NCBI GenBank assembly: GCA_018389105.1
Contig: JACATO010000047.1
Coordinates: 248,001-312,000, forward strand
From: Nautilus pompilius
Lineage: Eukaryota > Mollusca > Cephalopoda > Nautilida > Nautilidae
Length of the DNA stretch: 64,000 nucleotides
Reading direction: 5' to 3'
A program made the translations under genes and the position numbers. Every line of letters begins with the position of its first letter. The stretch's first letter is position 1. A model generated the notes under the pieces. It was not told the origin of the DNA. It saw only the letters and a program-made list of their open reading frames with translations, and did not search any database. This document shows positions 1 through 64,000 of the stretch, one piece after another.

Positions 1-3000
1 TTGATATAAACGGATGATTGAAGAATTTGCTTGATGTAGTGTATTATAGTTAGATTTCTAAAAAGCTTTTAGTTTTTAATTAACGAAATCAGCCTTGATA
101 ATAAAAAAAAATATTACTATCACTGTTATTGTTATTATTCATTTGTTTATTCGCTGTCCGACGGCGTGACACCCTGTGGCCATTTCTCACCGACAGCCTC
201 AAGAACCAAGACGACCTGACCGACAGCTCCAGTCTTGTTCTGTCTATTCCGCACACCGGCAATCGTTAGCCGTGTGTTGTATACCCCTCCTAATCCTGCA
301 CTCACAAGTTATGATAGCTTGATTTACCGATTCATATTTTAAAATCAGGGCCATTACAATGCCCGCCTATAGCTTGTAGTAGGCAGCTTGAGTCGGTATA
401 GCCCGTTTTCCTGATACCCGTCGTCGTCGAAAACTTGTAACCAGTTTTCTTTCCGAAACGAAAAAAAAAAAACAAAAAACATAATAATAATAAATACAAG
501 AATCTCGTCTATGAGAAAAGAAAAGAAAATATTTTAAAATGATTTCTCTCTGAATAATAATAAAAAAAAGACGTTAAAAATAAAAAGAATATTTTTTTAT
601 ACTCAAGAAATATATTTTGTGTTTGTCATGGAGCCTTAAGTGGGAAGGAATCATAAAACTCTTCAGTCGCGGTCTCCTTATCTACAAATATGAACACTAT
701 CTGCAAAATGGCGATAGTAAAATAAGAAAGGTGACTTCAGATATAAGCTGTGTGTTCTTTTGTTCGTTATGAGTGCATTCCATTCCATAAAGTTCTTTTG
801 TTTTATTTTTAATGTTCGGCGTTTTAACACCCTGCCTTATATTCGAATTACACTACCACTCGAAAGTTTGCAAATAAAGACCGGGGAAACAACCAAGTTT
901 AAGATTTTCATTTGCTTTGTTTAGTTATTATGAGTGAATAAACTGATTACATTTAAGAACATTAAAAGTTATGCGCGTGTGGATATTGTTAATTTTAGCT
1001 CAAATATTTAATTTATCAAGTTGAGGCCTTCAGTCGATTAACTTATTTAAAGAACCACATCAGCTTGAAGTATTTAAAGGTGCAGAAATGTACTACCATA
1101 TTTGTTACATTGTTCATACACTTATGTTTATTTTATTCTTAGCAAGTTTGATAGAAAGTGAGCCGGATGCACCCTTTCCTTTAAATGTATCATCTCAAAA
1201 TTCAACTTTGTTGGAAGAGGAAACCTCGATCAATAGGTTACACCGTCTTTGGAGAATATTTCAACAGTAATATTTATGCTCCGTTTCTTCAATTCTCTAA
1301 ATACGAGTATATCTGAGGTCTATTGACGCCAGCAAGTATAAATCATCTTAATTTTTTTTTTTTTTTTAACTGTAGGAAATGATACACTGGTTCAAAAAAG
1401 CATTCACAAAGCCATCGTTAAACAAATCCACTGTAGCTTTAACCATAGCATCTTAAACTTCAATTTATCTGACAGCAGAACGTTTCCTCTTTACGAGTTG
1501 CGTACCCTGTCTGCAATTTTGGCTACCGAGAAAGACTTTTAGCTCTATTTGCACTCATTAATTGTGGCTTTTTACAGCTATGCTGCAATCTAATTCATTA
1601 GATCAAAGGCGTCATGTCGCCGTACAAAGAGAAAAGATCCAGTTTCTGTTTCCTTTTAGCTGCGCTGTGATTTACTTGGCTGTCAGCTGTCTCTTCGCAC
1701 TGTTTATTGCTTTAATATATTGGTCATATGTCTTCGATGTTAGTCTTCTGTAAAGTCCGTTTTTTTATCACAATTTGCTCTAGCGAGCATCCTTATTTGC
1801 ATTGTATACTCGATATTTTGTTGAATATACCAGCTCTTTTAGACATTTCTCAGTTATTTTTTCAGTCTGTGGAGTAAATATAACAGTCTGTTTCACGGCT
1901 GCTTTACAAACCCCTGACCATATTACAGCCATAATCACAATTTTTGCATAACCCTAGAATTGTCTAATTTTGTTTGACAAAGTCGAATTACACCCGCTGA
2001 ATTTGCATAATAATGTTACATTAATGCATAATTAACTTTGTAGTCTCACATATTTAAAAGGTAAATGACCAAATTGACAAATGCTACAATTTTAAATCTA
2101 ATATGCAAATGTGATTTCCAAGAAGACTTTATAAGTCACGTCAAGTGAGATTCATTTATAAGCATTCAAAAGCAGACATTTAGAATTCTCATGGTTGCAA
2201 TGTCAAGCTATATGAGAATTTTTAGAAGATAGATTTTGTTATTGTCATTTTTATGGTAGCACAAATTTTTTTCTTCCCGTGGCTGTAGATATCAGTTATT
2301 GCAGCCAACACATTATCTCCAGTTTCTCCATCTTCACTGTTTAATGAACAACCTAGAGTTAGGGGATTGGTCAATTCGTGCCCCTATCAGGTGATGCCAG
2401 GCTGGTGGGTGGAATGCATTACTTTTTAAAGTATTCCATGCGTTAAGGCTCAGCAGTTCTGAAAGCTAACGCTAATAATTTAGATGTATCCATGATTTAC
2501 GTCAAGTCAATCACTTTACATTGATTTTGTAATTATTTTGTAGACGTAATTCTTTTATTCATCTTATATAAACTATCAGAATTAAATGCAGAAACTGTCA
2601 ACTTCCCCAAATACCCAGAAAAATATGTTTATGCATCGGAATTGTTGAGCTGATTTTGTGTCCCGAATACATTAGATGGTTTTCTAATGACATTCTCGCT
2701 GGCGTGAGAGCGGACTTTAACTTAATCAATGGATTTATCAATAACAATTATTGCCGAAGCTAATTCGGGAAACCAAAAAATGGCAGACATATTTCGCTTC
2801 AAAATTAATCCGGTTAGAAAGTTTGGAATTCCTAAAGGTTTCGTTCCTGAAGCGCAGTCGCTACTCGGCCTTCCAGATCTGTCTGATTCGGATTGATTGA
2901 CTTTTATGTCGACGTACGGCCACCTGGGCGCGAACAGTGCCGTCGCATTCTGATGGGAGGAGAACTGCACAAGTCCCCAGTCAGTGTCGCTCCTTCATTT

Positions 3001-3190
3001 TGTATCGGTTTTCCGAATTGATCACTGTAATGGCGCGTGGCATTTCAGCAGGAGCTGCATTTTTAATCCAGTTTCTCATCAGCTGAGTTGTAATTCGATT
3101 GCCCGCTGGTATACAGTCTACGTGTGGGCTTGTATGCTGTGCGACAGAATCTATTCAGTAACAGCGATTGTATAAACATCTCAGTGATAT
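1..3190. other. AT-rich stretch with no recognised gene
   Basis: Mostly AT-rich unique-looking sequence with short A and T runs. A slightly GC-richer block at about 150-440 has no recognisable content. Open frames are short and share no visible family motifs. One small frame with a signal-peptide-like start is listed separately. I see no RNA gene or clear repeat unit here. Confidence 0.6.
1088..1270 (+). CDS. possible small secreted peptide ORF (unrecognised)
   Basis: A 60-codon frame begins with ATG after AGAA and ends in TAA. Residues 1-24 are hydrophobic (IVHTLMFILFLASLIES) and look like a signal peptide. The following 36 residues are polar, with two N-x-S/T sites (NVS, NST) and a basic/aromatic end (RLHRLWRIFQQ). 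That layout suits a short secreted peptide, but a chance frame of this length in AT-rich DNA is just as likely. No family is recognised and there is no supporting splice or promoter signal. Confidence 0.15.
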   Translation: MYYHICYIVHTLMFILFLASLIESEPDAPFPLNVSSQNSTLLEEETSINRLHRLWRIFQQ

Positions 3191-3194
3191 TTGA

Positions 3195-3470
3195 CTGTTA
3201 CCAATCTTCGCCATGGAAACAACCCTGGCAAGGAAATGTAGTGCCGCGACTATCCGCTAGAGAGCGTAGTCCATCCTGCAGCAGAGGGTGCCCGGGGCTT
3301 CTGACATTGGAAGAACGTTTTCATTTTTAAGATGTGGCAGGAAACCCACTCTACCGGATGATAGAGTAGAGCCTGAACAACAGACAATGCCAGTATAGGT
3401 AGGCTGATCGGAAATCGAACTGTGTCCCTCAGCCTTATCCGCACAGCAGTACAACACTGGCCACACCCTG
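3195..3470 (-). mobile_element. tRNA-derived SINE, copy 1
   Basis: On the minus strand this reads as a tRNA-like head followed by a shared tail. A box-B-like AGTTCGATTT lies at 3412-3421 (complement). It is followed by a GTGGGTTTCCTGCCACATCT block and then a distal part with CTCTCTAGCGGATAG. The same order of blocks occurs in the minus-strand copy at 58.5-58.8 kb, including the distal part, so the two are clearly related. This copy keeps several CpG dinucleotides that the other has lost. A SINE is transcribed by RNA polymerase III from its internal promoter and is mobilised by LINE enzymes. Confidence 0.6.
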
Positions 3471-3604
3471 CGTTTGTTTCTTGTTGCTTCCAGAACTTCA
3501 ATTTTCAAATTAAAATATCTTTTTTTTTTCTCAAAAAATAAACGTTTTTTGTTTGTTTTTTTTTTCCAGGCAGTTCGGTGAAGAGGCAAGATCGGAACAA
3601 TCGC

Positions 3605-3614
3605 AGAGAGAGAA

Positions 3615-3653
<39 letters not shown>

Positions 3654-3709
3654 AGGAGAGAGGAGGAGAGAGAGAGAGAGAGATGGAGAGAGAGAGGAGA
3701 GATGAGAGA

Positions 3710-3748
<39 letters not shown>

Positions 3749-3768
3749 AGAGACTGAGAGAGACAGAG

Positions 3769-3806
<38 letters not shown>

Positions 3807-3957
3807 ATGGAGAGAGAGAGAGCGAGAGAGAGAGAGAGAGATGGAGCGAGAGAGACTGAGAGAGACAGAGAGAGAGCGAGAGCGAGGAGAGAGAGAGAGC
3901 GGAGGAGAGAGAGAGGAGAGAGAGAGAGAGATGGAGATAGAGAGAGGACTGAGAGAG

Positions 3958-4027
<70 letters not shown>
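3605..4027. repeat. (GA)n purine-only microsatellite, ~420 bp
   Basis: An almost uninterrupted A/G tract of GAGA with occasional GGAG, GATGGAG and GACTGAG variants, ending in a pure (GA)n run of about 65 bp at 3962-4026. Its complement generates long Ser/Leu-rich frames that are artefacts. A mirror-symmetric purine tract of this length can form triplex (H-) DNA; that is known for such tracts and is not shown here. Confidence 0.95.
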
Positions 4028-4857
<830 letters not shown>

Positions 4858-4984
4858 GTGAGCCGATATAATTATAGTATCAGTAAAATTTCTAAGAAAA
4901 ACTTACTTCTGTATGAAACAAATATCACGTTTGACTGCTGCAACTAGAAAATCTTTAATTTTTTTTAGTTTTTCCCATGGAAGT

Positions 4985-5115
4985 TAGCGATAGGCGGGTT
5001 AGGGAGTTGCCCAAACAGAGCCGGTTAGCCAAAAAAAGAGGAGTCGAACCGGGGGCCCCCCGACTTCGGTAGGCCGGTCCGCCGAGCACCGTCGTCTAGG
5101 CAAGGAAGTATCCAC
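4985..5115 (-). mobile_element. possible tRNA-like SINE head
   Basis: The complement of 5041-5050 is GGTTCGACTC, a perfect match to the RNA polymerase III box B. It sits in a GC-rich segment, unusual for the surroundings, that could fold like a tRNA T-arm. A box A is only weakly visible (TGCTCGGCGGACC) and the downstream tail does not match the other SINEs in this window. It may be a different SINE family or a decayed tRNA pseudogene. Confidence 0.3.
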
Positions 5116-5349
5116 CGGAGAAAAGCTAAGAAAACCAGATTTCCAAGAGTACGATCTCACAGCTAGTAGGGAAATTTTATAATGAAACCATGACTAAAAA
5201 TATTCTATTCTGTTGGAGAAAGAAAGGTGTATGTGGATGTGGGCGAAGATATCTGAAGTTAATAAGTCTAGACTCTAGAGGATAGGGAAATGGCAGACAA
5301 AATCACACGTACATACGAACTGTGAGAGCACGAATAAGGAAGTTAGTCC

Positions 5350-5830
5350 TTTGTTATTGAAAGAATCTTAGGAAAGCAAGAATTCGGTGGGATGGTAGCG
5401 GTAGGAATTCCGTTGTTAAGACATGAAAAGAAGACAAAGAAATGGAGATGGGCAAAAAACCACGAGAAGTGGAGCCCAGAAGAATGGAAACATCCCAGTG
5501 TTTATAGAAGAGCTAGCTTCTGGGTTATTTAGATGCAAGAAGAGACAGTTTGCTTACAATGAATTAGCGAAAGATACATAAACCAGTGTGTAACAAGGAC
5601 AGTGAACCAAAGAGAAGATGCAGTTGGCAGAACTAGTTAAAATTTATGTCGGAGTTATAAGCAAATTTATATCCATCATGCCATACTTAGTGGATGTAGT
5701 ATATAATTTGTCCAGGTTTTACATTTTAGGACAAAAACGATCGTAAGCATATATGCAAATTGGGAGTCTGAGAAAACCAAAAGAATCCTCAAACGGCTGT
5801 CTGGGTCATCAGAGATTCGTGCTATAATAG
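5350..5830 (+). pseudogene. Tc1/mariner-like transposase relic
   Basis: Conceptual translation over several frames recovers a Tc1-type transposase in the right order. A WRWAKNHEKWSPEEWKH block at about 5,440-5,490 matches the 'W/F-A-K-x-H-x-x-W-x-x-E-x-W' signature before the first catalytic aspartate. YKQIYIHHAILSG at about 5,655-5,695 matches the 'YxxILxxHAIPSG' block. An ESEKTKRILKRL block at about 5,765-5,800 matches the region before the third catalytic acid. The first (WSDES) and second (DNDPKH) catalytic blocks are destroyed and there are several stops and frameshifts. The family catalyses cut-and-paste transposition at TA sites; this copy cannot. Confidence 0.75.
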
Positions 5831-5835
5831 AACTA

Positions 5836-6173
5836 CAGCCATGAACAAAAGTTTTGCATCATCTTAGAAAGAACAACAACAAAATCTATCCTCATACTAT
5901 TCTCGTTCAGCTTGAAACAATACCTATAAATTTTAAATGTTTGCTTTTAAATATTTCTAACTGAATCAGTCCTGCCGTCATGAAGAACTTTTACACGTGT
6001 TAGATTTCAAAGTGTCACTGCTGCCAATTTTGGTTATTTTACCATTAAATATGTGAAAAACTACAAACGTTATGTTAACATAGCATTATTATGAAAATTC
6101 AGTAAATTTAATTTGAATTTATTAAACAAAATTAGACATTTCCTGAGTGATGTAAAACTTTTGGTCAGTGCTG
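5836..6173. mobile_element. Tc1-like MITE with terminal inverted repeats
   Basis: The left end, after TA at 5834-5835, reads CAGCCATGAACAAAAGTTTT. The right end (about 6,150-6,173) in complement reads CAGCACTGACCAAAAGTTTT, an inverted repeat of about 20 bp with 3 mismatches that continues with GCATCA/ACATCA. The interior of about 280 bp has no coding content. The left flank is TA and the right flank CA, so the TA duplication is probably decayed. It directly follows the Tc1 transposase relic and may be a deletion derivative of a related element. Confidence 0.6.
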
Positions 6174-9100
6174 CATATAAACTCTCAAAAGTTTTGGAAT
6201 TCTTTCGGCTACCTGAGTTCATAAGGCGGGTGGAACTCAGTTTCTCGTTATCTGATCGAAAGTTGATTGTTTATAGAATGCAATGCAGATATGATTAATC
6301 TACGGAACCGCCATGTGATTTTGTTTAAATTCTATGATAACCATATATGGAATAATTGTTAAAATGGCTTGTTTCGAAGTGGATTTCTACATGTCGTTTT
6401 ACATATTGTTTAGTAGCTTTTATTTAGAATAATTCTATAGGGTTATTTTAAGTAAACACCATCAATTTAACGGAAAGTTGACCCCTCTTAAGAAATCTGG
6501 TGTATAAAGTTCAGCTTTAATTAACAGTTTAGCGCTGGCATTACTGGCTCAGAAATTCCCAGAAATTATCTAAAAGGAAATGAATAATAGAATTTTAAAT
6601 GCATTACAGAAACTGTCATCGAAAATACAAATGGCTAACTTTTTCAGAAATTCCTGCAAATACTAAACATTTATTTCGTTTCCTTTCCAAAGCAGAGCCG
6701 ACTTTTTAAGTTTGAATTTCGTTTTTCCTCCGTGACGAACTACAGTACGGATAATAATTCTAGATCTGCCAAAGTTCTATTGAACTGTAGGATAGAATTA
6801 GAATTTGCCGATACTTCACAGACGATTAAAAACAGCGTGCAACTTTGCAAGTAGGATCTAAGCTTCTCCAAAAGGGATGAGGAAGGGAGACCCTCCGTGA
6901 GTCTTCCCGGACTCTATAGGAAAAGATCGCAAAGGAAGACTACGACGCGTTTTTGGTTGTTTGGTGTCTGTTTTGACGCCATCTGTTGGTCCTTCTGATA
7001 AGACCTCTCTCAGGTAAACTACTTCCGATACATGTATTACCGGTGACGTAATCGCCCGCTTACAACCCGGACAACACAAACATTTACGTTAGGATACTGA
7101 AGAGCTGAAGCCGAACAGGATGTAGATGATCTACAAAAAAATTTTAAAAAAACAACAATAAAAATTAGGAAGAAAAGGAAAGTAGAAAAATCCATTTCGT
7201 CGTTTAAATTTTCAGGCGCTTTTAGCAGGAATTAGGAAATATGCTTAGATCAAAGAAAATTCCAACTTTGATCTAAAATGTTCTGGCGTTAAAAGAGACT
7301 GTGGAAAAATAGAATAACCAATGAACTCTGGTCTCTCATATTCTGTAAACGTATTTTTCAAAAAACAAAAATTTGACTATCAAAAGAAGAAAAACGAACA
7401 AAAAAGATGTAAGCAAATAAGAAAAATGCTTAAGAAAACTCTTAGTTCAATGGTGGTTTCTTACCTGCCTGATTGCTTTTTTTTTCTAATTTAATGTAGA
7501 ATTGATTTTATTTTCGAAGCGGTAAAATGTGCAGCCATCTATCTGTTCTTATGTATTATTATGGGTCAACTTTAGATTTATGATAAATGTCTTACTTCCA
7601 ACGTCTCACGAAATCCGTGAGCTGCCAGTGTAGAAAAGAAAGACGTTGAAAAATATTTTCATTTTTAGAAAAAGACAGAGTCTCCCCCCCAAAGAAGAAA
7701 TATCTTCCCTGTTCTTCCGGTCGGTATCATTCAGCACAGGTGGAGCCTTGTGGGCTGTGACGTATACAGCACCTTTCTTGTCAAGATAAATATTTGTAAA
7801 AACAAATTAGTGTCTTTCCAACCCACACGTTTTACATTACAGGTATGTTCACTAAATATACGAACTGGTGCCTTTAAGGTGGGCCAAGTAAAAATGGTAT
7901 GGCGCGCAAAGAGTTAAAAAAAGCAAAGTTAAACCAATTCCCTTAGTCTCTCTGTCATTTCTTCGTTAAAATCTAATCTATGTTTCTGTTGTTGTTGCTG
8001 TTTTATTGTACAGAGTTTATCATCATCAGTTTGACTTTAGTTGAGTCTGTTTCTCGATTTGAAGATTTTTTGATTTTCTTTTTGCTTTTATTGGTGCCAA
8101 ATTTTCGGCTACATTATCTGCAAGAATTCAAAAGGAGACGGAGCTTTAGTGAGGTGCTAAGGAAAACATAACCAGCCAAGTGTCAGCTTATAGATACAAG
8201 ATTAAATTGCTAATACTTACTTTATTTGTGTATTCGTGTTAGCTTCCTTGTGGGTATTGTCTATATACATAGATTCAAGAGAATGGGAGAGAACGAAACA
8301 GTAAAAATATTGCAAATAAAAGAGGAAAAAACTAAAGCCGATGTCACATTGAAAATTATAAATTACGGTAATGAAGTTAAGGCAGTGCATTTCAACTCAT
8401 CTCAACAATTCTGAACGGGGATGAAGTTTGGTATTACGAGCGCCAAAAAAAAGGACTGGAAGTTTGCCTTATGTTCTTTAAACCAACCACAAAAGACACA
8501 ATTTACAATGGCGGTCGTTGCTTTGCAAGTTGTCATCACCCTCGAATTTGAATTTCAGCGTAATGAGTTTCATTAGTCTACAATGATCTTTAGATATTCA
8601 CATGATGTAATGTAACCTTTAAAAGAGACTACAATTCACCATGCGGCACGACATTGTACTCCAAATTATCGCCCGCATCCAGCAGCTTGCAAACTTGACA
8701 ATGCAGCAAGACTCTATACCTTAGAAGCTTTTCGCCATACGTTCATTCATTTACCTGCTGAATCACGCTTTAGCCTGTTTTCTGTCTGATCGGATGACAC
8801 ACTTCAGCTTCCATAGTCTATACACCACCGAAGACGTCTCTCTGTTAGCGGGCTAGGGAAACAGATACCCTACACGCTGTTCTTAATGGAACCAGTTGGT
8901 TCATTTATTACTTCAAATGTTGTTCCGTTGAATGTCCGTTTGTCCAAACAATTGCTGTTAATTTCTGCCTACTGCTTTCTTCTAGCAGTTTTTCCTGTCG
9001 AAACACGTCTGCCACAGTTTCATTTGTGCTGTGTATCCTTTAAGCTCAGTGGTGGCTGTGTTCTTCCGTTGTCTTCGCAATGGGGAACCCCGCCGACTTC

Positions 9101-11430
9101 TCTTGTTTTCATCATTGTGCTATCAGACATATCAAATTCGTGCATTAACAAAGTTTGTAAAATCTTAGCTTTTTAAAAATTCTTTTACCAGATTCCGCCC
9201 CTATCAATTTCTGTCCGTATCTTTCCAGAGTAGCAGAGCAGAGTTTTCTTTTCCCAAGATTTATCAGCCCTTTATTACCAACACTGCTAATTTCGGGAGT
9301 TTCACTTTCCTTGGGGAAAGAATGCTCAGATGTAATCTTTAAAAATAATGTGGATAATATATAAAGGGAAAACCCCAAGTAAATCCAAAATAACTGGGAA
9401 ATCGCTAGAAGTTTCAATAACAGGCTGCTTATTTCGAAGCGTTTTTTCATGTTTTGAGTGATAAATTAGCCTATGATTTTTGCTCAGTGTTACGTTAATT
9501 ATTTTTCTATCTAATTATTTTATTTTTGATATTCAGAGTCAGGGAGAAGAAAGAAAGCAAGATGTTAGAAACGACAAACAAACTCGCATCTGTATCGGTT
9601 TAATTTCATTATGGAAGTCGCGTAAATTGGCCAGGCTTGGAGAGTTCTCTCGCTAACGCCTACGAAAGTGCGCGGTCAGGTTCGCTAACTCAAGCTCCTT
9701 GACTCGGAAAGAAACCTTTTCGCCGGATGTTCATCAACAGCACCATCTAAGTTACTAAAAACGGCTGACGTAAATTCTCTGAAACAGCTCTTTTTTTTTT
9801 CTAAGGAGAAAGAAATGTGGCACTGCTGGTAATCATGACCAAATTGAAATTAGATAGCATAAAGAAGACAAAAATAAAAGGACAGATCCGGAAGACATGG
9901 GCTAAGCCGGATCGCGGATACTTAGTAGACCATCTCGTGCGGGCTGCCTAACAACGGAAAATAAAGACATCTTACTTTCCATTCCTGTTGCTTTCATCTT
10001 CTGCTTTCTGAAGACATTCCACATTCTTTAGCGCCGGTAAACTACTTAGATTCGTCTGCTATGTACGATTTGGATGGTTTCGATCCGCTGCAGTGAAGCT
10101 GTGCACCAATCGTAAACTAATTAAGTTGAATAAGCCTGGTAACATTCTTCCTGCAATTTTTTTTACAGTGTGGGAATAACGACTTTAATTGACAGTTTTG
10201 TAGTTAACATTTTTAATTACCACCTTAATCACAGACACTTGCTGACGTCAATCATAGCTGTCTAATGACCTGTATAGCAACTACGTTGCTTACTTAAGCT
10301 TACTTGCTAATTAGTTTTTCTCATATAATGTTTTTATTAGGATTATCTATTCTTTTTTTTAAAAAAAAAAATCTATATTAGTAAATGTCGAAAGATTCGC
10401 ACTTTTTATGGATGATTCTTAATTTCGTACATTTTTTTTTTACAAATTTAACGTTTAAAATCATCTTAAATCATGTTATTTATATATAATTTTATATAAA
10501 GCAGATCGATTTTATTTACAACCTTTCTATGCAGTAAATCTCGTTTTTCTGAAATTTTCGTTCAGAAAAGGTATAATCCGGACTAGATATCAGGAAAATG
10601 AGAGACCGTGGTAACGATGCCAAATTCCACATCTAACTTTCCTAAATGATGAAATTCAAGTTGGTTTCTAAAAAAAAAACAACAAAGAAGCAAACGGAAA
10701 CTAATGCTTTGCTATCGCATACAAACAGAACCATTAATAACTGAAAACAACTCTGTTGGCGCAGTAAATGTCGAATACGAAAGTTAGTTAAGGCAACAAC
10801 GTATATCCTTGCTTCCACGTGTATTTTGTTAAAGCCCAATATTTAAAACAGCTGCGCATTTTTCAAAATTTCGCCGAACGCTCACGCGGAAAGTTTTGCA
10901 CGTGACACGTGATCAGCGTAAAAGCCACCAGCGATGATCCTCGGTGTAAGCAAAAGAATTCCCGAGATGATTTCTTAAAAAGTAAAGATATAGTAATTTT
11001 AGACTTTAATCGTGCAAACTTAGAGGGTATTGACGAATCAGGATATGAATGTATTCTTTGATTTGGTTAATACGAGAATTTAGGAATTTGTTAGAATTTG
11101 TTCAGAGTTTAAAAACAACAAATAAGCAACACAAATTTAGAATGGAATTCACCCTGAGCAGACAAAACCATCAGCAGACGATTTCTGTTGTTTTATTAAT
11201 GATAAAATCACTTCCATTTCAGACTAATGAATATTTGAATTTTAGTGGTATTCGGTTGCTTTTGGCTGGCATAAACAGTGATATAGCATTCATTTGCGCA
11301 AAATAATTCGTTTTTTTTTTATCTAGAATTCTGGACGCCCCTTTTTGTTTTGACGATTTCGCTCTTTGTTCCTCGCTTTACTTTAAATGTCAGCTACTTC
11401 CTTCTCGATCTTTTGCTGCTGGCTGCATTT
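6174..11430. other. AT-rich stretch with no recognised gene
   Basis: About 5.2 kb without a supported gene. Frames of 60-101 codons occur on both strands (for example at 8,886-9,176 plus and 9,145-9,450 minus), but they overlap one another and show no family motif. A short perfect inverted repeat at 7,245-7,276 is listed separately. A lone TGACGTCA palindrome lies at 10,243-10,250. Confidence 0.6.
7245..7276. repeat. perfect 11-bp inverted repeat (hairpin)
   Basis: TTAGATCAAAG at 7245-7255 and its exact complement CTTTGATCTAA at 7266-7276, separated by 10 bases. No poly-T follows and there is no gene next to it, so it is not a recognisable terminator. It may be a chance hairpin or the remains of a small foldback element. 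Confidence 0.6.
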
Positions 11431-11439
11431 TAACCGCCA

Positions 11440-12150
11440 ATTCACTTAACTCCGGTCCTGATTCTATCATGAAATGGGACTCAGATTACGTTGTATCATT
11501 TAATCATTCCAAAACACAGCCCCAACTGATTTACTATGAAAACCCCAATGTTAATGCTTTCCGTGTCCGGCGCAGAATTTTGTCAAACTTTATCATAATT
11601 TTAGGACTTCCACTGGAAACCCCTATCGTAACTATAGCAACAACAACAAAAACTAAGATATCTTCCAAGAAACTAGGGTTTCTTTTTCGAGCCAGAAAAC
11701 ACTTCACAGCCCTTTAACTACTCGCTCTTTACACCACAAGTTTGTCCAATGTTGGAATGTTGGTTTTACATTTTTGGTAGTGTTTCCTTCATCTGTCCCT
11801 AGTATTCTTGACTGAGTCCAATCCAGGGCTGCCTGGAAGGTGGCAGATAATTCGCTTACCGACATGCTCCAGTCCCTGGCATTCCACAGTCTGGCTTCGT
11901 TTTTACTACTATTATCATTGGTATCAAGGCCGTTTGCTCTACGACGCTAACAGCTACGGATCCTCCACCCATGACTTATGCTCGTTCCGTTCGTTTGATT
12001 CAGCCAGTCATCCATATTGCGTCTCCCTTCAGACCTTCAAGACTAAGAAGTACGCATCTTTCTTTTCTCTGTATCCTTGTGCCCCGGAATCAACTTCCTG
12101 CCTCTGTTCTTCTTTCCACCTACAAACTTCAGCGGTCCAGAACCCCGACT
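11440..12150 (+). pseudogene. non-LTR retrotransposon (LINE) reverse-transcriptase relic, C-terminal part
   Basis: Three plus-strand frames together give the C-terminal half of a Jockey/I-type LINE reverse transcriptase. WDSDYVVSFNHSKTQ at about 11,475-11,520 matches the 'W...N...FN..KTQ' block after the catalytic YADD. SSKKLGFLFRARKHF at about 11,660-11,705 matches the conserved 'KLGFLxRARxYF' block. LTDMLQSLAFHSLASF at about 11,850-11,900 matches 'LT..L.SL.HRR.VASL'. The terminal 'LPASV...YKLQR' block lies at about 12,085-12,135. Frame changes and missing catalytic parts make it dead. The encoded enzyme copied element RNA into DNA at a nicked target. It ends right at the left end of the DNA transposon at 12,156. 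Confidence 0.8.
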
Positions 12151-12155
12151 AATAA

Positions 12156-12168
12156 CACTGATCAACAA
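12156..12168 (+). repeat. left terminal inverted repeat of the 12.2-kb transposon
   Basis: CACTGATCAACAA, directly preceded by TAA. It pairs with 13516-13528 with a single mismatch; similarity is lost further inward. Confidence 0.6.
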
Positions 12169-12452
12169 AATTAAATGTATTATACTCATTATGAATGCAA
12201 ACCATCTTTTTTAGACTAATTTTTCATGCTGATTTCAAAATTTCACTCCATTTGTATGCAGCACGTATCAGTTTTTCAGTAGATACATGCAAATATTTAC
12301 ATATTTGTATATATGAAATCATTAATGTAATAAATAAGGACATATTATTTTTAGAAAGTAAATGAGTTTATTGAGTTAAAAATCATCACTATCATTCTAC
12401 AAAGAGTGAATACAATGGGTCAGACAAAACAGACAAAGTTAGAACAACAGAG

Positions 12453-13187
12453 TTAGAAACATTGTGATTTGGATTTCCTGCGGTGATCCTGATCTGGTTG
12501 ATCACGGTAAAGTGTCCAGCAGTAAGTAGTCAGCCAGCATGCTGTCATTCCAGAAGCCTTGGTACCGTTTCTCCATAGCATAGCACTAATGTCCTGGTGA
12601 AATCTTTCACCATGTTCATCAGGCACTGCTCCAAGGTTATCTGCGAAGAAATCCAGATTGGAGTCCAAGAAGTGAACTTTCAGTGACATGCGACAACCCA
12701 TTGCTGAGTAACATTTCAGAAGATTCTTGATGCCATCTTTGTAGTCCATTGCCTTCTTGTTGCCCAAGAAATTCTCACAGATACAATTGAAAGCATTCCA
12801 GGCAGGTAGTTCCAGTTCATCCAGTGTTGTCTTGAAGTTGACATCTTTGAGTACTTCTCTAATTTGGGGTCCGACAAAGATACCCTCTTTCAACTTCGCC
12901 CGTGTGATTTTGGGAAACTTCTGTACAATATACTCAAACCCTCTGGCATTTCTCTTCCCTGGTGTCTTTACAAACTGTTTCATCAGTCCAAGCTTTATGT
13001 GCAAAGGAGGCAATAGGACATTACATGGATCTACAAGAGGTGTATTCTTGACGCTAGACAGTCCTGGCTGGTATGATGTTCTTGTCTGCCAGTTTGATTC
13101 CGAATAATGTCTATCAGTTGCCCGACTATCCCATAGACACAAGAAACAACAGTATTTTGTGAAACCTGCCTGCATTCCCATTAACAT
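12453..13187 (-). CDS. uncharacterised transposon-linked protein ('DEHGERFHQDI' family), N-terminally truncated
   Basis: An uninterrupted 244-codon frame, the longest non-repetitive one here. I recognise the sequence type as a family present in many copies in arthropod, cnidarian and mollusc genomes and usually left as 'uncharacterised'. Visible blocks are: C14-x2-C17 followed by LWDSR (residues 18-22) and H27, possibly metal-binding; LPPLHIKLGLMKQFV at 59-73; KEGIFVGPQIR at 100-110; NFLGNKKAMDY at 139-149; LKVHFLDSNLDFF at 169-181; DEHGERFHQDI at 190-200; and a basic tail (HRRKSKS). Family members I know of are longer at the N-terminus, and here the frame runs only about a dozen codons beyond the first Met before a stop, so the start is probably lost. 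Its place between inverted repeats suggests a transposase or accessory protein. The Cys pair inserted before an LH-x-x-x-x-LM block recalls the TNP2/KDZ transposase layout. That link is inference. Confidence 0.7.
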   Translation of the reverse strand: MLMGMQAGFTKYCCFLCLWDSRATDRHYSESNWQTRTSYQPGLSSVKNTPLVDPCNVLLPPLHIKLGLMKQFVKTPGKRNARGFEYIVQKFPKITRAKLKEGIFVGPQIREVLKDVNFKTTLDELELPAWNAFNCICENFLGNKKAMDYKDGIKNLLKCYSAMGCRMSLKVHFLDSNLDFFADNLGAVPDEHGERFHQDISAMLWRNGTKASGMTACWLTTYCWTLYRDQPDQDHRRKSKSQCF

Positions 13188-13515
13188 CAGACCAATTATG
13201 ACTGGACAATTTGAGATGTTGAAATACCTATTTCATCAGACAAAACTTGATTGGTTAATTTAAGATGTTGAAATATTGCATCTGAACTATGCAGCAATGA
13301 ATAATGTAGTTTATTTTAAAGGTATTTTTCCATGATGTAAATGAAATACATGCATACACGTCATTAATTGGAATTTCTATATAATGCATGAGCTAAAACC
13401 AAAAAACTTTCTCATCTTGAAAACTGTACGTGATGTCAAAAAACTAATTGTATATTTAAAATCAGCATTAAAAACTACACTAAGTACACCTTGACATATG
13501 CTTGAGGAAAAATAC

Positions 13516-13528
13516 TTGTTGACCAGTG
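13516..13528 (-). repeat. right terminal inverted repeat of the 12.2-kb transposon
   Basis: The complement reads CACTGGTCAACAA and is followed on the plus strand by TAA, matching the base triplet at the left flank. Confidence 0.6.
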
Positions 13529-16107
13529 TAATCTCTCACCTCTTTAGGCCGTCTCTCTTTTTCCCTGTTACAGGTGATTATTTAAATGACTACGGGTCTC
13601 TTTACCTTTCCATATAACTTAATTTTTTTTTATTTTTAAAAATGTGATTCTTCTAATTAATCGAAGTACAGCCGTGGAAAACGAGGGAGTGTTTGTAACA
13701 TTCCAAATGTGATTAATACAACCACAAATGTAATTAAGCCTTTACTGGCAAGAATAACAGATTACAGCATTTCTTAAAATTCATTATCTAAGATTAGGAA
13801 AGCTGTACTAATAACCCAGACATTTAATTATAATAGCATTTTTTAAAAAATATATAATTTATTAGTCATCATAATGTCCCATAAAACTAATAACGATTTA
13901 TAAATGCAATTATGAATGCACGCAAACAAAATTATAACAGTCTGAAAACCTATCAACATAAACGGAACAGATCTAATAATAAATTATCAATCGGCAAGAT
14001 CATTATTCAACATCAGAATCATAGAATTTACATATTGTTGCGGTCCCAAAATTGTTAAAAAAAGAAAACACTTTGGATTAACGCGTGGAATAGTTGTGAT
14101 CAAAACATCGTCCAATGTATGAAGAACCGAAGGAAGCGATCGGGAAGTCTCGTTTCTCAAGTCCAAGAGCTTTCCCGGGTTATTTCCTTATGATCTAGAA
14201 GTTCTAGTCAAATATATGACTTGGCGTAACAAGCTCGGTGATTGTTATCTAAAGATGGAGCGAGAGATGCGCCGTTCTGCACTCCAGACTGAACCTTAAT
14301 AATGGCGACTCTAAAATTCCCATAGTAGGTTCTGTTTCTATTATTAAGGTGATGTGAAATACCCAATCTCAGGTGTTGCTTAAGCACAAAAATTCCGGGC
14401 TATTACACCTGTTTCTGTATTATACAGTAGCATTATTCAGGTTTAAGAGTACAGACAAAATGTACTCTCTTTTTTTTTCCTGACTGACTAATTTACTTTT
14501 CTACTATTTATTTAAGGTAAACTTATTTTAATTTGATACGATATATATACAAATACAGCAGACATTGGTCTTTGTTTTCACCCTTTTGTAATATAACTCA
14601 AAATAAAGTCTGTTTTCCATATCACACCACTTTACACCAGCTACCAGAGCCTAGAAAATATCTTGCCCAAACTAATCCTTCATTTTCTGTCATTTTGAAC
14701 CTTAGCTGAAGCAGAAATATTCAAAGAAGTTTGATATCGGTTACACAGTTATGGAATATATCTCAGACTTTTCTACCATACTGCATATAAAAGAATAACA
14801 CAGCAGAGTTCGTAACAACAAAGTGCTTTACCAGCTTTCTTAAAACTTACCTACAATCAGTCCATTTATAGTTTTCTTTTGCCAAATTCCGATGCCAGCT
14901 AGAAATGATAACACGGTGGCGGGCAGTTATACAGATACCGGGGTGGGGGGTAAATTTCAGAAATTATTATCCACATTTTGTTCCATGACTTCTCAATAGA
15001 ATTAAGGTCGCTTAAGGCATCAAACAACACAAGTTCCGACAAAGTGCAGCTTTTTTTTTAACCTTTGGTTAACATTTGTACTTGTTTTTCTGAGAAAATA
15101 TTGGATGTCGCAAATTAGATCTTTTACTTTATTTTTCATCCTTGGCGATTTGAATTTTGGTAGTCTTACCTGCTGCAAGAGAACGAATTCAGGTATTGTC
15201 TTTACAACAGACTATCGCGTGTTTTGTTTTCTCGGTCGGTGGGGGCCCCACAGTTACGAGGTAGCCGTGCCAACTTTTAGCGTTCCTTTGGCAGATCGTC
15301 AGGGAGAAGCGGGTTCGCACTCTCTTGGTCCGTTTTTACCCTGGCTCAGGATGCCAGTCGCTCGGCTAACGTCGGTCATTCAGTTCATGGGGGAGGAAAA
15401 TTCTTGCAATTTAACCAACTGTTCCCATGAGATGGTTTTCGCTGACGCTCCATTGGGCCTCTCATTGATCTCGCCATCGGCCCAATCTCTTATGGCCTGA
15501 TGCGGTCCCTGACACAGCCCTCGGGGTATGATGCGATCTCATATCCACTTCGGACAGCTTATTTTCATAAAAAGCTCGCAGTCTGAATGGTTTACTTTCT
15601 AATTATTTTTTTTTACATGACTTCGCAGCTGAATGTTAACAGCAACAAATGAAACTAAGAGAAGCCCCGATACCTCGTAACAATAGGTCATCAAATATGG
15701 TTTATTCTCTTTCTAAACACCGGATGCGCCTGTCTTCGCTACTTCACACAGCGAAATTATATGAAACATTAATTACTGCACATCGTAAATAGACTGAAGG
15801 TGAAGAAAAGTAGGAATCGGCGCCTCTGTAGTGGATTGATTAACAGAGTCCTACTCTTGAACTGACTGTCTTCCGCTTCGCCTTTTAAAAATATTTTTGA
15901 TTTGTCAATGATAAATTACTACGGGGCTGAACTGAGACCCAGTTTGTACTGAAAGATGGAATATTAATTGGCTAGCTGTGCCCTGGGAGGGATACTTATC
16001 AGTTCATAGGAGTAAATCTTCAACAAGTCAATTTTGCAAAAGGAAATCGGATAGCGACTAATAAGTACAAAAAAATAATTCACATGTATTTCTTTAATAA
16101 TTGCTTT

Positions 16108-16108
<1 letters not shown>

Positions 16109-16150
<42 letters not shown>

Positions 16151-16190
16151 TAATAATAATAATAATAATAATAATATAATAATATAATGA
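16109..16190. repeat. (AAT)n microsatellite
   Basis: About 27 AAT units with three ATAT interruptions. Confidence 0.95.
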
Positions 16191-16630
16191 AGAATTTTTT
16201 TAAAAAATATGATCAACAAAAGAAAATCAGAATCAAAGTGGGAGCGACTTTATTCCCAAACGATGTCCTGAAGTTCGTTAGGCTGTTTCTCTTTTCATTA
16301 CAGCCCGTGATTACCCGGTGCTTTTGCCAGAGAAATAACAGCACGGCTGAGCGACTTCGTCATTCGGATCGCTGATACTTCATATTTACAGGAAATTGGG
16401 ATTTTATTAGATTTGTAAACCCTCAGAAATGGGCTATGTACCGTGAACTATGTCGGCCGTAAATCGATGTTATATTTTTTCGTTCGATGTTTTTGACAGG
16501 CACAGAATTTCTAACGCGCACACTGTCAGACGTTCGATCGGCTCTTGGAATATTGCTCAACGACCCAGATTGGAAATGAAGAGAATTGGGAATTTTCGAC
16601 TCTGTAAATTTCCTGAAAACTACGTTTCTA

Positions 16631-16652
16631 ACACACACACACACACACACAC
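16631..16652. repeat. (CA)n microsatellite
   Basis: Eleven CA units. The run gives the Cys-Val repeat at the start of a false minus-strand frame. Confidence 0.9.
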
Positions 16653-17559
16653 GTCTGTCACTACACTGTTTCGTGGATATTTTCAGCTAGAATAACTGTT
16701 ATCTGAATGTGCAGGAATATTACTTATAAAGTAATAACTTGCCATTGGGTACAGATTTCCCTATAACCTGACTTTGTTCAAATACAATTTTCGATGCAGC
16801 CGCATTTTATATTAATGAAAATACAAAAAAATTCCTTTAATATTATCTGCAACATCCTCCGCTTTCTTGATACATATCCACACATCTATACCAGGCATAG
16901 AACTTTCCTTGACTGTTTCTTTGGGGTGGTCCAGTTCATGCCTGCTACTTCTTTGGCCGAGGTTTTTTCGCTAGAAAACCACCGGGTATTAAAATCTTGG
17001 GATGAGAGGGAACAGAAAGAGAAAGAGGAAGGGGAAGAAGAGGAGGAGGAGGGATAGAATGGAATAAATGCTGTGGTTAGATCAGCTTTTCCTTTGTCCT
17101 TTATCTACAAATACCCGTGATCGCGACAGGTGGTTTAAAGCGCTTACATTTAAAACGTGTAATTTTAAGAGAACCAGACAATGTTTACAGTAGTCGAACA
17201 AAACAGATCAATTAAAATCTGAAAATCGAGAAATCTTGAAGATACGAGGATTTAGGACAAAGTATTAACAAAGAAGAATATACGGATTTTTCTTGTTGTT
17301 GTTGTTGTTTTTCTTGCGAATTATTCACGCCATTCTGTTACGTGTGTATAACGTACATATTATGGCTTTTGTCATTTCATAAATTACAGCCATCTTAAAT
17401 TAATGGTTGATAAGATCTGCTTAAAAGGTCAGTCTAAACACTTGTTGTGACTGGGTCTGATGGTTACGGTCTCCTTAGAAACGATTTAATTATTAATCTT
17501 TATGAGCGCTCATTGTGCATATGTGGTGCTTTAGATATTTATTTATATCTTTCTGTATT

Positions 17560-20260
17560 AGATACATGAGCGTCCGCAAGGTGGAGGGCAGATGCACCCG
17601 GCCGAAGTCCAAAAGGTCAAAGGTCTGGTAGAGAGTAGCATTATAGGAAAAAATACAATATTAGGCACTGGCAGAGCGTGTGTGTGTCAAAGTAGATAAC
17701 TAACCCATCTGTCTCTCTGCCTAGTTTAGAGAAACAAGCTGATAGGTTAATTAAGAAATGAAGGGGTCGCCAATTGGTTAGTATAACTTTGTTTTGATTA
17801 ATTACTTAATATCCCTAGCAGCATTTCTAATTGGTTAACCGAACTAAGCGCTTGGAGCCACCAGGCCATAAAAATTGGCAAAGAAATCCCCATCCAAAAG
17901 CTGGGTGACCCACTCAAGTCAAGTATGGCTTACATTTGTATTTGTTTCAGATATTTTGTTAATCCTCCTCTTTTTGAAAATGGATATCTGAAAATTTTTA
18001 GCAAAGCGGAAATTAGAAACACCAGAGAAGGCGGCAAGAACCTATGAACAAAGCTGCCCTGTCTCTGGTCCAGACTCAATAGCAGTAGTTAAATGCGACC
18101 AACTCAACCATTCCGATGATAATGGATTGCATATTAATTCATCTATGAAACTAAGACAATCTTAAACAGTATACTTGTGAAACGTGACTCATTTCTTGAG
18201 AATTATCATTTTGAAAAAGATGCAAAAGCAGTCTAGATCTTCTGTCATGTGTGGCTAAATCAATATTCAACACAGTGTAGTTATTCCCCACACCTGAAAG
18301 GAGCAATCTGTGAATATTGTACCATTTTCCCAGAGCAAGTACATCGTGGAACACAAGGAGCCTTCACATCGACACTTGCAAAACATTCATGAAAGTTCAT
18401 GAAGTCATATTCTTAATGCCTGACGCGGAAATGCGCGGGTGGATGCAAATAACTGTAGGCCATCAGGAAAAAGAAAAACAGAAATGAACACCGTACGTCC
18501 ACTGATGGTTCGTGAAAGCTGGACGTTGAACAAAACAAGTAAATATTATATCCAATGTTGTTGACCATTCTGTTTTTTGTTGTACAGTTGCTTTCGTGGT
18601 AAAGGAAGCAAAACTGAAAATGTTTCAAGTCTCTGTAATTTTCGTACTAATTCAGGAGATGAGACGGTACGAAACCATCTGAGAAGAAAAAACACCTCCA
18701 GCTGATGCTCGCTATACATCTGTCTGTGCAGAAAATAAACTAATCAATCTCTGTGAAGAAATTATCAGGGAAGAAATAGTTTCTTTGACAAACAATTTCA
18801 CTGGATTTTCAATAATTGATGATGAAAATGCTGACTTATCGGGAAATTAACAATTGTCACTTGGTGTATGTTTCATTTACACACTGACCACTAAAAATAT
18901 TATCTGAGAGGAATTTTTTGGATTCACGAGACTATATGAACTGGATGCTACTTCCGTTTCCAATACCATCATTGATAAGTATACAACGTTTCACTAGAAT
19001 CTAGAAAAATTATGCAGCCAAAGATACGATGGTTGCTCTACAATGGCAGGAAAGGAAAAACGGTGTGCAAGTTAATAATAAAGCAAAAGCTATGTTTTAC
19101 CATTATACTGCTCATAAACTCAATCTGGTTTTGACAACTTTAATTGTGTACCTAAGATACGCAATACAATTGGTACCATCAAAGCTATCAAAATATTTTT
19201 CTGAGTCCAAAGAGAAGATGTCTTTCCCCAAATATGCCACTACTATATGAAACATGTTAGACAGTAAAACACAGAAATATTAGAATTTTATTTGACAATT
19301 TTTAATGGGTTGTTTATCAGTTAATCATACTGGCCAGTATATTTTCAGGTAAAACAACAAGATGCACACAAATTAGAATCTGCTTCAAGCACAGTTATGT
19401 CTATTTTTGTTTGTCTGACTGTAATTTGTAGCTATTTGGCAATGCTAGAATCTGTAACACAAGCTCTCCAAACTGTTAAACCTGATATCATAAACGTGTA
19501 TGATCATATTCAGGAACTTATAAGAGTGTTTCATGAACACTGACAAAAAATCAGAACATCAAATCAACAAACATTTTGCTAAAGTTCAACAGTTGTTGAA
19601 GAAGTTGAATATTGAATTATTTGTTCCTAGACAATGTAGATGGTAGAAATTTTAATCTAATGTTGATGCCTCAATTATGGAGAAATATGTTTGTCAGAAA
19701 TTGTTTATACCACATTTGGATTAATCATTTCATTGTTATAGAGGTGGCATGCTGCAGAAAATAAACAAAAGTTTTGTCTTTTTCCTTTCATCCTGATCAA
19801 ATGGTGCACATCGAACGTGAAGAATTAGCAAACCAAATTTTAAAAGTAAATGAAGTGTACAAAATAGAAAACTTGGAGGTTGAAGCTATTATCTTGTTTG
19901 AGATATGATCCAAAAAGTGGGAACAAAAAATATGTTAGAAAATTGAAAAATTGATTCACCGAGTTGTTAAAGTTCACTGATCTGTTCCCTTCCATTCATG
20001 AAGCAATTCTTATCGCTCTAACATTACCAGTAACAACCTGCACAGCATAAAGGTCGTTTAGCACCATGATAAGGGTAAAATTATGGCTGAGTTTGTTTGC
20101 TAACTGTTGATAGAGCAGAAATAACAGCTAACAAGCAAAAACTTATTCGAAAGATAATGGATAATTTCGGACAAGAACAGAGACGTTTACGATTTGTATT
20201 AAATAAAAATGGTGAATAAAATGTGTTCTTTTTGTTATTGGGAGCCCTGGCGGGAAGCGC
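17560..20260 (+). pseudogene. hAT transposase relic, ZMYM1/TTF-type
   Basis: The coding remains run from about 18,240 to 20,130. HLKGAICEYCTIFP at about 18,285-18,330 resembles the TTF zinc-finger start. LSLGVCFIYT, in the stretch 18,840-18,880, fits the 'QLS.CVRYV' block after the catalytic aspartate region. RYDGCSTMAGKE at 19,022-19,057 matches the 'GYDGASxMSGK' block and is followed, after a one-base frame change in an A run, by NGVQVNNKAKAM and YHYTAHKLNLVL. The C-terminal dimerisation block ALTLPVTTCTA-RSFSTM at 20,015-20,068 has TAA where Glu is expected. Multiple stops make it non-functional. A GC-richer segment at about 17,568-17,610 (GCGTCCGC...) may be the 5' end. The family does cut-and-paste transposition with 8-bp target duplications; I could not fix the ends. 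Confidence 0.75.
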
Positions 20261-22698
20261 AGTAGCAAAGCAGACTAACGTCGAAAAGATTAAAGTATTA
20301 AAAAATCTAAATAAATGATAAAAAAATATTCCGAAGTAAAAAATTAATGATCAGATTCAAATACCTTTAATATGAAAAATAGCCAATTATTATCCTTATT
20401 TTACCTTAGCATGCTTTTATTGGCAGACATCCTAGGCATTTGATATTATTTTGTCAATCTGCCCCCAACCTCCCATTTATAATTTATCCTGCGGATGCTC
20501 TTGACCCTGTACTTACCTGCTGACGCAGGTACACTCATAAAACCGAATTCTTGTACTTTTTAAAGTTGAGAAATTAAACCTCTAGATCTGTGTTTTAAAT
20601 CTGTGTATCATTTGCTTTTCTTTTAATATTAATAAATTTCCTTCTGTAAATCTGTTCATTATAATATTAAAAGAGAATGCTTGCAAATATATGTATTATC
20701 CAAAATCTTAACTAATCTCATTAAAACGTTTAAAGTAACTCGTGATGCAAAAGGTTTTCTGTTTATGGCTTTTCTCGCCATATCGCGAACGCCTTTCAGT
20801 TTTTCTTCCTTGTTCACTTGAAACTTGGCTGTTGAATCTTGTGTCGCCCTCATTCTCAACTTAAATAAATGTGCTTTTCTCACAATTTTTTAGGACTTTG
20901 TTCTGATAGCCTATTTATTCAAGTCATTGAAGGATGTCGCCTTGGCAACCTACTACGTCACAGATCATTTTCTAAACCTTAAAATCAACGTCTGATTGTT
21001 TTGTTTTTTTTAAAGGACAGACTAAAAATAAACGTGTTTACAACCTAATTAACGAGTTCAAAATACCTGCGACAGCGATACGCTTTAAACCAACCTGGGC
21101 TTCTCTTGAATTACTCAATCAGCTTCTGAAGTTAGAATGCGCACGTACTAACCATTATTAACTGTTAAATACAAATTTGTCCTGGTTAAATATAGATTTT
21201 TAATTTTCTAGAACCTACGGATCTACGGCGATACTTAAATAGAAGAACTGAATAAAATCTGGGTCTCCCTCGGTGCTGTAACATAGTACTCTGTTATCAG
21301 TCGCTTTACTGTCTTAACATCAAGACTCTGTATAATCATCTTTATTTTCAAAGAATTAATTAAAAACAAATTAACCCACGATTGTTCTTAAAGACATCGT
21401 GCCAACCAAGATTTTGCGGCCAGATTTTGAAATCGTATTTATGTTTGAAGAAAAGTCTTGGTGATTACCAGTCCATTCTAAAACAAACAAAGAGTATCGA
21501 TACAAAAACGAATGTTTAGTGTCCATTTAACCCGACGGTATCGCTTTCTGTCGTTTCACTGTCAAAACGTCATCTAATCGCTTTAGCTTCTTGTATCCAC
21601 TAAGGTCGCAGTCTGTCACTTTTCCTTTTAACTATTTTTTTAAGAGGAGAGAAAGAAAAGAAAAAAACTTTTGTTAAATAGATTCATGTTGCTAATCTCA
21701 GTGTCTGCTGGGGGGGGTTTGTCCTCGAAGTCATGTTGTGGTTAGATGGTAAGTGTCCGCTTGTTTGGTTACTTCTACGGTGGTTATGTTCTTGATAGCA
21801 AGAAAAACCCCAGCTCTGCGTCAGAGTTGAGCGAATCTGTAATCGTCGGACTGCGAGCTGCTCCGGCTTTGACGTCACCCTTTTCTAAAACAAAAAACCC
21901 CGAAAAGGCGTCTCGAATGATGCAGAAACACTTGCATGGCTGTTTCTTTTAATCATATATGAATATTTCAGTGACACTTCCATTTTCCTAAATAATAGCG
22001 TTAAGACTGGATGATTCCACGTCCCTTTATGCCATAGCTAGTTACTTATTTTCTTGTGTATTTGTTGTTGTTTTTTTACAATGTTAAGGCCGCTGACGTT
22101 ATGGACACTTAAATATGATGGAAGGTTCAATTTCAGCACAGAAGTAAATTACTTCAGAAAATCGAACCATAGAAGTAGCTCACTTCCAGGAAATCATATA
22201 TTGTACGGTTCCACAGACTCATTACTAAAATTAAAACGGTATTTGGCTGCTTAGTTGACTTACATAGGAACATTATCCCTGCTGCTTGCAACAACAAAAA
22301 ATAGCTAAAAATTACAAGTGTAATGCACTTTTTTAATCAGAGAGCAGTTGACGCTTTAAACGCTGAATCTGTTCGTTGTAACTAGCAGAAGAGCTTCCTG
22401 TAATACGTACTTTGTGTATTTTTAGTTATAATGCTTATAAATTCAAAATGAATTAAGAAACAAATATCAAGTGATTCAGTTACGAATCAATACCATCAAA
22501 AGCATTATATCAGTGCACATTTCTGATCACGGCAAGGACGAAAGAAGATATACATTAAAACAGGTGAGATTATAAAACTACGACTAAAATCAGATTAGAC
22601 TAGTTTCAGACGAAGTAATTCAAAAGTTCAGTTAAATTCGCTTCTTTTTTTAAAGATTTTTTAATAATCCATGAGTCACGAAGATTATCTTTCCATAT
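20261..22698. other. no recognised gene
   Basis: Unique-looking sequence with short frames only. A lone TGACGTCA palindrome lies at 21,870-21,877. No RNA gene or transposon motif is visible. Confidence 0.55.

Positions 22699-22745
<47 letters not shown>
22699..22745. repeat. (CT)n microsatellite
   Basis: A 47-bp pyrimidine run of CT units with one CCT interruption. Confidence 0.95.
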
Positions 22746-22747
<2 letters not shown>

Positions 22748-23277
22748 CTTAGTAAAATAATTCTGGCCGCCAGCCTCGATGTGGAGGCGCTACAAATACT
22801 GGCATTTTGACAACCATTGCTTTCGTATAAAAGTAGCTTTATAAAAGATCAAAATTAGTCTCTATTATATCAATTAATTTTCTTCGTTAAGAGACACAAA
22901 CACTGACTAAAAAATTATGCTCTGGTTTTACAAAAGTGGGGCCTATCTAAATATGGGATCGGTTTCACTTGGAGGTGAAAATCTGCCCTATTTTCTTGTA
23001 ATATTATACTATAGCATATTCATCAGTACAAAAGGAAAATGTTATCGCAAAAGGTGGTATTGACCAGTTATATCGGTTTATTTAACGGGATATCGGGGCA
23101 AGTTGAAAAATAAATTACTTTTATGGTCAGCTAAAGAGAAGCATGAAAATCAGTTTATATATATATGCCTTTGACCATAATTGTAGACCCCACAGCAAAA
23201 TATCTTATACATCACATGTTACCAATTTACTAGTGCGTGTAGTTATAACTATATCAGAATATGACTGTTTGAAAATA
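22746..23277. other. no recognised feature
   Basis: AT-rich spacer between the CT array and the Tigger-like MITE. No frame or motif stands out. Confidence 0.55.
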
Positions 23278-23869
23278 CAGTCGACCCCCGCGTAATCGCG
23301 GCCCCGGTTATTCGCGGGATTTTCCTTAGAACCCAACTAATAATTGTCCGTGGAAACCCCCGCATATTCGCGGAATCGCAATTATCTTCCGCGATTTTTT
23401 AATGGCTTTTTTGTGGCAATATATAATTTATCACGCTTATAACCCTAAATTATTAATAACAATATAATTTACTAATTTTGTAATATAAATACTAACATAA
23501 ATTCAGCAAAATATGAATATAAAATAAACGCTATTGGCTGGAGGTTTGAAAGTAGCCAATCCGAGAGCGTTATTCATTTCTCCTCGCTGCTGATTGGCTG
23601 CTGCCCACGAGGCGCCGTCTCGGGCAGATGCAGCCCAGCAGCCCCGCATCATCCCAGTTTACCGCGTGTAGCTATCTCGAGTGTTTCTCTGAGTGTTGTA
23701 TTTTTTAATTAAATTAGTATTATATATTTACTTATATATTTTTTATTATATTTTACGTTACATTTTGACTTTTATAGGCATTTTTATGCACCACGACCAA
23801 TATTCGCGGTTTTTAACTCTTCGCGGGTGCTCAAGGGATGTAACCCCCGCGAATACCGGAGGACAACTG
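23278..23869. mobile_element. Tigger/pogo-like MITE, 592 bp
   Basis: The left end reads CAGTCGACCCCCGCG after TA (23276-23277). The complement of the right end reads CAGTTGTCCTCCGGTATTCG, and TA follows at 23870-23871. The CAGTYGWCC start, TA duplication and sub-terminal CCGCGAAT-type repeats (for example 23,350-23,390 and 23,800-23,855) are typical of non-autonomous Tigger/pogo elements. The interior is AT-rich apart from a GC-rich part at 23,570-23,690. There is no transposase frame, so it would need enzyme in trans. Confidence 0.75.
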
Positions 23870-23871
23870 TA

Positions 23872-25086
23872 TATAAATTTCAGATCGCGTTACAATAAAA
23901 ATATGTTAGAACTTTTATCGCATAAGAAATTTCTCATCAAAACACCATACTTTTCATTTTATTGGTGTCCACACTTCTGAGTGCTAGTGTATCCTAAATT
24001 TGAAATGTTTAAAACAATTTCTCTTCAGTAAAAGTAATTTTAAAATCTTTTACTAACTGGAAAATAAATTTTATACTTATATATTAGAATACCGAATTTC
24101 AGAGATGACTTACAATAAATAATTGTAAATACGTTAATTTAATTTTCTTTTAACTTGTGAAAGCTTAGCATTTTACTCTGAGAATGAAATATAAAAAATT
24201 AAGAATTAGATAGGAGAAACTTCAAAATTTCGATAACGAATGCAGCAGTCGTGATAAAAGATAGGCTAGATTTTGGATCTTTTATTAGATCATGACTTTG
24301 GCGGGTCTAAGACCACGTATTCTCGTGATGATGTTTACGTCGGGAGTTACAGTAAATTGAAAGTAAGACGACAACCTGATTAAGACAGACGCTGAAAGGC
24401 TGATGACCAAAATTGTTTTCATATTAATTTGCGATAGATATTCTTAATTAAAAGATAAAAATTACAATTTCCTTTGCTGTTCCCGTGTTTAGAAAAGATT
24501 CTACTTAAATAACTCTCAGGCTATTACACACTTCACGCAATGCGACATTTGTCCATTCAATAGAAAGTCGACAATTTTCATTTCTATTGAATAATTTAAT
24601 TTATCAATAATTTTATAAATGAATGCGTCCCACACATTAAGCTACTGTGATATTATCAAACTATTTAAACCTTAAAGTAAAAACCTGTTAATTCTTTTCA
24701 TTAGCAAAATCCATCTTTTAGATCATTTAAAGAATTTTCAGCCAATATTGAAGTTTATTTGAAAAAAATAATTCTTCAGCAGATATTACGTATTGATAAA
24801 AATCTGTTAATGATATATGTTTCTGTTATTGTCACCAAAGGTTTTGAGGTTTTTCTTTATTTTAAGAATCTACTGTCTCAAGATCCGCAAATCTACTAAT
24901 GAATAATATTTTAATATAATCCATTTTTTACTACCTTTAAATATTTCTTTAATCGAGTTTATATTCTTTCGATAAATATTTACTTTCGTTCTTTTTTTTT
25001 CAAAGCAGGAATTCAAACTGTTTTGTCATTATTTTTCAAAATTTCTGTCTTAAAGAATACTTAGTCTACAAAATGTAAAAAACATA
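23872..25086. other. AT-rich, no recognised feature
   Basis: Strongly AT-rich sequence with no frame above the background and no visible family motif. Confidence 0.6.
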
Positions 25087-25190
25087 TGCAATGTATGAGT
25101 ATGCGTATATGTGTGTATCTATGTGTGTATATGTGTGAGTGTATGTGTGTATGTATGTGTGTAAGTGTGTGTATGGGTGTGTCTGTTTTG
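25087..25190. repeat. (TG/TATG)n imperfect microsatellite
   Basis: About 100 bp of GTGTGTAT and GTATGTGT variants. Confidence 0.9.
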
Positions 25191-25589
25191 TGAGAGAGCG
25201 AAAGTAATGTGGATTAGCTGTCTACCGTTATTTGTGTTCCTTTTTTAACAAACATTCAAAGACACCTGTCAAATTCTTGCGTAGACATTTCAATGGCGTG
25301 AAGATATGACATCGAAAGGTATCGATGGATTATTATTTTTAATTACGTTATATTTTCTTAAATATGTTTTGTTACAAATGTCAATAAATATGTTTTTAAA
25401 GATGAGATGAAATTTCAAAAATGATATACGAGTATAAATGTTTTTATAACCATTATCTTTATATGTTAATCCAATTTTGGAAGTTGGCAGTCTTGGATCA
25501 CCATTCAGTATCAGCGAGAGGTGGGTGGGAGAGAAAATAGTCACGTGGTGGTTTCCATAACCATTTTGCGCCGAGTGTAAACCATGAAA

Positions 25590-25790
25590 TGAACCTATGA
25601 AAAGTCCTACTTGAATTCTCAGAAACAGCAGTACCCGGAGAAACTCATGTGGGCCAAATGGTAAAGAAGAAGAACAAGAAGAAACGATGCTCATTGAGTT
25701 TGCCAAACCGAACGGGTCCCTAACTAAGGATCGAACCCTCAACTGTAGCAGTACAGTGGTCAGCTCGCTAATTTACCACACGATCTATTG
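25590..25790 (-). mobile_element. tRNA-derived SINE, copy 2
   Basis: The complement of 25,729-25,738 is GGTTCGATCC, a perfect pol III box B. Upstream on the same strand GTGGTAAATTAGCGAGCTG is compatible with a box A region. The shared tail follows: CTTTACCATTTGGCCCACAT, then TCTCCGGGTACTGCTGTTTC. The block order is the same as in the other copies. Confidence 0.65.
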
Positions 25791-27858
25791 ACTACGAATT
25801 CGTGTCTTTCTTCAAGTTGTTTATATTAAGATTTTAAATGAATTTTGGTTTTCTTTAATTATTATACAGACATATATTCATGTGAACGAAATACTTGAAG
25901 CAAAAGAAACGGATAGAAATTCAAGAAGACCATAAAAGACCAAATAATGGCTGACAGCTCTTGTAGTAATCTGTTCTTTTAATGAATTGAGAAACGGGAT
26001 AAAAACGACAGCGAGTAGCGCAGTATGAACTCAAAGTATTCTGTTTTAATAATGAAAGCCATCTTTCCAAGCAGCAAAATATCAATGTTGCATTTTGATA
26101 ATTTATTCAGATAATGAGATTATGTTGGAAAAGACTTTGATTGTTTTCTGTTTTTAGCCATCCATATATAATTAATGGACGGTTACTGTACACGTTTTAC
26201 TATTTAGCCATAAACTTAAAGTGTGTCGAAAGAAAATGCCATCAATATAGCAATGTATGAATCTTAATTGCTTCTTTATCAACTTGCAAATAACTGCAAA
26301 AAAGAAAAACAGAGAAAGAATGAAAAACATAAGTAATTGGTAAAGAAAGAATTGCTTTATATCCACGTGGTTTTTGCAGCATCTCTTCTGAAGACTTTCA
26401 TGCCTCTCCGAGATTGTCCAAAAGGAGAAATCGCGGATTTAGAATTACGGAATCGTTTACAATCTTGTGTTAGCTTCGCATTACATTTAAGGAACGTTTA
26501 GGAAGAGCTAGCGAAGTTCTTTGCTTTTCGCTTTTCCCTTTCCGTCAAAATGAAAATGGAAACAAACAAGTATCGATGAATATCCAGAAAAAAAATTAAA
26601 TGAGGAAAATCAATACCCACGAATTCCACACAGCCAAAACGGACTGTCAATTCAGCGAAATCGTGAATGCTTCCTGGCGCGTTTACGCTCGGCTCCTACA
26701 TGGTCCAGATCATCTCTGTCAGGACAGCAGGAAAGTCTAACTTTCTCAATATTTTTTTTTTTTATTTGTGTCTTTTATGCAGAAGGGGTGGCCCATGCTA
26801 ACTTTCCATTCCGGCAAGATGCCAGTGGAATGAGTTATTCCTTAATTGTTAGCGGTCCTGTTGTTTACAGCATTTGGTTTCTTTCCCGACCACCCGGAGA
26901 GTATTTTCCTCCTCCTCCTCTTCTTTTTTTTATTTTTTCCTCAGATTTTCTTTTTCTAAAGAACAATTGTCCCTGCTGTAGTGTTTGTATTAAAGGCTTT
27001 CATAATCCATTCCACATGCTCTGGCGGTTGCAGCCCATCTGTATCCAGTTGTTTGCTTAAATGGCTGATATTCTCTGGCATTTTTCTGGCAGTTCTAGCA
27101 CATTCCTCTCAAGTTATCACCGTTTCAGGTAAAACAAAAAAACATCAGCACAAATATGGCGCGAGAAAACTCGAGAGTTTCTCGTGATCTTATTTTAATT
27201 CGCATTCTCGCTCACAGTTTTTTTTTTTTTATAAATTATAAAACATCAATTTGTTGCAGCAAAATAGTTCTGTAAAAATTATATAAAGCGCATTATAGAA
27301 TTTATGTACAAAGAACTGTTCGTGCAAAAGAAACAATAAAATCACGCTATTATTGCGTAACTTATCAAAAGTGAATCTCGTTAACGATCGTTTTCAATAA
27401 AACCGCCCAACACATACAAGTCATTATGATTTATCTCCCATTGCTGACCAATCGTAGACATTTTTTACTAGAGAAACAGTAAGGTGTAAAAAGCTGAGCA
27501 GTAAAAGTTGCAGTTGCATCAAATACAAATCTCAGCTTCATTAAACGATATAATTTACGACACTGTTAATTTATTTAAATTACTGGTTAGACTTCATCTA
27601 GTGCATTAAATCAATCTTTAATGTATTGCATCTTGCTAGAGATGCTCATCTTTTGGAAAAAAGTGTAAAGGCCTTTTATCAAAAGTATCTGAGTAATAAA
27701 GAATATTAGTTAAACTGAAAGACAAGGAAACGTTTAACTAGTCATCACTCGTATGGAAGTTCACAAGGAAGATTTAACTGAGAAGGTTACAAGTTTAAAA
27801 ATGGTAAAAATCCGGAAAATACTGAAGTTTTATACTGGTCAAAGATGGCTAAATATCC

Positions 27859-27866
<8 letters not shown>
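25791..27866. other. no recognised gene
   Basis: AT-rich sequence with only short frames. A pyrimidine-rich run at 26,900-26,960 makes a 90-codon plus frame look more attractive than it is. Confidence 0.55.
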
Positions 27867-27899
<33 letters not shown>

Positions 27900-27934
27900 G
27901 AAGAGAGAGAGAGAGAGAGAGAGAAGATAGAGAT
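27867..27934. repeat. (GA)n microsatellite
   Basis: GA run with two GGA interruptions, followed by GATAGAGATA. Confidence 0.95.
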
Positions 27935-28149
27935 AATTTTCTGTTTCTTTTCTTTTTTATTAAACATGTTACAAATAAATGAAATAATAATGTACCTGGT
28001 GCAGTTGTTCGGTGCGATGAGCTGTTAATATTGTCCTTCGCAACTGAAGATGTTTCTTCACAAAAGAACGTAGGCATAAGTTGTTTATATAACTCGCATC
28101 GCACCATCCGATCTGGTTTTGTGTCTCTTTCTCTCCCCTTTGCTCCAGT

Positions 28150-28380
28150 GGCAGGCGTGCGCAAGACGACTGACAGATGTTAGGGTGTGGGAAAGGCCCT
28201 ACTAGAACTTTTCACTTTTAGATGTGGGAGAAAACTCGCGCTTCCGGCTGGTGAAGAAGAAGAAGAGAGAAGACACCGAAATAAGAAGGCTCGCAAAACC
28301 GAGCCGGTTGTCTCCCCCTGAATTACGAATTAAGCCCCTCAACCTCAGTTGTCCACCAGACTACCGCGCTGCTCCAGTGT
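28150..28380 (-). mobile_element. tRNA-derived SINE, copy 3
   Basis: In complement, GCGCGGTAGTCTGGTGG (box-A-like) is followed by a decayed box B (TAATTCGTAATTC). Next come a TTCTTCTTCTTCACCAGCCG stretch and TTTTCTCCCACATCTAAAAG. This is the head-then-tail order of the other copies. The insertion is CpG-rich compared with copy 5. Confidence 0.55.
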
Positions 28381-30971
28381 AACATAGCCGTCAGATTTTT
28401 AAAAATCTCATCTCCAGACAGTTACAGCCAGGCACCGACTGAGATTCTAAATGTGCAATGAGTATTTGATTTCGAAAAAGCAAAATACTTTTTAAAACCA
28501 TGTCGAAAGAACCGTTCACTCGCGGTTACCTGCGGTCTGACAGAGTCAGCTGCATGATTCCGTGCCATAAGAAATTTACAACATGTCAAATTACTTTAAC
28601 TTTCATTTCCGGCGTTTAACAGCTCCGGAAATTGTTTTGGTTACACGTGGTAAATCCATCCGACACAGCCAGCTATTAGTGTTCAGCAGGGATTGTTTTC
28701 TTACTACATCCGAAGATTACCTCTTTCCTTCTCTTCTCTCTCATTAAATCTACGGCACAAGAATCTCGACGTCTTTATGGCAATTAATCGTAAATATGGA
28801 CTTTTCTGGAAATTTTATAACCTGCTAAAGAAGTGTTTTCCTTGTATCATTCTTCCTTTCTGTCCCTTTCGTTTTTAAAGGGCTTTCAAACGTCTACTTT
28901 AGCTAATCGACCCCTGGTGTCGCCTTGCACTTCGCCATTTCACGTTGTTTGCTGTAACTATGTCACCTGACTAGGGGTCGAAGAATTAACAAAATTACCC
29001 GAAAACTTATTCTATCGCCTGCTATACTGAGCCAGGGCCTTTGTATACACCTATGGTTTTCACGATTTTTAATAAATAAATATTCGTCAGCCTATTTATG
29101 AGGGAGAAGAATTTAAAAAATAAATATTAATAAATAATTTGCTGTAAGCCTTTAGGTAAAATTGCCTTTTTAGTTCTTTTAAATTAAAAAAGAAAAGTTA
29201 CTCTTTTTTTCTAATTTACGTCATCACTTTTAGCTTCAAGCAAACAGAGATTATACTTCTGAAAAACAAGCAAAAAATACCGTGTTAGCAAATAATGAAA
29301 GTAGTGATTAGTTTTAATAGAAAAAGACTTTTTTTTTCTTTTTTTACAAGATTTTCTTCCGAGAAACGAATTCCAGAAAGAGGAAGTCCGGTACGGCATT
29401 AACAAGTTAGCGTCTGGTAAATTAAATCGGATCTTGCTTTGTTCTTTAGATTCCATTATTAAACATAGCTACCTACCATAAAGCTAATGAAGCTCTGCTG
29501 GGTCGGTACCAAACCGAAGGGAAACTCAAAAAAACAAACAAACAAAGCTACAAGGTTCAAATTTAGTTTTGAACTGTACCGTTGCTGAGATTCGTTTTGC
29601 CTGTAGTTTCTCTTGCTTAGCGGACCTTACAATAAACCCTGACCGACTTTCAGCGGTTAGTTAACCCTTGTGGGTCTGAACTCTATGGCTGAAATGCGCC
29701 CGCCATCAGTCTGGTGATTTAATTTAGGGAAAATATTACTGATAGTATATCAGTCTTACTCTGAGTACCTCGCGCCCATAAGAGATCATCCCTGCGCCAT
29801 TGTGGTTTCTTCAGCCCTCGTTATTTCTGCACTAAACCCTCTTACATCCCAGCCAAAAATAACGGGGATAGTTGTTCAATTAGGAATTAGTGGTGATGTC
29901 AAATCTCAGCTCTATACCGACTGGTCCCGGTCTCCTTTATGTACGTACTCCCTTCTCTGTCTTCTTGTTGCTATAGCCCTTTCTTAGTTTAAGCAGGTCA
30001 AATTTCTCATGTGCTATGCGGATCGTTTTGCGATTTAATGCATAGTTCTTCAGCAGTATATAGTAATTAGAAAAAAATTAATTAAATAATAAAAACTACA
30101 GAGCTTTAATTCCACAAAATTACGCAACAAATGATATTGCTTTATAAAGGTTTTCTTTATTGTCTTTGGAGAAAATGCGATACCTTTAATTGGATGCCAG
30201 TCATCTCTTTTCTACAGGGCACTGTTCTGACAGACAAGACCATCGCTGAGAGGCACTTCACGACATTTATTGTTTGTCGTATTTATTGTGACGTAAGTGT
30301 CATGTAAATGTAGTTTCTTGTGTCAGTAATTAAAGATGACATAAAGGTAAATTTCGCCTGGTCTAACTCCAAGATTTTCTTCCAAGGAATGGAACCGGTG
30401 CTGAGGGCAGAAATCTCTGTCTGTATTGGCCTCAAATTTGAAACTGTAAAACTTCCATACAATCCAAATGTAAACCCGAACGACAGCTAATGTCAAGTCC
30501 TTTGCTGAAAAGTAAAGAAACGTTTTTCTAGTCTACATCACTGACATAATAATACTTAAAGAGCAGAAGGAATTTTCCGTAAGATTCTTGTGAAAATACA
30601 ATGTCTTCTATCTTTTGTAGTAGCTAAAAGTGTTTCAGACTTTACCAGTATCATCACTACACGGAATATAAGTAGCAATAAGTAAACTCAAGTAGGCATT
30701 TTAGAGCAATTGTTTCTTTGTTGTTTTTTATTTGAAATATACAATTAATAACGACAAACTTTAAAAACATTAGGTTACCTTCCGCTGTTTCATATTTTGT
30801 CTACTATTATTTCATTTTTAATCCCTTTCTCAGCTTAAGAAAATTAACTTAACTAACCTTTACACGATATAATGGCGGTTGTATATTATGTTAGAATGCT
30901 AATTATTCCAAACCAAAACTAAAGTAGATTACTCTAATAAAAATCTTAATTTAACATATGTAGCCTAACTT
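28381..30971. other. no recognised gene
   Basis: Unique-looking sequence with frames of about 60-80 codons that show no family features. No RNA gene, array or transposon motif is visible. Confidence 0.55.
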
Positions 30972-31074
30972 ACTCTCTCTCTCTCTATCTCCATCTCTCT
31001 CCATCTCCATCTCCATATCTCTCTCTCTCTCTCCATATACTATATATACTGACTGACTCATCTCTCTCTCTCCA

Positions 31075-31113
<39 letters not shown>

Positions 31114-31166
31114 CATATATCTATATATATATATACTGACGTCATCTGTCTCTCTATCTCTCTCCA
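30972..31166. repeat. (CT)n/(CATCTC)n/(TA)n compound microsatellite with a CRE palindrome
   Basis: CT runs mixed with CCATCT hexamers and TATATA. The words ACTGACTGACTCATCTC (31,049-31,065) and ACTGACGTCATCTGTCTC (31,135-31,152) are the complement of the unit of the large minisatellite at 44.7 kb, so the two arrays share a sequence origin. Confidence 0.9.
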
Positions 31167-33739
31167 TTTTAATTTACTTGTTACTACCTTCATTCTTTTA
31201 ACTTCGTTACCTTGGAAAGTAAAAAATACAATCAACGCTGCAGCTATAATGAGCAATTAGTTATTTCCGGTGTAGAATTTACAAATTGAAAAAAGTAAAG
31301 GTGAACTGTAAGAGAAACAAATTACGGTGAATGACAACAGTTGGGCGTGTATGTGTGGTTAAGTGGGCTGTTGGTGCACTGCGGGGCTTGTTTGGAACAC
31401 TTGAAGATATTTCTTCAAACGAGTTATTATTAGACCACCAAGGAAAACGAGACGTGTCGGGGTTAGGGCCACACGAGCTAACCGTTACTCCGGGCCCCAC
31501 CTGGGGTTCTTGAAAAACAGACTTCTAGAATTCCAAAGACTAAACTTGTCTGTATGTTTAGCTGCCTGATCGTTTGTAACATCGTTGTTAGGCCACAAGT
31601 GTGCAAAAGTCAGACACTCGAACTTTTAAAAAAAAGTTGTTTAAAGTTTGGCGACGCATATTTCACGCGCTTAGTATTTGGAAAATTTCAAATATTTTGG
31701 TCTGCCCCACCCGTCCCGGAGGAATGTCTACTGGTCTACTGCTGATTGGGACGGCAACTTACCGCAGGTTACATACAGGAAGTGAACGCTTTCCGACTGT
31801 CACACACACACACACTTACTCAATACATTTCTAAACCATCGATTTCCATTAAGCACGTAAAGACGGCAAGAACAACCAGAAACAGTCTTACGTTGTAATA
31901 GGATCGACGTAGTAACGATTACTTACAAACACAGTCAATACTATCGCGCCGTGATCAGCGTTACTCGATAATGTAAAGGAACCGGAAGAAGAATCTCTGT
32001 GAAACACCAGTTCCTTGTATGGTTAATGAACAATCACCTGAGATAGGGGCGGAATACATGTACGTAAAATATGCATACGTTACAGCTTTAGCAGCTCCTT
32101 CATTACCTTTTTTAGCAAGAATTCCGACTATCATGTTTATTATCATGGCTTTACCCTAGCGTGTATGGTATCCACTGGTGGGTGGACGTTCCATAACAAA
32201 ATCTACTCAGTTCGACTTTTCCTTTTATTTTTGATCGGAAGCGATAGAATCTGCAGAATGGGGCTTTGATCGAGTCCAGCATTTATGGGCTCTCTGAGTG
32301 CGCGCATGATTCCAATCTACTGGCCCTTCCATCGCGAACGAGTGTTTTAATTAAACACATAAAGGTGGTCTTTAAAAGTTAGACGTTTTTATTATCAGGT
32401 TCACAGCAATAAACGCCTTGCCAGTTTTTTCCCCACGTTATCTACCAGTTTTTAAACTTAGAAAAAAATCCCATTAAATATCCTACACTTGATTTGATTT
32501 TTTGACGGTGAACTATTTATGCGAACAGTTGAGGCTGCGCGCTTTGTTAGGGTCAGAATCTCCAATAACACGAAAGTCCAACCAAAGGGGGGGGAAATGT
32601 ATACTATCAACGTTACAATTAATCCCAATATTTACTGCCTGGATCTATTATCGATCCCTATGTATTTTATTTTTCAACTTATTTGCTGACCAGTTCTTCG
32701 CAGTTTAGAACTGTGACGGGTAAAGGACAGAATTATTCAGAACCGTTCGATTTGACGTAAACAAACTCTTACGTTACATCGAGTCACCTGTCACAAGTAT
32801 CAAAGACTTACTTCCAATGGCCAAAAATTCCTTAATCCTGCTTCTGTATCTTTTTATCTAGTAACTTGCTAGTGTGTATGCAAAATGGGTTCTAGCGTCA
32901 GACGTGTGATGGTGAAAATATTATTACTAGATTCTGAAGACGATTAATGATTGATGGATATAAGGTATCATTTAGTAAAAAAACAAACAAAGCATTATTT
33001 TTGTCTTTTAAATGAAAATGAAACTGATACGAGCTTAGATAAAAATTAAGACGAATTACTGAAAAATATAATGATGCTGATAAAAAGCTGTTGTTTACAG
33101 CACCCAAGACAGCAGTGAACTAAAAGATGATCATCTACAAATATTTTCAAAAAAAGGGGGGGGAGTAGTTGCAAATATATAGGCAAGAATGAATTACCTA
33201 TCCTTTATCTGCATTTTATCTATTTATGGAGATGAGATCCATGGAAGAAATATTTAAATAAATAAGCAAGCGAAATGAGACTTTATTTCTTTAGAAATTG
33301 GAAGCATTTAAATTCTAAAGAACTATAGTCTTTCTTTAGTGTTATGGTGCTAGCTGGAATTTATAAATCCATAAAACGAAGCATTTGAACAGCTCGGAGC
33401 AATAGTAGACAGGTAATCCCAGAAATAACGGTGCTTAACAAATTTCATGAAATATCAAAGCGCCTTCTTTTGGATAAAGCCGCAGGTAAATACTTTTGGC
33501 AAATGGGTGCAGATTTCCAGCAGTGACAGGCGCTATCAGAAAAAGTGACCAATGATTGGCAATTTCTCTCATCGCGAAGTTAGGTCAAGAAATTACTAGA
33601 ATCCAACTAACAATAGTTGGCATAATGTAAAAAAAAAAAGAAAACTCTAATAAATAAATAGATAGAGATAAACAATTCTGAAGATGATCTCCACGAAAAG
33701 ACGACCCAAGTTCTCAGTCCATATTACGTATGATATTTG
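31167..33739. other. no recognised gene; short CA array at 31,800
   Basis: Contains a 16-bp CA run (31,800-31,815). A GC-richer block at 31,370-31,510 looks inserted but has no box B, so I do not call it a SINE. No gene is supported. Confidence 0.5.
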
Positions 33740-33840
33740 TTTGGATTCTGACGTCACCACCTCTTTTTCCCCCTCTGTTTGAAAGAGCTCAAAAACGCAA
33801 GATGGCGATCTGGAGGACACTGATGCAGGAATTTTTTTAA
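33740..33840 (+). promoter_or_regulatory. possible TATA-less promoter: CRE plus YY1-like site
   Basis: TGACGTCACC at 33,749-33,758 is a full CREB/ATF site. Fifty bases downstream AAGATGGCGATC (33,799-33,810) fits the YY1 initiator-type motif, with a pyrimidine-rich spacer between. The ATG in the second motif opens a 12-codon frame ending in TAA. CRE plus YY1 at this spacing is common in animal TATA-less promoters, but no transcript evidence is available from sequence alone. Confidence 0.3.
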
Positions 33841-36800
33841 AAATTAATTACACGCATTTATTAATTTATAATGAGAAATTGCATTACTGATTCATAGAGA
33901 GTAATAACATGGTAAAACTGTGTGGAATTCGGCGATCCTCTAAGAACATGGCAGATTAAAAAAAGTTCTAAAATATTTATTATTCAATAAAATTTTTATT
34001 TGATTGATTTTTTTTTTGTTTTATTTGCAATGATTTTGGTTGCTAGCTACGAAAACCTTAAAAAAATCTTTAAAAATAGAATTTTCTGATTGTAATTTAC
34101 ATGTTTCACTCGAATTTGAAACTTTCTGAGTTTTTTTCCTTTTTTTTAACAGTCAAAACTTTTATTGTTAAAGCTTCGCGTTTTGCATTTGTTAATACGA
34201 AGTAAAGAGTATTATGGTCTGCAGACCTGACGTCATGGGTAATGTGAGAGAATCAAGCGCGAATGAGACCTCTCTCAAGTCAGATATGAAACGGGCATCT
34301 TGCGTTACCATTAGTTTTACTACTACCACCACTACTAATACTACTAGTGTTCGCAGTAATTCTTTAATTCAGTCGTTTAGTGTAAAAAATTTTTTAAAAA
34401 ATTCTATACATCGGAAGCGGCTCCACCTAGCGTTTTCTCGCTATTCTGTAATAAGTCTTTTGTCAGCATGCGCGGTGCTTCGTTCTTCGGGTGTACGACA
34501 AACTAACTGATGCTGCTGATGATCTGAGTACTCCGTCTTCTTCGTTGTTTGGTTTTAGAGCCGTATGTGCGACGTGGATATTCGGCGGAGGCGTTTTGAT
34601 CCATTGTTCTGCGACCGATGGAGTTGTTTGTTGGCCGCATTGACACAGCACAGGCGCGTAAAGTTTGGTGGCAGTGCTGATGAACGAGAGTGCTTGCTTG
34701 TTGTCAGGGTTTATTGTGACCAGAAGATGGAAGCTGGTTGACTTCGCTCGCACTTTTACTTTAAAAATATTTTTAGTTTGTATTTAAACAGAAGAGCTTC
34801 TGCAAAATCATCGACAGGAAGCAATCAATACACTACACAATAACGCCAAGCTTCTTCTTCTTTTTTTTGTATTTTAATGAACTAATCTTGAAATCCGGGG
34901 ATTTAAGTTTCCTTTTAACATCTAAAATAAAGATTTCTTGTAGGGACTTTTATTGTGGGTGGTTGTGTCACCTACTCAGTATGACGACCATAATCTTGTA
35001 ACCAAGACAGGGATCTACAACTCCCGTCACCGGAGAATGCAAGACAGCGAAGAAAATCTTGACCAGTGAACAGGCGGGGTGACTGACTTCAGTGTTTCTC
35101 AGGAGATGTCCTGTGCCTTCTTCTTCTTTTTTTTTTAAAGTTAAACTGAATAACTGGCTGACGATTACTTGTTTTGTAATATAAACATACAATTTTAAAT
35201 CATTTTCTTCTAAAAAATATTAACCTAACTCTATAAAAAATGTGTTTATTAAAGATACTCTTAAGTCTACAATTTTGACATGTATTTCTACTATTTCATG
35301 ATTCGGTTTCAAAGCTGGAGTAATTAATCATAAATGTTAAAACGCAGATAAGTAACTAAGTAGTCTGGTGCCATGGCTGCATCTGAACCAAAAAGTAAGC
35401 AAAGCAAGGAACCTATACGATCTACTACATACGGCTCGCCATCTTGCACATTTACGACGCACAGAAAAACGCCATATGCACAACTATTACCGTACACAAA
35501 ATTACTTGCTCTCCTTGACAGGAGAGCTATGGCGTCTCTTATATGTGTGTGTGTGTGTTAGAAAAATATCAAAAGTTTAAATTTATTGAAACTCTACATT
35601 AATAATTCAGGGTAAGTTATCATAAAAATAAACTTTAGTTATGAGACAATTATGTCTGCTTATTAGCAGCGGTTCTTTAGATATATGCTCAGTTTTACAC
35701 TTTCAAAATAAATCCGCCAAATATCTATTTTTATCAGTGCGGGAACTGCTGAGTGGAAATCGAAATCCGTGATTACCCAGACAATATCACCCGATCACTG
35801 ACTGCTTCTTTTTGTCTTTTTACTGATAGAATTAAACAGTGAATTAAGCTAGTAACTCTGTCCATGGGTTTGCTTATATTTATACAACGAATATACTTTT
35901 GTTATCCAAAATATTTTAAAGTATCAAATAATATTAAAGTTTGTTTTCTTTTAACTTTAAATGAGTAAAGCAAAAACATTTAATCGTAAAAGTACACCAA
36001 ACACATTCTAATATCATACCACCAGGTGACGTCGGCCTATGGATGATAAGGTATCAGTTCGGCGAGACCCGGCTGGGAGACCAGTTCCTTCCTCACTATC
36101 TCGAACTTCTAGTTTACACTGGATTCTCTTTAGTAACAGAGGCTTAGTTTACTTAGACAACAAACCAAGGAGGCGACTAGTCCAAGCGAATTCTTTAACC
36201 GTGCGGACTCGCCGTGTGGCAGTAGAATTAAGTAATGGATTTTACGTTATAGCCATAAGCGGCTCCCACATTTATAAAGAAACATTTAAAAATCAACTTA
36301 TTTTTGACGATTCTCTTTAGTTTTTCTGGTGCAACAAAATACGACAAAAAGGATATTTCAGTTATCTATTCGCGTCGTTCTTTGTTTTTAATCCGTATTT
36401 AATATTATTAACGAAAACAATTTTTTTTTCCTCTTTCTTTTGGAGCAGATTGCAACCAACAAATCGAAAGTAGCCCCAGCCTCCATCCCTGTCACTCATG
36501 GGGCAAACAGGTTCGTCGCAATAAATTTATTTTAAATAACCTATGGATGAAGCTCGTGAGACCTAACTCTCCGCAGTATCAGCGCAGCTTTATACATCGG
36601 GTTAAAATAAATAGATCGGAGGAAAGAGAAGTAGATTTAATTAGAACAGGAGTTATAACCATTTCTGTTATAAAATGTTTAGACAGATTCAAAAAAAAAA
36701 AACGGAGCGAAATAATTTTTTACTCTGTGTTCGCAGTAACAAATGTTTTCAAAAAGTACTAACGGTTAGCGCTCTGTTGATTGAGTTTTCTTTCGAGCCA

Positions 36801-37999
36801 CTTAGAAGGCTAATCACGGCATTAAAAGGGTTATCGACCGGTCGGAATAAGATTTTATTATTTCTTTCCCAGTTAAACATGATGATAAATGTTCTCTGCC
36901 CAACTCGTTTTCTCACTACGATAAAATAAGCATAATAAATAATTAAAAATTTTCGATTAACAGAAGTGGCAGAGAATCAGTTGTATGTTCACGCAAGTTC
37001 GTCGTTAAGTAATTTTCAGTGTTCTCTGCTTTAACCGTTCTATCTGTAATAATTGGTAGCTTAAGTAGGTACTAAACAGGTTTCTTATTGAGCTAATTAA
37101 AGAAGACATCATAACAAAAAATTAGAAGGCAATGTAATGTCGCTATATTTAAAAAAAAAATTAATTTATATATTATAGGTTGAATGACATTCTGTAGAGC
37201 TAAAAGATTACATTCTCTAGCGAAGCGTGGTAATAGCTGCTGCTACAGTGATTTGATGGGCTGGAGGTCACCTGGGAGATAACATCAGTAAAAAATATCG
37301 TAGCACCTTGTGTGCGCGGATGATAAAGATAATCAAGAAACAACTTCCAAGCTTTAGAAAAGAGGCCGCCCAAATATATAGAATTTTTTAAAGTTTATTT
37401 CTGGTTTTTTTATATAATTGGTGCTGTTGTATCACAATCCTAATTAAGCCTGTGGTAAAATATCCCGTGTGTAGGCAGATGTAAAATTTGGAAAGATTTA
37501 ATCTTCTTTTTCCTTTTTTTTTACAGTATTCTCACAATTATTATTCACAAATCCATTTCACATTTATAATTCCTCTTAGTTTTTCTCGTTTTAATTGAAT
37601 TCCCAGGTAACCATTGACGGCTGTCGTAACACGCAGCTCTTTTGGAAAACCAAACAGGCTCTGACTCCAGCCAAATAAACACGAATTATTCCCCTTTTAC
37701 GAGCTGAGATCGAAGTAACAAGAAAGTGCGACCGAAGCCGGACTGAGTATTAACTCGCATTGGAGAAATTCCGCTTCGAACTGTAATGGGAAAGCTTACT
37801 GGTGTTTAGCTGGCATTGATCATGTTGCAGTAAAACACGTTTTCTCAACAGTTTCATTGTCTTTGGAAACGGTTTCAGAAAACAGAACAGCAGCTAATAT
37901 TTTCAGGCTGTTTTGTTGTTGTTTGATGAATATTAAATTGCAGAATATTCCAATACTCTGAGAAACCATCTTTCCTTACGACCAATCTCGATCGAGTTT
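33841..37999. other. no recognised gene
   Basis: AT-rich sequence with short frames. A (GT)n run lies at 35,541-35,559 and another TGACGTCA at 34,228-34,235. Nothing else is recognised. Confidence 0.55.
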
Positions 38000-38740
38000 T
38001 CACTGTCTGATTCCATTGGAAGTACGAATCGATTTGTTTCCATTACTTTTTATTTCAATTTTTTTTTCTTCTGAAAAGCAAAGAGAATCCACCCCCCCAA
38101 AAGTATACTTCATAGAAGATGGCAAACATGAAGGTTCGTCTTTAATACTGCGCAATTCTGATCGGGCTGAATTCCTGGCCCTGACTAATGAAAATATGCG
38201 TACGTCAGGAAGTCCAGCAGAGCGCCGACACCCTTCTAATTTGCTCGATTTAATCTTTCCTGAATCATTAGCCTTGCGGTTAACCGAGATTAACCTGGCT
38301 TTTCCCATCCAAACTGCCGCCCTGCTAGGAGCGTTTCCTGCTACCCAGAGCAAAAATGTCGCGTCCTCACTGATTTCCCGGCAGCTTCAGCAACGACATC
38401 TTCTGGAGCAATTTGATTACTAAGAGAATTCCAGCCTCGCCGAACGGAAAACAGCGAGCCCAAGCTCGAGAGCGAGCGAAGTTCTGCCCTTGTACTTCAT
38501 GCGGGGGAAGTTTGGCTAGGATGTTCGACTCGGCGGTAATTCTATCGTGCTGGAGGGGAGGTCCTCGGGCCTCCTTGGCGCTCCGGCGGCTCGAACTGGA
38601 CACGGGTGCGGTTCGGAAACCTCCAAATGCTTCCAACAAACGAGCGCGCGCGTCTGCAAGGGATGGATTAAGAAGTAGCGAAACAAGTCGATATGACCGC
38701 GCAATACCGCGCGGTCAACGTTACCTCTGTTGTTAGTTAC
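38000..38740. promoter_or_regulatory. CpG-rich patch, possible unmethylated regulatory DNA
   Basis: Between about 38,160 and 38,740 CG dinucleotides are frequent (GCGAGCGAAG, GGAGGTCCTCGGG, GAGCGCGCGCG), unlike the flanks. Frames on both strands (38,016-38,423 plus, 38,000-38,353 minus) are open mainly because the patch is GC-rich; neither has a recognisable domain. A GACCGCGC...GCGCGGTC hairpin lies at 38,695-38,716. Confidence 0.35.
38695..38716. repeat. 8-bp GC inverted repeat
   Basis: GACCGCGC at 38,695-38,702 and GCGCGGTC at 38,709-38,716 with a 6-base loop AATACC. It is a stable short hairpin of unknown role at the edge of the CpG-rich patch. Confidence 0.6.
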
Positions 38741-40217
38741 ATTGTTTTTTTTTTCTTAAAGCGAACTCATCAGCGATTAGACGACCAAATCTCAGTCCAG
38801 TCCTGGTAATTATAAGTAGCCGTCTAAATAAATGCACAACAAAAAGCGTTTACATTGTTTTATCAAATTCAAACCGTAATTAATCCGCACATTCGCCGCA
38901 TCAAGCTATCGTTTCTCGTTGCTTTTAGATAATGAAGAGGAGGAGGAGAAGGATGGCAGCAACAATGAAAATAACCTTCTCGTCGAAAAGCAATCTTAGC
39001 CTCACCTTTAATGACCGAAAGCTACCTTTACTTCATCTGTGAAGACCGACGCCAAATCTCCCCAGCAGATTACATGATTTACTTATATTGTTCATATTTA
39101 ATATCATGAAATTATCAAAAAAAAGAGAAAAGGTTTCTTTCATTAAAAATGAAATAAAAGTGGATTATTTTGGCGTTATAATTTCTACTTGAGTAACCAT
39201 TTCGGTATTTATTTTTTTTATTCTCAGATTAAAAAGTTTTAAAAATCAAATCGCCGATATTTTAAACTGAAATAGTGAATGCACAGACTTCTCGATAAAG
39301 ATGAGACTGAATTTCTATACAAGTATCGTTAGATAAACAGGAACACCGACTGACGGAGAGCTTAAAGGACACTCTTATTTTGGAAATTATGCTTCTTAGT
39401 CTAGATCAGAATACTCCAAGAATTCTTGTGCAGCCTTGATTTTGTTAGTGAGTTCCTCTGTTTGTTTGTGAGACAATGAGCACCGGTCCGCCATGTTTAA
39501 TTCCACAGCACCCGCGCAGCGAATACAGGTGTATTATAGCGCCTGATCGGCACCTCGGAAATTAAATAGGCCTCGGGGTAACGTCCCGACGTGTCGTTGG
39601 TGAGCGGTCGCCAACAAGTTCACGATCGCTCTAAGGTCTCGATGGAAAACCGGATTTCCCGAGACCGTGGCACCGATGTTCGCCGCAGTTATATTTTGCC
39701 ATCTCTACCTTGGCAGACCGGCCGCGCTTCCTCTCGCGAACTTCGATTTAGCCCTTTCTAAAATTAGAAACGATATTGAACGATAGTCGCCGATGCTCTG
39801 GCTCAGCAGCCAAATTGCACCGAATTCATTCAGACACATCCGCGTCTGGGTGGAGTGCACACCCACACACACAAACATACTCTACTATTATCGGTGTTTA
39901 TGTCCAGCGGTCGGGTAGGTATTTCCTGAGAAAGCGGACTAGCTCGCCAGAGCTGGACACCACCCACACCCAGCTGTCACCAAGTTCCCATTTTATTGTT
40001 AGCGATTTCTGTTCCTTTTCTTTATTTATTTATTTTTTTAACCTTTTTTTTCTTATTTTTTCTAACGTTTCCAATACTTTTCGTCTTATACGCAAATTAA
40101 GATACCTTCCTCACTGTGACCTTCAATGAATCACTAATCTCTAATCTTCGGCATCCGTATTAACTTCCAGCCAGCGGAACTGATACATATGATGGCGCAG
40201 ATATTCTTCATTCGCAG
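38741..40217. other. AT-rich spacer, then CpG-rich sequence from about 39.48 kb
   Basis: From 38,741 to about 39,470 the sequence is AT-rich with no feature. From about 39,480 it is GC- and CpG-rich (TCCGCCATGTTTAATTCC, ACGATCGCTC, GACCGGCCGCGC) and could be regulatory. A 117-codon plus frame at 39,776-40,129 has no recognised motif. Confidence 0.45.
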
Positions 40218-40481
40218 GTGACGGCCAGGTTTTGGTTATTGCGAGTCCGTGTCCCCTTGGGTATGCCAGTGGCGTGGTTTCTCTTGGACTTCTGTCTCAG
40301 CCTCGTTATCCTCCGGTTCCCATCAATGGTTCAGACGTTAGCGCAGCTTCCGCGCCGGCCTTTGTTTCCGGCGCCACGCACCTGATTTCTATAGCGTCTC
40401 TCTCCGCCGGTCTACAGGGTCAGAATTTCACAGAAGTGCCCGTTTACTCCCTCCAAGTCGCGAATGCCCCCCCACAAACAG
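40218..40481 (+). CDS. candidate internal exon, 88 codons, phase 1-1 (unrecognised)
   Basis: The segment is preceded by a splice-acceptor-like ATTCTTCATTCGCAG and ends at CAG followed by GTAAGA, a strong donor. It is 264 bp with no stop in the frame that puts both boundaries in phase 1, so it could be spliced in or out without shifting the frame. The translation is rich in Ala, Ser, Pro and Gly, with two N-x-S/T sites (NGS, NFT) and no Cys-rich pattern; I recognise no domain. The donor lies at the very start of the hAT relic. The open frame may be fortuitous in GC-rich DNA. Confidence 0.25.
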
Positions 40482-41960
40482 GTAAGAAACGAAAGTATGC
40501 GTAAGAAAGCCGAAGCTTTAAACCAAAATTGGAGGAAGACTTTGCTTTCACGAAAGTACCTCATCTACGACTCACTGCCTACACACTACAAGGCCAGCAA
40601 CCTGAAGCGTGTCTATAGAAGTAGTCACAAAAGCCTTTCCGTCTGGATACCCTTCCGGCCCAAACTCGAGGAAAACAAACCGGTCTCTATAAAATCAGGC
40701 GTTCATTAAAAATCCTGAAGCAAGTTTTGCAGTAGCGAGCAATATCACTCGTGCCAAATGTCCTCAAAAGCAGTTCAGAAGTACTGAAGATTTTGGATCA
40801 AGATAACAAGAAAAATCAACGACCAGTAAGCCAGTTTCCATCTTTGCGGCACCCTACGGAGAAGCGTATTTGCCAGATCAGTACTGATGATGCAAAACGA
40901 GAACTCTCCGGGGCTTGTCACAGCACTCGTCGAGTCCACAGACATTAGAGACAAACTCCAATTAGTAGTATTTGTGCGATATATTTCAACCGTTATTAAT
41001 GCAAATGAAATGCGCACTGGAAAGATGTAGAAACTTGTCGGTGCTGGAACTAGTGGAGCCCCCTAACACGGTAGAAACATGTAGGTTGTGTAGGGCTCTA
41101 GAGAAGTGATCCAGAGTCTCCGGACTTTTTGTATATTCAGTGCATCATTGACCGTGAACATCGGACAGAAAGATAATTTTAAAATATCAAAACGCGATGG
41201 TTCTGAAAAATGTCACTTCCATCCGCTGGAAAGGGAAGTTTCAACAGCAGTTAAATTTCAGCCGAAAAAATTAGATGTTGAAGATAATCCAGATGACGTT
41301 TCCTTCTGTGTTGTTAGGTTTTCTATCGAGGGTGCTTTGACAGGCTTTGTAAAACTGCTTGGGCTAAATCAAGATGTACCTTAAAGAAAAGGAGAAGTTC
41401 CGTCTATATAGTGTTTGGCGGACCTGACGTATTTAACTGGTGCTATGCAGTATCTGCAATCTTTGAACTTGGTGTTTCAGGGACAGTGTAAATTGATTTC
41501 CGATTTTACTCACACAGTCTTCAGCTTCCAGAACAAACCGACGGTTTTGCATTGAGCTCTAAACCCGAAGACTTAAACAAAGCGTATTCCGTGAGATCAA
41601 AGCAGAAGAGCAGAAACTCGAGGAGTACAGCAACAGCAGCCTGCAAGGATTATTAGACAACTTTCGTGACAGATTTGAAGATTTGCAGAGGTTGAAAACT
41701 CTGATTGACTTTTCTGGTGAATCCATTTAGGGTTGATGCGAATAAGGACGGCTGTCCAATCCACTCTTTGGTAGCTGATGCACCTGTAAAAAGACTAATG
41801 TGCGACTCGTTCGAATATTTGGCTCAACATGATGGTGCGTGTCGCTCTACACTGTGCTCAAGTACTGAAATCGAATTATCATGCAATCCTCACCGACCAA
41901 TGACAACATATCTACTCGATTTCAAGTGGCTTACATAAAGAACAGGGACCTACAAGGCCT
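40482..41960 (+). pseudogene. hAT transposase relic, ZBED5/GTF2IRD2-like lineage
   Basis: Blocks appear in order over several frames. Near 40,482-40,545, GKKRKYA and then ESRSFKPKLEEDFAFT fit the 'KRKVD.E.R.F...W..DYFF' start. ASNLKRVYRSSHKSL at about 40,590-40,640 fits the degenerate zinc-finger 'xxNLxRHYxxxH'. LVESTDIRDKLQLVVFVRY at 40,926-40,982 matches the 'ESTDIxDxxQLxxFxR' block containing the first catalytic Asp. LTGAMQYLQSLNLVFQGQ, just after 41,424, fits 'LxxLNxxLQGKNKLI'. FLVNPFRVDA at about 41,710-41,740 fits the 'NPFxVD' block. Stops and frame changes abound. This is a different hAT lineage from the 18-20 kb relic. Confidence 0.7.
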
Positions 41961-42989
41961 CCAGCACTAACTAGCCGTGCCAGGTTGGATAGGATGTCGA
42001 TAGTTTTATCACATTGGATTAGTGACGCTAGAAAATCTCGGCCAATGGGAACTCTGGTATCCGGCTCGTAAGATCGGAAAGTTGACTGTCACTGATATCA
42101 GCCTGTTTCTTCCTTGAGATTTTCTAAACGTTTAAGTCTCTCCAAAAAAGACGATCTTCCTATCTAGATTTATACATAACTTTTATTATTTTATTAAAAT
42201 ATCTCTGTACCAACCACAGCCCGAAAAATCTCCAAACGCGGTCGGACCAAAGACGTATATACTCTCACAAGCAATCGGACTGAAGAGGACCAAAATCCTA
42301 TTTGCTTTCTCTATTAAATATGACATTATTTTTATTTTTTTTTGTTTTTTTTATACTTTTAATAAAAAAACGTCACAACTGTTTCCTGATATATATTTTT
42401 TCCCTTTAACTACACAAGATATTTTAAGATTACATAATTTGTTACCGTGTGAATGCTACTGTGATTACTAATTGCCTTGTTTGGTAAAATTCTTGAGGCT
42501 GGAAGCTGGAATCACCCCAAAAGCACCAGTAGATGTAATTTTCCTTCACAGCTGCTCTACACAGGTTGTAATCGTTTAATCTCTCTAAACTTGCTTTATG
42601 ATGTTTTAATACACGGGCAGCTGCTCTGACAGATAAGTTTACTTTAAAGATAGAAAGAGGACTGAAGCGATAAGAAGCATTGCAGGAGGGGTTAATGTTC
42701 TAAGGATTCTGAATGCAAATCATTTTCCAGATATAGCAAACCTGTAGCTGCTGAGCAGCGTGAATTCGTGTCTATACATCTCATTTTCTAAGGAAAGTTG
42801 ATAAAATATAATATAATTATATAAGTAATCAATGACATGTAAATGCCTGAAGTTATTACGAGATTTGCATTTCCTGTAGATATTTTCCTTTTTTGAGTGC
42901 AGGTGCAAAGCTCGTATATAAATACCAAAATTACTTTTTTTTTTCACGCATTTATGATTCAAATTTTTTCGGAATGTGTTAATGTGTTT
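41961..42989. other. no recognised feature
   Basis: AT-rich spacer with several T runs between the hAT relic and the GA/CT block. No gene or repeat is recognised. Confidence 0.55.
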
Positions 42990-43270
42990 GTAAGTGAGAG
43001 AGAGAGAGAGAGAGAGAGGAGAGAGGGATAGAGAGAGATAGAGAGAAGCGATGGGAGAGAGGCGGAGAGAGAGAAGATGGAGAGAGAGAGAGCTGGGAGA
43101 GATTGTGGATCGAGATGCTTCGCTCTCTAGAGATGGGGATTTAGGCTTCATCGATGGAGAGATCTTGGAGAGCAGATGTTCGAGCTCGAGAGAGCGAGAG
43201 CTCTCTCGCGAACGCTCTCTCGCTCTCGCTCCCTTGCCCTTCTTATTCCCCTCCTCTCTCTCTCTCGCCC
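42990..43270. repeat. GA tract switching to CT tract through an inverted repeat
   Basis: Purine-rich GA units (about 42,997-43,100) give way to CGAGAGAGCGAGAG at about 43,185-43,200, then GCTCTCTCGCTCTCGCTC at about 43,212-43,230 and a CT run to 43,265. The two inner blocks are near-complements and can pair. The 170-codon frame across this region (43,051-43,563) is low-complexity Arg/Glu/Ser sequence and not a convincing gene. Confidence 0.85.
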
Positions 43271-44689
43271 TACTCGCGGAGGGATTGACACGCTGTAGCC
43301 ATTCGTCGATTCAGAATAGTGCCCGATGTTGGCGTCTCGGCTCGGCGACCTTTGAAAAGGTTTTGCGCACCGGAAGCCAGGATAGGGCGGGATCCAAGAA
43401 AAGTGTCCAGGGCTTCCGTTGCTGGTGCTGCTGTAGCGCGTCTCGAAGATGGTTGATTAGAGAACTGGTCTTATGCGGCGATCATCGCCCCACGGTCTGC
43501 CGATCTGTGCACTCTCGAGGAGGCGATGTTCCTGTTGATAGTGTTGCCACGACGACAGAATGAACGCGATAAACTCCCACAAGATAGAACTACACGCTCC
43601 ATTATTTTCCAACAGTGTAAGATTAATCTTTGTACACGCGCTGCAGCGCTGTTCACTGGACCCCAAAGAAGATTTTTTTTTATATGAATGTCGTCTGCCA
43701 GTTTTTATTCGATTTATTAAAACAGATTTATACACCGTCTCCCAGAGAGGAGAAAGAAGAGAGACTTGTTCGACGACTGGTCCATTCATGAGCATTCGGG
43801 GCTGACCGTCCGCCCCACGCAGCACAAAGATAGCCGACAGGAGAAGAAGGGAGGGAGATCGCTATATATCTACTGACGTCATCTCTTTCGCCCGAGTGAA
43901 CCAACTGCCTTAGACTTCAGTGGATGTCTTGCGAGAACGTTTCCCACAGCAATTAAGGAAGCCAGTGACTGTGAAAAAACCCCAGGTAAGCCGCCACAGA
44001 AAATGATTTAAAACGACGGTAACGTGCGCTCGCGAAGCTTTGTCGTGATGGAGTGCGCAATCGGATAATTAACGAAACCCCCTTTAACACATGAGTGTGT
44101 TTCCCCAGGTCACGTGGTTTCTTGACGCGTTTGTCACGACCCACACGGTTCCCCATTAAAGTGTTTTTATAACCACGCTCTACATAGAAACTGTCGATGG
44201 CCCCTCCGATGCAAGTCTAACCATTGACGTAGTGGAAAAACTACAAACAAACAAAAAAAAAAAAAAATAGGGATGGACGAGATTTAAGTCCTACATAAAG
44301 AAAACTGGCAAGTACCAGATGCTGTCCTTTTGTTCAACATTTAATACCTGACTAAAGAATAGAAGGAATGGAAGCACTCGGGCGATAAACAACAAAGAAG
44401 GGGAAGATGAATGAAAAAGAACTGTCTCAAACGTTTCTCTATATTCCGTCAGCCATGCAGCTGCCTCAAGGATTATATTTAAAGGCGGGATAGCATCTGG
44501 AAAAGAATTCTGGAAGAATCGCAGGAGATTCACGCGGTAGTAGCCGGCTGGATAAACAGGGCTTCCCGCAAAGAACTGCTACCTTTCTTTTCCGCAGAAA
44601 GTCAGGCGCATTCAAATTCTTTAGAAGTCAGAAAGATGAACATAAAACGAGCAAAACAACAGAGAAGAGAGAGAGGAGAGAAGAAAAAC
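43271..44689. other. CpG-rich then ordinary sequence; isolated CRE unit at 43.87 kb
   Basis: CpG-rich to about 43,560 with no recognised coding. TACTGACGTCATCTCTTTC at 43,871-43,889 is the complement of one unit of the minisatellite about 830 bp downstream. Short overlapping frames on both strands at 43,450-43,830 show no family motif. Confidence 0.5.
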
Positions 44690-45176
44690 GAGAGAGAGAG
44701 AGAGAGAGAGAAGAGAGATGACGTCAGTACAGTGAGAGTGAAAGAGAGAGAGAGATGACGTCAGTACAGTGAGAGTGAAAGAGAGAGAGAGATGACGTCA
44801 GTACAGTGAGAGTGAAAAGAGAGAGAGATGACGTCAGTACAGTAATAGAGAAAGATTACGTCAGTACAGTGAGAGAGAGATGACGTCAGTACAGTGAGAG
44901 TGAAAGAGAGGGAGAGAGATGACGTCAGTACAGTAATAGAGAAAGATTACGTCAGTACAGTGAGAGAGAGATGAAATCAATACAGTGAGAGTGAAAGAGA
45001 GAGAGAGAGATGACGTCAGTACAGAGAGAGAGGGAGAGAGATGATGTCAGTACAGTAATAGAGAAAGATTACGTCAGTACAGAGAGAGAGGGAGAGAGAT
45101 GACGTCAGTACAGTAAGAGAGAAAGATTACGTCAGTACAGTGAGAGAGAGATGACGTCAGTACAGAAAAAGAGAGA
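44690..45176. repeat. minisatellite of CRE-like palindromes in a GA background
   Basis: Fifteen units of the form GAGAGATGACGTCAGTACAG with GA-rich spacers. TGACGTCA is perfect at 44719, 44756, 44793, 44829, 44881, 44920, 45011, 45100 and 45152. TTACGTCA occurs at 44856, 44947, 45069 and 45127. TGAAATCA (44972) and TGATGTCA (45042) are decayed. Spacings run 37, 37, 36, then 27-25-39, 27-25-39, 31, 27, 31, 27, 25, so part of the array is a 91-bp higher-order repeat of three sub-units. TTACGTCA always follows the spacer AGTAA(T)AGAGAAAGA. CREB/ATF proteins bind TGACGTCA; binding here is inference. Confidence 0.95.
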
Positions 45177-45179
45177 GTA

Positions 45180-47560
45180 GAAAGAAATATGTGTAAGCTG
45201 TTCCGTGGAAAAGTATGGAAACCACAAAACAGTGTTGAGAAATACTGTATGATAAACTAGCAGACATAAACGGAGTTGTCTCGGAAATTCTGAAAACGCG
45301 CAGAAAGATGCTGCAGACGTCAAAGCAGCCGTTGTAATCCTGCGTTAGAGTTTGCAGAGCGAATGAGTTAAGAGAAACTACGATCATCCCTCTCAAAATA
45401 ACACATAGGGTGGCGAAAGATCCAGATCTAAGGAGAGTAAAGCAGACTATAATTACTGTAGTCTCGCTCAGCCGAACAGAAATACGTTTAATAGCCAAAC
45501 ATTCGATTCTTTTTTCTTTTCATCAGTTAAAGAGAACTGTCGACCATTGATCGCGGCACATGCAGTAAAAAAAAGGCGCTGACTGCAGTCAACATAACTG
45601 ACATTTCTATTTTTACAGAGTCGAGACATCACTCTTGAGGACTAACAGGTTGGCAGTTACCAGGTAAATTACATCTATAAATCTACACGACAAACAGCGC
45701 GAAACTTCCCAGATCTCCGACGACAGAAATAAAGAAGAGATGTTGACGGAGAAAAGAATTATGAGATCTATCAATGTTTTTGAAAACTGATGTTTACCAT
45801 GATGGCGACAATGACAAAGGATGAGAGAAAGCAAGGATTTTCCCTGATCCCTGACACCTAAACGATTCACTAAAAAGAAATCCCTACTCCATGCCAACAA
45901 CTACGGAAAGCGTACCTACAGCCCTTTAGAAGAGAAATTACTTGCATAGCAGATGGGAAGAATAGATTCTAGCATACTGTTATCCAAATGCTGCAGTGAT
46001 CTGACAACGTTTGCCACTCCCCGGCGAAGTGCAATTAATTGCACGTCGTTCCCGATGTGAGTAACGTTATAATTCCATAGGAGTATGAATAAATCATTAT
46101 GGCGTGGTGACGTCTAGACAGTTTATGATGACACCATTATTTATAGGCAAAGGACAAAGATGTTGACGCGCTAATGGAGCATGACAGAAATTGGACAGAT
46201 TTTCTACAGGGAGGCAGAAAAAAAAAACAAGTAAACTGAACAACAAAAAATCTGAAGTAATTTGCATATAGCGCGTCGTTGGTCGCCGGGGTTGAATCGG
46301 TGAAGATCAAGATGATACAGAAAACACATCTCCAAATCATAAAAGAAGCAAAGAAAATAGTCAATTAACGTGCAAAATCTTGCACATGGATTGTCAAAAG
46401 TACTGAGAGAATTTACAAGCAAGAGACAGAATTGTGCAAGGCAGAGGCGGTACACGAAAAACGAAGAAACATTCTCAAAAGATTTACTTCTAAGTCATTT
46501 TTATGGTACCGAGGAAACAACAATACGTTGTAATAAATTAGACAAAGAATCTGCCTAATACAAGATGGTCAGCCATTAACCTATACCTTAATATCATTAA
46601 CGACCACAGGGGCCAGCTAGCTTTGTCTAGATTGAAATAAGCTTTTACCTTTGATTTTTGGATGGACAAATTACACTTTGTCTAAAAATGTAAAATATTT
46701 ATCAATTCAAACCATAAACCAGTAGAAGAGATCTTTTTTAAAAAAGGCATAATAAATACACCTGGACAGAGGCAGAAAATGATTCTTTGCTTACAAATGT
46801 ATGAAAAATGTAATTAGAATGTACCTGGCATCAACAAGGGAATATTTATAGCAACTGATATAGTCGACAACTGAAATGAATGAGATCTTACATGAATCGG
46901 AGGCAAGACTTCACTCTAGAAGAAGAAGCAGAAGCTATAAATATGATATTAAATACTTCTTAAAGAAAAATATGACTTAATGACGCAGAAGGGGAAAGAA
47001 ATGATCGAAACCTTGAAAATCCTAACGAAACTCTCAAGCTAGCATGTGCAGAAAAGGAAGATGTTCAAGACAGTATAAAATTTACTTTACATTTTGAAAT
47101 GAATTAATGAAATATGAGAAAACTCATATTTAAAAATAAAATAGTACTAACGCTGATTGACAGAAGAGTTCACAGAACACCGATGAGTAGCCACGTAACC
47201 AGTTTAAGGGCTCAAACACAGATTTCATCTATGTCATTTCAGATTTCAAAGCTAAAAATCTGTATACTGTCCAGAGATACCAAAGAAGAAAGTGCCAGGT
47301 ATAACGCACAAGGACAGGAAACAAAATCAAATAATTGACATATTCCAATATTTATACTCGGACTTGCAGGGGATTTACAGATCATGGCAGACAATGGAAC
47401 AATTTAACAGTCACGGCTTTCTACAAGTTTATCAGACTCCTATGAATTATTCACGCTACCATCTCACCGGAATATTCTCAGTCCAACGGTAAATCACCAG
47501 CTCAAGAAGAGAGAGGAAAGAAGATGCCACAAAGATGAATCCAGGCTAATTAATTTATAT
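45180..47560 (+). pseudogene. Ty3/Gypsy-type retrotransposon pol relic (RT, RNase H, integrase)
   Basis: Motifs of one pol gene occur in correct order over changing frames. An LTTFATP block at about 45,997-46,020 fits the RT 'LTTFxTP' region. VYDDTIIY at 46,121-46,144 is the catalytic 'Y/V-x-DD' block, followed by MEHDRNWTDFL. QPLTYT at about 46,573-46,592 fits the RNase H entry. NHKPVEEIF at 46,710-46,736 matches 'DHKPLxxI' and is followed by a PGQRQKMILCLQMY block. Integrase DNG at 47,390-47,398 and SPEYSQSNGK at 47,464-47,493 fit the catalytic core. There are stops throughout and no LTR pair was found. Gag and protease are not recognisable. The left edge touches the CRE minisatellite. Confidence 0.75.
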
Positions 47561-48746
47561 ATTTTTTACAAAGTTGCGGATTTCTGTCTACTTTTGTATT
47601 TGCTGCCACACGTTGCCTTATTGATAAAAATTTACTAATCGGTACCTCTTTTTCATTCTTTCCCCCCCTTTTTTCGGATGATGGCAGGATCAGAAGGACA
47701 TGGCGAGTGGCGATGACTGGTATAAGATCTCTGAGCAGTTAGGCCAACAGGAGAACGCAGCAGTGGAAAGTAACCAAAAGAACAAAACTTGACTAATCGG
47801 TTCTGATACAACTGGATTAAATCTGCCCATCTTTACCTGAGATTTAATGATAAAGATTAACCACTTGCTGTTGCTGCCACAACAAAATTTCTTAAAACAA
47901 TTTTTTTTTAGCAATGTTGCATGTAGGAAGGAAGAAGACAAAAAGAAAAAGAAAAGTAAATTTTAACAGGAGCCCATATTATTTAAGGGATAGTTTATCT
48001 CACGAAACGTCTCGTGCCAAGTGTATAATTTCATCAAAATGTTTCTCGTTATACCTAATAGCGTGGAAGTAATACGATAGAGGCGAATTGTGCATCTAAC
48101 TTGAAATGGTATCTAATTACTCGCTATGAACGATGCCACTCGCTATCTAGAAACCGAGTGAACCTTTCAATGTAAAAACGCAATTCCATTCTCCGCATCA
48201 GCTTACATTTCCTGTTGATTTGTTGAGGAAATGTTTGTGAAATGAATAACCTTTCACACTTTTGCTGCTATCTTATTATGTTCGTCAGCATGTCATAGCA
48301 ATTTATTTAAGAAAATCCTCGGTTTCGTTTTCTAAGTTTCCACTAAAATCATTCTCGAATTAATACTTATAAAGGCTACCACATTTATTTGTTTGTGTGG
48401 CTTCCATCATCCCAAAAGATTTAACTGCTCCAAACTATTACAATTCTAATATATACATCCCATTTTTACTTGTACAACTAGTTATTCATGCGCATGACTG
48501 AGCAAATACAATTAGGTAAATATTTTTCTCGTTGATCAAAACTAATTTAATCGTCTAAAAGATAGAACATTAATATCAACGTTACCGTCTCTGCTAATCG
48601 ATTACCAAAAACCATCTGAGAAGAAAGCATTATACTATTCTTTTTAAGAATAAGTGCATTAATGACATTTGTTGAACATAAAAAAAATCACCGCAAATAC
48701 ATTATCAGTGCATAATTCGTCCAAATTAATATAATCATTGACATAC
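47561..48746. other. AT-rich, no recognised feature
   Basis: Spacer after the Gypsy relic. An LTR could hide here, but I see no matching repeat upstream. There are no frames of interest. Confidence 0.5.
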
Positions 48747-49040
48747 TTATTTGTGAAGAGCATCACTTATATACAGTTACATAAGCGGTGATCTCCTGCA
48801 GACAACAAGTAACGTATTTCCCACAAATCATCAAAACTAATAATCTTTTTAAATGTTTATTTGTGAAGAGCGTCAATCACTGTCGCATATGAATTATATC
48901 CCGCAGACTACGAGTGATGTATTTCAAAATCATCAAAGTTAAGTAAGCATTAACAACCTCAATTTGTGAAGAGCATTAATAGTATAAACTTTTGTGACAC
49001 GAGTTCTCTCCCATGGAGTACGAATGACGTAGTTTCTACA
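48747..49040. repeat. diverged tandem repeat, three units of ~105 bp
   Basis: The word TTGTGAAGAG starts each unit at 48,751, 48,861 and 48,963. Units 1 and 2 share TTATTTGTGAAGAGC, then CCTGCAGAC/CCCGCAGAC, a GTAACGTATTT/GTGATGTATTT block and AATCATCAAA. Unit 3 keeps TTGTGAAGAGCAT and a GAATGACGTAGTTT version of the third block. Divergence suggests an old duplication. Confidence 0.65.
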
Positions 49041-51300
49041 AGCGGAAAGAAACTAACACGATAGTTCATTTTGTATCTTGTGACGTCACTTGTTTTAGCC
49101 TGCAACCTCCCCCATTTTTTTTGCGATACCCTGTGATGAGACTTCTTGAGAGCTTGCCGTATCTCCATAAAATCTTCTCTAAAAGTTTATCAATATAATT
49201 CTTGTTCCCCTTAGGCGAAGGCAGAATTCATATTTACTAAATATAATGCAAGAAAAGATTAAACTTATTGTTGGACGATCATATTTTTTAAAATTTTATT
49301 CCAGTCGTAGTTTATGCAAATTAATAAATTTTAACTTGTTTGAATTAGTTTTGCTCTATCTTATCTTTTCCATCCATTTAAATTACACTGGCCTTTAAAA
49401 GAAAAAGAAAATGTTTCGTTCCCAGAGGAACAACCGTTATGTTTAGTTAGAAAAGTCGTTTTCATCAAAGGAGAAGAGTCAATGAGGGAAAGCAACTGAG
49501 ACTGTCGTGTTTTCGAATTATCTGAGTGTTTTCGTATTATTTCTTTGAAACATGGATCGACACTGTCATAACTTTGATGATGCCACTCCACTCTCACCCC
49601 AACCTCAAGGGACCAGGGCATTTTCTTTGTTATGCTATTTCTAGATAAGAAGGATAGCAGACTCGGCAATGATTAATCTGTGCTTAACATCTGTGATAAA
49701 GTTCGTTCAATTAAATTTTACTCCTGGAATTAAAAGATGTTCGCCTTTCTTTTGAAAGAATCGTCTTTGATGGAGATCGGTGATTGTGTCTTTACATCAT
49801 TTATTTTAAGGACAAAATTAACATGGATTTTTAGCGAGGAAAGTGCAACGGTAGAACTTAAAGTTTTTAAACAATATTCAGCTTACTCTTTTGTATGGCA
49901 ATACATATTTCATTGGTTCTAATTGTATTATTCGTTCCTCTTTAAGTATGCACCGCTATAAAGTAATTCAATTTAGTTTAGCTTTTATAAGAGAACGGAA
50001 AACCATAAATCTTCGCTTGTGTAAGTTTCAAGTTTCTTTCAGGAAAAAAATAATTATTTGTAAGTACTTCTTGTAAAAATGTATTATGTCATCACTACCA
50101 TCAACCGATACTGGGACAACTGTTTTCTTGTATGTAACCAGACTGATTTATAATTGTTTCCTAGTATTGCTGATACAAGAAAATCTAAAAGTTTTCTTGC
50201 CGTTCTTATATTCAAAACATTTAATTGCTTTTTAAAAAAAAAAAAGAAAGAAACTTCTGTCAGATGTCTTCTTAAAGGTACAAAATAGAAATAGATTAAT
50301 TCGGATCTTGTGTAGTCACTTAGTATTTTACAAAACTTTACAAACCGAAAAGACTTCTGTGAATCCCTTGCTGATCTCTAATAATTACATAACATTTATT
50401 AAATAAGGATTCCATGCTTATACAATATAGTTAAGATGTGGATCAAATAAGAATTTATATAACTTGATGAAAATGCTTTAATTTTTATAGTTGATATTTC
50501 TGTTGATTACTACTAATACCCTATTAACTTTGTTAATTGCTGAAGTTCACTCACCTTCGCATTTGACACTTTTGTTTATGACTCGTACATCTTTTTCCTT
50601 AAACTTCATTTTACGATATGTAATCTCCTAAATATTAACCTTTCGTTTTATTATCTTATAAAGTAATTAAAGCAGAACTTTAAGTCTACCGGTTTAAAAG
50701 TTTGCTGAAACTAATAAATAGAATTCCCACTGCAACTGGTGGAGAACAATTCGGTATTTCTGGTTCCATGAGTAGAGAAGATATATTCAGATATTTACTT
50801 TTTTTTCATTTCCCTACAGTACACGCAGGCCTTCTCACCGCGCACATTCATCTATTGCTGTGTTCATTGTGTGAGTGTACAAGCAGATATTTCTATTCTG
50901 CACTTTTTAATAAGCGTTTGCACATTTATGTCAGGAAATACGTTTACAGAATTAACAGAAAAACAGTATGCTTTCAGATATTAAAAAATCTGTTTATTGA
51001 TTAATAAACTAGCAGTACTAGGCGGCATGTGAGTGATATAAGACAATAATCACAAACATTAGTAAAGATTCTATTTCACTGTCCATACAAATATTTTTTT
51101 GCAAAGATTACTCTAAAACGTTCTTGAACTTCGTTTTAGCCATTTTTAAAAACACTTTGCTGTATTGAAGATAAGTTGCCTGTTTATTCAGTCAGGTTAG
51201 CTCTCCTTTCTGCATTGCAGATACGTAGGTAACAAAGATGTTCTTCTTTTATGCATCTGCTCGTGAATTCTTTAACTGGCTTAAGAAGCAGAATCCCAAC
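49041..51300. other. AT-rich, no recognised gene
   Basis: A TGACGTCA palindrome lies at 49,081-49,088. Frames of 60-102 codons show no family motif. No repeat array is present. Confidence 0.55.
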
Positions 51301-51309
51301 TCATCCCTA

Positions 51310-51650
51310 ACCTCAGATTGACGGCTATCTTCTTTCGCGATACTTTAGATAGCCTCAGCATTCCTCTTTATAGGAAACCTACATCCACCGGTTGGAAGAT
51401 GACGTGGAACAGTTTCATTCGTCGCCTTTGTAAACTCAGCTTGGTATCAGCTTCAGTTCAGATGTTAAGTTTCTTCATCAGGTCGAATTTATTACTAAAC
51501 TGCTTATGCAAAATGTGCTCCCTCCATTTCTTTTCTGTTATTCAGTCTTACAAGTGTAACATAAATTACTCTCTATACGACTCCTCCCTTTCGGTCGGTC
51601 CTCACCATACAATTAAAATAAAACATCAATAAATTAAACTATCAAAAGGT
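51310..51650 (+). pseudogene. Penelope-like (PLE) reverse-transcriptase fragment
   Basis: A 104-codon frame from 51,318 contains FRDTLDSLSIPLYRKPTSTG, closely matching the 'FLDTLI...TSLYRKPTFTG' block near the C-terminal side of Penelope-type RTs. WNSFIRRLCKLSLV follows, fitting the 'xNSFxPxxYKxGLI' block. Near 51,585-51,625 a one-base-shifted frame gives LLPFGRSSPYN, fitting the 'LPFxGxxS' block. The catalytic part upstream is not recognised, so this is a short decayed fragment. Confidence 0.5.
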
Positions 51651-52355
51651 GTTCATACTTTGACACTTACAATCTGTTTTATTAATTTAAACGCATTTGG
51701 ATCATTGTTCCCTCTCAAGATCAGAATTCAGATGCCTGACAGATCGCCCGTTATACTTTGAAGGTGCAAACGACGGGTAAAAATCCAAAAGTTTCCCTTT
51801 ATAACACGTTGATGCACTGTGCATGCAGCAGCCAGGAAGAAAATACTCTTCCATCTTAAATCATATGACACCTAATGTGGATTTTTCCAGATCCTCTATT
51901 GATTTCAGACTTTAAATTATCAACATTTTTAGTACCAGACACTTCGAAGCCTGCTTTAAATTAATAATTTTCTTCTTGCTCTACTGACCTCAGTCAATAA
52001 TTTTTTATGAAAGCGAATTTGCGCATTTTTATCCCCAGTTTGTCAGATACGCACGTGGCCATTACAGCACTTTGCGGTCTTCCCCTATTTTGTTTCTTTG
52101 ACCCGAGGTATTCTTCGGTTGGAGCCATTTGAAATTTTCCGATGTGTTAAGGTTTACGATTATTTTTTCTCTTTAATTTCTCGCTTTTTGTTTCAATTGA
52201 AATATCTGAAATAAATACTGATTGCCCCTTGTAACCGAAGATGGCCATTGAGAAACTACATGTAAACACCTGGGTGTTTCAGTTTGTTTATAGAGTAGGA
52301 GCTGCTGCCCACACACTTCACTTAATGTCGAGAAACATCCGAGAAGACCAGACAA
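51651..52355. other. no recognised feature
   Basis: AT-rich spacer between the PLE fragment and a SINE. No frame or array stands out. Confidence 0.55.
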
Positions 52356-52550
52356 CCTAGCACTCACACTCGACGAGTACCAGAACTCTATTTTCAGATG
52401 TGAGAGAAAATTAGAGTACCCGGAAAAAACCCACGCGGCTGGCTGGTAAGGAGCGATAAGAAATCATGCCAGAGCCAGTCTCGACTGGGATTCGAACTCC
52501 GGCCCTCACCCATGGTTTACAGTAGTCTAAGAACTGAGCCATCAGAGATA
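52356..52550 (-). mobile_element. tRNA-derived SINE, copy 4
   Basis: In complement, GATGGCTCAGTTCTTAGACT resembles box A, and AGTTCGAATC (complement of 52,489-52,498) is a perfect box B. The tail CTTACCAGCCAGCCGCGTGG, TTTTTCCGGGTACTC and TTTCTCTCACATCTGAAAAT is the clearest version of the family tail. Confidence 0.7.
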
Positions 52551-53880
52551 TGTTTTAAAAAACTTCATTTTTAGAGATATTTTTAATAGATCCAGTGTAG
52601 TATCTTAGAGGAAAAAGGATTTTTTTCTCCTTTTCAGCTGTCACAAATATCAAGTCATGAAATAGGGGTCTCAGGCAAAGAAAAAAAAAACCTTAAGCGA
52701 CTCATGTTGTTTATGATGAGCATCATGTGCTTTTCTTTTAAATGCTCCAACAGAAAAAAACTTGGTAAACTTTAACAAAGTTAAATAATAATGATTTAAA
52801 ATAACAAAAAACAGAGAAATGTTCAACCTAGAAATATTTGAACTCAGACACTAAAAAACAAAATGAAACAGCAAAGATGGAAAGGATGTTCCATGAATAA
52901 GGCAGTACTTCTTAAAACCGGGATGCAAATAAAAATGAATGACTATCTGCAGTTTGGGCAAAAAGCGGTGATTCCCCTTTGCTAAGTTTAACGCTATTTG
53001 AACAAGTTTCCTCGCCGGACCTGTACGAGTACTGCGAACGTAAAGCAAAGAACATAAATAAACAAGAATTATATTTTGAAGAAAATTCGTGCTAATCTTT
53101 TTAAGTTACTTATCTAAATGCAGATGCTTGGCACCTAGGTACATATTTGCCGATTTGCTCATTACCGTGGTGGGCCTTTGAACACGTACAGAGTTAAACT
53201 AACTTCTGTTGTTGTTTCTTACGCCGTGTACTGAAAGAAGCATGTCAAACCTCTGGCAGCATCAGCCGCTGGAATGAGGATTGCACCATTTCATCAGATC
53301 ACAACTGTTATGTGCTGCTAATTAATTAATAAAGCTTATTTATGCTATTTAACTCTACATTCCAAACACTGCAAGAACCGCCACCCCCTTTCGTTCTTCG
53401 ATGATGGTTTATTGTGGAGGATTCCCGTGGATACTGTAGGGTGCTCGTCAGCTTCCTGCGCACTTGGCGAACTCGCCAGCGCCGTGAATTATGGTTGCTT
53501 TTGTTGAAGTCCGGTAGGTGTCGCCTCCAAGCAATACCCAGAATACCGGCAGATGAACACACTGATCGTTGTGGCCACTGCATTAAAAAAATAATGATAC
53601 AATACAAAGTAACTTTACAAAGACTCCAGGTTACGCTCCATGGATTCCCGCTTATGAATGGCACCACACAACTTTCTGAAAATTAAATTAAATCCAGTAT
53701 GAAAACAAGACTAGAAAGCACAAAACTACGTAAATTTCTTTCTACAAAAGAGTGACAAGAGAAATTTTCTAAATTGTGCATAAAGGGAAGAGCTGCCGGG
53801 TCAAAGCCCCTTCGAATCTAGGTCGGAACCGGACTTCCCTGGAATGGCTCTTGCTCGCCAGTCGGTTACGTAAATCATGA
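52551..53880. other. no recognised gene
   Basis: AT-rich, then GC-richer from about 53,360. Overlapping frames on both strands at 53,326-53,686 have no recognised domain. Confidence 0.5.
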
Positions 53881-54170
53881 AAATCTTTAGCAGAATTTTT
53901 TTTTGTTGTTGTTGTTGTTGCCGGAGTCGTTAAATGGCGGGACTCCGTACGGCGCAGAAGTGGCAACGTTCCCAAGCAGGACAGCAGCTGAACTACCCAC
54001 CAAAGTTCTCTCCCTTACAGACATCGGTGCAGGCAGCAACGACGCAGAGGGAAGGCAGTTAGTTCCCTTCACGGACCCTTTGTTTTGAGCAGCACCGTTC
54101 GCTCGCTTAGGCCGGCCGCCGGAGTGGGGGTCCGTTCGAAGAGTCGCCAAAAGGCCTTTCCGTGTAATTT
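53881..54170. promoter_or_regulatory. CpG-rich patch with an ATGGCGGGA motif
   Basis: A CAA/GTT run (53,900-53,921) leads into CpG-rich sequence with TTAAATGGCGGGACTC (53,929-53,944, YY1/E2F-like) and TAGGCCGGCCGCCGGAG (54,108-54,124). Frames on both strands cross it (101 codons minus, 61 codons plus), but neither carries a recognised domain. It could be regulatory or the GC-rich end of an unrecognised transposon. Confidence 0.25.
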
Positions 54171-55480
54171 TCACGATCTCCACCTTTTGCACTTCGATCC
54201 CCTCGAATTTTTGAGAACCACCACCTCAACAGATATTCTAAAAGAATGCTATTTAGGAGCGAAGTTTACCTCATCTACGAAAGAAGATAAGAACAAGCGA
54301 TAGACGCGGATGAGAACGTCAAGGTAATGGGATGCATCCTTGCTTGATACTTTGCTTTGCCCAACACCAGAAATTAAATTTTTTTTCGGATAGCGTTGAT
54401 GTGTAAAAAAGGGCACCGAGGAAGCTATCCATCACTGCCATAAAGAATCCGGGAAGGTGGACAAGAGGATGTGCTGGAAATCAAGCTGTCCTCGCTAAGA
54501 TTTACCAAACTTATAATCACTGTCTTTGCGACTCATCGTTGTCTTATTAATCAGCTTCACCAACACAGCAGAATAAATCAGGTGCCAAGTTTAATTTTAG
54601 GTTCGTGAATTTGTCCCAAAACTGGAAGCAAAAAAAAAAAAAGAAAGAAGAAAGAAGTGGAATGAATATTCCGAATACCAAAATCTTATGTCATGCTCAG
54701 TTCTGATTCTAATGTTAGTATTAAAAACCAATAAAAACATTCCTGCAAATTTAAGAAAGTTGTGGATGCCTCAATTTTGCCTTTTAGGAAATTACTGTAT
54801 GTTAAAAACTGAAAAGTTGACAAAAAAAGGTGGCGTGCAGATATACTGTTTTGCTTTAAGCATATAAACACTTAAAACAAGTTAACTGCATTTCACTTTT
54901 TTTATTTCTTTAATTATTTTAAAAAAAAATTTAATCTGTATACAACAAAATCGGTTGTATTCAAAGCATGTGTTGATTGAGTTTCCTAGAAGACAAGTAA
55001 AAAACTTTAGAAGCAAAAAGCGAGAGAAATTCACAAACTGACTTGTGATTCACTGCCCTGGGTTCATCCCCCAACTCATAAGGGGGAATAACCGCTTTTT
55101 AAAATAATGTTTAACTAGAGCGGTATTGTGACGACTGATTCGATTTACTCTGCACCAACATCCTTTATCAAATAAACCATTTATTTATCGAAAAGTCGTT
55201 TTGTAATTAATTCGAAACTTGAAGAACTAAGAAAACGTTTCAAAAGTAAAGAAGTAAATTAGCTGTTTGTTTTTTTGTTTTTTTATTTACAATTTTCAAC
55301 TTTTATTGGATTTATTTATCTACTTACATTTCTTTAACCCCAAATGGCAAGAAGTTGCAGTAATCATTCAATACTGGTCAATCCAGAGTGGCTCGCCTGT
55401 TAAGTGTTTGAAATAAATTAAAGTTTTTTTTCGGTATAAGCATCCACCTACATAATGCAAGTTTCCATTTGACTCTCTAA
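54171..55480. other. no recognised feature
   Basis: Mostly AT-rich sequence with no supported gene or repeat. Confidence 0.55.
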
Positions 55481-56290
55481 AAATGCCGGTTGTCTACACT
55501 GGCGGCCATGTTAGTATCTCTGAAAGTAAGTCTTTGGAACTGAAGCCACGTGACTCAGATACACTGCGGCTTTGTATCCGACAATTCTGTCCCCGTGTCG
55601 GTAGACGACCAGTGTCTGTACTTATGATGCGCAGAGACACACACACACGAGCCTTTTAAAATATGTGGTCAGCTGTGTAAAGAATCAGACGCATAACCGT
55701 TATTGTGTCTGATTGCGTCACATGCTAATGAGAGGGTAATGATGGGTGAGCGCCCCGTGGTCAGCTGTGTAAGGGAGAGGAGTTATTGGGGCGGTGAAAA
55801 AGCGCCATCGTATGGGCAGGGGTTCTGCTGAGGGACCTACTTCCTCCACGTGTTTCCGTTACCTGCAAGGATGGCACGCTCCGAAATCTCGAGTCCAACC
55901 CCCCTCCCCCATTTCGATGTTACCATGGGAACGGAACAAAAATTACAACGACAATTAACGTACACAAAATAGCGCGCAAAACGAAACTTGCTGCTGTTCG
56001 GAAACTCGTAGGCAGCAGCAAAATGTCTGACGTTTCATTAAATGATTTTTTGTTTGTTTTTTTTTTTTGTATAGTTTTAATAATTCTTCGTTAAAAGGAA
56101 ACAATTAATTTAACCAACTTGTAGTTATGGCAATTTTAATTTTAGAGCAATCAGGGCGAAGGGCATCTTTCGGCCCGTGGATGTTTCGAGGAAAATATGG
56201 CGGACTATTCCTCGAGGGCGTGCGTCCGTCGGCCAAAGACTCCCAAGATATTTGGCCTAAGTGAAAGGAAATAGCGATGCACGGTGAGTG
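55481..56290 (+). promoter_or_regulatory. CpG-rich promoter-like region with possible first exon
   Basis: Motifs common in animal CpG-type promoters cluster here: GGCGGCCATGTT (55,501-55,512, inverted YY1), ATGCGCAG (55,627-55,634, NRF1-like), TTGCGTCACA (CRE-like, about 55,714), GGGGCGG (55,789-55,795, GC box) and AAAATATGGCGGAC (56,192-56,205, YY1-like). The ATG at 56,197 has A at -3 and G at +4 and opens a 25-codon frame closed by TAG at 56,272. A strong donor, ACG then GTGAGT, follows at 56,284. If transcribed, the exon would be non-coding or carry a short upstream frame. The TSS and the gene itself are not identified. Confidence 0.4.
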
Positions 56291-56430
56291 TTTATCTTCG
56301 GTATCACCACTGCATTGACGGAAAGGTGAATTCTAAGTGTGCTATCCATGGCCGAGATGTAAGTGCCGGTTCAATGAAGGGTACATGAGTGTCTGCGATA
56401 GTTAAGGATGCAAGGCGACATTGTTAGCGT

Positions 56431-57310
56431 GTTGGTGCTGGGTTTGGTGTTTGGTTGGGTTAGTGTTGGTGCTGGTGCTGGGTTTGGTGTTTGGTTGGGT
56501 TAGGGTTAGTGTTGGTGTTGATGCTGGGTTGGTGTTTGGTTGGGTTAGGGTTAGTGTTGGTGTTGGTGCTGGGTTTGGTGTTTGGTTGGGTTAGGGTTGG
56601 TGCTGGTGCTGGGTTTGGTGTTGGGTTGGGTTGGGTTAGGGTTGGTGTTGGTGTTGGTGCTGGGTTTGGTGTTTGGTTGGGTTAGTGTTGGTGCTGGTGC
56701 TGGTGCTGGGTTTGGTGTTTGGTTGGGTTAGGGTTAGTGTTGGTGTTGGTGCTGGGTTTGGTGTTTGGTTGGGTTAGTGTTGGTGCTGGTGCTGGGTTTG
56801 GTGTTTGGTTGGGTTAGGGTTAGTGTTGGTGTTGGTGCTGGGTTTGGTGTTTGGTTGGGTTAGGGTTTGGTGTTGGTGCTGGGTTTGGTGTTTGGTTGGG
56901 TTAGGGTTAGTGTTGGTGTTGGTGCTGGGTTTGGTGTTTGGTTGGGTTAGGGTTAGTGTTGGTGCTGGTGCTGGGTTTGGTGTTGGGTTTAGGGTTGGTG
57001 TTGGGTTGGTGCTGGGGTTGGGTTGGTGTTGGTGCTGGGTTTAGGGTTGGTGTTGGGTTGGTGCTGGGTTTGGGGTTGGTGTTGGGTTGGTGCTGGGTTT
57101 GGGGTTGGTGTTGGGTTGGTGCTGGGTTTGGGGTTGGGTTGTTGTTGGTGTGGGTTTAGTTTGTGTTGGTTTGGTGCTGGGTTTGGGGTTGGGTTGGTGT
57201 TGGTGCTGGGTTTAGGGTTGGTGTTGGTTTGGTGCTGGGTTTGGGTTTGGGTTGGTGTTGGGTTGGTGCTGGGTTTGGTGTTGGTGCTGGGTTGGTTTTA
57301 GGGTTGGGTT
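56431..57310 (+). repeat. G/T-rich minisatellite with telomere-like words
   Basis: An 880-bp tract whose plus strand is almost only G and T, with A only in TTAG and C only in GCTG. Units of roughly 45-60 bp combine GTTGGTGCTGGGTTTGGTG, TTTGGTTGGGTTAGGGTTAG and TGTTGGTGTTGGTGC. GGGTTAGGG recurs about nine times in the first two thirds and is rarer in the last third. The Gly-Leu-Val-Trp frames it encodes are artefacts. G runs on one strand favour G-quadruplex and R-loop formation (general knowledge). Confidence 0.95.
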
Positions 57311-58489
57311 CATACTTAAAGTCGCCAATTAATCCCGTGATCTGTTCGTGTGTTGGTGGTTCCTGATTTCGTTAAGTATGAGCATTTCTCATGCCTTCTA
57401 ATATTATCCTGGCATAATACTGACCAAAAGAATATCAGAGATATTTTTTTTAATGTAAACTGTATGAATTCGCTGAAGATAAAACATTTGCCCAGAATAC
57501 AAGATTTGCTATGGAGTTTAAGATGTAGAGTGGACGCTGATGTGTTTAGTGAGTCGGTATCTTTTTTTACACCGTAAAGTCGCAGGACATTCAGCAGCAT
57601 GTATGGCTGGCTGCACCCCCGTCCCATGCTGTTTACTAGACATTTGATGCAGACTTGGATCGCTGACATCCACTTTCCTGTCAGGGTGGTGATGCAGTTC
57701 CGGAATGATCACTGGAGACAGTAGTTGTCCAGTGTGCCCAAATTATTTGGGGTTTTGGCTGGAGGAACATGGAAGATGTTAGATATTTACCTTCTAAAGT
57801 TGGTTATTAACTAGTCTTACGAGATGAGTCCTTGCGTTGTTGTCCATGAATGTGAATTGATTATGATGACTTTGTGCAAACAGAATAACAGGTATAATGA
57901 CCTCATTCAGATAATGTTGATCTGTAACATTTCCATCAAAGATAGTTGGTTCAATTCTGTAGTTATGCAGCACACCACCTCTACAGCATGGCTCATAAAT
58001 CCCTTTGCTCTTACCTTATGTGTGTCCACTAGATCTATTTTGTACCATTGTTAATGTGAAATATAATTTATATAATAGTTACATAATTGACAAAAATCTT
58101 GATATATTGGTATTTGTCAATCATTTTGAATGGCTCTGTTGAAGTATAGAGAGATCATAAAGAGAATTAAATAGAAATACAAAAAGCTGTCGCATACATT
58201 TTCTTTTTTACCATCTTTAGTGATTGGTTGATGAAGCATAGTATAAAAGACAATTTTTTTTGCATTTCAAATGTCACTAAGATGGAATTGAACTGATTTT
58301 CAGTTTCAGTATCAGTGTATCTGAGAAAAGTAATTAAAAGATCATCTACACACACACACACACACACAAGAGAAAGAGATCTCTATAATATGGTATAAGA
58401 CATCTTGATAGCTTTACAAACAATTGTGTATCTTTACTTGGAAATTATTAATTATAAAAAACAATAAAAACAGCTACTTTTTGCCTGCA
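57311..58489. other. start of a CpG-poor region, no recognised gene
   Basis: Sequence becomes AT-rich with few CG dinucleotides after about 57,750. A (CA)n run lies at 58,348-58,368. A pair of overlapping minus frames at 57,316-57,712 has no recognised motif. Confidence 0.5.
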
Positions 58490-58805
58490 TGCACAGTTAC
58501 ATTTCTTTGGTACAGTAATGCCTACAAGGGACACAACCATAGTGAGGGAAGTGTAATGCCAGGGTTATTTACTAGAGAGAGTAAGTATCCTGTTCTACAA
58601 AGACTTGACACTCCCAACTTCTGTAGGGAAAACCATAGTAGAATTCATTTTTAGATGTGGGAGGAAACCCACAAGATCAGCTGGTAAAGAAGATCAAGAA
58701 GAAACCATGCCTAAGAGGTACAGCAAAGCTGACTCTGATTGGGAATTGAACTTAGCCTTGGCATTCCAATAGCCTAACCACTTGGTCACTGATTGCCAGC
58801 TCAGA
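58490..58805 (-). mobile_element. tRNA-derived SINE, copy 5 (CpG-depleted)
   Basis: In complement, CAAGTGGTTAGGCTATTGG (box A region) and AGTTCAATTCCC (box B with CG changed to CA) lead into CTTTACCAGCTGATCTTGTG, GGGTTTCCTCCCACATCT and a distal part with CTCTCTAGTAAATAACC. This matches copy 1 along its length. Where copy 1 has CG, this copy often has TG or CA, as expected from deamination of methylated CpG. Confidence 0.7.
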
Positions 58806-61800
58806 TAAATTAAGTGTTAGGGTTCTTGGATTTGTTAAGTATACATTGTGTGTGTGTGTGTGTTGGGAGACAGCTTGTAACTTAATTGTTTTCATAAACT
58901 TTCAACCAGCATTCTAGTTAGAAAAATTAACTCTCTAAAATGCTATCAATGCAGTTGTAATTGAAAAAAAACAATCTGTAGCAAAATTTTACTACTTTTG
59001 TCTCTCTTTTGGTGGACTTAAAATGTTAGGAATAATTTCTTTGTTTAATTACTTATTTGAAAAAAAAAATTAAAATTTTTAAAAAATAAATTAACTGCTA
59101 CTGAATTTGTTGAAAATAATATTACACTTTGTAAAAACTTATTGCAAAAATAATTTTATTATCTTTTAGTTTTGTATACTAAGTAATTTGGTTATGGGCA
59201 GTCAAACATGCACATTTAAAAACAAATTCAGTTCAGGTTTGCAAAGATAAGTTGACAACTGATTTCAAAATATTGATGATTTTTATTGAAGAAAACAGGG
59301 AGCATTTACAGTTACAAAATCACATGATATAAAAGCTATGTTTTTCTATTCATATGTTAGTTTTTTTTTTTAAATATGTATAGACATCTTTCTAAAATGA
59401 ATGACACAATCTTTAACATTTTGAAAAAAATTTTTTCTATTAGCACAGAAATAATCACATCATTTAATTAATGAAAATATGTACACATGAAAGCATGAAT
59501 TACACAAAATCACTGAAATAACCATTTGCACCATGTATTTTTAGATGTGTGTATATATATTCTTTTTAAAATCATGCCATACTATGCATTGTTGTGACAA
59601 TATTTTGTGTATATGTTTTTATACACGTTCTCCATAGTTTTTAGCACCATTTTCTAGCAGGTTCATAATAGATGCTGTAACATTTAAGTCTCTTCTATTC
59701 TCACAAAACTAAAGTGTAAATGCATATAGAAAGATTTTTTTTTTGTTTCTGACATTTAAACATTAAAAAAAATTAGAATTCAAAATTAATGCTGGGCAAG
59801 ATTTTGTGTTGCAGCTTTGGAGTGTGTAGACTTTGCTGCATTTACGATCTGAAGCAAATTCAGTTTATGCATAAATACAACTTCCTTAGCTACAAGAAAA
59901 GCAACAAGGTATTGCCTTTTTAAAATTTGTGACTTTATTCCTTAAATAAGTGAATAGATATGCTAGAGTTAAATCTCATATAAAATTATTCAGATGGAGA
60001 TTGAACAAACTCTTGCTCTCACTTGCAACAGATGCTACAACACCAGCAACTATCAAAGGTATACATTACTGATACATTACCCAAAAGTAAAACTGGCTAG
60101 TTGAGAAAAAGAAAACTGCATTTTAATTTATGAACCTTAAACATTTTGAATTCTTGCTTTTTATAATAAGGGTAAATAGGGTTTACTGAAGGAATACTGT
60201 AATTTGTCCAGTCAAGACGATACAAAAAATACTATTGACTAGCTCTTAATTGTTCTTAAGGTTATTTAATAAAGGGCTACTATTTTGTACAGCAATTATT
60301 TTCATGACTAAATATTTAACTAAATTTTAGATGGTGATATTTTGGTTTGGATTTCTGCATAAAAAAATAATTTAATTTGATTTTTATTCTTTTCAGTACT
60401 GAACAAAAGAGTGATATTAAGAATTTTAATATTCTTTATCAATCTCCCCCTTTTTTTCTTTTGTAAACTGGTATATTTGTTTTCTTCTTTTTTTGTTTAC
60501 AAATATATTTAGTCAACAGTTTGTGGGTTTTAGTCTTCTTATGAATAAGGACTTAGAATATTCTTCCTCTTAGTTAAAATAAAATCCATTTTTAAATGAC
60601 TATCTATTGTCGATAAATCTAATGTAGTAAAAATTTTTTTTATTTTTTCCTTTCCTGAAATTACTTAATATCTCTCAAAGATAATTCCTTTTGATATGCT
60701 TTTATTCTTATGAATGCAAACTACTTATTTTCAGTGCAAAACCAAAAAGATATATTAGAGTAATTAAAAATTTATAATAATTAAGTAACAGTTTTAAAAA
60801 AAATGTTAAGAGTATGATCCTCTGCTAGCCTGGTGTACAGCAATTGTTGAGAGAAATATGTAGATCTAAGCAAGCATGATGATTTTAGCTTGTTTATGAC
60901 AAGTCGCAAGAAAGTGTAAATGAAACTATATTATTTGATGGCTAGTTGTACAGCAGTATACATTTAGATGTTTCTGAAAATTATTGACATAAGTCTTTGC
61001 AATCGATAGTAACTGGGAGCAGGTGGAAGATGCTGACAAATGTCAGTTTTGGTAGCAAAATATTGTTATCAAAGGAACACACACACTTTATATATAGAGA
61101 GAGTTAACTGTTTTTCTGCTCTAAAGTTATTTTAAATCTTGGAATTTGCTAAACGTAAATAATATGTAATATAATTGAACAACAAGGCATTAATTAAACA
61201 TCAGAACATCATTAGCATCCGAAGATTAAATGGACTTAATTGTTTTTATCTCTAATAACTAGTTATAATTATTTTGCTATTATAAGTTTGATGGCATGCA
61301 TTGATAATATCTACAGTAATCCACTTTTAAAACATTAATAGAAATGTGAATTACAATGAAAATATTGATCAATCTTGTTGACTTAACATTAAATAATTTA
61401 ATATGTATTTGAACTCACACTATTTACTTTACTACAATTTAAGGCATTTTCAATTTCAAAATAGTGAGTGCAGGGTCTTAATTGATATCAAACTATATTT
61501 TGTGTGCTTTATTAGCAGCTTAAAATGCTCTGTTTTATGGCTAAAATAAGAGTATTACTTACCTTTATGTTCTAAGTATATATTTCAGTTTTGCAGTGCT
61601 TTAAAAAACATACAGATCCATCTGTGTCATTAAAATTTTCATGCAAAAAAAGTTAGCTTACAATCATTTTATCAATGGACTAACACGCGCACACACAGAA
61701 AGGGAGAGAGAGAGAGACAGACAGACAGACAATTAAAGACAACTACAGGAGTAAATTTTAATTTGCATGCACATTATTATAAATGATGACTGATCTTTAT

Positions 61801-63207
61801 TTGTATGTTTGAGTGAAAGTTCTACCCTAATTAGTTGTGCCTGAATAGTTAGGGACTTTTATGAAACCCTTGCAGGAAAAAGGATCAAGTGGTATGATTT
61901 GCATTTTTTTTTCCAGTTTGTTTTCGAACATCTGTTTGTTTTTTTGTGTGCAGAATTTTTATTCCCGTTTTTAAGGAAATTGGTAGTCATTAGTTTTACC
62001 CTGAAATCCCGAAATATTTTGTCCACATTTTTAATGGAGGCTTCCCCCTAAGTATCTGCTGTAATGAGGTTTCTACTGGAAATCGTGATGCATGTTCTAT
62101 ATTAAGGCATACTCTTATCACTCAGTAAATAAAAGGAATGATACTAGTGATTGACTAGATGGATGAATTTAAAAAAAAAAAAAGGGAAAAATTATGTATA
62201 TGCATGCATACTTTTTCCCTGGTTCCTAAGAAACTGACTATTTTCAAAAAAATAATTTTTCAAATACCAGTGATTTTTTTTGTATGAAAAACGAAATCGG
62301 TAAAGAAGCAGACAAAAGCTCAATTGCATGTAGTTGCTATCAGTGAGGTAGGTAGATAAAAAAAAAAAAACAATTAAAGATACTGAAAAGTAATGAACTG
62401 CCATGTATTTGTGGTAGAGGAGGAAATGGTTTCTTATAAACATATACATACATACAACCATAGGGTACATAATTTAATATGCAGAAGGCACAAACAATAT
62501 GTTGCCAAATAATCCTTGAACACATTCACTTCCACGTGGTTTTACTCCATCACGTGATGATGCTCATTTGGCATGAAATGTTTGACCAGATAGAATTTTT
62601 CATAATCAGTTATTCTTATAGGTACTTATTCTGTTTTTGTGCATTATTATTCCCATGAAAGATGCCTTAGGTTAGTTAGGTTTAATTTTGAAAATAACAG
62701 CAGTGTTTTTTTGTTGTTGTTGTTGTTTTTTTTTTTTTGAAAGAAGAAAACAAAAACAAACAACAGCATAACAATAGAACGTTTAAAATTTACTAAAGTT
62801 CTATTGAGCACAGAATAATATTACTCTCAGATTAAATTAACCACCTTATGGTAAAATATTGCTTGAATAAAACAAATGCTGTGATAAAAAAAAAAAATTA
62901 TTAACTTCATTTCAAATATTCTTGATTATTCATCAGATTGAGAAGGGTGTTGATGTTATGGCAGCACTGTGCCATGTTCTCCTTGTCGTGTTTTCTCTGG
63001 TTTAAATATTCATGTCTGCAGTTCCTACATCAGAACATTTTGGCAGTGTTCAGTCCTCAATTTATAAAAATGCCAGATACTGGTACTTCTCTCAATTTTT
63101 GCCAATGCTAATTTCTCCAGATGTTGATTAAATTAAAAACAAAACAAACAACATAAAAAAGTCACAGGACTATTATCATTATCTGAGGTGAGCCTTGTCT
63201 GATTTGG
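58806..63207. other. AT-rich, CpG-poor stretch; intron or long 3' UTR
   Basis: About 4.4 kb with very few CG dinucleotides, no long frame and few transposon signs. It holds short TG (58,850-58,863) and GAGA/CAGA (61,686-61,735) runs and many A/T runs. A minus-strand AATAAA lies at 59,282-59,287, and a plus-strand AATAAA followed by 13 A is at 62,866-62,897. It could be intron of a plus-strand gene starting near 56.2 kb or the 3' UTR of the candidate minus-strand exon at 63.2 kb. Confidence 0.45.
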
Positions 63208-63365
63208 TCAGTTTTTTTCTCTCATATTTCTCTCTAGAATGTGACTTGTAAGTGCAAACAGAAGACTAATCCCAAGTGAAGATGGATGAGTATGAATAGG
63301 GTTTGCTCCATTTTTTGAATAGGCTTGTTTTTCTTTGGATCTTTTCACTTCTTGTCCAAAAGTAC
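63208..63365 (-). CDS. candidate terminal coding exon (unrecognised)
   Basis: Reading the minus strand, a strong acceptor (TTTTTTTCCTTTTCTTTTATTGTAG with a possible branch point upstream) is followed by an open segment of about 51 codons in phase 1, ending in TGA. The translation starts GTFGQEVKRSKEKQAY (its first Gly codon spans the junction), is basic, then has a hydrophobic stretch (GISLLFALTSHIL) and ends ERNMREKN. No family is recognised. A chance acceptor before a short open frame is a real possibility. Confidence 0.25.
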
Positions 63366-64000
63366 CTACAATAAAAGAAAAGGAAAAAAACAAAAAAAAA
63401 ACAAAGTTCATTGACTTGATATTTTAAAAGATGTCACAGTGTATATATTATTTTCATCTTCATATTATTGCTCAGGTTTTATAGACAGACATTTTTGGTA
63501 TACGACAACTCGTACATTAAAATATTCAGGAAATTCTAATTTTTAAAAGTTTGTAGATTACTTTTATGGGGATTTTAGCAGAACATTAGGTATAGTAAAA
63601 GCTGAACCACACATTCAACATAATTATTTGGCTTTTGCTTTGCATGAGTGCGATGAGCATGCAAATATTTTATAAGTACCCTTCTCTTTCTCCATCTTTT
63701 TGCCTTTTCAAAATATATTTTCTTTATGTAGGAATGCAAGTTATTTATGGTAAATCTCAGATTTGTTGCATTCTAGATTAGATAGAGGCATGCAGTTTAA
63801 TTAATGTAAAATGTTTAATTCATTTTCATATTTTCATGTGTGTGGAGTGAGTGAATATTTCATGTTGTTTCACATTGAATGAAACAACTTTCTTTACAAT
63901 GTCAAAATGCTTTTGAATAATGATAATAATTTTGTAGCTAAAACTTGTTTTCCATATGAGAAATAATTTGCTGATCTTTTTCTTGGTCACTTCATATTTC
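63366..64000. other. AT-rich end of window, no recognised feature
   Basis: No frame or repeat of note. If the candidate exon is real, this is its upstream intron. Confidence 0.5.

Follow-up and report, generated by a model that had tools for sequence, protein, structure and literature searches.

A probable non-autonomous, internally deleted Chapaev3-like transposon copy in the genome of Nautilus pompilius

Chapaev3 and related transposons

Chapaev3 transposons, a Chapaev subgroup within CMC, are exemplified in the available portion of PMC4079192 by a 2,289-bp element encoding a 556-aa transposase with C(2)C, LH and H(4)H motifs. The same portion of that source gives their ends as 5'-CAC ... 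GTG-3' and their target-site duplications as TWA, always preceded by A and followed by T in all the elements examined there, and it reports empty sites as well as internally deleted non-autonomous derivatives. Garfield and Merrow have two exons, while most other Chapaev3 elements seem to have one (PMC4079192, in part). Among related systems, EnSpm/CACTA elements with a TNP2 transposase have CACTA...TAGTG ends (excerpt of PMC4158355), and the KDZ elements (Kyakuja, Dileera and Zisupton) generate target-site duplications of 7-8 bp (excerpt of PMC12730594). In RAG1 the corresponding residues include D708, C727 and C730 (excerpt of PMC4914335).

The window analysed here, a 64,000-nucleotide stretch of the Nautilus pompilius genome, contains an element of which the coordinates are collected in Table 1. 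Drawing on its ends, its duplications, the empty sites of one copy, the deletion map, the copy counts, the loss of the catalytic aspartates and the decay of the frame, all of which are observed and described below, we conclude with a probability of about 0.92 that the element is a non-autonomous, internally deleted Chapaev3-like transposon copy, from a class whose ancestor lost 1,016 bp and which spread in trans.

Table 1. Positions in the window of the element and its parts
Feature	Positions	Strand	Remarks
Whole element, very probably an internally deleted non-autonomous Chapaev3-like transposon, 1373 bp	12156..13528	gene sense = minus strand	Based on copy ends and boundary agreement
Left target-site duplication, 3 bp, TAA	12153..12155		A before
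Terminal inverted repeat, 3' end of gene sense	12156..12168		CACTGATCAACAA; class consensus CACTGGTCAACAA
244-codon frame, C-terminal part of the transposase	12453..13187	-	C(2)C, LH, H(4)H and E block retained; Cys-rich N-terminal part and the two catalytic D absent
Stretch of ~18 residues shifted out of frame against the class consensus, lying between two short insertions that compensate each other	12525..12578	-	Limits approximate, our own reading
Junction of the 1016-bp internal deletion	13185..13187	-	3-bp ATG common to both sides, the apparent start codon
Terminal inverted repeat, 5' end of gene sense	13516..13528
Right target-site duplication, 3 bp, TAA	13529..13531		T after

Ends and target sites of the element

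A scan of the window for CACT[A/G]..[C/T]AGTG end pairs, 300-3000 bp apart and matching at 11 or more of 13 bases, returned two pairs, and equal flanks were found only at the pair that bounds the element. The inverted repeats of the window copy are imperfect, matching at 12 of 13 bases, with TAA flanks at both ends; those of the class are CACTGGTCAACAA, of the CACTG...CAGTG type, and they begin and end as do the 5'-CAC ... GTG-3' termini of Chapaev3. Searches of the 728-Mb assembly (2,558 contigs) identified at least 38 near-full-length copies, including the window copy, in which both ends lie within 3 bp of these boundaries and identity is 95-100% (40 scored of 1,443 candidates). In an alignment of 21 copies the mean column agreement is 0.99 inside the element, as against 0.50 and 0.53 over the 100 columns beyond its two ends, and the similarity of other copies therefore stops at both boundaries. 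The inverted ends, the TAA flanks and the copies that end at both positions show that the bounded element described in the original prediction is real.

The flanks of 40 copies were inspected and one was dropped, being cut at the edge of its locus, which left 39 high-scoring copies. Equal 3-bp flanks occur in 31 of the 39 (TAA in 19, TTA in 11 and TAT in 1, in the gene sense), such that 30 of the 31 are TWA; the remaining 8 copies have no equal 3-bp flanks. In all 31 copies with equal flanks A precedes the duplication and T follows it, as in Chapaev3. The original prediction had proposed a genome search for further copies with the same ends and 3-bp duplications, and such copies are thus present. 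By our own count equal 3-bp flanks are also found in 33 of 50 delimited elements, full-length and deleted, which partly coincide with the 39 copies.

The joined flanks of copies were used to search for empty sites (89 queries, some copies being entered twice). Spanning matches were obtained for one copy only, located on contig C658 (L053 and L086 are the same copy), for which three paralogous empty sites were found, each with a single TTA. The target is ATWAT, of which the central TWA is duplicated, and the duplications and the three empty sites of this one copy conform to the TWA pattern of Chapaev3.

One of the three empty sites for the C658 copy lies in the window itself, at 23275-23438. 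It belongs to a dispersed repeat at 23275-23459 with relatives in the flanks of two further loci (L007 and L021), all of them empty versions of the occupied site on C658. Other repeats in the window include a tandem array at 44696-45177 with units of 27-91 bp, the unit having the palindrome TGACGTCA beside GTACAGT; the AT skew is 0.23 in 44001-48000. At 56429-57310 there is a tandem array, rich in G, with a 46-bp unit (GTGTTGGTGCTGGG...), and GC skew in the window is strongest (0.336) in the 4-kb block that contains it. At 3605-4027 a long degenerate AG/CT microsatellite gives rise to spurious long open frames on both strands.

The truncated frame and its full-length relatives

A protein search of the genome, with 150 matches scored of 7,049 candidates, identified several copies with much longer frames. 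The full-length relatives are elements of 2.3-2.4 kb, and four of these (L031, L060, L061 and L062) contain a single uninterrupted frame of 553-554 aa that starts MSRQC, consistent with the transposase of ~550 aa, usually in one exon, that is typical of Chapaev3. L031 has a small 5' deletion, which is outside the frame. Compared with the full-length L062, the class to which the window copy belongs is missing positions 343-1358 (1,016 bp), the two sides being joined at a common ATG. The loss takes with it 313 codons in all: the usual start, the Cys-rich N-terminal region and the pair of catalytic aspartates.

An unbroken 244-codon minus-strand frame carrying DEHGERFHQDI is indeed present in the window, as originally reported. 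It is not, however, the intact gene that it was taken for, but the C-terminal part of a 554-aa protein of which the first 313 codons are deleted. In addition, the window copy contains 5-bp and 4-bp insertions relative to the class consensus; approximately 18 residues after DEHGERFHQDI are shifted, and the frame is then restored. The window frame is an open but damaged half-gene from which two of the three catalytic residues are absent. The presence of an open frame within a repeat is poor evidence for an intact gene, and here what is encoded is half a protein, whose frame in this copy stays open through two insertions that compensate each other.

In the full protein D254, D308, C327, C330, H376, H485, H490, E504 and E507 do not vary among 12 aligned frames; they include the C(2)C, LH and H(4)H motifs of Chapaev3, the LH motif being, in our reading, H376 within LPPLHIKLG. 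The Cys pair noted originally in the window frame (C14-x2-C17) is the C(2)C motif of the Chapaev/CMC clade and corresponds to C327/C330 of the full protein. The conserved candidates for the three catalytic acids of a Chapaev3 transposase are, in the full-length copies, D254, D308 and either E504 or E507, and the window copy is without both aspartates.

More distant relatives of the transposase are also present. A motif pattern whose arginine codons differ from those in the window family was found at 146 places genome-wide (control, 0), and, judged by eye from variants of a 26-bp motif, perhaps eight or more divergent relatives coexist in the genome. The five that were sampled (L109-L113) gave tblastn pieces 34-62% identical, broken by frameshifts or stops. 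D1, D2 and C(2)C are found in all five, as, by eye, is LH, and H(4)H is found in four, a frameshift affecting that part of the fifth; all five have the E block, but it was by this block that they were picked. Pfam returned no match for the window ORF or for the four long frames, and only two marginal, unrelated matches for three relatives. Ten other window ORFs had no Pfam match at E <= 0.01, which says little about the original statement that all other transposon genes here are wrecked. NCBIfam and PDB sequence searches likewise gave marginal, unrelated matches only, while PADLOC, and Rfam on the window at gathering scores, gave no match. In IMG/VR eight stretches fitted a pattern when the protein was used, none of them being confirmed as relatives; two motif patterns yielded no relatives outside the genome in IMG/VR and GTDB contigs, and tblastn at E <= 1 yielded none in plasmids and phages. 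The string DEHGERFHQDI occurs in no paper of the literature searched. When folded alone, the window ORF gave an uninformative model, with a mean pLDDT of 35.8 and a pTM of 0.22.

Sequence changes in the truncated frame were counted in the 39 high-scoring copies. There are 106 synonymous, 315 missense and 9 stop changes, compared with 108, 300 and 21, respectively, expected from the copies' own CpG-aware spectrum. Only two frame-shifting indels lie inside the frame, both of them in the window copy, against 47 outside it, and in 28 of the 39 copies the frame is open without any indel. A control sample consisted of the first ten of 100 listed junction places, skipping the window copy and L019, both of which were in the first sample. 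Frame-shifting indels were found in nine of the ten control copies, those of L100, like those of the window copy, adding up to a multiple of three; in the first 12 listed junction copies taken together the fraction is 10/12, with L019 open. As nine of ten copies taken by their junction alone are frame-shifted, selection on the truncated frame is rejected, and the depletion of stops and indels in the first sample looks like an effect of search ranking.

These data bear on two other views of the short element. In the first of these it is a small, intact and potentially autonomous transposon with the 244-aa protein as its complete transposase, which agrees with the open frame in the window and in the 28 copies free of indels. 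This view is almost certainly wrong, since it is refuted by the four full-length copies that encode 553-554 aa in one frame, and since the 244-aa frame begins at the deletion junction without both catalytic aspartates, is shifted in most of the first 12 listed junction copies and depends on two compensating insertions in the window copy. Alternatively, the short element may have been kept because its truncated protein regulates transposition, as a repressor derived from a deletion. The low numbers of stops (9 versus 21 expected) and of frame-shifting indels within the frame (2 versus 47 outside) in the 39 copies would favour such a role. Missense changes, however, are not depleted (315 versus 300 expected), the further copies selected by junction are nearly all frame-shifted, and the sequence outside the frame also has more homopolymer runs. 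We consider it highly improbable that the protein of the 1.37-kb class, with its start codon at the junction and the putative zinc-binding half kept, would be made and would regulate the full-length element.

Deletion classes and spread

The deletion junction of the window copy was found at 194 places genome-wide and the terminal 43 bp at 920 (up to 3 mismatches; the reversed-pattern control gave 0 in both cases). Fifty elements were mapped; as these derive from the protein search, the sample is non-random. By our own count 20 of them are complete or almost complete, 9 share the window deletion, 13 are deleted from ~686 to 1276, 6 are deleted from 535 to 1196 with filler of ~10 bp, and the last 2 have deletions of their own. 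The window class is one among several amplified deletion classes. A further copy of the 1.37-kb element (L097, contig C299:123819-125510) has an additional insertion of 121 bp.

Mean pairwise divergence is 2.4-2.5% in three size classes (25, 20 and 21 copies). The window copy differs from the consensus by 1.4% substitutions, within a range of 0.4-1.6% among 21 high-scoring copies, and 7 of the 20 others are more diverged. The copy had been described as relatively young, which holds only in so far as its divergence is typical for the class; it has the most gap columns of the 21 copies (15, the next having 6). In a quick tree of 66 copies the deletion class is not one clade, the largest pure clade containing 12 of its 25 members, and no substitution diagnostic for the class exceeded the threshold of the script. 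Because the signal is weak at ~2.5% divergence, no claim is drawn from this tree. With no single clade and no diagnostic substitution, the view that the deletion arose once therefore derives from the common junction.

The history that we propose for the non-autonomous element begins with the full-length 2.3-2.4 kb form, which would encode the single-exon transposase of ~554 aa. The ancestor of the window class probably lost 1,016 bp at the 3-bp microhomology. As the ends were left intact, the deleted element could still be recognised by transposase produced from other loci of the genome, which would then cut it out, insert it at ATWAT and duplicate the central TWA. Transposition of the deleted form in this manner would have led to its spread to about 194 places. 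Both mobilisation in trans and a single origin of the deletion are what we infer from these features.

It could be argued that the element belongs to EnSpm/CACTA proper rather than Chapaev3, as 3-bp duplications, CA..TG ends and C(2)C plus H(3-4)H are common across the CMCT clade (PMC12730594, in part). This is very unlikely. The ends are CACTG...CAGTG here as opposed to CACTA...TAGTG, there is one short ORF as opposed to two (PMC4158355, in part), TWA between A and T characterises all the Chapaev3 elements examined in the available portion of PMC4079192, and the four long frames contain no TNP2 match. For PF02992 (Transposase_21) Pfam gave no match in these four frames; a genome-wide search was silent, as were its controls. 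A link to TNP2/KDZ enzymes had been suggested originally, and this is not sustained, given the 3-bp duplications here versus 7-8 bp in KDZ elements (excerpt of PMC12730594) and the lack of any Pfam match.

Comparison with known transposons

Every sequence feature of Chapaev3 that could be tested was found in this family, in agreement with the earlier view of a CMC-like relative. The Chapaev3-like placement is proposed from diagnostic features rather than from a tree. The family had been called uncharacterised; its kind is already described as Chapaev3 in PMC4079192 (in part), and it is new only in the sense of having no match to a named family, the named families being compared by description. 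These data indicate that the hallmarks published for Chapaev3 are present in this genome's unnamed protein of the DEHGERFHQDI type, and such 'uncharacterised' genes can therefore be annotated as transposase or its remains. On its own the element, apparently an ordinary animal cut-and-paste transposon copy, has little significance.

The deleted element may be compared with several known systems. A regulatory role for its truncated protein, improbable as it is, would have parallels in the repressor-type deletion derivatives found among other transposons. With Chapaev3 (Garfield, Merrow and Conan) the family shares an element of 2.3-2.4 kb, a transposase of ~555 aa and the C(2)C, LH and H(4)H motifs, together with TWA duplications flanked by A and T and internally deleted derivatives (PMC4079192, in part). 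It differs from Garfield and Merrow, as described in the same portion of that source, in having a single uninterrupted frame in place of two exons. Like the CMCT clade in general (EnSpm/CACTA, Mirage, Chapaev, Transib, Plavaka and RAG1) it has CA..TG ends and a duplication within 2-5 bp, while an ATWAT target is described for Chapaev3 only in the available part of PMC12730594. CAC ends are likewise common to RAG1/Transib (excerpts of PMC4914335 and PMC7204232), although RAG-like elements generate 5-bp duplications (PMC7204232, in part) in contrast to the 3 bp observed here. Within the protein, the distances from the second D to the C(2)C pair are 19 and 22 residues in both this transposase and RAG1, and the H(4)H spacing is identical (PMC4914335, in part). 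The equal spacing speaks for a zinc-bound insertion in a putative RNase H-like core, and by analogy with RAG1 two Cys and two His would bind the zinc. The two proteins differ in the D-D spacing, which is 108 residues in RAG1 versus 54 here, and in the distance from the last His to E, which is 20 versus 14 or 17 (PMC4914335, in part).
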